Source: Candidatus Goldiibacteriota bacterium (lineage in GTDB: Bacteria > Oederibacteriota > PGYV01). Taken from it: a stretch of 43,674 bases of DNA. A program made the translations under genes and the position numbers. Below are positions 1-43,674 of this stretch, piece after piece. Below the pieces are notes generated by a model. That model did no database searches. It was not told the origin of the DNA and saw only the letters and a program-made list of their open reading frames with translations. Location of the stretch: contig JAFGWA010000067.1 of assembly GCA_016937715.1 (NCBI GenBank), forward strand, positions 1 through 43,674, in the 5' to 3' direction. The first letter of the stretch is position 1. Every line of letters starts with the position of its first letter.

Positions 1-34
1 CACCTCCGTATTTCTATGCTACCACGCCTTGGAA

Positions 35-77
35 TAGGACATTTCTATTTTGCATATTTAGGACATTATCACTTTGC
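35..77. repeat. Tandem 19-mers resembling an insertion-sequence end
   Basis: Two 19-bp copies with the pattern TAGGACATT-N6-TTGC lie at 35-53 and 59-77, a 24-bp period. Repeats of this type, which bind transposase, are found at the ends of some IS families (IS21- and IS481-like elements are the ones I recall). No transposase gene lies in the window, so any element would extend to the left or be a remnant. The family assignment is from memory and uncertain. Confidence 0.4.
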
Positions 78-113
78 GGTTACAGGGTTTCACGCAGATT
101 GGACGTAATGAAA

Positions 114-141
114 GCAAAAAAAGCTGCCGGTTTATCAGCTT
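114..141 (-). terminator. Probable Rho-independent terminator of the ABC export operon
   Basis: Read on the minus strand, AAGCTG pairs with CAGCTT across a 9-nt loop and is followed by a run of T. The hairpin overlaps the stop codon of the last permease gene. The stem is only 6 bp, so efficiency is uncertain. Confidence 0.5.
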
Positions 142-1262
142 ACTGTTTTTCTAAACTGCTTTATGGCAACAGCAAAAATTACGGCGCCAAATGCCAGAAG
201 CGCCAGGGTCTGCGGCAATAGTTCCGTAAACCCAAGGTCTTTTAAGAAAATGCCTTTAAGTATTACATTGTAATGCGTCAACGGAAGGCCATATGCGATA
301 AACTGAAGCGCGGCAGGCATATTGTTTATGGGGAAAATAAATCCGGAAAGCAGTATATTTGGAACAATAAAAAACATGGATGTCAGCATAGCCTGCTGCT
401 GCGTGGAAGAAACCGTGGAAATAAGTATGCCAAGCCCCAGATTCGCGAATATCATAAATAAAGAAAGGGTTAATAAAAGAATAAAACTGCCTTCAAGGCT
501 TATATTAAAAATTAAAAGGCACAACGCCGTTATCAGGACAATATCCGCCAGCGCGAATATTATATACGGCACTGTCTTACCTATTATTATTTCAACCGGT
601 TTTATGGGCGTTACCACAAGCTGTTCTATATTGCCGTTCTCTTTCTCCCTTACTATTGATACCGCTGTTATGATAATGGTTATAATCATAAGAATCATAC
701 CCATCACACCCGGCACCATTGTATTTGCGCTTTTTAACTCCGGATTGTACCAGACCCTCTCTTCAAGTTTTATTTCCGGCAGGTTCCCAATCACCGGTTT
801 CATTATCTCCATTTTCTCCGCAAACACATCCGCAGAATAACCCTGAATTATTGAAGACGCCCTGTTCATGGAAATTAAGGACGCATTGCTGTCGCTGCCG
901 TCAATTATTACCTGTACCTTCACAGCCTTTCCTTTTTTTATCAGCGTGTCAAAGTCTGCCGGTATTCTTATGCCTATTAATGCTTTACTATTGCCTAATA
1001 TCTTATCAATTTCTTCCGGGTTATTTATATTATATTTCACGTTAAAATACTCGCTGTTTATAAATTTATCCGCCAGTCCGCGTGCCTGCGCCGAAGGTTT
1101 TTCAATACATATTGCCGTGGACACATGCTTGATATCGGTCGTTGCCACGTATCCGAAAATAATCATCTGTATAATAGGCGCCACAATAAGCATTTTTATC
1201 ATGCCTGTCCTTTTAATCTCTGTCATCTCTTTTTTAATCATGTAAAACACCGGATGTTTCAT
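135..1262 (-). CDS. ABC-2 type transporter permease (YbhR/YhhJ-like), last gene of export operon
   Basis: This is an inner-membrane permease of the ABC-2 family with the layout of E. coli YbhR/YhhJ. It has one N-terminal membrane segment, a large extracytoplasmic domain (about residues 45-185), then five hydrophobic segments with the characteristic VREKENGNIEQL stretch before the second one. The open frame runs upstream to 1364, but that part overlaps the preceding permease gene. ATG at 1262 (MKHPVFYM) has the ribosome site GAGGATG about 8 nt upstream and gives 375 residues, normal for the family. It is paralogous to the neighbouring permease and probably forms a heterodimer with it, powered by the two ATPases encoded upstream. 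The substrate cannot be read from sequence; E. coli YbhFSR is linked to drug and cation export. Confidence 0.9.
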   Translation of the reverse strand: MKHPVFYMIKKEMTEIKRTGMIKMLIVAPIIQMIIFGYVATTDIKHVSTAICIEKPSAQARGLADKFINSEYFNVKYNINNPEEIDKILGNSKALIGIRIPADFDTLIKKGKAVKVQVIIDGSDSNASLISMNRASSIIQGYSADVFAEKMEIMKPVIGNLPEIKLEERVWYNPELKSANTMVPGVMGMILMIITIIITAVSIVREKENGNIEQLVVTPIKPVEIIIGKTVPYIIFALADIVLITALCLLIFNISLEGSFILLLTLSLFMIFANLGLGILISTVSSTQQQAMLTSMFFIVPNILLSGFIFPINNMPAALQFIAYGLPLTHYNVILKGIFLKDLGFTELLPQTLALLAFGAVIFAVAIKQFRKTVS

Positions 1263-1275
1263 ATTATATTCATCC

Positions 1276-2433
1276 TCACATATATTTTCTGAATCTTTTC
1301 GCGGATGCCGCGACAAAAAACAATCCAAAAACAAGCAGCAGCAGAGCTTCCGGATACAGGACATTAAACCCCACCCCGGGTTTTAAAAACAGCGACCTTA
1401 AAGCGGTTAAAAAATATTTGGCAGGCACAACATAACTTATTACCTGTATTATTTTCGGCATTGAAGCCACCGGAAAAACAAATCCCGACAGCAGTATGGA
1501 AGGCAGCATGGTGGCCATTACCGTTCCTATAACAGCCACCGTCTGATTAGGCGCCACGCTGGAAATAAGCATTCCCATTCCCATAGCGGTAAAAATAAAC
1601 ATTACGGACATTAATAAAAACGCGATAATATCTCCCCTGAACGGCACTTTAAACCACAGCATCCCCACAACCGCGACTATTATCACATCCACAAAACCTA
1701 TTATCACGTATGGAAAAAGTTTTCCTGCCATAAGTTCAAGCGGTTTTACGGGAGTGGATATCAGCTGTTCAAATGTGCCGCGTTCTTTTTCCCTGACAAC
1801 GGTCAGCGAAGTAAGAGTACCGGCTATTAACATCATAAGTATTGCAATTAAGCCCGGCACGATAAAATTTACGCTCTTCATCTGCGGGTTATACCAGACT
1901 CTTGGTTCTGCCATAACAGCAGGGATATTTTTTGGGTTTACTCCCCGCATCTTCACTTTTTCAAGTATTATGCCGCGCGAATACATCATTGTGACGGCAG
2001 AGACATAACCTATAGCCACAGTGGAAGTATTTGGTTCTGACCCGTCACAGATAAGCTGTACAGATGTTTTTTTATTATTTTTTAAATCCGAAGAAAAACC
2101 TTTTGGCACAGACAATATAGCCCTTACTTTATTTATCCTTAAAGCCTCCACGCTTTTTTTCATATCATTACGCGCGGGTTCATACAGGGTAAAATATCCC
2201 GATGCTTCAATTTTTGACACATACTGCCTGCTGTAAGCGGTGTTGTCATAATCAACCACGGATATATTTATGTTCTTTATGTCAAAAGTAACCGCGTACC
2301 CATAAAGAATAAGCAGCACTACAGGGGCTAAAAGCGCAATTCCAAGCGAACGCGGGTCGCGTTTTATCTGCAGAAATTCCTTGCGCATAACGGGAATTAC
2401 CCTTTTTATATCCAGCCTGCCCTGCCCTTTCAC
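1276..2433 (-). CDS. ABC-2 type transporter permease (YbhS-like)
   Basis: This 385-residue inner-membrane permease is paralogous to the next gene. It has an N-terminal cytoplasmic helix (RKEFLQIKRDPRSL), one membrane segment, an extracytoplasmic domain ending in EPRVWYNP, then five membrane segments. The VREKERGTFEQLISTP motif is typical of ABC-2 exporters of the YhhJ/YbhS type. The start is GTG at 2433, chosen because GGAAGGTG lies 4 nt upstream and the gap to the preceding ATPase gene is only 13 bp. The spacing places it in one operon with the TetR regulator, adaptor and ATPases to its right. Confidence 0.9.
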   Translation of the reverse strand: MKGQGRLDIKRVIPVMRKEFLQIKRDPRSLGIALLAPVVLLILYGYAVTFDIKNINISVVDYDNTAYSRQYVSKIEASGYFTLYEPARNDMKKSVEALRINKVRAILSVPKGFSSDLKNNKKTSVQLICDGSEPNTSTVAIGYVSAVTMMYSRGIILEKVKMRGVNPKNIPAVMAEPRVWYNPQMKSVNFIVPGLIAILMMLIAGTLTSLTVVREKERGTFEQLISTPVKPLELMAGKLFPYVIIGFVDVIIVAVVGMLWFKVPFRGDIIAFLLMSVMFIFTAMGMGMLISSVAPNQTVAVIGTVMATMLPSILLSGFVFPVASMPKIIQVISYVVPAKYFLTALRSLFLKPGVGFNVLYPEALLLLVFGLFFVAASAKRFRKYM

Positions 2434-2446
2434 TTTTCACCTTCCA

Positions 2447-3370
2447 TTATTTTCTTACCAGTTTTACAAACACGTCTTCCATTGTGGGCTGTGAAACATT
2501 CAGCCTGCCGTGAACAATCCCGGCCCTGTTAAGAAGCCCGCTTATTTTATTCTGCACGGTTTCCATTGAAATCCCGGAAATAACATGCAGCATCGCGCCG
2601 TGCATTGAAACTTCGCCAATTTCCGTATCTCCGGCCAGAAGTTTATATGCTTTGCCCACGTCCTCTGTTTCCATTTCATAAACCGGAGATTTAAACGCGT
2701 GATTTTTAAGTTCCTGCACATTACCTTCGGCAATTATTTTTCCGCCGTCCATAAGGGATATTCTGGTGCAGTTTTCCACCTCGTCCATGTAATGGGTGGT
2801 TACAAATACGGTGGTCCCCTGTTTTGAAATATTATCTATTATCTCCCAGAACTTTCTGCGCAGGATAGGGTCCACGCCCGCGGTGGGCTCGTCAAGAAAA
2901 ACAATTTCAGGCCTGTGCGCAACCGCGCAGGCAAGGGCTATTCTCTGCCTTATGCCGCCGGCAATGCCGGAAACAAGCCTGCCGGCCATTTCATCAAGCC
3001 CAAGCTGGTGCATAACCTCTTTGCTTCGGATTTTTATATCATTTTCTTTCATCCCGTAAATACCGCCGTAAAATTCTATATTTTCTTCGGCTGTAAGATT
3101 TGTATACAGGGCAAATTTCTGCGACATATACCCAAGCCTTTTTTTTATCTCTTCAGTATCTTTTTTAACACTGTATCCCGCCACAATAGCATCACCTTTT
3201 GTGGGTTCAAGCAGCCCGCACAGAATGCGGATGGTAGTGGTCTTTCCGGCGCCGTTAGCACCCAAAAAACCATATACTTCTCCTTTTTTAACTTCAAAAG
3301 AAATATTATCAACGGCAGTAAAACTGCCGAAAATTTTTGTAAGGTTTTCCGCTTTCACCGCAAAATTCAA
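2447..3370 (-). CDS. ABC transporter ATPase, second nucleotide-binding half (YbhF C-terminal-like)
   Basis: This 307-residue ATPase energises the ABC-2 permeases. Walker A is GANGAGKT (about 37-44) and Walker B is IVFLDEP followed by TAGVDP. The usual LSGGQ signature is replaced by IAGGIRQR (about 136-143). That matches the degenerate signature region of the second ATPase half of YbhF/RbbA-type proteins, where LPxGWRQR is common. The start is TTG at 3370, supported by AAGGGG 7 nt upstream and an 11-bp gap to the preceding gene. A C-terminal region of about 80 residues follows the ATPase core. Together with the upstream ATPase it equals a split version of the fused two-domain YbhF. Confidence 0.9.
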   Translation of the reverse strand: MNFAVKAENLTKIFGSFTAVDNISFEVKKGEVYGFLGANGAGKTTTIRILCGLLEPTKGDAIVAGYSVKKDTEEIKKRLGYMSQKFALYTNLTAEENIEFYGGIYGMKENDIKIRSKEVMHQLGLDEMAGRLVSGIAGGIRQRIALACAVAHRPEIVFLDEPTAGVDPILRRKFWEIIDNISKQGTTVFVTTHYMDEVENCTRISLMDGGKIIAEGNVQELKNHAFKSPVYEMETEDVGKAYKLLAGDTEIGEVSMHGAMLHVISGISMETVQNKISGLLNRAGIVHGRLNVSQPTMEDVFVKLVRK

Positions 3371-3381
3371 ATTAGTTCCCC

Positions 3382-4278
3382 TTAAGTGATTTTTTCTATG
3401 AATACATCTTCAATTGTCACAGCTGCTTTTATTATTCGAGCGTCAGTGCCTATTCTCTGCCTGAAAACATTCATATCATTTTCATCGCTTATAACAATCC
3501 TGTAATGAGCACCAAGCGGGCGCAAATCTTCAAGTGAAGCAAGCCCTTTCGCGGACTCCTTTATTTTTTCACTGTTGCCCGTAACTTCATAAACCGAACT
3601 TTTTAAACTTTTTTTCAATTCAAGCGGGCTTCCGGACATTAAGAACTTTCCGGCGTACATAAGCCCCACTCTGGAACACCATTCTGCTTCATCCATATAT
3701 GGAGTGCTTACTATTAATGTCACCCCTTCAGTTCTTATTTCCTGAAGTATTTCCCAGAACTCCCTGCGCGACACCGGGTCAACGCCCGTGGTGGGTTCGT
3801 CAAGTATTAGCAGCTTTGGCCTGTGAATAAGCGTGCACATCAAAGCAAGTTTTTGTTTCATTCCCCCGGATAAATTTCCGGCAAGCCTGTCTTTGAACGG
3901 TTCCAGCCTTGTCATTTTCAGCAGAGGTTCAAGCCTTTTAGCAAGCGTAATCCTGTCTATGCTGAAAATATCGGCAAAAAATTCCATATTTTCCTGAACA
4001 GTTAAATCTGTATATAAAGAAAATTTCTGCGGCATATAACCCATCTGCTCTTTGGCGCCCTCCGATTCTTTTGGAAGGCCATATCCCAGCACAGTACATT
4101 CGCCTGAATCCTGATGCATAATACCAGCAAGCATCCTAAGAGTGGTGGTTTTGCCGGCGCCATCCGGGCCTATAAGCCCGAAAATTTCCCCGGAATTTAT
4201 TTCAAAAGAACATCCGGACACCGCTTCCACTTTTCCAAAACTCTTTTTCAAATTATTTACAGATACTATACTTCCCAT
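3382..4278 (-). CDS. ABC transporter ATPase, first nucleotide-binding half (YbhF N-terminal-like)
   Basis: This 298-residue ATPase has canonical motifs: Walker A GPDGAGKTT (37-45), Q-loop YMPQKFSLY, signature LSGGMKQK (136-143), Walker B LLILDEPTTGVDP and a switch region IVSTPYMDEAE, where Pro stands in place of the usual switch His. Loss of that His may reduce hydrolysis at one site, as in asymmetric transporters. It starts at ATG 4278 with GGAGC upstream. Position and pairing with the next gene match the two halves of E. coli YbhF, here as separate genes. Its partner ATPase has the mirror situation: a degenerate signature but an intact THYMDE switch. Confidence 0.9.
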   Translation of the reverse strand: MGSIVSVNNLKKSFGKVEAVSGCSFEINSGEIFGLIGPDGAGKTTTLRMLAGIMHQDSGECTVLGYGLPKESEGAKEQMGYMPQKFSLYTDLTVQENMEFFADIFSIDRITLAKRLEPLLKMTRLEPFKDRLAGNLSGGMKQKLALMCTLIHRPKLLILDEPTTGVDPVSRREFWEILQEIRTEGVTLIVSTPYMDEAEWCSRVGLMYAGKFLMSGSPLELKKSLKSSVYEVTGNSEKIKESAKGLASLEDLRPLGAHYRIVISDENDMNVFRQRIGTDARIIKAAVTIEDVFIEKIT

Positions 4279-4344
4279 TTTGCTCCTTTTATTGACCGGT
4301 CCTGATCTTTCCGGTTGCAGTATTTATGGGCTGTGGCTTTTACT

Positions 4345-5109
4345 CTATAAGTTGATAATTACATCTGCCGGTATTCCCGGCTTTAACATACCTTCATCAT
4401 TCTTTACGGTTATTTCAACGCCAAACACCTGTTTTACCCTTTCATCTTTTGTCTGAACATTTTTCGGAGTAAATTCCGCGTCCTGTGATATACGGGAAAC
4501 ACTTCCTTTAAAAACTTTATCCTTATACGCGTCTATTTTAACCAAAGCAGCGCTTCCCAGCTTTACTCTGCTCATGTCAATAAGAGGCATATATATGGTA
4601 ACTTTCGCGGTATTCATATCCCCCAGCGTAAAAACAGGAGTATTTGGAGATACAAGTTCGCCTTCTTCAACGTGCACTTCCATTATTACCCCGTCCCACG
4701 GCGCCTTAACCTGCGATTCTTTTAACATTTCATCCGCCGTAATGTATGCCGCCCTTGCCTGGTTATACTGCGCTTCCGCGGCTTCAAACTGCTGTTTTGA
4801 AACTGAAGCTGAAGCATAAAGCTCTTTTAACCTGTCATAGGAAGCTTTTGCGGTATTATAGGCGGAATATGCACCCTGACGCTGCGCCTGCACTATCGTG
4901 TTTTCAAGGACGGCAACTGTTTCACCTGCTTTTACAGTTTCGCCCGCATCCTTTATTTTTTTTATCACCCTTGCTGAAATTTTAGGCGCAACATCCACCT
5001 CTTTTATTTCAACAGTTCCGGATCCTGATATGGACACGTCCGGTTTTGAACAGCCCGCAATTGCAGATATAAAAAGTGCAATAATTATAACCGCTGTATC
5101 TTTTTTCAT
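4345..5109 (-). CDS. Membrane-fusion (HlyD/AcrA-type) lipoprotein adaptor, YbhG-like
   Basis: This 254-residue periplasmic adaptor would link the ABC permeases to the outer envelope. The N-terminus is a lipoprotein signal peptide ending IAGC (Cys20). It is followed by a biotinyl-lipoyl half (VAPKISARV, AGETVKAGETVAVLEN), a short coiled coil (about 75-125, rich in A/Q/E), the second lipoyl half (VKAPWDGVIMEVHVEEGELV) and a beta-barrel. The coiled coil is short, like YbhG/MacA-type adaptors. The start codon abuts the stop of the TetR gene (TAA-ATG), with AGGAGG inside the regulator gene, so translation is probably coupled. No outer-membrane channel gene lies nearby. Confidence 0.9.
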   Translation of the reverse strand: MKKDTAVIIIALFISAIAGCSKPDVSISGSGTVEIKEVDVAPKISARVIKKIKDAGETVKAGETVAVLENTIVQAQRQGAYSAYNTAKASYDRLKELYASASVSKQQFEAAEAQYNQARAAYITADEMLKESQVKAPWDGVIMEVHVEEGELVSPNTPVFTLGDMNTAKVTIYMPLIDMSRVKLGSAALVKIDAYKDKVFKGSVSRISQDAEFTPKNVQTKDERVKQVFGVEITVKNDEGMLKPGIPADVIINL

Positions 5110-5781
5110 TTATTCTTTCCTCCTTTTATTTTCAGGCAGCATTGAACTTTTAAAATTATCCATAATATATTTTTTTCTGTCCTTTACAAATTTTCCCACT
5201 ATTAACCTGTCAAATCCTATTTTCCCGGCGATTTCTTCCGCCATGGGTTTAACCATATAAACAGGCGCAAGCTGAACAATAAAACTTATAAGAAACTGAT
5301 AGATATTCACTTTTTTCATTCTGCCTTCTTTCATCTCTTTATTAAGGTATTTATAAAGTTTACCGTTTATCGGATTAAAAGGAATTCTGCTGAAATTTTC
5401 CATTATTATCTTTGGCATGTGTTTCGCCCCGCTTATCACTTCATAAACCATCAGTTTAAGATGGCTTCTGTATTCATCAAACATTTTTTCATATATATTC
5501 AGTATCTCTTCCATAACTTTCTCTGTTTTCCCGCCGTTTTCAAAATCAATCCCGTTTATTCTTTCTATTAATATGCCAAAAACCGTCCTTAACACCTGCT
5601 CGTATATATTTTCTTTTGATGAGTAATAGTAATGAAGCAGCGCTTTGTTTACCTTTGCCCTGTCTGCTATCCTCTGCGTCCTTGCGCCATAATAGCCGTA
5701 TTCCACAAATTCATCAGACGCGGCTTTAAGTATTCTTTCTTTTGCCTTTAACTCTTTTTGTGGATCCTGTTTTTTTGACAC
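5110..5781 (-). CDS. TetR-family transcriptional regulator of the export operon (CecR-like)
   Basis: This 223-residue TetR-type repressor has an N-terminal helix-turn-helix (about 15-60: ERILKAASDEFVEYGYYGA, then TQRIADRAKVNKALLHYYYSSKENIYEQV). A ligand-binding alpha domain with mixed hydrophobic helices follows. The frame extends to a TTG at 5814, but GTG at 5781 has GGAGG 6 nt upstream and is chosen. It is the first gene of the run TetR-adaptor-ATPase-ATPase-permease-permease, the same set as E. coli cecR-ybhGFSR. It probably represses the operon and may respond to the exported compound. The palindrome ATAAAAATTTTTAT at 5835-5848 lies upstream; a stronger operator candidate is at 7069-7086. 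Confidence 0.9.
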   Translation of the reverse strand: MSKKQDPQKELKAKERILKAASDEFVEYGYYGARTQRIADRAKVNKALLHYYYSSKENIYEQVLRTVFGILIERINGIDFENGGKTEKVMEEILNIYEKMFDEYRSHLKLMVYEVISGAKHMPKIIMENFSRIPFNPINGKLYKYLNKEMKEGRMKKVNIYQFLISFIVQLAPVYMVKPMAEEIAGKIGFDRLIVGKFVKDRKKYIMDNFKSSMLPENKRRKE

Positions 5782-5862
5782 TTTTAACCTCCGTATTCTT
5801 TCCGGTGAAAACAAAGTAAAAATTCCAGTCCGGGATAAAAATTTTTATTTCAGCAGATTTTT

Positions 5863-7038
5863 TCATAGGAAATCAAAATCCATATATAACGGCTTAAGCA
5901 TAGGAAATGCGGTTTTTATAATTTCACTGTTACCGGAGGTTTTATATTTAATTCCAAGCATCATTTTCATCAGTGTCCCTTCATCAGCCTGCGCTATCAC
6001 TTTTTTGCCGTGATAAAAAGATACGTTTCCCGGCATATTCTTTTTTGTCCTTTTAATATCAAACACTCCTTTAATGCCGTTTTTTTTCAACCTTTTTATT
6101 ACAAGCGGAATAATTACTTTCTTTAACTCCTGAAAATTACCGCTTCTGTACATTCTGATGTATTTGGGAGTAATATAGGTTTTAACTTCTTTTTTAACAG
6201 GGTTTCTGGATCCTTCTATTTCTATCCCTTCGCCACTGTCATAATATATTTTATTTAAACCTTTTTGTTTTATATACTTAAACGCCTGTTCTGCCAGTGC
6301 GTTTACGCTTTCTTCATGACCCGGTAAGTAGCACAGTTCGGATATCTTAAGTGAGTTTAATTCAATATGATTTACAGGGCCAATTAAAAGATAACCGCAT
6401 GCTTTTCTGCCTTTATACGCGATATATGCCGGCGATATTCCAATACCTTCTGATTTACCCTCTTTTTCAATGTATTTACACCCCAGTATCCACGTATTTA
6501 TTGACCTGGCTACAGGGCCTGTTTTATCCGCACAAAACGCGGCATGTATTTGTGCCATTGCTTTAATATCACTTTTTTTCATCGGATCAATTCTTTTAAT
6601 GAAATACCCGTGTTGGATTTTTAGTTTGTCAGGCAAATCTATTACTTTAAATGGAAACATAACCGGTGAATAACCAAACTGCTTATAATATGAAGTTTTG
6701 TAAGGATTCAAATACGTAAGGGCGTATCTTTCTTTTTCTATGTATTCCAGGGCATCCCGCGTGATTATTGCGGCATACCCCTTTCCCCTTTCATCCGGTG
6801 CTGTTGCCACCCCCGCTATACCTGCCGCTTTTACCGTAACTCCGTCTATATATATATGCCTTGGCAGAACACACGCCATGCTGACAAGTTTTTTCCCTTC
6901 ATATAACAGCCTTATATTTTTATATGAAAACTGTTCTTCTTTCATTATAGATTCTTTCAGAAAAGATGAATTAAAGACTTCAGCGCTTAATCTTACCGCG
7001 TCTTTAATGTTAATTTGATTTGCCTGTTTTATTTCCAT
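5863..7038 (-). CDS. GNAT acetyltransferase, Eis-like (three-domain)
   Basis: This 391-residue protein has the architecture of the Eis family: an N-terminal GNAT domain, a central GNAT-like domain and a C-terminal part that in Eis is SCP-like. The acetyl-CoA loop is visible as ATAPDERGKGYAA (about residues 78-90), followed by the typical YLNPYKTSYYKQFGY stretch. Family members acetylate aminoglycosides or other amines; the substrate here is unknown. It lies 81 bp upstream of the TetR/export operon on the same strand, with no obvious terminator between them. It has its own consensus promoter and adjoining palindrome at 7069-7113, so modification and export of a toxic compound may be co-regulated. 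Confidence 0.85.
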   Translation of the reverse strand: MEIKQANQINIKDAVRLSAEVFNSSFLKESIMKEEQFSYKNIRLLYEGKKLVSMACVLPRHIYIDGVTVKAAGIAGVATAPDERGKGYAAIITRDALEYIEKERYALTYLNPYKTSYYKQFGYSPVMFPFKVIDLPDKLKIQHGYFIKRIDPMKKSDIKAMAQIHAAFCADKTGPVARSINTWILGCKYIEKEGKSEGIGISPAYIAYKGRKACGYLLIGPVNHIELNSLKISELCYLPGHEESVNALAEQAFKYIKQKGLNKIYYDSGEGIEIEGSRNPVKKEVKTYITPKYIRMYRSGNFQELKKVIIPLVIKRLKKNGIKGVFDIKRTKKNMPGNVSFYHGKKVIAQADEGTLMKMMLGIKYKTSGNSEIIKTAFPMLKPLYMDFDFL

Positions 7039-7068
7039 TACAGCCGCCTGTTTAATTTAACTGATTAG

Positions 7069-7086
7069 TTTAACCATCTGGTTAAA
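7069..7086. promoter_or_regulatory. 18-bp palindromic operator candidate downstream of the Eis-like gene promoter
   Basis: TTTAACCA-tc-TGGTTAAA is a perfect inverted repeat of 8-bp arms. It abuts the -10 box of the Eis-like gene, so a bound repressor would block transcription start. Size and symmetry fit a TetR-type dimer, and a TetR gene lies in the same run of genes. Which protein binds is inference. Confidence 0.65.
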
Positions 7087-7113
7087 TTATACAGTATTGA
7101 CTTCAGAAAGCAA
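7086..7113 (-). promoter_or_regulatory. Sigma-70-type promoter of the Eis-like gene
   Basis: On the minus strand TTGCTT (7108-7113) and TATAAT (7086-7091) are 16 bp apart. The -10 hexamer is perfect consensus. The start codon is about 48 nt downstream. Confidence 0.7.
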
Positions 7114-7145
7114 CAGCTTTTTTTAATTTAATTTGTCGGCTTGTT

Positions 7146-7337
7146 TTACTGTGCCCTGTAATTGCCGCATTTAGCAAAACTATTTGTTTCGGCAAACCCG
7201 CAGCAGATATCTGTTTGATCCCCGTTTTTATTGCAGTTTTCTCTTTTTAAAGCGCATACCCTGCGGTTTTTTTCCACCCATCCCTGTTCATTAGCCGCTT
7301 CCGAATAATCAATTTCTTCTTCTAAAAATCTGCACAT
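7146..7337 (-). CDS. Small cysteine-rich protein of unknown function
   Basis: This 63-residue protein has six cysteines (positions 2, 28, 35, 45, 46 and 57), including a CC pair. Such an arrangement may bind a metal or Fe-S cluster. A strong ribosome site, GGAGG 5 nt before the ATG, supports real translation. I do not recognise a family. No signal peptide is visible, so it is probably cytoplasmic. It stands alone, about 100 bp from the AMMECR1 gene on one side and the Eis-like promoter on the other. Confidence 0.6.
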   Translation of the reverse strand: MCRFLEEEIDYSEAANEQGWVEKNRRVCALKRENCNKNGDQTDICCGFAETNSFAKCGNYRAQ

Positions 7338-7437
7338 GCCGCCCTCCTAAAATAGGTTTTTTTAGCCCGTTAGGATTGTCTTTAACACTAAACTCAAATT
7401 TACGCATATGCTGCCGTTTTAAATAACGGTTTGTTGT

Positions 7438-7992
7438 TCAGCGATTCTCTTTTTCCCCAAAAACCTGCGCTTCAAATACATATATTTCGGTTTTAGGGTC
7501 AAGATACGCGTCCTTTGACAATCCGGCTTTTCCTTCACAAAGGTGTTCCATAAATTCCTTTTTACTCCACCCGGTTTCGTCAGCCACCTGCGGAAGAAAT
7601 ACACCTGCAGCAAAACCTTTTTTAACTATTACCCCGTGCCTGCCAAGTTCAATTTCATCAATACCGGACACCCTTCGCTTGGGTGACAGTATGGATACTT
7701 CCACATCAATATCTTTAAGCTCCTCTTCATTTACAGGTTCAAACCTTGGATCCTGAGTTGCAGACTCTATCGCCATTTCTTCAACTGTTTTATGTATTGG
7801 TTCATTGCTTTCTATTGTTCCAATACAGCCCCTAAGCTGCCCGTGATTATGAATGGTGACAAAAGCGCCTCCCGTCTGATTAAAAGCGGGGTCATTGGAA
7901 TTAAACCGCGGAATAATACTCTTTGTCACATATTGTTCTATTGTGTTTCTGGCAAGTTTTAAGATTTCTTCCTGTTCCTGTTTATTCAGCAT
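7438..7992 (-). CDS. amrA: AMMECR1-domain protein (AmmeMemoRadiSam system protein A)
   Basis: This 184-residue protein is a single AMMECR1 domain of standard length. The family hallmark LRGCIG is at about residues 53-58, followed by the conserved ATQDPRFEPV and EVSILSP segments and the C-terminal GWSKKEFMEHLCEKAGL-like region. The domain is found with Memo and radical-SAM partners (AmrB, AmrS) in many bacteria. Neither partner is in this window. The biochemical role is not established. The ATG overlaps the end of the upstream metallohydrolase gene by 11 bp, with GAAGG 6 nt before it, so the two are probably translated together. Confidence 0.9.
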   Translation of the reverse strand: MLNKQEQEEILKLARNTIEQYVTKSIIPRFNSNDPAFNQTGGAFVTIHNHGQLRGCIGTIESNEPIHKTVEEMAIESATQDPRFEPVNEEELKDIDVEVSILSPKRRVSGIDEIELGRHGVIVKKGFAAGVFLPQVADETGWSKKEFMEHLCEGKAGLSKDAYLDPKTEIYVFEAQVFGEKENR

Positions 7993-8725
7993 TTTTTACC
8001 TTCTTTTCTTCAGGTATAAATACCTTTATATTTTTATCTTTAATAAATTTTTTAAATTCTTCTCCGTCGTTTTTATTTCCCACAATAAGCCCGTAATGCA
8101 TCGGGACCGCGATTTCAGGTTTGATTAAATCTACAGCTAATGCCGCTTCTTTTGCTGTCATCACAAAGGTGCCGGATACAGGCACAAGCACCACTGATAT
8201 CTTACCGACATTCTTCATTTCATCAATTAAATCCGTATCGCCCATATGATATATTCTTGCCCCTTTATAATTAATAATATACCCTGCTTTACCGTCTTTT
8301 TTGGGATGAAAAGGTTTTTTATTGTTATATGCCGGGACAGTTTCCACCTTAATATCGCCAAGCAATATGGAATCACCCGGTTTAACTATTTTTAAGTTAT
8401 ACCCTTTAAGCTTTTCGGCGGATTGTCCCGTACATACAATAACTGTATTTTTGGAGGAGACTTTTTTAATATCTTCCGGAGAACAGTGGTCATAATGCTC
8501 ATGTGTTATAAGGATATAATCGGCGGCAGGGCCTGTTTCAATTTTAAAAGGGTCTATATAGATGATTTTTTCATCAAGTTTCAGCATAAAAGAATCGTGG
8601 TGAAACCACGTCATATTTTTTATTACCTGCTCCGCCGTCATATTGTTTTCCATGGCAAATCCCCCTATTACCGAAATTAAAATGAATGCCTGCAGCAGAA
8701 ACAGCTTAATAATGCCTTTACCCAT
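7982..8725 (-). CDS. UlaG-like MBL-fold metal-dependent hydrolase with signal peptide
   Basis: This 247-residue metallo-beta-lactamase-fold protein carries THEHYDH (74-80) as HxHxDH, a metal-binding GDTD (162-165) and PMHYG (His210), the pattern of UlaG-like L-ascorbate-6-P lactonase relatives. Unlike most of these it begins with a hydrophobic signal segment (about residues 5-24) ending near GGFA, so it may be exported. The substrate is unknown. GGGAGG precedes the ATG by 5 nt. Its stop overlaps the amrA start. Confidence 0.85.
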   Translation of the reverse strand: MGKGIIKLFLLQAFILISVIGGFAMENNMTAEQVIKNMTWFHHDSFMLKLDEKIIYIDPFKIETGPAADYILITHEHYDHCSPEDIKKVSSKNTVIVCTGQSAEKLKGYNLKIVKPGDSILLGDIKVETVPAYNNKKPFHPKKDGKAGYIINYKGARIYHMGDTDLIDEMKNVGKISVVLVPVSGTFVMTAKEAALAVDLIKPEIAVPMHYGLIVGNKNDGEEFKKFIKDKNIKVFIPEEKKVKNAE

Positions 8726-8758
8726 AACAACCTCCCTGCCTGTTTCTTTATTATTCCC

Positions 8759-8786
8759 TTGACATTATACCTTAAAAAAATATAAT
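8759..8786 (+). promoter_or_regulatory. Consensus promoter of the tRNA gene
   Basis: TTGACA (8759-8764) and TATAAT (8781-8786) are separated by 16 bp. Both hexamers match the sigma-70 consensus exactly. The mature tRNA begins at 8815, about 22 nt after the expected start point. Confidence 0.85.
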
Positions 8787-8814
8787 ATAAAACACTTTGA
8801 AATTAACAAAAAAT

Positions 8815-8891
8815 GGGCCCTTAGCTCAGTTGGTTAGAGCAGTAGACTCATAATCTATTGGTCGTAGGTTCAAGTCCTACAGGGCCCACCA
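8815..8891 (+). tRNA. tRNA-Ile2 (anticodon CAT, lysidine-modified type)
   Basis: This 77-nt tRNA has an encoded CCA end. The acceptor stem GGGCCC pairs with GGGCCC. The anticodon stem GTAGA/TCTAT carries the loop CTCATAA, so the anticodon is CAT. The body (TTAGCTCAGTTGGTTAGAGC, TTGGTCGTAGGTTCAAGTCC) closely matches bacterial tRNA-Ile2, in which C34 is converted to lysidine and the tRNA reads AUA codons. Elongator tRNA-Met shares the anticodon and is the main alternative, but its acceptor and variable regions fit less well. Confidence 0.85.
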
Positions 8892-8900
8892 TTTAAAATA

Positions 8901-8931
8901 AAAAAAGCGTGCTTTCTTGCACGCTTTTTTT
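8901..8931 (+). terminator. Rho-independent terminator after tRNA-Ile2
   Basis: The inverted repeat AAAAAAGCGTGC / GCACGCTTTTTT has a TTTCTT loop. The GC-rich core and flanking A and T runs suit both strands. It begins 10 nt after the tRNA. Confidence 0.85.
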
Positions 8932-8938
8932 ATTTTCA

Positions 8939-8958
8939 GGCCCTGCAGGACTTGAATC
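8939..8958 (-). repeat. Inverted partial copy of the tRNA-Ile2 3' end
   Basis: GGCCCTGCAGGACTTGAATC is the reverse complement of tRNA positions 8867-8886 with 18 of 20 matches. It lies about 50 bp beyond the tRNA, past the terminator. It covers the T arm and part of the acceptor stem, the segment used by many integrases as an attachment site, although attachment copies are normally direct. Confidence 0.6.
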
Positions 8959-8984
8959 GTTTTGACCGCGTAATTTGCGTTCTT

Positions 8985-9013
8985 AAAGTAGAGACGCAAT
9001 ACATTGCGTCTCG
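8985..9013. repeat. Dispersed palindromic repeat, copy 1
   Basis: GAGACGCAAT-ac-ATTGCGTCTC is a perfect 10-bp inverted repeat (8991-9012), preceded by AAAGTA. The same unit recurs at 9111-9137 and, decayed, at 22480-22508. It is a REP-like intergenic element. Confidence 0.75.
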
Positions 9014-9110
9014 TTTTTAAACCCAATTATAACTTACACAGTTTATATGCAATATAGGAGTTTTTACAATTAGATACATTTTATCTCACAGGTTTAAATA
9101 AATAAACTTT

Positions 9111-9137
9111 AGACGCAATATATTGCGTCTCTACTTT
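9111..9137. repeat. Dispersed palindromic repeat, copy 2
   Basis: AGACGCAATATATTGCGTCT is a perfect 20-bp palindrome followed by CTACTTT, the mirror of the AAAGTAG flank of copy 1. The outer 16 bp of the two copies (8985-9000 and 9122-9137) are exact inverted repeats bounding 153 bp. The repeat runs into the stop codon of the CapA-like gene. Confidence 0.75.
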
Positions 9138-10215
9138 ATAAACCAAGTTCTTTTACATCAACACCTTCAAACTTCAACCCGTCAATAAACGCCTTTATCT
9201 CCGCGGGATCATGCATTATTTCCGGCCTGTATTCCACAAGCTTTACCGGTATAAGTTTAACTCCGTTTATTTTCTTATCAGCTATTTCAAGATTCACAAT
9301 ACCGCTTTTATGGGTATCTTCGCGTTCAAGGTCAAAAACAAAATTTCCCAAACCATAAAATATGTATTTACCCTTGTACTTTTCAACATCCTGAAAAATG
9401 TGCGTATGCGAGCCAAAAATAAAATCCGCGCCGCGGTCAATTAATTTTTTTGCGAATTTTTTCTGATAACTTTTTACCTCTTCATATTCCCTTCCCCAGT
9501 GCAGATATATAATAAGAATATCAGTATCAGCCCTGCACGCTTCAATATCTTTTTCAATTTCATCCATAAGGGCCGGTATTGTTCCGTACCTGTTTTTGCC
9601 GGCAAAAAATGTTTCATGGGATACATTTGAATAACATAAAAAAGATACTTTTGTACCGTTTAGATATTTCACGCACGGAGCATTTGGCTTCCATAGCGCG
9701 CCTTTTCTTATTCCACAGTAATCAATCCCCGCCTTTTCAAGCGCCTGTACGGTCTGTGTAAGCCCATATTGCCCATAATCCAATATATGATTATTTGCAA
9801 GCGACATTATATCAAAACCCGCATCTGCCATTGCCTGCGCATCCCTTTCAAACCCATAAAGATGAACTGACTTGTCTTTACCCTGCTTTTTCAGATTTGA
9901 AAGGTTTTCTTTATTTACAAGAGGAGCTTCAAGGTTTCCAAATACAACAGATGATTTTTTTAATAATTCTTTAACTTTTGCATAAGGATAACCGCTTCCG
10001 TTAACATCTATAACCGGTGACAGTTTTCGTCCGGGCATTATATCGCCCGTCAGGGTGATTATGTCTGAACCGCCTGCATTCTGCGCGCTTACTTTTTTAT
10101 CATGATGCAGCTGCGCTTTATCTGCCGGTTTAACCGTGGCACAGCCTGCGGTCATTACTATTAGAACAAGTACTCCCGCCGCAGCTGCTATTTTCCAAAA
10201 AGTTGTTTTATTAAT
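9136..10215 (-). CDS. CapA-family metallophosphatase-fold lipoprotein, likely ATT start
   Basis: The protein belongs to the CapA / PGA_cap family of poly-gamma-glutamate synthesis-type proteins with a calcineurin-like fold. Visible motifs are LTGDIMPGR, VVFGNLEAPL, SLANNHILDYG, YLHWGREYE and FGSHTHIFQ, which carry the metal-binding Asp, Asn and His residues. The first ATG is at 10155 (MTAGCATV), which would cut a lipobox off its signal peptide and has no ribosome site. Reading upstream gives MNKTTFWKIAAAAGVLVLIV before TAGC, a classic lipoprotein leader. The frame contains no ATG, GTG or TTG back to a stop at 10255-10257. ATT at 10213-10215 has GAGGG 6 nt upstream and is taken as the start (359 residues). 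The alternative is 9136-10155. It overlaps the end of the AsmA gene by 28 bp. Confidence 0.8.
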   Translation of the reverse strand: MNKTTFWKIAAAAGVLVLIVMTAGCATVKPADKAQLHHDKKVSAQNAGGSDIITLTGDIMPGRKLSPVIDVNGSGYPYAKVKELLKKSSVVFGNLEAPLVNKENLSNLKKQGKDKSVHLYGFERDAQAMADAGFDIMSLANNHILDYGQYGLTQTVQALEKAGIDYCGIRKGALWKPNAPCVKYLNGTKVSFLCYSNVSHETFFAGKNRYGTIPALMDEIEKDIEACRADTDILIIYLHWGREYEEVKSYQKKFAKKLIDRGADFIFGSHTHIFQDVEKYKGKYIFYGLGNFVFDLEREDTHKSGIVNLEIADKKINGVKLIPVKLVEYRPEIMHDPAEIKAFIDGLKFEGVDVKELGL

Positions 10216-12341
10216 TTTCCGCCCTCTTTTTCCATATACTTTTTGCCTTCTTCTTCAAGTTTTTTGGACAGATTTCTTTTTATGTTCTCCATCATCCTTG
10301 CCTGTGAGTAATCGTATTTTTTCTGCGCTATCGTATTATATACCCTGAAATCAAAAGGCATCCAGCCTTCTTTATCATACGCGTATCCGGCGTCCTTGAT
10401 CCCAAAATTAGCCGCTATGTTCTGTTCAAACTGTTTTGATAATTTGGGGCTTATGTCTGTTTCCGCCTTAAAATCAAGAGCCCTGTCCACGGTTATCCAT
10501 CCGGCCCCTTTTACTTTTATATCGCCTGCTTTTCCGTCAGCGCCTTTATCAAGCCGGAAGTTTTTAACATCGATTTTACCGGAAGCCATGCTGAATACAC
10601 CTGACATAGTATCAAACTCTATGGCATTGCCCAAATCTGAAATGCCTGTTTTTTTCGCAAGGTCTTTGCCCATTTCAAGCGGCCCCACAAGGCCGTTTGT
10701 AACGCTGAAATTTCCGCTGCCTTTTACCGTATGCAGTATGTCATTAAACGTCGTTCCTGAAAATTTTGAATTAATGGCGGCTTTACCCTGAACTTTACCT
10801 TTAAGGTCATCAATAAAAGTTTTCTTAGACGCGTCTTTTCTTGGAAGTACGGCTATAACATCGTCTATAAGGCGCGTCATCTGTACCTGTGATGTTATAA
10901 AATCAAATGAATACGTCCCTTTATTTATATCAGATACCGCGCTGCTGTTTATGTTTCCACTGTATGCTGCAGCTGAAGCTTCCATATAAAATTTATTGTT
11001 AACAAGCCTTACATTTGCTATTGTCTTTCCAATCTCTATTTCCTTAAAAGAAATGGCATCGGCTTTAATATTAAGGTAAGTGCCCGGCGCTTTTATGGCC
11101 TTCTTTGTTTTAGCAGCCGCTGTTTTTGTTTTTGTTACCTGCTTTTTAGGGGCTGATTTATCTTTTTGCGGAATCAATGCCAGAAGATATTCCACGGCAA
11201 GCTTCGGGGAATAAATATCAATATTAAAAACCCCGTCATCAAGGCTTGTCACATTGCTGCCTTTTATTTTTATATTTACATTGCTGCCGGCAAGTTTAAA
11301 ATCCATATCGGATTTTAAATTATAAGAGGATGTAATTTCAGCTGAAGCGTTAAAATTTTCCACTGCTTTTTTCCCGCGGTACAATACTTCCGCTTTTTCA
11401 ACAGCTGCCGAATCTGAAAATACAAACTTTCCTTTAACAGAGGAAAATTTAATACTGTTTTTTATATTTCCGGAAAGCGATACGTCTTTCAGCCCTGAAA
11501 CGGTTTTTTCAGGCAGCATCTTCATAATATCCGGTATGCCGGCAGTTGTTGAAATATTTCCTGACACGTCCTTAAAATTTACAAGTTTAACATTACCTTC
11601 GCTTACCGTGCCGGCTATTACAAGTTTCCCCACCGCAATATCAGCGTCTTTTGATTTAAGGTCAAGCCTTAACTGAGATTTTAAATCCACAGGTATAACA
11701 TAACTGCCGTAAACCGCGGTAAAATCCGATTTAATATCCACAGGAACAGCCGCGCTTAACAGCAGGTTTCCGGTTGAAAAATTAAAGTCTTTTAACTGCG
11801 CATTTACCGCTTTTGCTTTTGAAACATCGGAATATATAAAGTTGCCTTTTTTTACCGCCACTCCCGTTACTATTATATTATTGAATAAAGGTTTGTCCGC
11901 TTTTTTCTCTTTTTTCGCAGTTTTTTGTTTTGCAGCTTTTTTTTCACCGTTTAACATATCAGAGAAACTAAACTTTCCGTCAGGCTGTTTAATTATTTTT
12001 ACGTAAGGAGAAACAAGCTCTATTTTGTTAATAATAAGGTCTTTTTTTAAAAGGGCTAAAAGATTATATTTAAATATGACACTTTCAGCCTGAAGGAAGT
12101 TTTCTTTATTTGAAGCGCCGGCCTCTTTAATATAAACATTGCTTATCTCTATCCCTTTAAAAATATTAAATTTAAGCTCTCCAAGGCCTATTTCACGCCC
12201 TGTAGCTTCAGATGCTTCTTTTATTACAATCTGCCTGATTTTTTCAGGCGGAAACATGATATAAACAGCCGCCGTGGCTGCCCCAAGTAATAGTATTATT
12301 ATTCCTGTAATTATTAACATAACTTTTATAAATTTTTTCAT
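10188..12341 (-). CDS. AsmA-family envelope protein
   Basis: This 717-residue protein is anchored by one N-terminal membrane segment (about 7-29), with the rest in the periplasm. The first 120 residues match the AsmA N-terminal domain (ATGREIGLGELKFNIFKGIEISNVYIKE). Lys-rich low-complexity linkers are near 130-150 and 405-425. The C-terminal third has the AsmA-like signature (GSGNFSVTNGLVGPLEMGKDL, VKGAGWITVDRALDFKAETD). AsmA-like proteins are bridge-like lipid-transfer proteins that affect outer-membrane phospholipid and LPS balance, which fits a diderm cell. AGGAGG precedes the ATG. The CapA-like gene overlaps its 3' end and is probably cotranscribed. Confidence 0.85.
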   Translation of the reverse strand: MKKFIKVMLIITGIIILLLGAATAAVYIMFPPEKIRQIVIKEASEATGREIGLGELKFNIFKGIEISNVYIKEAGASNKENFLQAESVIFKYNLLALLKKDLIINKIELVSPYVKIIKQPDGKFSFSDMLNGEKKAAKQKTAKKEKKADKPLFNNIIVTGVAVKKGNFIYSDVSKAKAVNAQLKDFNFSTGNLLLSAAVPVDIKSDFTAVYGSYVIPVDLKSQLRLDLKSKDADIAVGKLVIAGTVSEGNVKLVNFKDVSGNISTTAGIPDIMKMLPEKTVSGLKDVSLSGNIKNSIKFSSVKGKFVFSDSAAVEKAEVLYRGKKAVENFNASAEITSSYNLKSDMDFKLAGSNVNIKIKGSNVTSLDDGVFNIDIYSPKLAVEYLLALIPQKDKSAPKKQVTKTKTAAAKTKKAIKAPGTYLNIKADAISFKEIEIGKTIANVRLVNNKFYMEASAAAYSGNINSSAVSDINKGTYSFDFITSQVQMTRLIDDVIAVLPRKDASKKTFIDDLKGKVQGKAAINSKFSGTTFNDILHTVKGSGNFSVTNGLVGPLEMGKDLAKKTGISDLGNAIEFDTMSGVFSMASGKIDVKNFRLDKGADGKAGDIKVKGAGWITVDRALDFKAETDISPKLSKQFEQNIAANFGIKDAGYAYDKEGWMPFDFRVYNTIAQKKYDYSQARMMENIKRNLSKKLEEEGKKYMEKEGGKLIKQLFGK

Positions 12342-12429
12342 TATATTACCTCCTTACATTTGACGTCATTTTAGCAGAAAGGGTTGCATAATGCATATAC
12401 AAAACTTATACATTCAGGCTTTATACCCT

Positions 12430-12475
12430 ATAAAAACAAAATGGCCGGCGGGGCCTCACAGGGCCCGCGCCGGCC
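12430..12475 (-). terminator. GC-rich Rho-independent terminator of the lexA-recA operon
   Basis: GGCCGGCG plus GGGCC pairs with GGCCC and CGCCGGCC (13 bp with one bulged G), loop about 6 nt. On the minus strand the hairpin is followed by ATTTTGTTTTTAT. It lies 75 bp after the four-helix-bundle gene. The rest of the 209-bp gap between that gene and asmA holds nothing else I can recognise. Confidence 0.8.
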
Positions 12476-12550
12476 GGAAAACAAAGGGCGTCAATAAACG
12501 GTTTATGGTTTTTGCCTTAAACCGTGATATATGCTATTGGGGTAACAATA

Positions 12551-12964
12551 TTATACAGCCGCCTTTAAGTTTTCCTTTTTGTTTTTGTCTTTATACGCGG
12601 TGAATTTTTCCCGCGTTGACTTTATCGCGGAACCGCAGATGGAAGATATTGCACCAGCTTCTTTTACCAGTTCATTTAACAAACCGTCTTTTTCAAGCCC
12701 GGCAACCTGCAGGACTTCCATAAGATGTTTTGCCTCGTTTGAAAGCCTTTCTGTTTCTTCCAGCCTGGAAAGGAAATCCTTACCCGAACTGCTTTTACAC
12801 GCCGCCCTGTAGCTTGCGCCGGTCAAAGACGCGCATCTTACAATCATTTCTCCCAGAATGTTTGCCTCTGTCTTGCCCGGCAGTTTCGCACACGCTATTG
12901 CCGCGTCTGCCCCGAATTTCAAAGTCCTTTCACACATTTCTTTGCTGAACTGTTCTTTTTCCAT
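12551..12964 (-). CDS. Four-helix bundle protein (S23/IVP-like), last gene of the lexA-recA operon
   Basis: This 137-residue all-alpha protein resembles the four-helix bundle family first seen as an insert in 23S rRNA genes. Supporting segments are SLTGASYRAACKSSSGKDFL, a Glu/Arg-rich third helix EETERLSNEAKHLMEV, and a final LLNELVKEAGAISSICGSAIKSTRE. The function of the family is unknown. It follows recA by 48 bp on the same strand and precedes a strong terminator, so it is probably expressed with lexA and recA. AGGGG precedes the ATG. Confidence 0.75.
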   Translation of the reverse strand: MEKEQFSKEMCERTLKFGADAAIACAKLPGKTEANILGEMIVRCASLTGASYRAACKSSSGKDFLSRLEETERLSNEAKHLMEVLQVAGLEKDGLLNELVKEAGAISSICGSAIKSTREKFTAYKDKNKKENLKAAV

Positions 12965-13012
12965 AGCTCTACCCCTCTTTTTTCGGGACTCCCTGTCCCA
13001 TAAATTTAAAAC

Positions 13013-14152
13013 CTATTTCTTTTTTGCCCCTTTTTTAGGTTTTTCAGTTTCTTCCGCTTTTACTTCTTCAGCACCTTCCAGGTCTTCCAGATCATCCTCT
13101 TCCTCTTCTTCAACCGGTTCCGGAGCCTGGCCTGCCGCTTTGGCAAAGAACTTTTCTTTTGTTTCCTCTTCTATAGTTGTAGTTATTTCCGGATGTGCCG
13201 TCAGGTAATTAACTGAATTTTCTTTGCCCTGCCCGATTTTTTCGCCTTTGTATATGTACCAGCTTCCGCTTTTTTCCACGACTCCAAAATCTACAGCGGC
13301 TTCCAGTGTGGCGGGCTCCCTTAAAATTCCCTTTCCAAAGATGATATCAAAGAAAGCTTCCCTGAAAGGAGGCGCGACTTTGTTTTTTACAATTTTCGCT
13401 TTTACCCTGTTGCCCACCATTTCTTCGCCCTTCTTTATTGTTTCCACCCTTCTAATGTCTATTCTGATGGACGAGTAAAACTTAAGCGCGCGTCCGCCCG
13501 GCGTGGTTTCCGGATTGCCAAACATAACGCCTATTTTTTCCCTTATCTGATTAATGAAAATGACGATACACTTTGATTTGTTTATTATGCCCGTCAGTTT
13601 TCTCATTGCCTGTGACATAAGGCGCGCCTGAAGCCCCATATGGCTGTCACCCATATCTCCTTCAATTTCGGCTTTAGGTACAAGAGCTGCCACAGAGTCC
13701 ACGACAATTATATCAACGGCGCCGCTTCTTACAAGTTTTTCAACAATTTCAAGCCCCTGTTCCCCGGTATCCGGTTGGGAGATAAGAAGTTCGCCCACAT
13801 CAACGCCCACTTTAGCCGCGTATTCCGCGTCCATGGCGTTTTCCGCGTCCACATAAGCGGCCACGCCGCCCTGTTTCTGCGCCTGCGCCACTATGTTAAG
13901 CGCAAGTGTGGATTTACCGGAAGATTCCGGCCCGAATACTTCAATTATTCTTCCCTTGGGTATTCCGCCTCCACCAAGCGCCAAATCTAATGATAAAGCC
14001 CCGGTAGGTATTGATTCAATCTTTCCTGTCTGTGTCTGTCCCAGTTTCATAATGGACCCCTTGCCGAATTCCTTTTCAATCTGCGCTATTGCAAGGCTTA
14101 ACGCTTTTTTCTTTTCACTTTTACTTTCTTCCCTTTTGCTCTCTTCGCTCAT
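13013..14152 (-). CDS. recA: Recombinase RecA
   Basis: RecA forms ATP-dependent filaments on single-stranded DNA, drives strand exchange and triggers LexA self-cleavage. Motifs are Walker A GPESSGKS (74-81), the second catalytic region [12 protein letters not shown], Walker [14 protein letters not shown], loop L1 [10 protein letters not shown] and loop L2 [19 protein letters not shown]. The usual AEHA is AENA here. The C-terminal tail is acidic ([16 protein letters not shown]) and then unusually ends in a Lys-rich stretch (KPKKGAKKK). I chose ATG 14152, with GGGAGG 8 nt upstream, giving 379 residues. A longer frame from TTG 14224 with AGGAAAG upstream would add 24 basic residues and cannot be excluded. 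No promoter is visible in the 93-bp gap upstream, so it depends on the lexA promoter. Confidence 0.97.
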
Positions 14153-14245
14153 TTCTGTTGCCTCCCTTTGTTTTCCTCTATGTTTTTTTTGTACTGCGCC
14201 CTTTGTTTCCTTCTTGCCGGACAATTCTGCCGCTTTCCTATTATA

Positions 14246-14521
14246 TTAATTCAGATACTCGTTTAAGTTTCTGCCGTTTACAAATATTTCTGCCACAAGG
14301 TCTTTTCCCTTTACCTTTACAACCTTTCCAACGTGTATCTTTTTTCCAAGCACAAGCGCTGTTAACATCTTTACGGCTTTTTCATACCCCGGATTGCCCT
14401 TTTTTGGCCCGTGATAACCGGCAAGCCTTATAAAAGCGCCGCTTCTGCTTCCCATTTTCCATCCGTACATTACCCTAAACGCGTCCACTTCACTTACAGC
14501 ACTTACAATAAATGGCGACAT
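14246..14521 (-). CDS. Minimal SNase-like (staphylococcal nuclease fold) protein, probably non-catalytic
   Basis: The 91 residues align by eye with the first two-thirds of the thermonuclease fold: IRLAGYHGPKKGNPGYEKAVKML corresponds to the IRLxGxDAPExxxxxGxEA region, then TALVLGKKIHVG and AEIFVNGRNLNEYL. The Asp and Glu normally next to the catalytic Arg are His and Lys, and the second catalytic Arg is missing. Nuclease activity therefore looks unlikely, and a nucleic-acid-binding role is more plausible. AGGAGG precedes the ATG. It lies 15 bp after lexA and upstream of recA, inside the predicted SOS operon. Confidence 0.65.
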   Translation of the reverse strand: MSPFIVSAVSEVDAFRVMYGWKMGSRSGAFIRLAGYHGPKKGNPGYEKAVKMLTALVLGKKIHVGKVVKVKGKDLVAEIFVNGRNLNEYLN

Positions 14522-14536
14522 ATTTTCATCCTCCTG

Positions 14537-15157
14537 TTATAGTCCCGGTATGGTTGTGACAACAATTCCCTGTATCATAAAATCATTTGTCAGTATTATC
14601 GGTTTGTGTTTAAGGTTGCTTGATTTTGGTTTTAAAAGGACCATATCCCCGCTTTTGTTGAATTCCTTTATTGTGGCTTCGTCGTCAATTAAAGCCACCA
14701 CAATTTCTTTATTGCGGGCAGTGCCCTGCTGCCTTACAAGCACAGCGTCCCCGTCATTGATACCGGCAAGGTTCATGGAATCGCCCTTTGCGCGCAGCAT
14801 GTAGTACCTGTAAGGAGGAGAAGCGATGCGCGTGGACACCGGTATCATCTGCTCTATGTTCTCTTCCGCCAGAATGGGCGAACCGCACGCCACCTGCCCT
14901 ACAAGCGGTACTTCAACGGTCTGGACCCTGCTTTCATCACCGGAAAAGTTTTCAATGATCTGCAGGTCGCCTTCCGCGTTTCTTCTTACATAGCCCTTTG
15001 CCGCGAGTTTTTTAATAAGCTCCGCGGTTGACCGCGGCGACTTATAACCAAGCTCCTCCATAAGCTCTCTCACGCTTGGGCTGTGCCCCTTCATCAGGGT
15101 GTTTCTTACAGCCTTAATCAACTCTGTTTCCTTTGAACTAAGTGTATGTTTCTTCAT
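14537..15157 (-). CDS. lexA: SOS repressor LexA
   Basis: LexA represses DNA-damage genes until RecA filaments stimulate its self-cleavage. The 206 residues show the N-terminal winged helix (SPSVRELMEELGYKSPRSTAELIKKL region), a Cys91-Gly92 cleavage site in VACGSPILAEEN (many LexA proteins have Ala-Gly), Ser127 in GDSM and Lys164 in ATIKEF. The frame extends to a GTG at 15172, but that codon overlaps the -10 box. ATG 15157 is the start, without a ribosome site and only 6 nt after the -10 hexamer, so the mRNA should be leaderless. The operator lies within the promoter, so the operon, including recA, is autoregulated. Confidence 0.96.
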   Translation of the reverse strand: MKKHTLSSKETELIKAVRNTLMKGHSPSVRELMEELGYKSPRSTAELIKKLAAKGYVRRNAEGDLQIIENFSGDESRVQTVEVPLVGQVACGSPILAEENIEQMIPVSTRIASPPYRYYMLRAKGDSMNLAGINDGDAVLVRQQGTARNKEIVVALIDDEATIKEFNKSGDMVLLKPKSSNLKHKPIILTNDFMIQGIVVTTIPGL

Positions 15158-15190
15158 GACACAAGTATACACAATGTATACATTTGTGTC
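15158..15190. promoter_or_regulatory. LexA operator region (candidate SOS box of this organism)
   Basis: A perfect 12-bp palindrome AATGTATACATT (15173-15184) sits between -35 and -10 of the lexA promoter. A second GTATAC core lies 11 bp away (15165-15170 versus 15176-15181), one helical turn. The outer ends GACACAA and TTGTGTC are also inverted repeats. It does not match the E. coli CTGT-N8-ACAG box. Confidence 0.75.
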
Positions 15191-15192
15191 AA
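15164..15192 (-). promoter_or_regulatory. lexA promoter, leaderless
   Basis: On the minus strand TTGACA (15187-15192) and TATACT (15164-15169) are 17 bp apart. The ATG begins only 6 nt after the -10 box, at about the expected transcription start. The remaining gap to 15354 is AT-rich and shows nothing else. Confidence 0.85.
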
Positions 15193-15354
15193 CAAAAATA
15201 TACAGATTATTTTAATTGTTTTTTGAGGGGATATTTTCAGTATTTACAGAAATAATTAATTACTGCAAATTAAAAATTTAAGTACACCTTTTAGCCCGTG
15301 TTTAGACTATATTGCTTCCATTAAACACAAAAACACATCTTTATACTTATTATT

Positions 15355-15924
15355 TCAATTGCAATATGAAGCGTATATTTTTTGTTCACATAACGACACG
15401 GATATCCAGCCCGAGAGAGATGAAGGCATACCATCAGAAACAATATCGCTCCATGCATAAGTATATCCTTTATATCCCCTATTGACTGACGTACATACCC
15501 TGACGCCTTTATTTTGGGTGATGGAGATTAACCAGTATTTCTCACCCGAAGAAAGCGTTGTCAATCCAATATCCGCAGTATTCCATCCCGCCAAACCATT
15601 TTTTATACCTGTTTCCACCAGCAATGTTCCTGGCTCGCCAGCATTATCAGTATATATTCCAATTGAATAATCCGAATCTACATTAAGTTTGACAGATAAT
15701 CGGTTAATATTGGCTTCATCACTCATTTCAAACAAACTTCCAACTAAGGAATTTTCAAGAAAATTGTTACTATCATTATCTAAATTATATCCAAATAAGA
15801 TATCGCATACAGGCGTTGCGGTTGCAGTAGGTTCCGGAGAAGTCGGTTCAACATTATTGGTATTTTGTTTACAACCCGCAAATAACAATAAAACAAAAAC
15901 AAAAGTTAAAACTAAATTTTTCAT
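15355..15924 (-). CDS. Exported lipoprotein with Thr/Pro linker and beta-sandwich-like domain
   Basis: This 189-residue protein has a lipoprotein signal peptide (KNLVLTFVFVLLLFAGC), a Thr/Pro-rich linker (EPTSPEPTATATPVC) and a domain of about 150 residues. SLFEMSDEANINRLSVKL, GIYTDNAGEPGTLLVETG and AGWNTADIGLTTLSSGEKYWLI resemble domains often repeated in bacterial surface proteins that report a fluid-like beta-sandwich fold. I do not know a function. The start ATG 15924 is chosen for GGGAGGG 7 nt upstream and the signal peptide; the longer frame from 15969 adds no sensible leader. The palindrome TATACTATAGTATA (15953-15966) lies upstream. Confidence 0.7.
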   Translation of the reverse strand: MKNLVLTFVFVLLLFAGCKQNTNNVEPTSPEPTATATPVCDILFGYNLDNDSNNFLENSLVGSLFEMSDEANINRLSVKLNVDSDYSIGIYTDNAGEPGTLLVETGIKNGLAGWNTADIGLTTLSSGEKYWLISITQNKGVRVCTSVNRGYKGYTYAWSDIVSDGMPSSLSGWISVSLCEQKIYASYCN

Positions 15925-16127
15925 TAAACAACCCTCCCATAAATAAGATTTATATACTATAGTATACATTTAAAAAAATATCTATCATCTGCTGTCAAAA
16001 AATTTTCATTCACAAATTTAGAAAATTCATATCTTTCATTTAAATTTATTTTACAAAATTATACAATTTCAAGTCACTCACGGCTTTTCTTGCTTCTTTT
16101 TTTCAGACCTTTATATTAATATTAGTC

Positions 16128-16169
16128 ATGGCAACACTATATTGCCATATGTCAACTTTAAGTTGCCAT
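16128..16169. repeat. Inverted-repeat cluster ATGGCAAC / TTGCCAT / GTTGCCAT
   Basis: ATGGCAAC (16128-16135) and GTTGCCAT (16162-16169) are perfect inverted 8-mers. A third TTGCCAT is at 16142-16148. They lie in a 275-bp AT-rich gap (15925-16199) with no gene. The set could be an operator array for a lost regulator or a hairpin. No promoter hexamers fit convincingly. Confidence 0.5.
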
Positions 16170-16199
16170 AAAACAAAAGCTGTTTAATACGCAGGCGTG

Positions 16200-16559
16200 T
16201 TAACGTTTTTGCAGCTGTTCCTGCGCCCTAAACTTCACTATTTCTGTTATCAGGCCGTACGGTATCGGTTTATCAAGCGGAAATCTTATTGTTCCGCGGG
16301 ACTGTTCATATTCCGCAAGTTCTTTTTTAAATTTTTTCATCGCAGAATCCCCGTTTGGATAAAAACCTATATGCTTTTTAAAAGCGGCAAAAAAGACCAG
16401 GTTGCCGTTTAATTTAAAGGCAGGGACACCGTAACCCATGGCTTCTTGTGCTTCTGGCGCGGCTTTGTGTATCAACGCGCGTATCTTATCAAGTATTGAT
16501 TTTACATCTTTGGGATATTTTTCTATGAACGCGGTCACTTCCGGACTTTTTTTATACAC
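16200..16559 (-). CDS. DUF1801 / YdhG-like protein
   Basis: This 119-residue protein matches the DUF1801 family (YdhG/YjhX-type, frataxin-like fold). The family pattern is visible as VTAFIEKYPKDVKSILDKIRALI, then APEAQEAMGYGVPAF, LVFFAAFKKHIGFYP and RFPLDKPIPYGLITEIVKFR. Some relatives are annotated as iron chaperones, but the role is poorly established. The start is GTG 16559, with GGAGG about 9 nt upstream. No operon partner is evident. Confidence 0.85.
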   Translation of the reverse strand: MYKKSPEVTAFIEKYPKDVKSILDKIRALIHKAAPEAQEAMGYGVPAFKLNGNLVFFAAFKKHIGFYPNGDSAMKKFKKELAEYEQSRGTIRFPLDKPIPYGLITEIVKFRAQEQLQKR

Positions 16560-16609
16560 GCCTGCAGCCTCCTTATAAGATTATTAATAATTTACATCCC
16601 GCTGATTAT

Positions 16610-17833
16610 TTATAAATATGATACGGGAATACTATAATCCAAAGCGCTTATGCCTGAAAGTTTTTCATAATTGCAGATAATACCGCCGCTTCCGCGTTTT
16701 ATTCCCGCTATGTTATCCAGTACACTAAAATTTTTTATATCTTCACTAGCGGGATTGGAAGTCTTTTTTATCTCAAGCGGATGCAGTACACCGTCACCTT
16801 CAATAATTAAATCTATTTCCTTTTTATCTTTATCCCTGTAGTAATAAAGCGGCGGCTCGCTTATACCGGCATTATAATAACTTTTTATTATCTCCGCTAT
16901 AACAAACGTTTCAAAAAAAGCCCCGGACATAGCGCCGGATTCAAGCGCCTGCGCGCTGTTCCAGCGGCTAAGGTAAGCAGCCAGTCCCGTATCAAGAAAA
17001 TACAATTTAGGCGATTTAACAGCCCTTTTAATCCTGTTATTAAAAAATGGCTGTAAAAGATATGCAATCCCGGACGCGCATAGCACAGATACCCAGCGTT
17101 CCGCTGTTGGAAGGCTTATTCCCACGTCAGATGCAATTGAAGTATAATTAAGCATCTGTCCCGTCCTTGCCGCGGCAACTGACAAAAATTTAAGAAACTT
17201 TAATTCATCCCCCACCTGTGTTAAATCACGCACATCCCGTTCAATATATGTTTTGACGTATGAAGAATAAAACGCCTGCGGCGAAACTTTGCCGGCATGC
17301 AGTGCCGGCATAAAACCTTTTTGAATATGTAAAAAAAGATTTCTATAAGAAATTTCCTGTTTAAATTTTTCTGCCGCTAAAAAATACTTTTTATCAGGAA
17401 TAAAAGGAGTGTCAAAATTTATTTTTTTTATTTCGCGCATGGACAGTCCCAGCATCTGTATAATACCAACCCTGCCCGCCAAAGATTCACTGACATTTTT
17501 CATCATCCTAAACTGCTGAGAACCGGTAAGATAAAACAGTTTTTTCTTTTTTGCTTTATCGGCAAACATTTTTATATAAGGGAAAAGCCCCGGTGCATAC
17601 TGTATCTCATCGATAATTACAGGAGGCTGATAAAGTTTTAGAAAATTTCCGGGCTCCAGATTGGCGTTTTGCATTGCCACAGGATCATCAAGCGTAACAT
17701 AAACCGCACCTGCCGCGGTTTTTTCCAGCATAGTGGTTTTTCCGGCCTGCCGCGGCCCGGTGACAAAAACTGCCGCAAACTGAGAAGACATCCCTTTTAC
17801 AGCTTTTTGAACGTGCCTTCTTATAAACGCCAT
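16610..17833 (-). CDS. AAA+ ATPase with DUF4143 domain
   Basis: This 407-residue protein is of the common AAA_14/DUF4143 type. It shows Walker A GPRQAGKT (26-33), Walker B VIIDEIQ (72-78), a sensor-like FYLTGSQQF, a winged-helix part around 215-250 (YTSIASDVGISLPTAERWV), and a C-terminal PD-(D/E)XK-like DUF4143 region (YYYRDKDKKEIDLIIEGDG, then HPLEIKKT). These proteins are abundant and often mobile in uncultured bacteria; their role is unproven. The gene stands alone, with GGAGG before the ATG and a 31-bp palindrome directly upstream. Confidence 0.9.
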   Translation of the reverse strand: MAFIRRHVQKAVKGMSSQFAAVFVTGPRQAGKTTMLEKTAAGAVYVTLDDPVAMQNANLEPGNFLKLYQPPVIIDEIQYAPGLFPYIKMFADKAKKKKLFYLTGSQQFRMMKNVSESLAGRVGIIQMLGLSMREIKKINFDTPFIPDKKYFLAAEKFKQEISYRNLFLHIQKGFMPALHAGKVSPQAFYSSYVKTYIERDVRDLTQVGDELKFLKFLSVAAARTGQMLNYTSIASDVGISLPTAERWVSVLCASGIAYLLQPFFNNRIKRAVKSPKLYFLDTGLAAYLSRWNSAQALESGAMSGAFFETFVIAEIIKSYYNAGISEPPLYYYRDKDKKEIDLIIEGDGVLHPLEIKKTSNPASEDIKNFSVLDNIAGIKRGSGGIICNYEKLSGISALDYSIPVSYL

Positions 17834-17844
17834 ATAGACCCTCC

Positions 17845-17875
17845 GACTAATCTAATATCTGATATTATATTAGTC
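17845..17875. promoter_or_regulatory. 31-bp near-perfect palindrome upstream of the DUF4143 ATPase
   Basis: GACTAAT-c-TAATATC-t-GATATTA-t-ATTAGTC has 15-bp arms with a single mismatch. It overlaps the only plausible -10 sequences and ends just before the ribosome site. It could be an operator or form a leader hairpin. Confidence 0.6.
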
Positions 17876-17964
17876 TAAAACCATGTAAATGTAAAGTTAT
17901 TATTAAACCCTTTTTCAGCATTTACCGCCCTATTGCCCGCCTGCGATAATATCTATATTTTATC

Positions 17965-17989
17965 AACAGCTATTATATTAGCTGTTTTT
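17965..17989. terminator. Hairpin between the nitroreductase and DUF4143 genes
   Basis: AACAGCTA-TTATAT-TAGCTGTT is an 8-bp stem followed by TTT on the plus strand and by GATAAAATAT on the minus strand. It probably ends the nitroreductase transcript, although the T run favours the other strand. Confidence 0.4.
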
Positions 17990-18022
17990 CTGTGGCATAT
18001 TAAATTTTTTTTACTTTATTTT

Positions 18023-18643
18023 TTACAGATACTTTACCACCATATCAAGTTCGTGTTTGGAAGGCTGAACGCCCGGTTTGGCCGGATATCCAATTGGAAT
18101 AATCGCCACAAACTCGCCTTCGGGCTCCCCAAGAAAACCAAGCACATCCTTCTGCATTAACGCAAGCACGCCAAGCCACACAGTGCCCAGCCCCAGCGAT
18201 GTTGCGGCTATCAGCATGTTCTGCACGCTGGCCGCGGAGCTTTGAACTTCCATTATCCTGAAAAAGTCGTGCGCTGTCTCTTTATCAATTTTAAAAAGCT
18301 CAGTCCCTCTTCTAATCAGTTCGCCTGTGTTCATTACACCCACCACTACCGGCGCGTTTATAATGCTGCGCGACGCCATCCTTAGAAGCACGGCAGAAGG
18401 CTTGGGAAAATTTGACGAGCGCTCCGCCACCATTGCCGCAAGGTCGTTTTTTGCCTTATCTTTTAAAACAATAAATTTCCACGACTGCTGGTTGTGCGCG
18501 GACGGCGCCTGATGCCCCGCGTGAAGTATTGTCAGCAGGTCATCATCACTGATATTTTTATCCAAAAACGTGCGTATGCTTCTTCTGTCCCTTATACTGC
18601 GGATAGTTTCATTTCTGTCAAGGTATTGATTTGAATTTTGCAT
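18023..18643 (-). CDS. Nitroreductase-family FMN oxidoreductase
   Basis: This 206-residue protein has nitroreductase features: the N-terminal FMN-binding RDRRSIRTFLD (about 18-28), the APSAHNQQSWKFIVL segment, and a central SSAASVQNMLIAATSLGLGTVWLG helix followed by PIGYPAKPG. Such enzymes bind FMN and reduce nitro compounds, flavins or quinones with NAD(P)H as soluble dimers. The physiological substrate is unknown. It is monocistronic, with GGGAGG 5 nt before the ATG. An imperfect 10-bp inverted repeat (18674-18683 and 18697-18706) lies in its upstream region and may be a regulatory site. Confidence 0.9.
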   Translation of the reverse strand: MQNSNQYLDRNETIRSIRDRRSIRTFLDKNISDDDLLTILHAGHQAPSAHNQQSWKFIVLKDKAKNDLAAMVAERSSNFPKPSAVLLRMASRSIINAPVVVGVMNTGELIRRGTELFKIDKETAHDFFRIMEVQSSAASVQNMLIAATSLGLGTVWLGVLALMQKDVLGFLGEPEGEFVAIIPIGYPAKPGVQPSKHELDMVVKYL

Positions 18644-18751
18644 TATTACCTCCCGGAATTTTAAATTAATAATCTGCGGCTTTCTTTCACTTAAATAAAG
18701 CTGCAGTAAATAAATATAATTATTTATTTACAGATATGTTCACAGATTAAA

Positions 18752-19162
18752 TCAGGATATATTATCCAAAAACTCTGCCGGAGTTAATATCTTAATCCCT
18801 TTATACTCCCCGATATTTTTTAAATGCTTATCGCCGCTTATAATAAATCCGGCCTTACCGGCAAGCGCGCACTCTATGAATTTATTATCAGAACTGTCTT
18901 TTTTTACCACATTAACTTTTTCATGCGGAGAAACATATATATTATGCGCGGTGTCTGAAAGTACTTCCATTACCGCTTCCATATTGTCTTCTGAAAGGTT
19001 AAACCTCTGCATTACTTCCATATATTCATTTAATATTTCCGGGCTTATTACAGCGGTAAGCTTACCGGCAGACCACAAAGCGATAATTTCACCGGGCTTT
19101 TTGCCCCAAAAAGATGAAATAAGCACATTTGTATCTATTACAACCCTTATGCTCTTTTTCAT
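18752..19162 (-). CDS. PIN-domain toxin (PIN_3 / TIGR00305-type)
   Basis: This 136-residue PIN-domain ribonuclease carries the expected acidic residues: Asp10 in VVIDTNVLISSF, Glu46 in EILNEYMEV, Asp92 in SSDNKFIECA and Asp111 in ISGDKHL. Mg-dependent PIN toxins cleave RNA when free of antitoxin. Its ATG overlaps the antitoxin stop by 4 bp, giving translational coupling. The operator-promoter upstream of the antitoxin controls both. Confidence 0.9.
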   Translation of the reverse strand: MKKSIRVVIDTNVLISSFWGKKPGEIIALWSAGKLTAVISPEILNEYMEVMQRFNLSEDNMEAVMEVLSDTAHNIYVSPHEKVNVVKKDSSDNKFIECALAGKAGFIISGDKHLKNIGEYKGIKILTPAEFLDNIS

Positions 19163-19413
19163 TTAACTCGTGTCCGCCTGACTTCTTTTATAACAGCATC
19201 CACATCATTAACCCCGTATCCTGACTTCTCTGCGGCTTTGCGGAGTTTTGGCCATAACGATTTCACTTTCATTTCCATATCTTCTTCTGAAACTGATTTC
19301 AAAACAGCAACCGGCCTTGAATTGCGCAGAATTACAACAGGGCCTTCCTTTTCACTTAATTTTAAAACACTGTTTGTATCAAGCCTTAAATCCCTGATAT
19401 TCGCAAATACCAT
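19159..19413 (-). CDS. Antitoxin, Phd/YefM-like, partner of the PIN toxin
   Basis: This 84-residue protein has an N-terminal DNA-binding and dimerisation part of Phd/YefM type (ANIRDLRLDTNSVLKLS, GPVVILRNSRPVAVLKS) and a charged C-terminal tail (KAAEKSGYGVNDVDAVIKEVRR) likely to wrap the toxin. It is translated first and overlaps the PIN gene by 4 bp. A 20-bp inverted repeat directly below the -10 box is its probable binding site, consistent with the autoregulation known for such modules. Confidence 0.85.
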   Translation of the reverse strand: MVFANIRDLRLDTNSVLKLSEKEGPVVILRNSRPVAVLKSVSEEDMEMKVKSLWPKLRKAAEKSGYGVNDVDAVIKEVRRTRVK

Positions 19414-19428
19414 ATAACACCTCCAATA

Positions 19429-19448
19429 TGTAATACATTTGTATTACA
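19429..19448. promoter_or_regulatory. Operator of the first PIN toxin-antitoxin module
   Basis: TGTAATAC-attt-GTATTACA is a perfect inverted repeat of 8-bp arms directly after the -10 box and before the ribosome site of the antitoxin gene. Confidence 0.75.
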
Positions 19449-19476
19449 ATTATAGCATCAATGGGCGTCTTGTCAA
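19449..19476 (-). promoter_or_regulatory. Promoter of the first PIN toxin-antitoxin module
   Basis: On the minus strand TTGACA (19471-19476) and TATAAT (19449-19454) are 16 bp apart. Both hexamers are perfect consensus. Confidence 0.85.
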
Positions 19477-19510
19477 GAGCGGTTAAATACAACAGATTTT
19501 TTAATTAAAC

Positions 19511-20269
19511 TTAAAACCCTATGCCTGCTCTGAATACAGTCCGTTCCACCTTGTAATCAATAAGCCTTTCGCCGTACCCGTGAAAAAACTGCAGGACAAC
19601 AACAGGAAGAAAATCTTTAGTAAAAAACAGATTCCCGCGAAGCGTTATTTCCTGCCCGCCTTTTAATAAATCAACAGATGACGGGCCGCCCGGATATATC
19701 CTTATTGTGATGTCATTCCTGTCAAAAAATACTTTTGCAAGGTTGTTTACAGTAACCTGCATTTCAAACGTGCCCCTGTAACGCTGCAGGTCGGGCGAAG
19801 TGGGGTCAGGCGCGTAGGGATACCACACCTTAAATGACCAGTGCAGTTCGTTTTCCTGACCTATGAATATACCGTCCGTGTACCGCAGATAAAGTTTGTT
19901 CCAACTGCGCGAATCTTCACCCTGCAATCCGTTTGATTCATGGTCTAAAAGCCCAAAATCAAGCCAGGCGGAACGGGTATTATCAACAACTATCCTGAAA
20001 AACATATCGGGATTGTAATTCACGTCATACATGGGATGCGAATCCTCCCACAGCCCCCAGTACATCTGCTGAGTGTAGGCGACAAAAAGACCGCCTTCCT
20101 GAATGGCGCGGAACTTTGTGCTTATCTGCAGTTTGGAATCAGGGATACCCAATATGAAATAATTAGAATTATACCCTTCGCCGGGCCAGTGCGGCGGATT
20201 GAATTCATTGGAATAAGAATACGCCATAACAGGCAATAAAAGTATCATCAAAACTTTCAGTATCTTCAT
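19511..20269 (-). CDS. pldA: Outer-membrane phospholipase A (OMPLA)
   Basis: OMPLA is a 12-stranded outer-membrane beta-barrel that hydrolyses phospholipids in the outer leaflet. The catalytic triad is present with exact E. coli spacing: His110, Ser112 and Asn124 in DHESNGLQGEDSRSWNKLY. Other family segments are SKLQISTKFRA, AYTQQMYWGLW and NYNPDMFFR. A signal peptide (KILKVLMILLLPVMAYS) leads, and the protein ends in Phe, a common barrel C-terminus. Of the two in-frame ATGs, 20269 is preferred because GGTG lies just before it and the leader then begins MKILK; 20278 is the alternative. This gene is good evidence for a true outer membrane. Confidence 0.9.
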   Translation of the reverse strand: MKILKVLMILLLPVMAYSYSNEFNPPHWPGEGYNSNYFILGIPDSKLQISTKFRAIQEGGLFVAYTQQMYWGLWEDSHPMYDVNYNPDMFFRIVVDNTRSAWLDFGLLDHESNGLQGEDSRSWNKLYLRYTDGIFIGQENELHWSFKVWYPYAPDPTSPDLQRYRGTFEMQVTVNNLAKVFFDRNDITIRIYPGGPSSVDLLKGGQEITLRGNLFFTKDFLPVVVLQFFHGYGERLIDYKVERTVFRAGIGF

Positions 20270-20332
20270 GTTCACCATCTTTTTAAAAATATTATACGCC
20301 CGTATTATTAAGATTCGGCGTTATTTTGCTTT

Positions 20333-20710
20333 TTATGCTTTAAATCCTTCCAATTCAATATCCTCAATCGCCCTGAAATCTTTGTGATTGGCAGTGCACA
20401 AAACCTGCGCGGATTCGGCAGCGGTTGCGGCAATAAGACAGTCCGCGACAGATATGCCACTTTTTAGCCCATGTTCTTCCATATATATAAGCGATCGATG
20501 ACTGATATCATCATTTATTGGAATTACCGTAAAGTTAAGTTTTTTTATCAGCTTTTTTATTGCCGTACTCTCGTTTTTATTAGCGGCGCCTTTTAAAAGC
20601 TCCATAAATGTAATTACGCTTATGCATCTGTCCTTTTCAGACATAATTTTTTCCGCCGCATTTGTATTTCCACGCAAAAGCCATATTAAAACATCTGTAT
20701 CAAACTGCAT
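20333..20710 (-). CDS. VapC-like PIN-domain toxin
   Basis: This 125-residue VapC-type endoribonuclease shows the PIN acidic set as Asp4 (FDTDVLIWLLRGN), Glu37 (SVITFMELLKG), Asp90 (GISVADCLIAATA) and Asp111 (TANHKDFRAIEDI). VapC enzymes typically cleave tRNA or rRNA loops; the target here is unknown. It overlaps its antitoxin gene by 11 bp. It is only distantly related to the other PIN toxin 1.6 kb away, so this is a second, independent module. Confidence 0.92.
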   Translation of the reverse strand: MQFDTDVLIWLLRGNTNAAEKIMSEKDRCISVITFMELLKGAANKNESTAIKKLIKKLNFTVIPINDDISHRSLIYMEEHGLKSGISVADCLIAATAAESAQVLCTANHKDFRAIEDIELEGFKA

Positions 20711-20942
20711 GACGCGGCTTCCTTAAATCTTTTACGGTCTGGCGCACGCTTTTCTTGTGCTTTGCCCACATACCAAAAGCCGGATCTTCCAAAAGATTAT
20801 ATTCCCCTTCCGGCTCTGAATTAACAGGATATATAACACCCTTTTCGGTGCCCCTGTGGGTAAGAATAACTTTTTCTTTCCTGTCAATCGCGGCCATTAT
20901 TGATTTCATTTTTCTGCGAAGGTCCAAAACAGACGCTTTCAT
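20700..20942 (-). CDS. Antitoxin partner of the VapC-like toxin
   Basis: This 80-residue protein has a Phd/YefM-like N-terminus (KASVLDLRRKMKSIMAAIDRKEKVILTHRG, then EKGVIYPVN) and a basic C-terminal tail (KHKKSVRQTVKDLRKPRHAV). The open frame begins at 20987, but ATG 20942 has GGAGG 6 nt upstream and starts right after the operator, so it is chosen. It overlaps the toxin gene by 11 bp. Confidence 0.85.
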   Translation of the reverse strand: MKASVLDLRRKMKSIMAAIDRKEKVILTHRGTEKGVIYPVNSEPEGEYNLLEDPAFGMWAKHKKSVRQTVKDLRKPRHAV

Positions 20943-20953
20943 AATTACCTCCT

Positions 20954-20980
20954 TATGTGTACATAACAAGTGTACACATA
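20954..20980. promoter_or_regulatory. Operator of the VapC-type module
   Basis: TATGTGTAC (20954-20962) and GTACACATA (20972-20980) are perfect inverted 9-mers around a 9-nt centre. The pair covers the -10 region of the antitoxin promoter. Confidence 0.7.
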
Positions 20981-20997
20981 ATAACACTTAAAGTCAA
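20969..20997 (-). promoter_or_regulatory. Promoter of the VapC-type module
   Basis: On the minus strand TTGACT (20992-20997) and TACACT (20969-20974) are 17 bp apart. The -10 box lies inside the operator palindrome. Confidence 0.6.
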
Positions 20998-21012
20998 AAG
21001 AAAATCTGTTGT

Positions 21013-21255
21013 TTATTTTCTAAGTTTCAGAAAATATTTTTTCTTTGCGGCGGTTTCGTCCAGAATTTCGTGCATTACTTTGGACCTTTCCTTTATATCC
21101 AGCCCAACGGAGCCCTTTTTTGCCTTTATTATTAACTGCTGTAATTATTTAAAAACTTCTAAACCCGGGGCACCTGGTTTTGAATCCGTGTGATAATTGG
21201 GGCACAGCCTGCACGAAAGCCCGCATACGCCGATTTCAGGATGTTTTATTTTCAT
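21013..21255 (-). pseudogene. Decayed DUF3795-like gene
   Basis: ATG 21255 opens a frame beginning MKIKHPEIGVCGLSCRLCPN, the characteristic Cys-rich start of DUF3795 proteins, then stops after 36 codons at 21145. The same frame continues after the stop for 43 codons (SVGLDIKERSKVMHEILDET, ending at 21013). This reads like the helical C-terminus of such a protein. The middle of the domain, including the remaining cysteines, is missing, so an internal deletion plus a nonsense codon is likely. AAGG precedes the ATG. The alternative is a functional 36-residue peptide. Confidence 0.6.
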
Positions 21256-21296
21256 ATTATACCTTCAATATAAATACTATATTTGTACAATATACC

Positions 21297-22325
21297 TTAC
21301 TTATTTCTTAAAATACTATTTGCTTTCACTAATAGTTTTTTACTGTTTCTCATTAGATATTCATCATTTGCATTTAATGATAAATAAGTTATATAAGGCA
21401 GTATTTCATTTATCTCATCAATATTTCCCCTGTTAACTATAATTTTCATCGATTGAACTTTAATATAATTATCATCCTCTATTAAAATTTCTTTTAAATC
21501 TTTAAATGAAATATTTTTTTCTTGTATTCTATGATATGACTTTAGCGGATTACCTTTAAACATGAATTGAAATACTTCATTATAAACATACTCTGCATTT
21601 TTTTCTCTAATTTTACGAAGCACATATTCTGCATTATAAATAACATCATCACTTGGATCATTATCTATAACGTATTCAAGAAATCTAATTGATCTTGTAT
21701 CATTTAAAAACCACAAAGCATTTAGAATGCTGTTTCTATACTCTTCATGTGCAAAATAAGCTATTGGTACTCGGTATTTTTTTTTGTCCGTCCTTACATC
21801 ATAATCATATAGTTTGTTGGTATAAAAAGATTCTATTAATAACTTGGTAGCTCGTTTATCTTTTAACATAGCAGCTTTTATTGGATCTATTATCGGACTT
21901 TTATCTTTATTTACAAGCATTGGAAATAAATCTTTACCATTAACTTTAGTTACTCTATATTTTGCAAATAAGCAAACACAAAGATCTTTAAAATCATCAT
22001 TTTTTTGAAGAAATATTTTATTACATGCAGCTATTATCCTTGGACGATACTCACTTTTTATATAATCATTGAATATTTGCTCATTCTCTTCTTTTGCCCA
22101 TCTATTTCCCATTTGAATATACAAAAGGTCTCCGTTATATATACAATAATCAACATATCCTTTGATATCTTCTTTATAATCCATTATTGCTATATTTTCT
22201 AGTTCTTGTACATATGATTCAAAATCACCAAGACACCTACCACAAAAAGCTATTTTTTGCTGGAAGAACAGCAATATTATTAAAAATATAAAAGTAATTG
22301 TTACATATCGTTTCATCCGACTCAA
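21297..22325 (-). CDS. Exported HEAT-like repeat protein of unknown function
   Basis: This 342-residue protein has a hydrophobic N-terminal signal segment (YVTITFIFLIILLFFQQKIAF) and is otherwise helical. Repeated segments resemble HEAT units (NSILNALWFLNDTRSIRFLE; NAEYVLRKIREKNAEYV; VQSMKIIVNRGNIDEI). No catalytic motif is visible. The TTG start at 22325 is decided by GGAG 8 nt upstream; the next ATG (22316) would be 17 nt away. Base composition is clearly more AT-rich than the neighbours, and the codon choice leans to AAT, TTT and ATA, which suggests acquisition by transfer. It stands alone. Confidence 0.7.
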   Translation of the reverse strand: MSRMKRYVTITFIFLIILLFFQQKIAFCGRCLGDFESYVQELENIAIMDYKEDIKGYVDYCIYNGDLLYIQMGNRWAKEENEQIFNDYIKSEYRPRIIAACNKIFLQKNDDFKDLCVCLFAKYRVTKVNGKDLFPMLVNKDKSPIIDPIKAAMLKDKRATKLLIESFYTNKLYDYDVRTDKKKYRVPIAYFAHEEYRNSILNALWFLNDTRSIRFLEYVIDNDPSDDVIYNAEYVLRKIREKNAEYVYNEVFQFMFKGNPLKSYHRIQEKNISFKDLKEILIEDDNYIKVQSMKIIVNRGNIDEINEILPYITYLSLNANDEYLMRNSKKLLVKANSILRNK

Positions 22326-22479
22326 AAGAAGATCTCCTTTTATTTTTTAACTTATACTTTTTTATTTTCAATACTTTTATTGTAAGAATTATATTTTAAC
22401 ACTATAATTGTAGTTCCTAGATTAACTTCTAACTCCCCTTATTAAACACTCTTATATTTCAATGCAAATCTACCTGCTT

Positions 22480-22508
22480 AAAGTAAAACGCAATATATTG
22501 CATCTCTA
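22480..22508. repeat. Dispersed palindromic repeat, copy 3 (decayed)
   Basis: AAAGTAaaACGCAATATATTGCaTCTCTA matches the repeat at 8985-9013 and 9111-9137 with a few substitutions, including the AAAGTA flank. It lies in the 245-bp gap before the MORN-like gene. Confidence 0.6.
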
Positions 22509-22531
22509 TGAAAAGAACCAAACAAAACTTT

Positions 22532-22555
22532 CGTGGGCTAAAGACCCGCGTCTAC
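22532..22555. repeat. Second type of intergenic hairpin (CGTGGGC / ACCCGCG)
   Basis: CGTGGGC-taaag-ACCCGCG followed by TCTAC forms a short GC-rich imperfect hairpin in otherwise AT-rich DNA, 24 bp after the third palindromic repeat. It looks like another dispersed repeat unit, but only one copy is in the window. Confidence 0.45.
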
Positions 22556-22570
22556 CAAAACTACTGAAAG

Positions 22571-22948
22571 TTATGGAGTGTATGTTTTCTGCCTAACTAC
22601 AATCCCATTGCTGTAAAACTCTGACTTTATCAGCCTGCCCTGTTTGTCGTAATATTTAAATTCGCCCGTGCGTTTGCCGTTTTTTATGATACCTTCGTGT
22701 TCTTTCACATTACCCTCGTAATAAAAAATTATCCTGCCGTTGGCAGCGCCTTTTTTAACTTCCTGAGTGATTTTTATATCGCCGGATTCGTAATACCATA
22801 TTAGCTTCCCGTGTTTAAACCCTTTTACTATCGGCATTTCTGCCAGCAGTTTTCCTGACGGATAATAGACTTTTTCTATTTTTTCGGGTTTGGCTGTACA
22901 CGCCGCCATTACCAGTAACGCTGTAAAAAATATTACGATTTTTTTCAT
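22571..22948 (-). CDS. MORN-like (YwqK-type) repeat lipoprotein
   Basis: This 125-residue lipoprotein has a signal peptide ending MAAC (about Cys17), then repeats of the YwqK/MORN variant type: KVYYPSGKLLAEMPIVKGFKHG, LIWYYESGDIKITQEVKKGAANG, IIFYYEGNVKEHEGIIKNGKRTG, EFKYYDKQGRLIKSEFYSNG. Each unit has Tyr-Tyr, Gly and a following Lys-Asn/His-Gly. Some relatives are named antitoxins, but nothing here indicates a toxin. The start overlaps the stop of the upstream small gene by one base (TGATG). Confidence 0.8.
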   Translation of the reverse strand: MKKIVIFFTALLVMAACTAKPEKIEKVYYPSGKLLAEMPIVKGFKHGKLIWYYESGDIKITQEVKKGAANGRIIFYYEGNVKEHEGIIKNGKRTGEFKYYDKQGRLIKSEFYSNGIVVRQKTYTP

Positions 22949-23160
22949 CAGATTCTTCTGCCATCCTTATATTTTGCGTTTGTGTCGGGTTTTGCTTCCT
23001 GTTTTTCTTTTTCAAGCACTTCTTTTTCTTTTTTTATAAGTTCTTCTTTAAAGTTCTTTTTATGCTTTCCCTTGTTGTGCGCGGGCTGGACTGTATTGTG
23101 CCGCTCGTCAATGCGCATTGACCTGTCAGTGTCAATAGGAGTCAGTTTTTCGTCGCTCAT
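22948..23160 (-). CDS. Small charged protein of unknown function
   Basis: This 70-residue, highly charged protein has a Lys/Glu-rich helical middle (KGKHKKNFKEELIKKEKEV, continuing EKEKQEAKPD) and no hydrophobic segment, so it is probably disordered or coiled coil and cytoplasmic. ATG 23160 is chosen because AAGGGGG lies 8 nt upstream; a GTG three codons earlier is too close to that site. It is coupled to the MORN-like gene by a one-base overlap and lies 23 bp after aroE. Confidence 0.6.
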   Translation of the reverse strand: MSDEKLTPIDTDRSMRIDERHNTVQPAHNKGKHKKNFKEELIKKEKEVLEKEKQEAKPDTNAKYKDGRRI

Positions 23161-23183
23161 ACAACACACCCCCTTAAAACAAT

Positions 23184-24020
23184 TTATTTTTTATTAAAAT
23201 ATTTATTAAGCTTCTCTTTTATAAGCGGATAATCGGATTTTTTACCGGTCCAGATTTTAAAAGATTCCATCCCCTGATAAATAAGCATATCCAGCCCGTT
23301 TATTATTTTAGCGCCCATTTTTTCCGCGCGCGCCAGGAACTCCGTTTTTTCGGGATTGTAAATAATATCGTAAACAACCGCGCCTTTCTTTAACTTTTCA
23401 ATTTCGTATACCACCTGATTACCGTGCATACCGACTGACGTACAGTTCATTATAAAATCAGCTTCTGCAAGAACTTTGTCCTTTGCCGCGCTTTTTTTAA
23501 TATCTCCTATTACGGCTTTTTTTAATCCCAATTTTTTAACAAGATTTTTCGTCATGGGTATGTCTATATTATAAATGTAAAATTTTGACGGTTTTTGTAT
23601 CATTAAAGCGTAGCCAATAGCGTGCGCCCCACCGCCCGCGCCAATCATTACCACTTTTTTGCCTTTAAGATTTATCTTTGCTTTTTTCAGCGTGGCAAGA
23701 AACCCCAGATAGTCCGTATTGTATCCCGTAAGCCTGCCGTTTACGTTTTTAACGGTGTTAACCGCGCCTATCCTTTCTGCGGCAGGGTCAATTTCATCCA
23801 GCAGAGGCATTACAGCGTGCTTATGCGGAATTGTGACGTTAATACCCTTTATATTTTCTTTTCTTACTCGCTCTATCATGGCGGGCACTTTTTCCGGTTC
23901 TGTTTCAAATACCTTATATTCCCATTTCATTTTATATTTTTTAAACACAGCGTTGTGCATTACAGGGGATAAAGTGTGGGAAAGAGGGAACCCTATTATT
24001 CCGGTGATTGTTTTTTTCAT
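23184..24020 (-). CDS. aroE: Shikimate dehydrogenase
   Basis: AroE reduces 3-dehydroshikimate to shikimate with NADPH in aromatic amino acid synthesis. In the 278 residues the substrate serines are in GFPLSHTLSP (Ser14, Ser18). The catalytic pair is Lys67 (NVTIPHK) and Asp103 (GYNTDYLGF). The nucleotide loop is GAGGGAHA (127-134). NCTSVGM and the C-terminal NGLDMLIYQG are also present. Length is typical for a monofunctional enzyme. GGAGC precedes the ATG. No other aro genes are nearby; it begins 20 bp after the PmbA-like gene and may be cotranscribed with it. Confidence 0.95.
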   Translation of the reverse strand: MKKTITGIIGFPLSHTLSPVMHNAVFKKYKMKWEYKVFETEPEKVPAMIERVRKENIKGINVTIPHKHAVMPLLDEIDPAAERIGAVNTVKNVNGRLTGYNTDYLGFLATLKKAKINLKGKKVVMIGAGGGAHAIGYALMIQKPSKFYIYNIDIPMTKNLVKKLGLKKAVIGDIKKSAAKDKVLAEADFIMNCTSVGMHGNQVVYEIEKLKKGAVVYDIIYNPEKTEFLARAEKMGAKIINGLDMLIYQGMESFKIWTGKKSDYPLIKEKLNKYFNKK

Positions 24021-24040
24021 TATCTGCTCCTGATTATGGT

Positions 24041-25357
24041 TTATCTTCCTGCAGCTGTCATATCCCCTATCACAATTGTGGGGCTTCCATAATTAAAATA
24101 AAATACGCTGTCCTCACATACATCTTTCACGTTCATTAACACGTCTTTTATATTGCCGGTTACAAGCATTTCCTTTACCGCCTGTTTTATCTCCCCTTTT
24201 TCCAGCAGCCACCCGTTTAAACCAAGCGAAAAATTACCGGACACAGGGTCGGCGGTATGAAGCCCCATTAAAGAGTTTATTATAAGGCCGCTGCCTTTCA
24301 TAATTATATCTTTCCTGGAATCCCCCGGCACAATGTAGAAGTTGGACACCCCGCATTCCGGAAGCGTCTTAAAACTGCCGCGTATGCCGTTGCCGCCGGG
24401 TTCTTTTTTGAAATAATCCGCTGATGCTATGTCATATAAAAATTCCATAAGCCTGCCGTGTTTAATAAGCATCTTATTTTTTCCGGGAGTACCTTCGCCG
24501 TCCGTACCAAAACTTCCCGCGCGGAAAGCCAGAAGCGCGTCGTCATTTATATTAAGGATGGACGACGCAACAGTATCGCCTTCTTTATTGGATCCAAAAA
24601 GCGATTTGCCCTTGCGGATATTGGAAGCGTAAAATAACGGCGCAAGTATCTGCAAAAAATCCACAGCCGCCTGAGGCGGAAGTATAAGGTCGTATCTGCC
24701 TGTCTTTAAAGCGCCGCCCCCTAACAGCATATCCGCTTTTTGCGCGGCTTCGCGCCCAAGCGCTTCAGCATTAATATCCTTAAACACGCAAGAACCTGTC
24801 ATAACCTCTGACGCTTCCTGCGCGGTGCCGTCTGAAGAAATGGCGGAAGTAAAGCAGTAAAAATAAGTCTTGTCAGATGAAGAAACAGCGCCCTGCGTGT
24901 TCATGTAATGAGAGCTGCTTTTTACATCAGTAAGATTTGTATCCCTTACAAATTTAACTTTTTTTCCGTATTTTTTTACCGCCGCTTCAGTTTCAAGCGC
25001 TTTGTCCTGCCTTATCTTTGAAGTAATATTGTTATAATCCGGGTCAATGGTATCCGGCGGGGTGCATTTACAGAAAGACGGCATTGTATATGTTTCGTAA
25101 CCCTCTATAAGCGCCGTGTCAGCGGCTTTTTTAACCGCTTTTTTTGCCTCTGTATTATCTTTGGCTGTAAAATATGAAAAACCCATTTTTCCGTTTTTAA
25201 AAACCCTTACAGCGCACCCAAAAGAATCTGACTGCCTTATCTGGTCAATTTCCCCGTCATTTACCATCGTTTCATTTTTAAGGTTTTCTTCGCAATACGC
25301 GTCGCCTTTTAACCCAAGCGCGTTTATTTCCGCAAGTACGGTTTTTAAGATTTCCAC
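24041..25357 (-). CDS. TldD/PmbA-family protein (PmbA/TldE-like)
   Basis: This 438-residue protein has the TldD/PmbA fold: an N-terminal domain with VNDGEIDQIRQSDSFGCAVRVF, and a C-terminal beta domain with LPPQAAVDFLQILAPLF, DDALLAFRAGSFGTDGEGTPG and the closing GDMTAAGR. The HExxxH zinc motif of TldD is absent, so it corresponds to the PmbA/TldE partner, which in E. coli acts with TldD in a protease that processes peptides. No TldD gene lies in the window. The start is GTG 25357, with AGGAGA upstream. It overlaps the end of rsmE by 13 bp. Confidence 0.88.
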   Translation of the reverse strand: MEILKTVLAEINALGLKGDAYCEENLKNETMVNDGEIDQIRQSDSFGCAVRVFKNGKMGFSYFTAKDNTEAKKAVKKAADTALIEGYETYTMPSFCKCTPPDTIDPDYNNITSKIRQDKALETEAAVKKYGKKVKFVRDTNLTDVKSSSHYMNTQGAVSSSDKTYFYCFTSAISSDGTAQEASEVMTGSCVFKDINAEALGREAAQKADMLLGGGALKTGRYDLILPPQAAVDFLQILAPLFYASNIRKGKSLFGSNKEGDTVASSILNINDDALLAFRAGSFGTDGEGTPGKNKMLIKHGRLMEFLYDIASADYFKKEPGGNGIRGSFKTLPECGVSNFYIVPGDSRKDIIMKGSGLIINSLMGLHTADPVSGNFSLGLNGWLLEKGEIKQAVKEMLVTGNIKDVLMNVKDVCEDSVFYFNYGSPTIVIGDMTAAGR

Positions 25358-26094
25358 GTGCTTCTCCTTATCGCCTGCACCAGCACCGTTGCCGCCGCAA
25401 TGGCCGCGGTTTCGGCCCTTAAAATAGTATCGCCTATGCTGACCGGTATGAACTCTTTTTTTATCAGAATTTCCGCCTCTGATTCGTCAAATCCGCCTTC
25501 AGGCCCTATTATAAAATATACCTTTTCTTCAAACCCTTCAAGTTTTACGGCTTCATCTATCAAAAAATTCTTTTCTTCTTTTTCATAAATAAAAAACTTA
25601 AGCGAATGCTGTGCGGTTTCTAGCGCGGATACGTTTTCAACAACCGGCAGTAATTTTGGCTTGTTCATCCTGCCGCACTGTTTTACGGCTGTATAAATAA
25701 TCTTTTCCCACCTGTCGTTCTTTTTTTCTTCATTCTTAATTTTTATAATAGTACGGTTTGTTATTACAGGTATTATTTCATCCACTCCAAGTTCGGTTAA
25801 TTTTTCCAGCATAAGTTCCATCTTGTCTTTTTTAATAAGCGAAATTATGGCGCATATCTGCGCTGTGCTTTTCTTTCTGTCCCGTATTTTATTTAATACT
25901 TTAATCCTTATTATCCCGTCGTGCCTGTCTATTTCTTTTATCTCCGCTTCATATTCACCGTGTTCATAATTGAACACATTAACTTTTTCGCCCGGTTCCA
26001 TCCGCAGCACGGTCACAGCATGATTGTAATCATTTCCTGTTATTTCCGCGTTTTCATCCGATATCTTATTAACAAAAAATCTGTGGCGTGCCAT
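25345..26094 (-). CDS. rsmE: 16S rRNA m3U1498 methyltransferase RsmE
   Basis: RsmE methylates N3 of U1498 in 16S rRNA using SAM. The 249 residues contain the N-terminal PUA-like part (MARHRFFV, HAVTVLRMEPGE) and a SPOUT knot: LEKLTELGVDEIIP, KQCGRMNKPKL, IIGPEGGFDESE and the closing LRAETAAIAA. All family hallmarks are present and the length is standard. It is translationally overlapped with the PmbA-like gene downstream. Confidence 0.95.
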   Translation of the reverse strand: MARHRFFVNKISDENAEITGNDYNHAVTVLRMEPGEKVNVFNYEHGEYEAEIKEIDRHDGIIRIKVLNKIRDRKKSTAQICAIISLIKKDKMELMLEKLTELGVDEIIPVITNRTIIKIKNEEKKNDRWEKIIYTAVKQCGRMNKPKLLPVVENVSALETAQHSLKFFIYEKEEKNFLIDEAVKLEGFEEKVYFIIGPEGGFDESEAEILIKKEFIPVSIGDTILRAETAAIAAATVLVQAIRRSTWKS

Positions 26095-26127
26095 AAAACT
26101 CCTTATAGAATTGTATTCTTTCTTCTG

Positions 26128-26997
26128 TTACGGTTCAAATACCTTTATACTTGACACGTTTTCAACATAAACAAAAGTGTTATTTACGTCTATTAAAGAC
26201 GGTTTTATAACTTTACCGTTTCCTTCTCCGTAATCCGCCCAGGTCTTTAATTTATTTCCGTTTGAACAGCTGTATTCTATTATCCCCGCTTCACAGGGCA
26301 CGTATAAAATTCCGTCTTTAACGTCTATGCCTTTTATATCCGCTCCGGGTTCTATTTTTCTCAAAAAACCGCCGTTTAAATTCAGAAATGATATCCTGTC
26401 AAGCTCTGAATCCGCTACCACAATTTGATTATCATAAAAACACATATCTGAAATTTCCATAAACTGCCCGTCAGCCGTCCCCGCGGAACCAATAATAATA
26501 TTTGTGGAATTCAGTTTATTTAAAACTATACCATCATATTTTTCAATGAAACTGTCATAGGCTATATAAATAAAGCTGTCATCTACAATTACTTTATGGG
26601 CGTTAGCGGTAAGATTAACCGCAAAATCAGATAAAATACCCGATGTTGATATTACCGTTAAAGTATTTCCGTACGGCACGTCCCACGCGTCAAGAACATA
26701 AATATATGAATTACTAAGAGATACACTTTTGGGAGCTTTAAATACATCCGGTTCTGTTTCCCATTTTTCATCGCCGTTTTTATCAAAACAATAAAGAAGA
26801 GCGGTGGTTTCATCAACAATAAAAATATCATTTCCATAAGCGTCAAAATCCGTTACTTCAGATAAATTGCCTATGCTTCCGGTGTAGTGCATCCCGATAT
26901 AATTGGAAGCTTCAGGGTCGGTGGGATTAACACGTTTCATGTCTTTACATGAGATTAGAAACAAAACAACAATAATTATCACTGTAATTTTTTTCAT
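26128..26997 (-). CDS. Beta-propeller lipoprotein B (paralogue of 27823-28689)
   Basis: This 289-residue lipoprotein (signal peptide ending LISC, Cys17) starts its mature part with NPTDPEASNYIGMHYTG. A repetitive beta protein follows with NHL/propeller-like strands such as FDAYGNDIFIVDETTALLYCF, IYVLDAWDVPYGNTLTVI and DIKGIDVKDGILYVP. It ends ADYGEGNGKVIKPSLIDV, close to GDFGEGPGRIL in the paralogue. ATG 26997 is preferred over 27006 because AAGGTGG lies 6 nt upstream and the stop of the TPR gene is immediately adjacent. It is the last gene of a duplicated two-gene module. Function is unknown; propeller lipoproteins often bind proteins or glycans at the envelope. Confidence 0.75.
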   Translation of the reverse strand: MKKITVIIIVVLFLISCKDMKRVNPTDPEASNYIGMHYTGSIGNLSEVTDFDAYGNDIFIVDETTALLYCFDKNGDEKWETEPDVFKAPKSVSLSNSYIYVLDAWDVPYGNTLTVISTSGILSDFAVNLTANAHKVIVDDSFIYIAYDSFIEKYDGIVLNKLNSTNIIIGSAGTADGQFMEISDMCFYDNQIVVADSELDRISFLNLNGGFLRKIEPGADIKGIDVKDGILYVPCEAGIIEYSCSNGNKLKTWADYGEGNGKVIKPSLIDVNNTFVYVENVSSIKVFEP

Positions 26998-26999
26998 AT

Positions 27000-27815
27000 T
27001 TACCACCTTATTTCCGCGGACGCCATAACCGCGCCGCTTTCATTTATATACACAACACCTCTGGCTTCGGGGCTGTTATAGCTTAACCCCGCGTCCACAA
27101 TACCGGCGGCGTAAAGCCCGCCCGCTATCAGTCCGAATATCAGCGCGCTTGTAGCCGCTTCTTCCGCTTTTTTGTACGCGGCATCCTGATTTTCATTTGT
27201 CTTTAAATACTTGTCATATTTTGTATGCTGGTCTGCCACATTGTAAATTGTAAGGGCGGTGCTAAGGGCAAAAGACGCTCCCACTATTACCCCTTTTAAA
27301 TGCTGCCCGTTGTGCATCTGCCCGAACCCCGGCAGCACGGCTGAACGCCACATAGAATCTATGGGCTCCCTTACCTGCGTGGCTTTCTGCTTTTTTTCCA
27401 TAAAAGAATTGTAATATTCCATAAAATCTTTGGCATCTTTATCTTCGGGGTCAAGTTCCAGCACTTTTCTGAAAAGCGGAAGCGCGTATTTATGCTGTTT
27501 CATCTGGTAGTAGCAGAATCCCGTATTTTTCCACCCTTCTTTAAACGTGGGGTCTATTTTAACCGACGCGTAAAAAAACCTTGCCGCGTTTTTATAATCC
27601 TTTGCCTTAAACAGCGCTTCGCCCTTTTTAAAATACAGCATTGCCTTGTCGCGCACAGGGTTTTTCATTTTTTCGGATTCAGTTTGCACCTGCTGAAGAA
27701 ATACAGACATGGCTTCATCTTCGCTCTGCGCCTTTTCTGTTTCTTCATAAAAAGCATATACCGCAGATGAAACGATTAAACAAAATATTATTGTAAAAAA
27801 AATACTCTTTTTCAT
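27000..27815 (-). CDS. TPR and DUF5683 envelope protein B
   Basis: This 271-residue protein has an N-terminal signal peptide (SIFFTIIFCLIVSSAVYAF), two or three TPR-like helices (about 58-130: AMLYFKKGEALFKAKDYKNA; GWKNTGFCYYQMKQHKYALP) and a DUF5683-type membrane region from residue 155 (MWRSAVLPGFGQMHNGQHLKG), with hydrophobic segments near 176-192 and 222-242. It is paralogous to 28691-29443, sharing domain order and the MWRSAVxPGxGQ motif. It lies between the two propeller lipoproteins, 7 bp from one and 2 bp from the other, so the four genes form one operon. Confidence 0.8.
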   Translation of the reverse strand: MKKSIFFTIIFCLIVSSAVYAFYEETEKAQSEDEAMSVFLQQVQTESEKMKNPVRDKAMLYFKKGEALFKAKDYKNAARFFYASVKIDPTFKEGWKNTGFCYYQMKQHKYALPLFRKVLELDPEDKDAKDFMEYYNSFMEKKQKATQVREPIDSMWRSAVLPGFGQMHNGQHLKGVIVGASFALSTALTIYNVADQHTKYDKYLKTNENQDAAYKKAEEAATSALIFGLIAGGLYAAGIVDAGLSYNSPEARGVVYINESGAVMASAEIRW

Positions 27816-27822
27816 CTTATTT

Positions 27823-28689
27823 TTACTCCCCGAATTTCTTTATAGTTGAGCCGTCCTGGATATATATTAACCCGTCAGCGGCGTTATAGGCAATACTTTT
27901 TCCATTTAAAATCCTGCCCGGCCCTTCGCCAAAATCCCCCCACTTAAGCAGAACACCAAGCGTGCCGTCTGTTTTGTAAACCGCGCTTTCTGACAATATT
28001 TGCAGCGCGCCTTCCTGAATACATGCATCTATAATATTGGCGGTAAAATCAATTACCTGCGGATTGCTTAAATTCTGGTCATATTTAATTACCTGCTTTT
28101 TATTAAGTTTGTTTACCACGTATACGGAAGTGTTGAACTTAAAAATCTCCCCCGGAGTAAAGTAACCCTGCGCGGTCACGCTTACAGGTACAGTTAACTG
28201 CGCGCCGCCAGAGTCAGAAATACGGTATATTTCATTGTCATATTCGTTGGAAATGTATAAATTGCCGTTCATCCATTCTATGTATAAACTGTCAATTCCC
28301 GAAGAAGCGGTGAAGGCAAGCGGGGTTATCGTATTAAACATATCATTCTGAATTTTCTGCACGTTTTCGGACCTGTCAACGCCATAAATATTGCCGCTGT
28401 CATCCGCGCATATATCAGATATTCCTGTAAACAAACCAAGCGGCGTACCTGATGCTGTTTTCATCACACAGCCCCCATAAACTTCTTTAGTGCCGGCATA
28501 AGCTATATAACTCCCGTCAGACACAATTGATTCTATCTGAAAATCAGCGGGGTAAAGTTCTTCGCCTTTATATGTGATACCCATGTAATCTGCCGAAGAC
28601 GGGTCGTAAGGATTTGTACGGGACAATTCGCTGCATCCAAAAAAAACCGCTGTTGAAAACAATATGAAAACAAGTATGAATTTTTGCAT
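27823..28689 (-). CDS. Beta-propeller lipoprotein A
   Basis: This 288-residue lipoprotein (signal ending FFGC, Cys19) has a mature N-terminus SELSRTNPYDPSSADYMGIT and repeated beta strands (ISDICADDSGNIYGVDRSEN; SLYIEWMNGNLYISNEYDNE; FNTSVYVVNKLNKKQVIKYD) consistent with a propeller. It ends with GDFGEGPGRIL and DGLIYIQDGSTIKKFGE, mirrored in lipoprotein B. The gene starts one base after the stop of TPR-DUF5683 protein A, so the pair is tightly coupled. The molecular role is unknown; context suggests it works with the DUF5683 protein at the outer face of a membrane. Confidence 0.75.
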   Translation of the reverse strand: MQKFILVFILFSTAVFFGCSELSRTNPYDPSSADYMGITYKGEELYPADFQIESIVSDGSYIAYAGTKEVYGGCVMKTASGTPLGLFTGISDICADDSGNIYGVDRSENVQKIQNDMFNTITPLAFTASSGIDSLYIEWMNGNLYISNEYDNEIYRISDSGGAQLTVPVSVTAQGYFTPGEIFKFNTSVYVVNKLNKKQVIKYDQNLSNPQVIDFTANIIDACIQEGALQILSESAVYKTDGTLGVLLKWGDFGEGPGRILNGKSIAYNAADGLIYIQDGSTIKKFGE

Positions 28690-28690
28690 A

Positions 28691-29443
28691 TTAATACCTG
28701 TAATTTATGACATTAAAGGCAAGCATATCGCCTTTTATTTCTATCATAGAATTCATTTTATTCATGTCCACTCCGATTTTATCATACTCCGCGCCTGTCA
28801 TGAATCCGTCCACTATGGATATAAGCCAGACAGTGCCCAGCATGGCAAGCGGGATAATCACGCGGCTGTTGGCGTCCTGCGCGGCTTTATATTTTACATC
28901 AAAATCAGTGTTGGCGTTATAATAGGCGTCCACAGCCTGCTGCTGGTCTATTGTGTATTTAACCACAGCAGCGGTACTGGCAAGAAAAGAAAGGGAGTAT
29001 ATGTACCCTTTTACAAGCTCGTCGTTATAAAACTGCCCAAGGCCCGGAAACACCGCGGAACGCCACATAATATCGCCTTTTAATTTTTTCTGTTTTTTAC
29101 CTGTCGCGGCTGTTTTGGAAGGCTCGTTTATTTTTGGATTTATCATGTCCAGATATTTTTCAGCCGTCTTTTCGCCGGGTTTTATCATAAGCACATATTT
29201 AAAAATAAGCTTGGCATTGCGGTACTTTTTCATGTTGTAGTAACACATTCCAAGCCCAAGCCATGCCTGCCACATTTTTTTGTCTTTTTTAACGGCAGCA
29301 TTATAATATTGAAGGGCCTTATTAAGGTCATTCTGCTTGTGGTAAGTTATGGCATATTTGTAATATTTGACAGCCAGGCTGTCAGCGGCAAAAACATTTG
29401 TGATAAAAACAGTAAGTATTGCGGTTATTACGAGCCTTTTCAA
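28691..29443 (-). CDS. TPR and DUF5683 envelope protein A
   Basis: This 250-residue protein has a signal peptide (KRLVITAILTVFITNVFA), two TPR-like repeats (about 25-92: YYKYAITYHKQNDLNKALQY; WLGLGMCYYNMKKYRNAKLI), a Lys-rich linker and a DUF5683-type membrane domain (MWRSAVFPGLGQFYNDELVKG, about 126-220) with two hydrophobic spans. The open frame runs to 29602, but the first 53 codons give no leader. TTG 29443 is chosen for GGGGTGG 7 nt upstream and the signal peptide right after it. It is first of the four-gene run 29443-26128. Confidence 0.8.
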   Translation of the reverse strand: MKRLVITAILTVFITNVFAADSLAVKYYKYAITYHKQNDLNKALQYYNAAVKKDKKMWQAWLGLGMCYYNMKKYRNAKLIFKYVLMIKPGEKTAEKYLDMINPKINEPSKTAATGKKQKKLKGDIMWRSAVFPGLGQFYNDELVKGYIYSLSFLASTAAVVKYTIDQQQAVDAYYNANTDFDVKYKAAQDANSRVIIPLAMLGTVWLISIVDGFMTGAEYDKIGVDMNKMNSMIEIKGDMLAFNVINYRY

Positions 29444-29479
29444 ACTTTTGCCACCCCGTGATATTTTGTCGGTTATCTT

Positions 29480-29518
29480 AAATTTACCAAAAAATCTGGC
29501 AAAATGAAAGGTAAATTT
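29480..29518. promoter_or_regulatory. Paired 9-bp inverted repeats in the divergent intergenic region
   Basis: AAATTTACC (29480-29488) and GGTAAATTT (29510-29518) are perfect inverted arms separated by 21 nt, about three helical turns centre to centre. They lie upstream of the DUF5683 operon, in the 199-bp gap shared with the divergent glycosyltransferase. They may be an operator or a hairpin. Confidence 0.5.
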
Positions 29519-29607
29519 GGTTTTTTCAATGCAGTTTTCCAATGCGGTACAATAATCTCCACTGACAAACAAACTAAACTGTTTTTTACAGGCCAAACGC
29601 AATAAAT

Positions 29608-29636
29608 TTGACAGGCTTATTATGTAGTGTTAAAAT
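29608..29636 (+). promoter_or_regulatory. Leaderless promoter of the GT4 gene
   Basis: TTGACA (29608-29613) and TAAAAT (29631-29636) are 17 bp apart, and the ATG at 29643 follows only 6 nt after the -10 box. The geometry is identical to that of lexA. Confidence 0.75.
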
Positions 29637-29642
29637 TTATAG

Positions 29643-30896
29643 ATGACAAAAAAAACTGATAATAATAAAAAAAAAGCGGCTATAATAGTTCAGCACCTTG
29701 CAAAAGGCGGCGCCGAAGCATCTGCCGCCAGGCTGTCCATTGGGCTTTCTAATCTTGGATACGATGTGACACTTATTATTTTTCACAGCCTTATTGAATA
29801 TGAATATAAGGGAAATATTATTTCATTGAATATCGACTTTTTAGAAAAAAACCTGCTTCAGAGAATTTTTTTATTTTTTAAAAAAATCAGAACAGTAAGC
29901 CGGATAAAAAAACAGAATTCATTTTATACCTGCATAAGTTTTATGGAAAATGCGAATTTTATAAATATACTGTCAAAACAAAAAGAAAAACTGATAGTTT
30001 CAACCAGAAACGACATTGAACTTATGTTAAAGTCTCTGCCTTTTTATAAAAAGTTTTTTATGAAAACTCTTTATAAAAAAGTTTTTGCTTATGTTTTAAT
30101 CTCTAAAAAAATGAAGCAAGACGCAGTTAAACTGCTGAAAATAAAACCTGATAAAACAAAATTATTATACAATCCTATTAACAACCAAAAAATTAAAGAT
30201 CTGGCCGGCCGGGACGCCGGCAAATATTCCTGCATATTTAAACACCCGGTCCTTGTCAATTCAGGCCGCCTTTCCGGTCAAAAAGGGCAATGGCATCTGA
30301 TAAGAATTATGAAAATTCTTCTGAAGGATTTTAAAGAACTGAAGCTTATACTGCTTGGATACGGGGACGGAGATTTAAAAGAATACCTTGTAAACCTTTC
30401 AAGAACTTTAGGTTTAAAAACTTATGCAGAATGGGAAAACGCTTCCATAAATGACGATTACGACGTTTATTTCACCGGTTTTTTGAAGAACCCTTACAGC
30501 CTTATTGCACGCTCTAAAATTTTTCTTTTTCCTTCCATTTCAGAAGGGCTTGGAAACGCTTTGATTGAAGCAATGATATGCGCAGTTCCCGTCATTTCAT
30601 CCGACTGTAAAACAGGGCCAAGGGATATTTTAGCGCCTGACACTGATTGTAACAAAACAGCTGAAACCCCGGAACATGCTCCTTTTGGTATTCTAATGCC
30701 TCCTTTTAACGATAGTTTAAAAACATCGGATGAAATTACCGATACCACGGAAACAATGTGGATAAATACCATAAAAGAACTTTTAAATAACAATGAAAAA
30801 AGAGAAATGTACGCACTGTCCGCGGAAAAACGCGGTTACGACTTTGACGTACATAAAATTATACAGGGCTGGACGGATATTATAGAATCTGAGTAA
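29643..30896 (+). CDS. GT4-family glycosyltransferase
   Basis: This 417-residue retaining GT-B glycosyltransferase transfers a sugar from a nucleotide donor to a growing surface glycan. The N-terminal Rossmann domain has IIVQHLAKGGAEASAARLSIGL. The C-terminal donor domain has HPVLVNSGRLSGQKGQWHLI and the family E-x7-E motif in ISEGLGNALIEAM, followed by VPVISSDCKTGPRDIL. This is the only gene of the sugar cluster on the plus strand, convergent with the methyltransferase gene 24 bp away. An in-frame TAG directly precedes the ATG, so the start cannot be earlier. There is no ribosome site and the promoter ends 6 nt upstream, which implies a leaderless mRNA. The exact sugar is unknown. Confidence 0.9.
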   Translation: MTKKTDNNKKKAAIIVQHLAKGGAEASAARLSIGLSNLGYDVTLIIFHSLIEYEYKGNIISLNIDFLEKNLLQRIFLFFKKIRTVSRIKKQNSFYTCISFMENANFINILSKQKEKLIVSTRNDIELMLKSLPFYKKFFMKTLYKKVFAYVLISKKMKQDAVKLLKIKPDKTKLLYNPINNQKIKDLAGRDAGKYSCIFKHPVLVNSGRLSGQKGQWHLIRIMKILLKDFKELKLILLGYGDGDLKEYLVNLSRTLGLKTYAEWENASINDDYDVYFTGFLKNPYSLIARSKIFLFPSISEGLGNALIEAMICAVPVISSDCKTGPRDILAPDTDCNKTAETPEHAPFGILMPPFNDSLKTSDEITDTTETMWINTIKELLNNNEKREMYALSAEKRGYDFDVHKIIQGWTDIIESE

Positions 30897-30920
30897 TTGC
30901 GATAGGATATGGTTTTCTTT

Positions 30921-31547
30921 TCAGGACTTATATTTTTCACTTAATTTTTCTAAAACAAAGAATCTGTGATAAGGCATTTCAAACACCCTGTATGTTTTAA
31001 CAACATTAAATTTCTTATTAATGCACTGCAAAATTCTATTTAAAGAATAGCCTCTTTTTCCTATTTCCCACAAATGCTGTCCGTCAAAAACATGTACCGG
31101 ATCTTTAAATCTTGGCAGTTCCAGTATTTTTTTTATTTCTGCAATTTTTGGTATTTTAATATAAAATTGAATATGCCTTGTTATATCCGGAAGCGAGATA
31201 ATCACATGTCTGCGCGAAACCCGGCTTAATTCTGAAAGCGCTTTTTCAAATTCTTCAAACTGCAGGTGTTCTAAAACCTGAAAGCAGGCTGCAATATCAA
31301 AACTTGAATCTTTAAACGGCATTGAAGTTACGGACCCTACAACATCGGGTTTTACTTCTTTATTGATATCAAGCGTGGTTACATTAATACCCCTATACTT
31401 AAGGTAATTAGATACAAATCCGTATATAACGCCGGCCTCAAGGACTGTATCGGGTTTTAAAGACATAATTTCATCTATCTGGTGCCAATAGCTGCAAAAT
31501 CTGTTTTTAGATACATAATTGGCAAATGAATATTTATCTTCTTTCAA
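30921..31547 (-). CDS. Class I SAM-dependent methyltransferase
   Basis: This 208-residue protein has the small Methyltransf_11-type fold: motif I VLEAGVIYGFVSNYL (less glycine-rich than usual), an acidic residue ending strand 2 (TTLDINKEV), DIVGSV-like VVGSVTSMPFKDSSFDIAAC, and FQVLEHL. The substrate is unknown; its place at the end of the polysaccharide cluster suggests sugar or lipid-carrier methylation. The start is TTG 31547, decided by GGGAG 9 nt upstream. The next ATG (residue 28) would cut into the fold. A 109-bp AT-rich gap separates it from the GT4 gene upstream, with no clear promoter seen. Confidence 0.85.
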   Translation of the reverse strand: MKEDKYSFANYVSKNRFCSYWHQIDEIMSLKPDTVLEAGVIYGFVSNYLKYRGINVTTLDINKEVKPDVVGSVTSMPFKDSSFDIAACFQVLEHLQFEEFEKALSELSRVSRRHVIISLPDITRHIQFYIKIPKIAEIKKILELPRFKDPVHVFDGQHLWEIGKRGYSLNRILQCINKKFNVVKTYRVFEMPYHRFFVLEKLSEKYKS

Positions 31548-31656
31548 TTTATTATCTCCCCAATTGATATTTTAAAACTTTAATATTTATACAGTAATAT
31601 TGTTTTTTATGCCATTAATACTTTTATAACGCGTAATTATTTCCAAAATACTTTTT

Positions 31657-32748
31657 TTACTTTTTTAACAAAAATTCATAAAGCTGCTTATGGGAAAAAG
31701 CAATATCCGCCCACTGCGGCAGTTTTGGTTTGATATTGCCTTTCTTTACTTTTCTTTTCATTCCATCAATAAAGCCATTTATATCTCCAAGCGCCGCGTA
31801 AAAAGTGTTCTCTTCTTCAAAATAACCTTTTTTTGAAGCGTGAAAGGCAACGCAGTAAACGCCCTGATTTGCGGCGGCCAGGTAAGTTCCATGCCTGTCT
31901 GTAACGCCTTCCTTAAACGGAAAAAGGCACATCCCCGAAGATGCCAGGTATTTTGCCGTATTAACAGCCGAAAGATACCCTGTAAAATTTATTTTTATTC
32001 CATTTTTTATAACACTATTAACAAATGAATTCTGATATAAATCATTTTTGTCATACCCGCCAAGATGAATCCATTCATATTTATTAAAATCTACGTTTTC
32101 AGCCAGTATTTCGTAGCCTTTTACAGGCGTTATAAAGCCAAACGTTAAGAAAATTCTTTTTTTATTTTTCACCGCGAATTTTTTTCTTATTGCCGTAATA
32201 ACACGAATGTCTGCCTTTTGCCTTGGAATATTGGAAGCAACAGGTATATACCTGACTGTTTTTCCGGCTAAAACTGCTTTTACATACCATGGGCTTGTTG
32301 TCATATTTTCTTTTTCAACAAAAATGAGCGCATCCGAAAAAAACATATTAAGCAGAAGCCTTGCTCTTCCAAAAAAAGTAAGGCCCATTAAGGGTTCGTG
32401 AAATGTCTGCACAATCTTTATCCCCGGTTTTATTAATTTTAAAACAGCCGGCAGAACATTTGTAAGCATATTTTTTTTATATTCAACGGTAGGATACTGA
32501 AAGTGAACAATACCGGCGCCGCTGCGTAAAATTTCAGATAAAGCTTTTTTTACATTCAATATTCCCCATTTTTCAATACAGGGATTAACTGCAGGATTTC
32601 TGCCGGAATGTTTTATACCGCGATAAGAAGAAGTAAGAATTTCCGCTTTTATCCCCTGTTTTGCAAGATTAGCAGAGACAAAACCAACATAATCCCCCAC
32701 TCCGCACCTTACCGGAGGATAGCTTCCTGAAACAAACATAACTTTCAT
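31657..32748 (-). CDS. GT4-family glycosyltransferase
   Basis: This 363-residue GT-B glycosyltransferase begins MKVMFVSGSYPPVRCGVGDYV, the usual acceptor-binding start of GT4 enzymes. IVHFQYPTVEYKK and a donor domain with KKRIFLTFGFITPVKGYEIL follow, then LFPFKEGVTDRHGTYLAAANQG in place of the standard EGxxxxxxE stretch. The divergence of that motif leaves the exact subfamily open. It follows the Fcl/ColC-like gene by 10 bp and belongs to the same operon. Confidence 0.85.
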   Translation of the reverse strand: MKVMFVSGSYPPVRCGVGDYVGFVSANLAKQGIKAEILTSSYRGIKHSGRNPAVNPCIEKWGILNVKKALSEILRSGAGIVHFQYPTVEYKKNMLTNVLPAVLKLIKPGIKIVQTFHEPLMGLTFFGRARLLLNMFFSDALIFVEKENMTTSPWYVKAVLAGKTVRYIPVASNIPRQKADIRVITAIRKKFAVKNKKRIFLTFGFITPVKGYEILAENVDFNKYEWIHLGGYDKNDLYQNSFVNSVIKNGIKINFTGYLSAVNTAKYLASSGMCLFPFKEGVTDRHGTYLAAANQGVYCVAFHASKKGYFEEENTFYAALGDINGFIDGMKRKVKKGNIKPKLPQWADIAFSHKQLYEFLLKK

Positions 32749-32758
32749 TCTGCGGCTC

Positions 32759-33733
32759 TCATTTTTTAAGATTATTCACGTAATAATCTATGGTTTCTTT
32801 AAGCCCTTCTTCAAGGCTGTACGACGTTTCAAAACCAATTTTATCCTTTGCCTTTTGATTCAGGGAGCTTCTTCTCTCATAACCTTCCGGCCTTGAAGTA
32901 TCATAAACAGTCTTTACATTAAGCCCTGATATTTTAATTATTGTTTCAGCCACTTCTCTTATTGTGTATTCCCTGTCATTGCCAAGGTTAACAGGGTCAG
33001 CCATAGGATATTTTGCCGCGGCAAGCATCATGCCTTTAACAGCGTCTTTTACATATAAAAGAGCCCTTGTCTGATTGCCGCTTCCCCATACCTGTATTTT
33101 GCCGTCAGACGCGCCGTATACTTTGTTAATCAGCGCGGCAACAACATGCGAGTGCTTTGGGTCAAATTTATCTCGGGGGCCATACGCGTTATACGGCCTT
33201 ACCACAGCCACATTTATTCCCTTATATTTTTTAAGGTATTTTGCGGAAAGTTCAAGCGCGCGTTTTGCCCAGCCATAGCCTTCATTTGTTTCTTCCGGGT
33301 CAGAACGGAAACCTTCGGTTTCCGGCGTTGGTATTATAGCATCGTGCGGGTAAACACAGGCAGAGCTGACAAAAAGCGCCTCTTTTATGTTGTTTTCTAT
33401 GATTGATTTTGTCACCGCTGACAGCATAAGCAGGTTATCAGCATAAACTTCAGCCATATATTTCATATTGTATTCAATTCCCCCCACCCTGGCCGCTAAG
33501 TGCATTACCATATCCTGCCCTTTAAAATTTTCAATTACCTGCTTATAATCAAAAAGATCTGTCTTTAAAAATCTTATTTTATCTTTAAACACGCTTGAAG
33601 ATATGTGCCCTTCGTTTATATCGGCTGATGTAACTAGTGCCCCGGCTTCACACAGCGCTTCACAAAGGTGAGAACCGATAAATCCCCCGCCGCCGGTTAC
33701 TGTTACTTTCTTGTCCTTCCAGAATGAAGACAT
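32759..33733 (-). CDS. GDP-sugar epimerase/reductase, Fcl (GDP-fucose synthase) / ColC-like
   Basis: This 324-residue short-chain dehydrogenase has NAD(P)-binding GGGGFIG (14-20), the AARVGGI segment typical of GDP-L-fucose synthase and relatives, a catalytic SSACVYP (Ser124) and YGWAK (Tyr153, Lys157). Fcl converts GDP-4-keto-6-deoxymannose to GDP-L-fucose by 3,5-epimerisation and reduction. ColC does the 5-epimerisation and 4-reduction to GDP-L-colitose after a 3-dehydratase. With a dehydratase-type enzyme encoded 11 bp upstream, the ColC role is at least as likely as the Fcl role. Other NDP-sugar epimerases are possible. GGGGGT precedes the ATG. Confidence 0.82.
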   Translation of the reverse strand: MSSFWKDKKVTVTGGGGFIGSHLCEALCEAGALVTSADINEGHISSSVFKDKIRFLKTDLFDYKQVIENFKGQDMVMHLAARVGGIEYNMKYMAEVYADNLLMLSAVTKSIIENNIKEALFVSSACVYPHDAIIPTPETEGFRSDPEETNEGYGWAKRALELSAKYLKKYKGINVAVVRPYNAYGPRDKFDPKHSHVVAALINKVYGASDGKIQVWGSGNQTRALLYVKDAVKGMMLAAAKYPMADPVNLGNDREYTIREVAETIIKISGLNVKTVYDTSRPEGYERRSSLNQKAKDKIGFETSYSLEEGLKETIDYYVNNLKK

Positions 33734-33744
33734 ATCTACCCCCG

Positions 33745-34938
33745 CTATTTTAAAGCAGCGTCAAATGCCGCTTCTATTATTTTAATGTCCTCTTTTTCTA
33801 TATACTGGTGGCAGCCGATATAAAAACCGTTGCTTCCGATAAATTCTGCCTCAGGTAATTTTCCATCATATCCGCCTTTAAGATATTCATACGCGGGCTG
33901 CTGTGTAGGAATACACCCGAACAACGGCCGGCTTTCCACATTATTCTTTGCAAGTTTTATACGCAGGTCGCGCCTGCTGATTTTTGCTGATTTTTTTATA
34001 ACTAAAGGATAAGCCAGATAACTTACATTTTCCATATATTCCGGCAGCCTGAATACATCTTCATATTTTTTCAGAACAGTATTTATCGCTTTAATATTAT
34101 CCCTGCGCTTTTCCATTATTTCATCAAACCGCTTTAACTGCAATAAACCAAGCGCGGCGGTAAATTCCATTGTCTTAAAGTTATACCCAATCAGGTTATG
34201 CGTGAACCTTGGGTCCATATCGCGTTCATCTTTTGGTTCGTGCGGGCATATGCCGTCATTTCTGGTGCATACAAGGCAGTCGCAGACCCTTCCATTTGCC
34301 TTTATCTGCCTTACCAGGCGCGCAAGGGCTGTATCATTGGTTGTCACCGCGCCCATTTCACCAACCTGAATATTATGGGCTATATAGAAAGAGTAATCCG
34401 CGAGGATAGAGAAGTTACCGACGTTTACGCCGTTAATTTTTGTGCCGTGTGCCTGCGCGGCGTCTTCAAAAACAAGCAGGCCGTATTTTGCAGCTATTTC
34501 ATTTATTTTAATCATGTCACACGGATATCCCATAAGGTGCACCGGAAGTATAAGCGAACACTTATCCGCGCCTTCGCGTTTTATTGTTTCTTCTATCTGG
34601 TCAGGCCCAATGTTCAGAGTACCCGGTTCAATATCCGCAAATACCGGCTTTAACCCCGCAAGCACAATAGCGCTTACCGTGGATATGTATGTGACAGGGG
34701 TTGTAATAACACTGCTGCCTTTTTTTATTTTACCCGAATAAATCAGGGCAAGCAACCCGGCTATAAGCGCTGACGTGCCTGACGATACCGCTATGCTGTG
34801 GCGTACGCCTATTTTTTCGGCGAATTCCCGTTCAAACTGCTTTACATTTTTTCCTTCGGAAATATGCCCTGAATCCAAAACCGCGTTTATAGCGGCTTTT
34901 TCTTCCGGCCCTATTTTCATGTCTCCCACGTGTATCAT
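33745..34938 (-). CDS. DegT/DnrJ-family PLP enzyme with Lys-to-His change: probable nucleotide-sugar 3-dehydratase
   Basis: This 397-residue PLP enzyme of the DegT/DnrJ/EryC1/StrS family shows SSGTSALIAGLLAL (phosphate loop), FEDAAQAHGT (Asp159) and SFYIAHNIQVGEMGAV. The residue that would be the Schiff-base Lys is His188. This replacement is diagnostic of sugar 3-dehydratases such as ColD and RfbH, which remove the C3 hydroxyl instead of transaminating. A cysteine cluster (Cys219, 221, 224, 231) follows, reminiscent of the Fe-S ligands of RfbH/E1, which ColD lacks. Placement between gmd and the Fcl/ColC-like gene suggests it acts on GDP-4-keto-6-deoxymannose toward a 3,6-dideoxy sugar. GGAG lies 8 nt before the ATG. 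A transaminase role is unlikely without the Lys. Confidence 0.82.
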   Translation of the reverse strand: MIHVGDMKIGPEEKAAINAVLDSGHISEGKNVKQFEREFAEKIGVRHSIAVSSGTSALIAGLLALIYSGKIKKGSSVITTPVTYISTVSAIVLAGLKPVFADIEPGTLNIGPDQIEETIKREGADKCSLILPVHLMGYPCDMIKINEIAAKYGLLVFEDAAQAHGTKINGVNVGNFSILADYSFYIAHNIQVGEMGAVTTNDTALARLVRQIKANGRVCDCLVCTRNDGICPHEPKDERDMDPRFTHNLIGYNFKTMEFTAALGLLQLKRFDEIMEKRRDNIKAINTVLKKYEDVFRLPEYMENVSYLAYPLVIKKSAKISRRDLRIKLAKNNVESRPLFGCIPTQQPAYEYLKGGYDGKLPEAEFIGSNGFYIGCHQYIEKEDIKIIEAAFDAALK

Positions 34939-34951
34939 TATATGGCTCCTG

Positions 34952-35941
34952 TTATTTATTTACACCAGCTTCCTTTAAATCGGCATCCACCATAATTTTC
35001 ACAAGTTCCTTAAAATTTGTTTTTGGAACCCATCCAAGCTTTTCTTTAGCTTTTGTGGCATCGCCTATCAAAAGGTCAACTTCAGCCGGACGGAAATAAC
35101 GCGGGTCTATTTCAACATATTTATTCCAGTCAAGCCCGGCATATGAAAATGCTTCCTGCAGAAATTCTTTAACTGAATGGGTTTCTCCGGTTGCTATTAC
35201 ATAGTCTTCCGGTTTATCCTGCTGCAGCATAAGCCACATAGCTTCAACGTAATCTTTCGCGTAACCCCAGTCCCTTTTAGCGTCCAGATTTCCCAAAAAC
35301 AGTTTGTCCTGTTTTTTAGCGGCTATATTTGCCACTGCTTTTGTTATTTTTTTTGTTACAAATGTGCCTCCTCTTCTGGGGCTTTCGTGGTTGAACAGGA
35401 TGCCATTGCACGCAAACATATTATAACTTTCCCTGTAATTTACCGTCATCCAGTATGCGTACAATTTTGCGGCGCCATAAGGGCTGCGCGGATAAAAAGG
35501 CGTGGTCTCTTTCTGCGGTACTTCCTGAACAAGGCCGTACAATTCACTTGATGACGCCTGATAAAATTTAGTGTTTATCTGCGTTTCTCTGACAGCTTCA
35601 AGCAGCCTTGTAGTGCCTATTCCCGTTACATCCCCCGTATAAACCGGTATATCAAAACTTACCCTTACATGGCTCTGAGCGCCAAGATTGTATATTTCAT
35701 CAGGTTTTATTTTTTCCAGCAGACGCGACAGATTTGTTCCGTCCGCAAGATCCCCATAATACGTAAACAGTTTATTGTTCATTATTTCTTCATTGCCCAT
35801 CAGGTGGTCTATTCTTTCCGTATTAAATGCACTTGAACGCCTCATAATTCCGTGAACTTCATAACCTTTGGAAATAAGAAATTCCGTCAGGTAAGACCCA
35901 TCCTGCCCCGTAATACCCGTAATAAAAGCTTTTTTAGCCAT
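34952..35941 (-). CDS. gmd: GDP-mannose 4,6-dehydratase
   Basis: Gmd converts GDP-D-mannose to GDP-4-keto-6-deoxy-D-mannose, the branch point to fucose, rhamnose, perosamine and colitose. The 329 residues have the NADP loop [11 protein letters not shown] (8-18), [15 protein letters not shown], the catalytic SSSELYG (130-136) and YGAAK (Tyr155, Lys159), [13 protein letters not shown] and [16 protein letters not shown], all diagnostic. Length is slightly short of the E. coli enzyme. AAGAGGT precedes the ATG. It lies 13 bp upstream of the 3-dehydratase-like gene; a possible weak promoter (TTGTGA-17-TATTTT) is in the 63-bp gap before it. Confidence 0.96.
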
Positions 35942-36004
35942 GTTTTACCTCTTAAAATATTTTATTTGGTATTTTATCACAATTTAAGATTGTATGACTA
36001 TTTA

Positions 36005-37033
36005 TTAATATAAAATTAACTTTATTTTTTTGATTATACTAAACTTAATCGACCTTAATATCTGCCTTATTTTCATCAAATATCCCGCGTTTATTCCCAT
36101 TTTTTTTAATCCTGCCGCGTAATTATTTATGCTGTAAAATGACAATTCAGTTTTACAGGCAAAAGACCAGCAGGATTCTATTAAAGGGTCCATTTGCACT
36201 GCAGTATATTCTTGTTTTAAAAGGGCCGAATTTTTCAAAGCAAATAATATTTCAAACGACTTATCAATAAAGCGCCTTCCTCCTGTCCCTTCTTTATTCA
36301 CCAGCCGGATGAATATTTCTTCAGTTTCATGATTTGTCTTTCCTAACAGCTTTCTAAGCTGCCTGATTCTGATATCATCCGCAACTTTTATCTGTTTTTT
36401 TTGCCCTTTATTACTTGCATTCTGCGGGTGAACCCTGTATTTAAGCAGCACTTCAGGGATATTGGCCCCTTTAATAAATCTTATGGCTCTTTCCCACAAT
36501 TCATAATCTTCAGAAGGAAAACATTCAGGCTTGTACCGCAAATTGTGCCTGTCAAACATCTTTTTTCTTAACATTATACCGGGTTGTGGAAATGGATTTT
36601 CTGTTAACATTTTGAATTTAATATCCTGATGCAGGGAAGGATATTTGTTTATATAATGTTTCCCCGAACCGAAAGTTTTTATCCAACATCCACAAATTCC
36701 AACATCCATATTTTCATCCAAGAACTTAACCTGCTTCTCAAATCTTTGAGGCATCGATATATCATCCGCGTCCATCCTTGCAATATACATCCCTTTTGCA
36801 GCATTAAAACACTTATTAACAGATACCCCCACACCTTTATTTTTTTTATTATTAATTTTAATAATCCTTTTATCCTTAAAAGAAGCTATTATTGAACCCG
36901 TTTTATCAACAGACCCGTCATTAACAATAAAAAATTCAAAATCTGAAAAAGACTGTGCAAGAATGCTTTCTATTGCCTCTTTAATGTACTTTTCCGCATT
37001 AAAAGCCGATAGGATGACTGTTACTTTTGGCAT
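36005..37033 (-). CDS. GT2-family glycosyltransferase
   Basis: This 342-residue inverting GT-A glycosyltransferase has the N-terminal TVILSAFNAEKYIKEAIESI, FFIVNDGSVDKT and the metal/donor motif MDADD (87-91), then the acceptor region with NPFPQPGIMLRKK and SEDYELW. It adds one sugar to the cluster glycan; the sugar cannot be named. The C-terminal 100 residues are divergent and helical. GGAG lies 9 nt before the ATG. It is 28 bp from the GT6 gene upstream and 63 bp from gmd downstream. Confidence 0.9.
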   Translation of the reverse strand: MPKVTVILSAFNAEKYIKEAIESILAQSFSDFEFFIVNDGSVDKTGSIIASFKDKRIIKINNKKNKGVGVSVNKCFNAAKGMYIARMDADDISMPQRFEKQVKFLDENMDVGICGCWIKTFGSGKHYINKYPSLHQDIKFKMLTENPFPQPGIMLRKKMFDRHNLRYKPECFPSEDYELWERAIRFIKGANIPEVLLKYRVHPQNASNKGQKKQIKVADDIRIRQLRKLLGKTNHETEEIFIRLVNKEGTGGRRFIDKSFEILFALKNSALLKQEYTAVQMDPLIESCWSFACKTELSFYSINNYAAGLKKMGINAGYLMKIRQILRSIKFSIIKKIKLILY

Positions 37034-37061
37034 TTTTTTTGCTCCAATTTAGCAATACTTT

Positions 37062-37865
37062 TTACATAAAATATTTAATCAATATTTTTAAGAACCAAAA
37101 TGGTTTTTTTAACAGCGCCTTAAAAAGGCTGTCTTTAACATTTGTATCTCCGCGAAGCCATTTTGTGCCTCCATAAAAGGGATTAGATTTATCCCTAAGC
37201 ATTGCAATCAGTTTACCGGGGCAGTCTTTCATTCTCCATTCCTGAGGAAACATATAGTTTCTATTAATAATCAAAGGATTTTTATCAAGCAGATATTTAT
37301 TAATATACGATTCATCATTCCATTTTGCAAATATCTTTTTTTCTACGTCTTCATCAACCCATTTCCTTACAGTTTTTATCATCTGCAGATAGTCTGCAGC
37401 AGTACCGCCGTTTAAACCGCCCTGGTAATACGCTTTGCCCTTGCCGTATGGTATATATGCATTGCTTTCGGGGTTCCTGTCATAAGTGTATTCATCCTGA
37501 TTTTTCATATAGAAAATTGACGCTGCAATCCCGCCATTTTCAGTCCCGGGAAATATTTCTTCCTTTACAGGCCTTATAAATACTATGTTCGAATTAAAGA
37601 AAAAGATATAGTCAAAATTTTTTAGTTTATCTTCAATAGATTCAAACATTTTAAAACGCATTAAGGTATCAAATGGCCATCCCATTTTTTCCTGTTTTAT
37701 AACCGTAATATCAGAATTTTTCATTGAATTAATTTTTAAACTGTCAGTAAAAATAAAAAAGTGTTTTTCGTGCCCCAAAAACAGTTTTTTATGCGCGCTT
37801 TCATAAAAACCTTTAAAAAAAACATCATATCTGCCAAGCGTTATGTAAAGTATAGCTATTTTCAT
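37062..37865 (-). CDS. GT6-family glycosyltransferase (ABO blood-group / alpha-1,3-Gal(NAc) transferase type)
   Basis: This 267-residue retaining glycosyltransferase matches CAZy GT6: YITLGRYDVFFKGFYESAH, FIFTDS, GWPFDTLMRFKMF (62-74), DYIFFFNSNIVF, YYQGGLNGGTAADYL (147-159) and KWNDESYINKYLL. The DXD metal motif of animal ABO enzymes is replaced by Asn-Ser-Asn (91-93), the NXN form known from bacterial GT6 enzymes that work without metal. Family members add alpha-1,3-linked Gal or GalNAc, often to alpha-1,2-fucosylated galactose. A GT11 gene overlaps it by 4 bp (ATGA). ATG 37865 is chosen over 37877 because it forms this overlap and begins MKIAILYI as in relatives. Confidence 0.9.
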   Translation of the reverse strand: MKIAILYITLGRYDVFFKGFYESAHKKLFLGHEKHFFIFTDSLKINSMKNSDITVIKQEKMGWPFDTLMRFKMFESIEDKLKNFDYIFFFNSNIVFIRPVKEEIFPGTENGGIAASIFYMKNQDEYTYDRNPESNAYIPYGKGKAYYQGGLNGGTAADYLQMIKTVRKWVDEDVEKKIFAKWNDESYINKYLLDKNPLIINRNYMFPQEWRMKDCPGKLIAMLRDKSNPFYGGTKWLRGDTNVKDSLFKALLKKPFWFLKILIKYFM

Positions 37866-38737
37866 AGCCTGATCCATGTTTCTGGTATAAGGTCATAAGT
37901 GTCAATTGACTTATCAGTAAACCAGTTTTTGGGAGCTGTCACTATTTTTCCAGGATTTCTATTCAGCCACGCTCCCCACCAGGAAAATGATGAATTTGCA
38001 ATTATATTATGTTTGCACGCGCTCATTAACCGCATATCATCGTATCCTGTTCTTCCCGTATTACAATCGACAACCTTAAATTCAAATTCACCTTTAAAAT
38101 TTTCACGAACCCAGTTTGATTCATCTGAAAAAATATAAAAATATGGTTTTTTAACCTTTTCTTTAATTAATTCTACCGCATCAATATAATACTGTTTTAA
38201 ATCAACCCCGTGATAAGCTTTTGTTACGGGGTCAGAAACATAATCGCCCCTTCTTATATGAAAACTTACGGAATTAACATCTGATATCTCTTTATAAACC
38301 GAGGCATTAATATCATTCATTTCATGTTTTAAAGTAAAATCAGCATAAATTTGTTCCTTATACAAAACAAAGTATTTTTCACTTTGCCAATAGCCTTCAA
38401 GATACTTATTCCCTGTAAGTTCAAGTATTTTTGGATCAAACCTAAAATTTTTTTCAATAATTAAATCATTGGTTTTTCTTTTTGTTTTACCCAGTATTTT
38501 TCTTGCGGCACGTTCAACAATACTGCATTTTTGAAATTTTATAAGATCACATTCTTTTTTATCCGCGAAACTCTCTGTAATGTTAAACGAATTCAGCCCA
38601 TAATTATGCAGCTTATAGTTTTTATATTCTGCTATATCAATTTTTAATTCGCAGGAATTTTTAACCGAAAGAAACCTGCCAAGCGCATACTGAAACATCT
38701 GATTCCCCAGGCCGCCAAAAATTTTTACTATTATCAT
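37862..38737 (-). CDS. GT11-family alpha-1,2-fucosyltransferase-like enzyme (first copy)
   Basis: This 291-residue protein has the GT11 start IFGGLGNQMFQYALG (7-20), the GDP-sugar-binding HIRRGDY (160-166) and the closing ANSSFSWWGAWLNRNPGKIV. GT11 enzymes move L-fucose from GDP-fucose to position 2 of galactose. Colitosyltransferases of E. coli O55 type belong to the same family, so the donor could be GDP-colitose. It overlaps both the flippase gene upstream and the GT6 gene downstream by 4 bp. It is a clear paralogue of 40275-41111 but diverged, suggesting two different acceptors. Confidence 0.92.
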   Translation of the reverse strand: MIIVKIFGGLGNQMFQYALGRFLSVKNSCELKIDIAEYKNYKLHNYGLNSFNITESFADKKECDLIKFQKCSIVERAARKILGKTKRKTNDLIIEKNFRFDPKILELTGNKYLEGYWQSEKYFVLYKEQIYADFTLKHEMNDINASVYKEISDVNSVSFHIRRGDYVSDPVTKAYHGVDLKQYYIDAVELIKEKVKKPYFYIFSDESNWVRENFKGEFEFKVVDCNTGRTGYDDMRLMSACKHNIIANSSFSWWGAWLNRNPGKIVTAPKNWFTDKSIDTYDLIPETWIRL

Positions 38738-40275
38738 TTTGCAGCAGCTCTTTTTAAGTTTTTAGCGAATAACTCCACAATTCTTTCTTTTTCCCCTTTT
38801 GTGAATATAATATTGTAATACAGTATCAGCCCCAAAATACAGAATAACACACATAATAAGATTAAAGAAACCCACTGATTTGGCACATATAAATACCTTA
38901 ATCCTGCAAGCCCGGCTGTAAAAACAATATATGAAATTATATTCCTTAACATAAGGGGATAAAAAGTATTCCATTTAAAATTCAGGCAGTTAGCCGCGTA
39001 AACGGGCTGAAAAGTTAAATTCAAAAGCAGCGAAAAGGCGCTGCTTACGCTTACAATCATAATCATGCGTGTGTTTTCATCTTTAAAAACATAAAGCAGG
39101 GATATTACCGTTATAAAAGAAATAATACTTTGAATAAAAGCCACAATAGAAGCAGTTTTAATTTTGTTAACTGCCGTAAAAATATTATAGAAAACTCCAA
39201 ACGGACCGCTTATAACAAGATTAATTATGGCTATTACGGTTAATATTTGCAGCAACACCGCGTCCTGCCCAGGTACCCATAAACGATAAAAATCGCCGGA
39301 ATATATGGTTATTATAGCAACCGGTATTCCCGTAATCATCCCAAGCATTTTAATGGAAAAAAACACCTGTTTTTTAATGTCTTCATAGTCTTTTTTCGCG
39401 TAACTTATAGTCAGCTGAGGCGCAAATACGCCGGTAAACATTCCGGTTATATTTATAAGCATAACCGGCAGTGTTTTAGATACCGAAATAACACCCATAG
39501 CCGCGGGTGAAATAAATAAATTTGCAATCAGCAAATCTATCCCCTGGGCCAATATTCCGGAAAGCCTGCTTAAAAGGTTCCACGCCCCTGCTGATGCAAT
39601 TTCTATTACTGCCTTAAATTCAAATTTCCAATTTATACTTATTTCCGGAATCATGCGTTTGGTAAAATATATGCTGCTTAATGATACCCATAAGGTCATA
39701 ATAAAAGTGCCGATTCCAAGATAAAAGACCTGCGGCTTTAAAAAATAAAAAAGTAAAAATAAAATAATACCCCTTATAACACTGCCTGCAGTATCCCTTA
39801 CTGAAGCAATATCAAGCCTGTTAGACGCAAATAAGCCAACACCAAAAGTATTGGTAAGCACACTTACAATAAAACCTGCAAAAGTAAAAGAAAACAGATA
39901 TTTAACGTCAGAAATTATTGCTTCCGGGACCCTTACTATCCTTTCAAGATAAATAACGCAGATAAACAAAACAATAAAGAGTATGAAACCCATAAGAAAA
40001 TTTGTTATTAAAACAGAATTAAAATACCTGTTTGCTCCTTCCACATCGCCTTCGTGCAGTTTAACCGTTATAAATCTGCCGGCCATTGAATGAATTGCAA
40101 CCGTTGCAAGCTGAGCATAACCCACAAAACTTGCCGCAAGCGCAGCGAAACCAAATGCTTCCACGCCAAGATGCATGATGATATATGGATAGATTATAAA
40201 ATTTATACCGGGTCCGACCACAAATGAGAAAGCGCTGAAAACCAAATTCAAAAAAAGCTGCTTTTTATTTTTCAT
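38734..40275 (-). CDS. Wzx-type polysaccharide flippase
   Basis: This 513-residue polytopic membrane protein of the MATE-like polysaccharide flippase family has about 12-14 hydrophobic segments spread over its length. It starts KNKKQLFLNLVFSAFSFVVG and contains GVEAFGFAALAASFVGYAQL, typical of Wzx proteins. It would move undecaprenyl-linked oligosaccharide units across the inner membrane. The frame opens at 40290, but ATG 40275 overlaps the upstream GT11 stop (TAATG) and gives the usual start. No wzy polymerase or initiating transferase is in the window, so these must lie elsewhere if the pathway is Wzx/Wzy. Confidence 0.9.
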   Translation of the reverse strand: MKNKKQLFLNLVFSAFSFVVGPGINFIIYPYIIMHLGVEAFGFAALAASFVGYAQLATVAIHSMAGRFITVKLHEGDVEGANRYFNSVLITNFLMGFILFIVLFICVIYLERIVRVPEAIISDVKYLFSFTFAGFIVSVLTNTFGVGLFASNRLDIASVRDTAGSVIRGIILFLLFYFLKPQVFYLGIGTFIMTLWVSLSSIYFTKRMIPEISINWKFEFKAVIEIASAGAWNLLSRLSGILAQGIDLLIANLFISPAAMGVISVSKTLPVMLINITGMFTGVFAPQLTISYAKKDYEDIKKQVFFSIKMLGMITGIPVAIITIYSGDFYRLWVPGQDAVLLQILTVIAIINLVISGPFGVFYNIFTAVNKIKTASIVAFIQSIISFITVISLLYVFKDENTRMIMIVSVSSAFSLLLNLTFQPVYAANCLNFKWNTFYPLMLRNIISYIVFTAGLAGLRYLYVPNQWVSLILLCVLFCILGLILYYNIIFTKGEKERIVELFAKNLKRAAAK

Positions 40276-41111
40276 TAAAAACGCTTCCATGTTTTGGGGA
40301 CAAGATCGGATGTATTTATAAAAGGATTATTAAACCATCTCTTTGGCGCAAAAACCAATTTATGCGGATTTAAGTTCAGCCATGCTCCCCACCAGGAAAA
40401 AGTTGAATTTGCCACTATATTATGGCTGCATGTGCTGATAAGCCTTAAGTCTTCATATCCCTGACTGCTGTCATTTATTTCTACAGGCGTATACTGAACT
40501 ATTCCCTTGAAATTCTTTTTAACCCATTCCTGGTCATCAGAAAATACAAAAAACACGGGATTTTTTAAGTTCTTATTGATTGAATTTACAGTTTTTTTAT
40601 AATAAGGCATCAGATTTACCCCATGAAACAGCCTGTTCTTCCAGTTGTCAAAGTAATCGCCGCGCCTTATATGTAAACTGACAGATTCACAGGATCTTAT
40701 TTTGTTCATCATTTCAATATTTTTATCTTTTGCCGGCTCTTTCAAAGTAAAATCAGTACGCAGCCTGTCTTCAACTCCATGAAAGAATTTTTCGCTCTGA
40801 AAAAAGCCTTCTATATAAGTATCATCCTTTATCATTTCAAATGCATTATCATAATTGAATTTTTTCAGCCTGTAATAGGATAATTTCCTGTTTTCCATAA
40901 GTTCCTGCGTGCCGGCGTTCAATGCGGTGTTTCCTTTAAATACTTCAGCTTTGATATTAAACACAGAAAGGGAATATGAATGTGTTTTATCACTAAGGCT
41001 GCCGGTATTGTCAATAAAAAGCTGTGTTGAATTTTTTACAGACAATGCCAAACCGGCAGCGTACTGAAACATTTGATTCCCCAGGCCGCCAATCATCTTT
41101 GTTACTATCAT
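40275..41111 (-). CDS. GT11-family alpha-1,2-fucosyltransferase-like enzyme (second copy)
   Basis: This 278-residue GT11 enzyme has MIGGLGNQMFQYAAG (6-20), HIRRGDY (147-153) and ANSTFSWWGAWLNLNPHKLV. It shares motifs and length with the copy at 37862-38737. GAAGGGG lies before the ATG, inside the preceding gene, and one base overlaps with that gene (TAATG), so translation is coupled. It probably adds GDP-fucose or GDP-colitose to the second position of an acceptor sugar earlier or later than the first copy. Confidence 0.92.
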   Translation of the reverse strand: MIVTKMIGGLGNQMFQYAAGLALSVKNSTQLFIDNTGSLSDKTHSYSLSVFNIKAEVFKGNTALNAGTQELMENRKLSYYRLKKFNYDNAFEMIKDDTYIEGFFQSEKFFHGVEDRLRTDFTLKEPAKDKNIEMMNKIRSCESVSLHIRRGDYFDNWKNRLFHGVNLMPYYKKTVNSINKNLKNPVFFVFSDDQEWVKKNFKGIVQYTPVEINDSSQGYEDLRLISTCSHNIVANSTFSWWGAWLNLNPHKLVFAPKRWFNNPFINTSDLVPKTWKRF

Positions 41112-42094
41112 TATTTCCCCTTCATATCATTAATTTTTCCTGCAAGTTCCGCAAAAAAAGTGTAAATAACCAGGCTGTTCCACAAACCAAATATAACAGA
41201 AAAGTTTTTCATTAAACTGAAATTTTTTATCAGCTTTTTAATCTGCGCTGTTTCATTTATAATTTGTTTAAATCTGACTTTTTCCTGTGCATTCATTCTT
41301 TTAACACCTTCAAAAGCAAGCAATAAAGCCGTCTTTGCCCCTTTTAAAACATAATCCCGCGCTTTTTTTTCTCTTCTTTCAGAAATTTCGAAAAGTTCCG
41401 ATGAAACTTTAACCATATCTTTATAATTTGCAAACATTTTATTATCCGTTATGGAACCCTGCCTGTTTTTTCTGTAACAGTAAAAAGGTTCTTTTAAGGC
41501 CGCGAAAGAACAAGCAGCTGATAAAGTTTTTGGCACCCATTCTAAATCTTCATGAAGTATTCCATTAATAAAAAACAGGTTATTATCAATTATAAATTTT
41601 CTATTAATTACAAACCTAAAAGCCGGCCAATAAATTCCTTTATCTGCAAGGTATGACATAATACCGTCTGATGTCTTTCCGTCAATACTTTCTTCAGTTA
41701 CAGGCTGTATTATTTTTGCTTCCTTGATGTCATTATTAACATATTGTACATTTCCAATTATTATATCTTTCGGGCTTTTTTCAATAACTGTTTTTAATCT
41801 GATTAAGCATTCTTCCTGCAGCCAGTCATCACCGTCCAAAAATATAATATAATTTTTCGAAGCCTCTTTTATACCGGCGTTGCGGGCATCAGACAACCCG
41901 CCGTTTATTTTATGAATTACTTTTACCCTTTTATCTTTTCGCGCATACTCATCGCAGATGGCAGGGCAATTATCAGGGGAGCCGTCATCAACAAGTATAA
42001 TTTCAATATCCTGATATGTCTGGTTAACTATGCTGTCCACACATTTCGGAAGATACTGCTCTACTTTATATACAGGCACTATTACACTTATCAT
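41111..42094 (-). CDS. GT2-family glycosyltransferase
   Basis: This 327-residue GT-A enzyme begins MISVIVPVYKVEQYLPKCVD and has ILVDDGSPDNCP, NGGLSDARNAGI and the donor motif LDGDD (86-90), the classic start of many LPS and capsule transferases. The C-terminal part is helical. GGAG lies 5 nt before the ATG. It is the first biosynthetic gene of the run, 38 bp after the DtxR-like regulator, and overlaps the second GT11 gene by one base. Confidence 0.92.
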   Translation of the reverse strand: MISVIVPVYKVEQYLPKCVDSIVNQTYQDIEIILVDDGSPDNCPAICDEYARKDKRVKVIHKINGGLSDARNAGIKEASKNYIIFLDGDDWLQEECLIRLKTVIEKSPKDIIIGNVQYVNNDIKEAKIIQPVTEESIDGKTSDGIMSYLADKGIYWPAFRFVINRKFIIDNNLFFINGILHEDLEWVPKTLSAACSFAALKEPFYCYRKNRQGSITDNKMFANYKDMVKVSSELFEISERREKKARDYVLKGAKTALLLAFEGVKRMNAQEKVRFKQIINETAQIKKLIKNFSLMKNFSVIFGLWNSLVIYTFFAELAGKINDMKGK

Positions 42095-42117
42095 TTATAC
42101 TCCATATTTATTTAATA

Positions 42118-42144
42118 AAACGCGACAGCTGTTTAAGCGCGTTT
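42118..42144 (-). terminator. Weak hairpin between the DtxR-like gene and the polysaccharide operon
   Basis: On the minus strand AAACGCG and CGCGTTT pair around a 13-nt loop that holds the regulator stop codon, followed by TATT. It could terminate or attenuate read-through into the glycosyltransferase genes. The T run is short. Confidence 0.35.
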
Positions 42145-42582
42145 CGAGGTTTTTCCCTTTAATCTTGATTTTACCTTAATTACTTTTACAGGTTCTTTTT
42201 CTTTCTTTTTAAGTACATTTACAAATATCTGGATTTTATCAACGCTTTCAGCGCTTATTAAATGCTGTATTTTGGAGGCTTCTTCCTTTGCCCTGTTTTC
42301 CCCTGTTTTTACCGTGTTCTGAAAAAAATCCAGCAATATTTCATATTTACGGTTTATGGCTTCCGCCGCCTGCCTGCCGCGCGGAGTCAGTGTGATAAAA
42401 CCGTAACGCTCGTGCTGAATAAGTTCCGCCCTTTTAAGATAGTTGACGGCAGATACCACGCTTGCTTTTCTTACTTCCATTTTTCTGCCTATATCAGAAA
42501 CCCTGGCGACCTTTTTTTCATTTTCAAGAAGGTATATTATCTTTAAATAATCCGCCATGGCGGCAGACAGCTTATTTTCCAT
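42133..42582 (-). CDS. DtxR/MntR-family metal-dependent regulator
   Basis: This 149-residue protein has an N-terminal winged helix (MADYLKIIYLLENEKKVARV, IGRKMEVRKASVVSAVNYLK, FITLTPRGRQAAEAI) and a dimerisation/metal domain (LLDFFQNTV, then EEASKIQHLISAESVDKI). A residue that is usually Glu before the His is Gln, so metal specificity may differ. The C-terminus is a basic tail (KVIKVKSRLKGKTSKRA). ATG 42582 is chosen for AAGGA 9 nt upstream; ATG 42591 touches that site. A consensus promoter and a 20-bp inverted repeat sit upstream, so autoregulation is likely. Its place 38 bp before the polysaccharide genes suggests, but does not prove, control of them. Confidence 0.88.
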   Translation of the reverse strand: MENKLSAAMADYLKIIYLLENEKKVARVSDIGRKMEVRKASVVSAVNYLKRAELIQHERYGFITLTPRGRQAAEAINRKYEILLDFFQNTVKTGENRAKEEASKIQHLISAESVDKIQIFVNVLKKKEKEPVKVIKVKSRLKGKTSKRA

Positions 42583-42598
42583 TAAAACCATCCTTTAT

Positions 42599-42618
42599 TT
42601 GTTATATAAACCTAACAA
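42599..42618. promoter_or_regulatory. Operator candidate of the DtxR-like regulator
   Basis: TTGTTA-tataaacc-TAACAA is an inverted repeat directly after the -10 box. On the minus strand it reads TTGTTAGGTTTATATAACAA, with a TTAGG half-site as in known DtxR operators. Confidence 0.6.
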
Positions 42619-42619
42619 G

Positions 42620-42647
42620 ATTATATATGATTAATTATTTTTGTCAA
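42620..42647 (-). promoter_or_regulatory. Promoter of the DtxR-like gene
   Basis: On the minus strand TTGACA (42642-42647) and TATAAT (42620-42625) are 16 bp apart. Both hexamers are perfect consensus. Confidence 0.85.
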
Positions 42648-42656
42648 CGCCTGCAA

Positions 42657-42982
42657 TTATTTTCTGTAAGCGTATACAGAAATGTCCTGAAAAACTCCTT
42701 TTTTAAAAGCCGGAAGAACCGGCGCGCTTATCTGATACTTAAAACCCGCGCGGGCGATATTAGAAAAAATTTCCGATGGTATTTCTTTGTTTACATCAAT
42801 ATTATAGTGTATTTCGCGGCCATTTCCATCATTTCCTTTATCCTATCCTGACGTATAAGTTCATATGTATCCGAATCAGGCTCAAATTCCGTTATTTTTG
42901 CGTTTTTATACTGGTAAAATAATTCTCCCCAGTGAGATAAAACATATATTACTCTCTTAAAAACAAGATTATAAAATAAAAT
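42657..42982 (-). pseudogene. 3' remnant of an unrecognised gene, frameshifted by a 5-bp duplication
   Basis: On the minus strand one frame from 42982 reads VFKRVIYVLSHWGELFYQYK, then ITEFEPDSDTYELIRQD. A second frame continues to a stop at 42657 with NGREIHYNIDVNKEIPSEIF and APVLPAFKKGVFQDISVYAY. At the junction AGGAT is tandemly duplicated (ATCCTATCCT at 42840-42849, plus strand). Removing one copy joins the two frames exactly. No start codon exists upstream: the frame begins right after a stop, so the 5' part is lost. The joined 104 codons look like the C-terminus of a larger protein that I do not recognise. The remaining gap to 43166 is very AT-rich and shows no gene. Confidence 0.6.
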
Positions 42983-43166
42983 TTACATAACAACTTTCAC
43001 TTTCTTATTTAAATGGAACATTTTTCAACAGAAACAAGACAATCATGTTCTGCTCCATATGATTAACATTTTATAAATTGGAAATGATTAATTTACTATT
43101 TTGTTAAACACTATATAACAAACATTGAATATATATACTTTTTAATACAGTATCAAAAATAATTAA

Positions 43167-43674
43167 TTACCTCACTACCGCTATCTTTTTTGTAAATATC
43201 ATATCATCAATATATAATTTTAATATATATATACCATTTGATACTTTTTGCCCTCTTTCATTTGCCAAATACCAGTCTATACTATTTATACCTGGTTTAA
43301 GCATATCAGCATATATTTCTTTACTCCAAATACTTTCACCATTAATTGTATAGATTTGAAGATTTATTTGCCTGACTTTATTTAAGGAAAACCGGATAAC
43401 CGTCATATTTCTGCAAGGATTTGGATAATTATAGAAGTTTTTTTCTGAGATATCTTCATAATATATTGTAGTTGTCCCCGCTTTCAGCGCAGCATAACTT
43501 CCCTGTCCTTCAGGAATATTTTCCGGGGTTATGGTAATTGTGACAGTTGCAGTTATTGTAAATGCTAATGTTGCTATAGGCGTATTTGTCACAGTCGGTG
43601 TTGCCGTATTTTCTTCCCCGGCCGCACAATCCAAATCATACTTTTTTATCCTGTGATTAAACTGATCCGCTATA
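43167..43674 (-). CDS. Partial secreted or surface protein with Thr/Pro linker and FlgD/Por-like C-terminal domain
   Basis: The frame is open to the window edge, so the gene start is missing. The visible 168 residues have a Thr-rich linker (ENTATPTVTNTPIATLAFTI, then TATVTITITPE) and a C-terminal beta domain: NFYNYPNPCRNMTVIRFSLN, QINLQIYTINGESIW, LKPGINSIDWYLANERGQKV, NGIYILKLYIDD, ending KKIAVVR. This matches the FlgD Ig-like / type IX sorting-like family, which ends large exported proteins in many uncultured diderm phyla and may serve for secretion or cell-surface attachment. The N-terminal function is outside the window. Confidence 0.8.
   Translation of the reverse strand, partial: IADQFNHRIKKYDLDCAAGEENTATPTVTNTPIATLAFTITATVTITITPENIPEGQGSYAALKAGTTTIYYEDISEKNFYNYPNPCRNMTVIRFSLNKVRQINLQIYTINGESIWSKEIYADMLKPGINSIDWYLANERGQKVSNGIYILKLYIDDMIFTKKIAVVR

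Follow-up and report, generated by a model that had tools for sequence, protein, structure and literature searches.

The two gene pairs that lie in tandem at positions 26128-29443 of the window (the whole stretch of 43,674 nucleotides that was analysed, from an uncultured Candidatus Goldiibacteriota bacterium) point to an undescribed two-protein device of the cell envelope, and, judged from the sequences, the pair is a conserved unit. Each pair consists of a TPR-DUF5683 protein (T1, T2) and a propeller lipoprotein (P1, P2), and the genes are transcribed on the minus strand in the order T1-P1-T2-P2. All four genes were found where the earlier note had placed two such pairs, and the spacing of 1-7 bp that it gave agrees with the measured gaps of 1 bp (T1-P1), 7 bp (P1-T2) and 2 bp (T2-P2). 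T1 (28691-29443, TTG start) encodes a signal peptide, two TPRs, a two-helix DUF5683 hairpin and a C-terminal tail with Tyr as the last residue; its DUF5683 region is located at 28694-29080 (MWRSAVFPGLGQ ... NYRY). T2 (27000-27815) shows the same layout with Trp as the last residue, and its DUF5683 region is located at 27003-27365 (MWRSAVLPGFGQ ... EIRW). P1 (27823-28689; Cys19, R-x-NPYDP) and P2 (26128-26997; R-x-NPTDP) encode predicted lipoproteins with a degenerate NHL-type beta-propeller. The start of P2 was placed at the ATG at 26997, 2 bp past the T2 stop; the listed GTG at 27006 would overlap T2. Downstream on the same strand follow rsmE (RNA methyltransferase; 25345-26094), a gene of the PmbA/TldD peptidase family (24041-25357) and aroE (shikimate dehydrogenase; 23184-24020), all of them neighbours conserved in the order to which the host belongs. 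A phospholipase A1 (PLA1) gene (19511-20278) and a gene for a short MORN-repeat protein (22571-22948) are also found near the cassette.

A genome profile search of the host genome (96% complete) revealed T1 and T2 as its only DUF5683 genes. The two proteins could be aligned over 193 aa with 32% identity (E = 2e-27), and the sequence MWRSAVxPGxGQ, reported earlier as common to both, lies inside the aligned region. TPRs and DUF5683 were assigned to both proteins by Pfam scan; in the genome search for DUF5683 (PF18935; cut-off 26.7 bits), T2 scored 33.5 bits and T1 26.8 bits with its neighbours in frame, while T1 is a borderline member, reaching 22.4 bits in a plain Pfam scan and thus staying below the cut-off. 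Each T protein has a predicted signal peptide, and hydropathy showed two more hydrophobic segments within DUF5683 in nearly all of them. The topology of T2 was likewise taken from hydropathy, and a T2 structure model built from four sequences (pLDDT 41) was set aside. Across 20 aligned T sequences the invariant residues were W-R, P-G-x-G-Q, N, K-G, Y, N, A and D. The last residue was W, F or Y in 22/22 T proteins, and an aromatic residue was also found at the C-terminus of 17/17 proteins of the T3 family described below and of 13/14 other exported DUF5683 proteins, as compared with 47/351 background ORFs. The T1 protein of one relative (G005; 157 aa) has no TPRs, yet P1 was kept. Comparison of the DUF5683 region with solved structures gave no convincing match (best E = 0.07), and a literature search on DUF5683 function returned nothing relevant. 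DUF5683 also occurs beyond the phylum, as a control search found it in a Bacteroides genome among others.

P1 and P2 could be aligned at the N-terminus (lipobox and R-x-NPxDP) and at the C-terminus only (E = 5e-7). The lipobox Cys was invariant in 19/19 aligned P proteins, and a lipobox test likewise marked P as a bacterial lipoprotein; most carry the R-x-NPxDP stalk, and the last blade shows GxGxG. The P profile matched the solved NHL propellers of PknD, TRIM2/3/71 and Pizza with E values down to 5e-18, while single-sequence Pfam scans of P1 and P2 gave no NHL match above the cut-off. A fold search with the P1 model, which is of moderate quality (pLDDT 58) and was used for the fold class alone, also retrieved PknD (E = 1e-7) and Pizza propellers. 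As for the motifs that the earlier note had regarded as shared by both lipoproteins, NPxDP is indeed present after the lipobox in P1 and P2; the GxGP/N-G ending proved to be the ordinary consensus of an NHL blade and is not private to them. Of the 13 matches of the DNA pattern in the host genome, only those in P1 and P2 had NPxDP directly behind a lipobox. The idea that NPxDP marks this pair alone throughout the phylum was rejected, given an NPxDP lipoprotein without a DUF5683 neighbour (L127) and the frequency of P-x-x-P stalks, C-x(3-6)-P-x-x-P starts being common among lipoproteins of the phylum. In trees, the P1 family and the P2 family each formed one tight group among many NHL propellers, and a tree of 51 NHL-type propellers placed P1 and P2 together with modest support (92/71), apart from NHL lipoproteins not located beside DUF5683. 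A conserved adjacent pair of NHL-repeat proteins, often beside a flippase-like gene, could also be observed in the host order (L143, L144, L152, L155, L156, L131).

Conservation was followed in 14 genomes from six families of the host order. The T1-P1-T2-P2 block occurs in four of the six families, and the other two carry only T2(-P2). T2 was found in all 14 genomes, with an intact P2 behind it in ten and a P2 cut by the contig end in two; the remaining two contigs, of G008 and G011, end inside T2. T1 and P1 were both present in ten genomes (four families) and neither was found in four (G003, G006, G008 and G011), where a different gene lies upstream of T2; one was never present alone. The contigs G008:C99 (L048) and G011:C115 (L047) derive from related genomes and are nearly equal in length; where T1-P1 would be expected they have an additional gene (DUF4139 in L048), and neither assembly yielded the remainder of T2. 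Where the contig continues, P2 is followed by rsmE, pmbA/tldD and aroE, not every contig reaching all three. T-to-P junctions are nearly all overlapping or no longer than about 11 bp, the exception being 351 bp in G004. Upstream of the cassette, several families (L042, L044, L045, L046, L047, L048) carry a gene string of varying completeness, which encodes a HAMP/HD-GYP protein, a HAMP/nucleotide cyclase, a cytoplasmic TPR protein and two small Cys-rich proteins, and which is absent in the genus of the window.

A tree of 22 T proteins showed one T1/T2 split and a tree of 20 P proteins one P1/P2 split, both with 100/100 support. Since copies 1 and 2 are separated by a single branch in each tree, the duplication is older than the split of the families carrying both copies. 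The T-P-T-P order and one clean split per tree are most simply read as duplication of the whole pair and not of single genes, as the earlier note had proposed; alignments and trees agree that T1 and T2, and likewise P1 and P2, are related, and the pairs recur in other genomes. Matched co-evolution within each pair, which the same note had also put forward, did not emerge from eight genomes, as partial correlations of rates gave no clear pair-specific signal (r = 0.86 for T1-P1, 0.65 for T1-P2, 0.73 for T2-P2, 0.73 for P1-T2 and 0.89 for P1-P2).

Adjacency of DUF5683 and lipoprotein genes recurs across the host order and in a second order. In a search of the phylum, DUF5683 was found in 28/45 genomes, joined at its N-terminal side to CsgG-like, beta-helix or TPR domains or to none. 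In one genus of the second order, the gene of a CsgG-DUF5683 protein and that of an NPxDP lipoprotein downstream of it are separated by 10 bp (L119:3643-5905; L120:3401-5531). These orthologous T-like proteins are 78% identical, while the lipoproteins are alike over the first 33 aa only (52% identical) and continue into different bodies, i.e. an NHL propeller (Pfam NHL, E = 3e-37) versus a parallel beta-helix (assigned by eye). Most DUF5683 genes of the phylum outside the host order have no adjoining lipoprotein, these adjacency counts referring to sampled genome regions. The branches of a phylum-wide DUF5683 tree were mostly not resolved, and an NHL-propeller tree did not firmly place the second-order propeller as sister to P1/P2. 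Two other arrangements were observed in the phylum. PGxGQ hairpins of the DUF5683 type precede a signal peptidase I domain in L121:501-1712 (S26 confirmed by Pfam), L123:3337-4509 and L124:318-1475 (both assigned by eye), and in other families (L049-L051, L114) a pilT-like gene is found shortly upstream of CsgG-DUF5683 genes and a gene for a membrane protein of 615-629 aa downstream of them.

A second group of short exported proteins, T3, is characterized by a pair of hydrophobic helices, an aromatic residue at the C-terminus and conservation of Y, Y-T and D. By these predicted features T3 is an undescribed family of exported hairpin proteins, whose genes often directly precede that of a lipoprotein, the fold of which varies. 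It was found in 9/45 genomes (loci L163-L181), eight of them within the host order, with TPR, OmpA or no N-terminal domain. Comparison with DUF5683 is suggestive of homology (hhalign E = 3e-4, probability 41%; 1/200 composition-preserving shuffles scored higher). A gene follows within 30 bp in 8/18 T3 loci, and no tight downstream gene is present in the other 10. All eight encode lipoproteins, as compared with a lipoprotein at 8/189 equally tight junctions of the surrounding DNA (p = 3e-10). Two of these eight T3 junctions, both from G007, depend on how the family was discovered, since they were met beside NHL lipoproteins; similarity was the only guide to the remaining six. The bodies of the partner lipoproteins are NHL (five), Kelch, LRR or DOMON. 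The host genome has two T3 copies (G000:C17:19525-19800 and C47:5964-6248), neither with such a downstream lipoprotein.

We lean towards the explanation, which we regard as moderately probable, that T and P make up a dedicated two-protein envelope unit in two anciently duplicated, diverged copies, with T as the dedicated partner of its lipoprotein. The features read directly from the sequences are homology, the age of the duplication, joint presence or absence, tight order, export signals and the exchange of bodies. As T1 of G005 is without TPRs and partner bodies are swapped elsewhere, the TPRs and the propeller are exchangeable and not the essential elements; constant in the predicted unit are a hairpin with an aromatic tail, a lipidated stalk and genes in tight order. 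T would be exported via its signal peptide, with the TPRs in the periplasm, and its two-helix DUF5683 hairpin would hold it in a membrane; the tail, which ends in an aromatic residue, would then lie in the periplasm or at the outer membrane. Synthesis of P would follow that of T immediately, probably on a shared message, and P would be lipidated at its Cys and carry an NHL-type propeller. T might then act as an anchor, escort or assembly factor in physical contact with its lipoprotein. Because related pairs exchange the body of the lipoprotein and keep hairpin, stalk and tight order, T probably engages the lipidated N-terminal stalk or the adjacent membrane and not the propeller itself. A wider proposal, which we put forward as a doubtful one, is that DUF5683-type and T3-type hairpin proteins belong to a large class, so far unrecognised, whose members serve as dedicated partners of lipoproteins, each combining the constant membrane hairpin and its aromatic C-terminal tail with an exchangeable periplasmic adaptor (TPR, OmpA or CsgG-like) and handling a neighbouring lipoprotein by its stalk. 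If true, there would be a route of lipoprotein handling or sorting outside Lol and Slam that operates whatever domain the lipoprotein displays. A conserved, re-used pairing with exchanged bodies also offers a testable lead on the function of DUF5683, and on lipoprotein handling in diderm lineages without known surface-lipoprotein systems.

It could also be that the TPRs of T bind the propeller of P, forming an envelope assembly or integrity complex like BamD-BamB or CpoB-TolB in two paralogous versions. TPR and propeller recur together in known systems: Tol-Pal combines a TPR protein (CpoB) with a periplasmic propeller (TolB). The same combination is found in BAM (PMC3359395). Also, the fold model of P resembles NHL propellers, and the order, in which 14/14 genomes encode Omp85 proteins, is diderm-like. 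The assembly of the window lacks the full-length Omp85/BamA-like match of its 13 relatives, probably owing to an assembly gap. A TPR-propeller complex is nevertheless fairly unlikely, given the retention of P1 beside a T1 without TPRs and the related pairs that have no TPR or no propeller. A membrane partner of the lipoprotein is preferred to it because the adaptor and the displayed domain vary while hairpin, tail, stalk and order are constant. BamD-like TPR and PQQ-propeller candidates are encoded elsewhere in these genomes, so there is no evident vacancy; replacement of BAM by the pair was not favoured, since BamA candidates exist elsewhere as well.

Slam proteins combine a signal peptide, TPRs and a membrane domain and are encoded beside their lipoprotein cargo, and about 52% of Slam homologues adjoin a lipobox gene (PMC5449769). 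T shares this plan, and the aromatic C-terminal residue, which almost all exported DUF5683 proteins and T3 proteins have, could be the beta-signal of an outer-membrane strand recognised by BAM, so that T would be associated with the outer membrane and would move or hold the adjacent lipoprotein at the cell surface. Such export is quite unlikely, however, as T has no DUF560 barrel, its TPR_Slam match reached only E = 0.07, and two hydrophobic helices usually stop in the inner membrane; moreover, the phylum contains signal peptidase I fusions with similar PGxGQ hairpins, and several outer-membrane-protein-like ORFs here end in WK and not in a terminal aromatic residue. That T and P are merely co-expressed housekeeping genes, duplicated as an operon segment without joint action, would fit a block adjoining the assorted housekeeping string of rsmE, pmbA/tldD and aroE, and adjacency by itself is no proof of contact, but this is very improbable, as such adjacency is seen again with other neighbours, both in the T3 family and in a second order, and T1 and P1 are either both present or both missing while T2 remains.

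The putative T-P unit can be set against known families and systems as follows. T1 and T2 contain the N-terminal PGxGQ part of the DUF5683 domain (PF18935), and their match, which scores near the cut-off, spans about 55-70 of the 151 positions; they differ from the family at large in being exported and in having TPRs and a lipoprotein partner. By profile and by the P1 fold model, P matches six-bladed NHL propellers (PF01436; the PknD sensor domain, TRIM2/3/71), whereas P1 and P2 are predicted lipoproteins with an NPxDP stalk and alone fall below the Pfam NHL cut-off. In contrast to Slam (DUF560), T has no 14-strand barrel (no Pfam DUF560 match) and ends in a two-helix hairpin with a short tail, and P is not a TbpB-like barrel as the Slam cargo is. 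Compared with Tol-Pal, a Pfam scan showed neither TolB_N in P1 and P2 nor OmpA/Pal domains in the T and P proteins, no tol genes were found among the scanned neighbours of the cassette, and TolB is not lipidated, unlike P. Like BAM, with its BamB propeller and BamD TPR protein, the T-P pair would bring a propeller protein and a TPR protein together in the envelope; however, BamD is a TPR lipoprotein of the YfiO family, while T has neither a lipobox nor a YfiO match, and BamB is a PQQ-type propeller, while P has no PQQ family in Pfam and matches NHL by profile.
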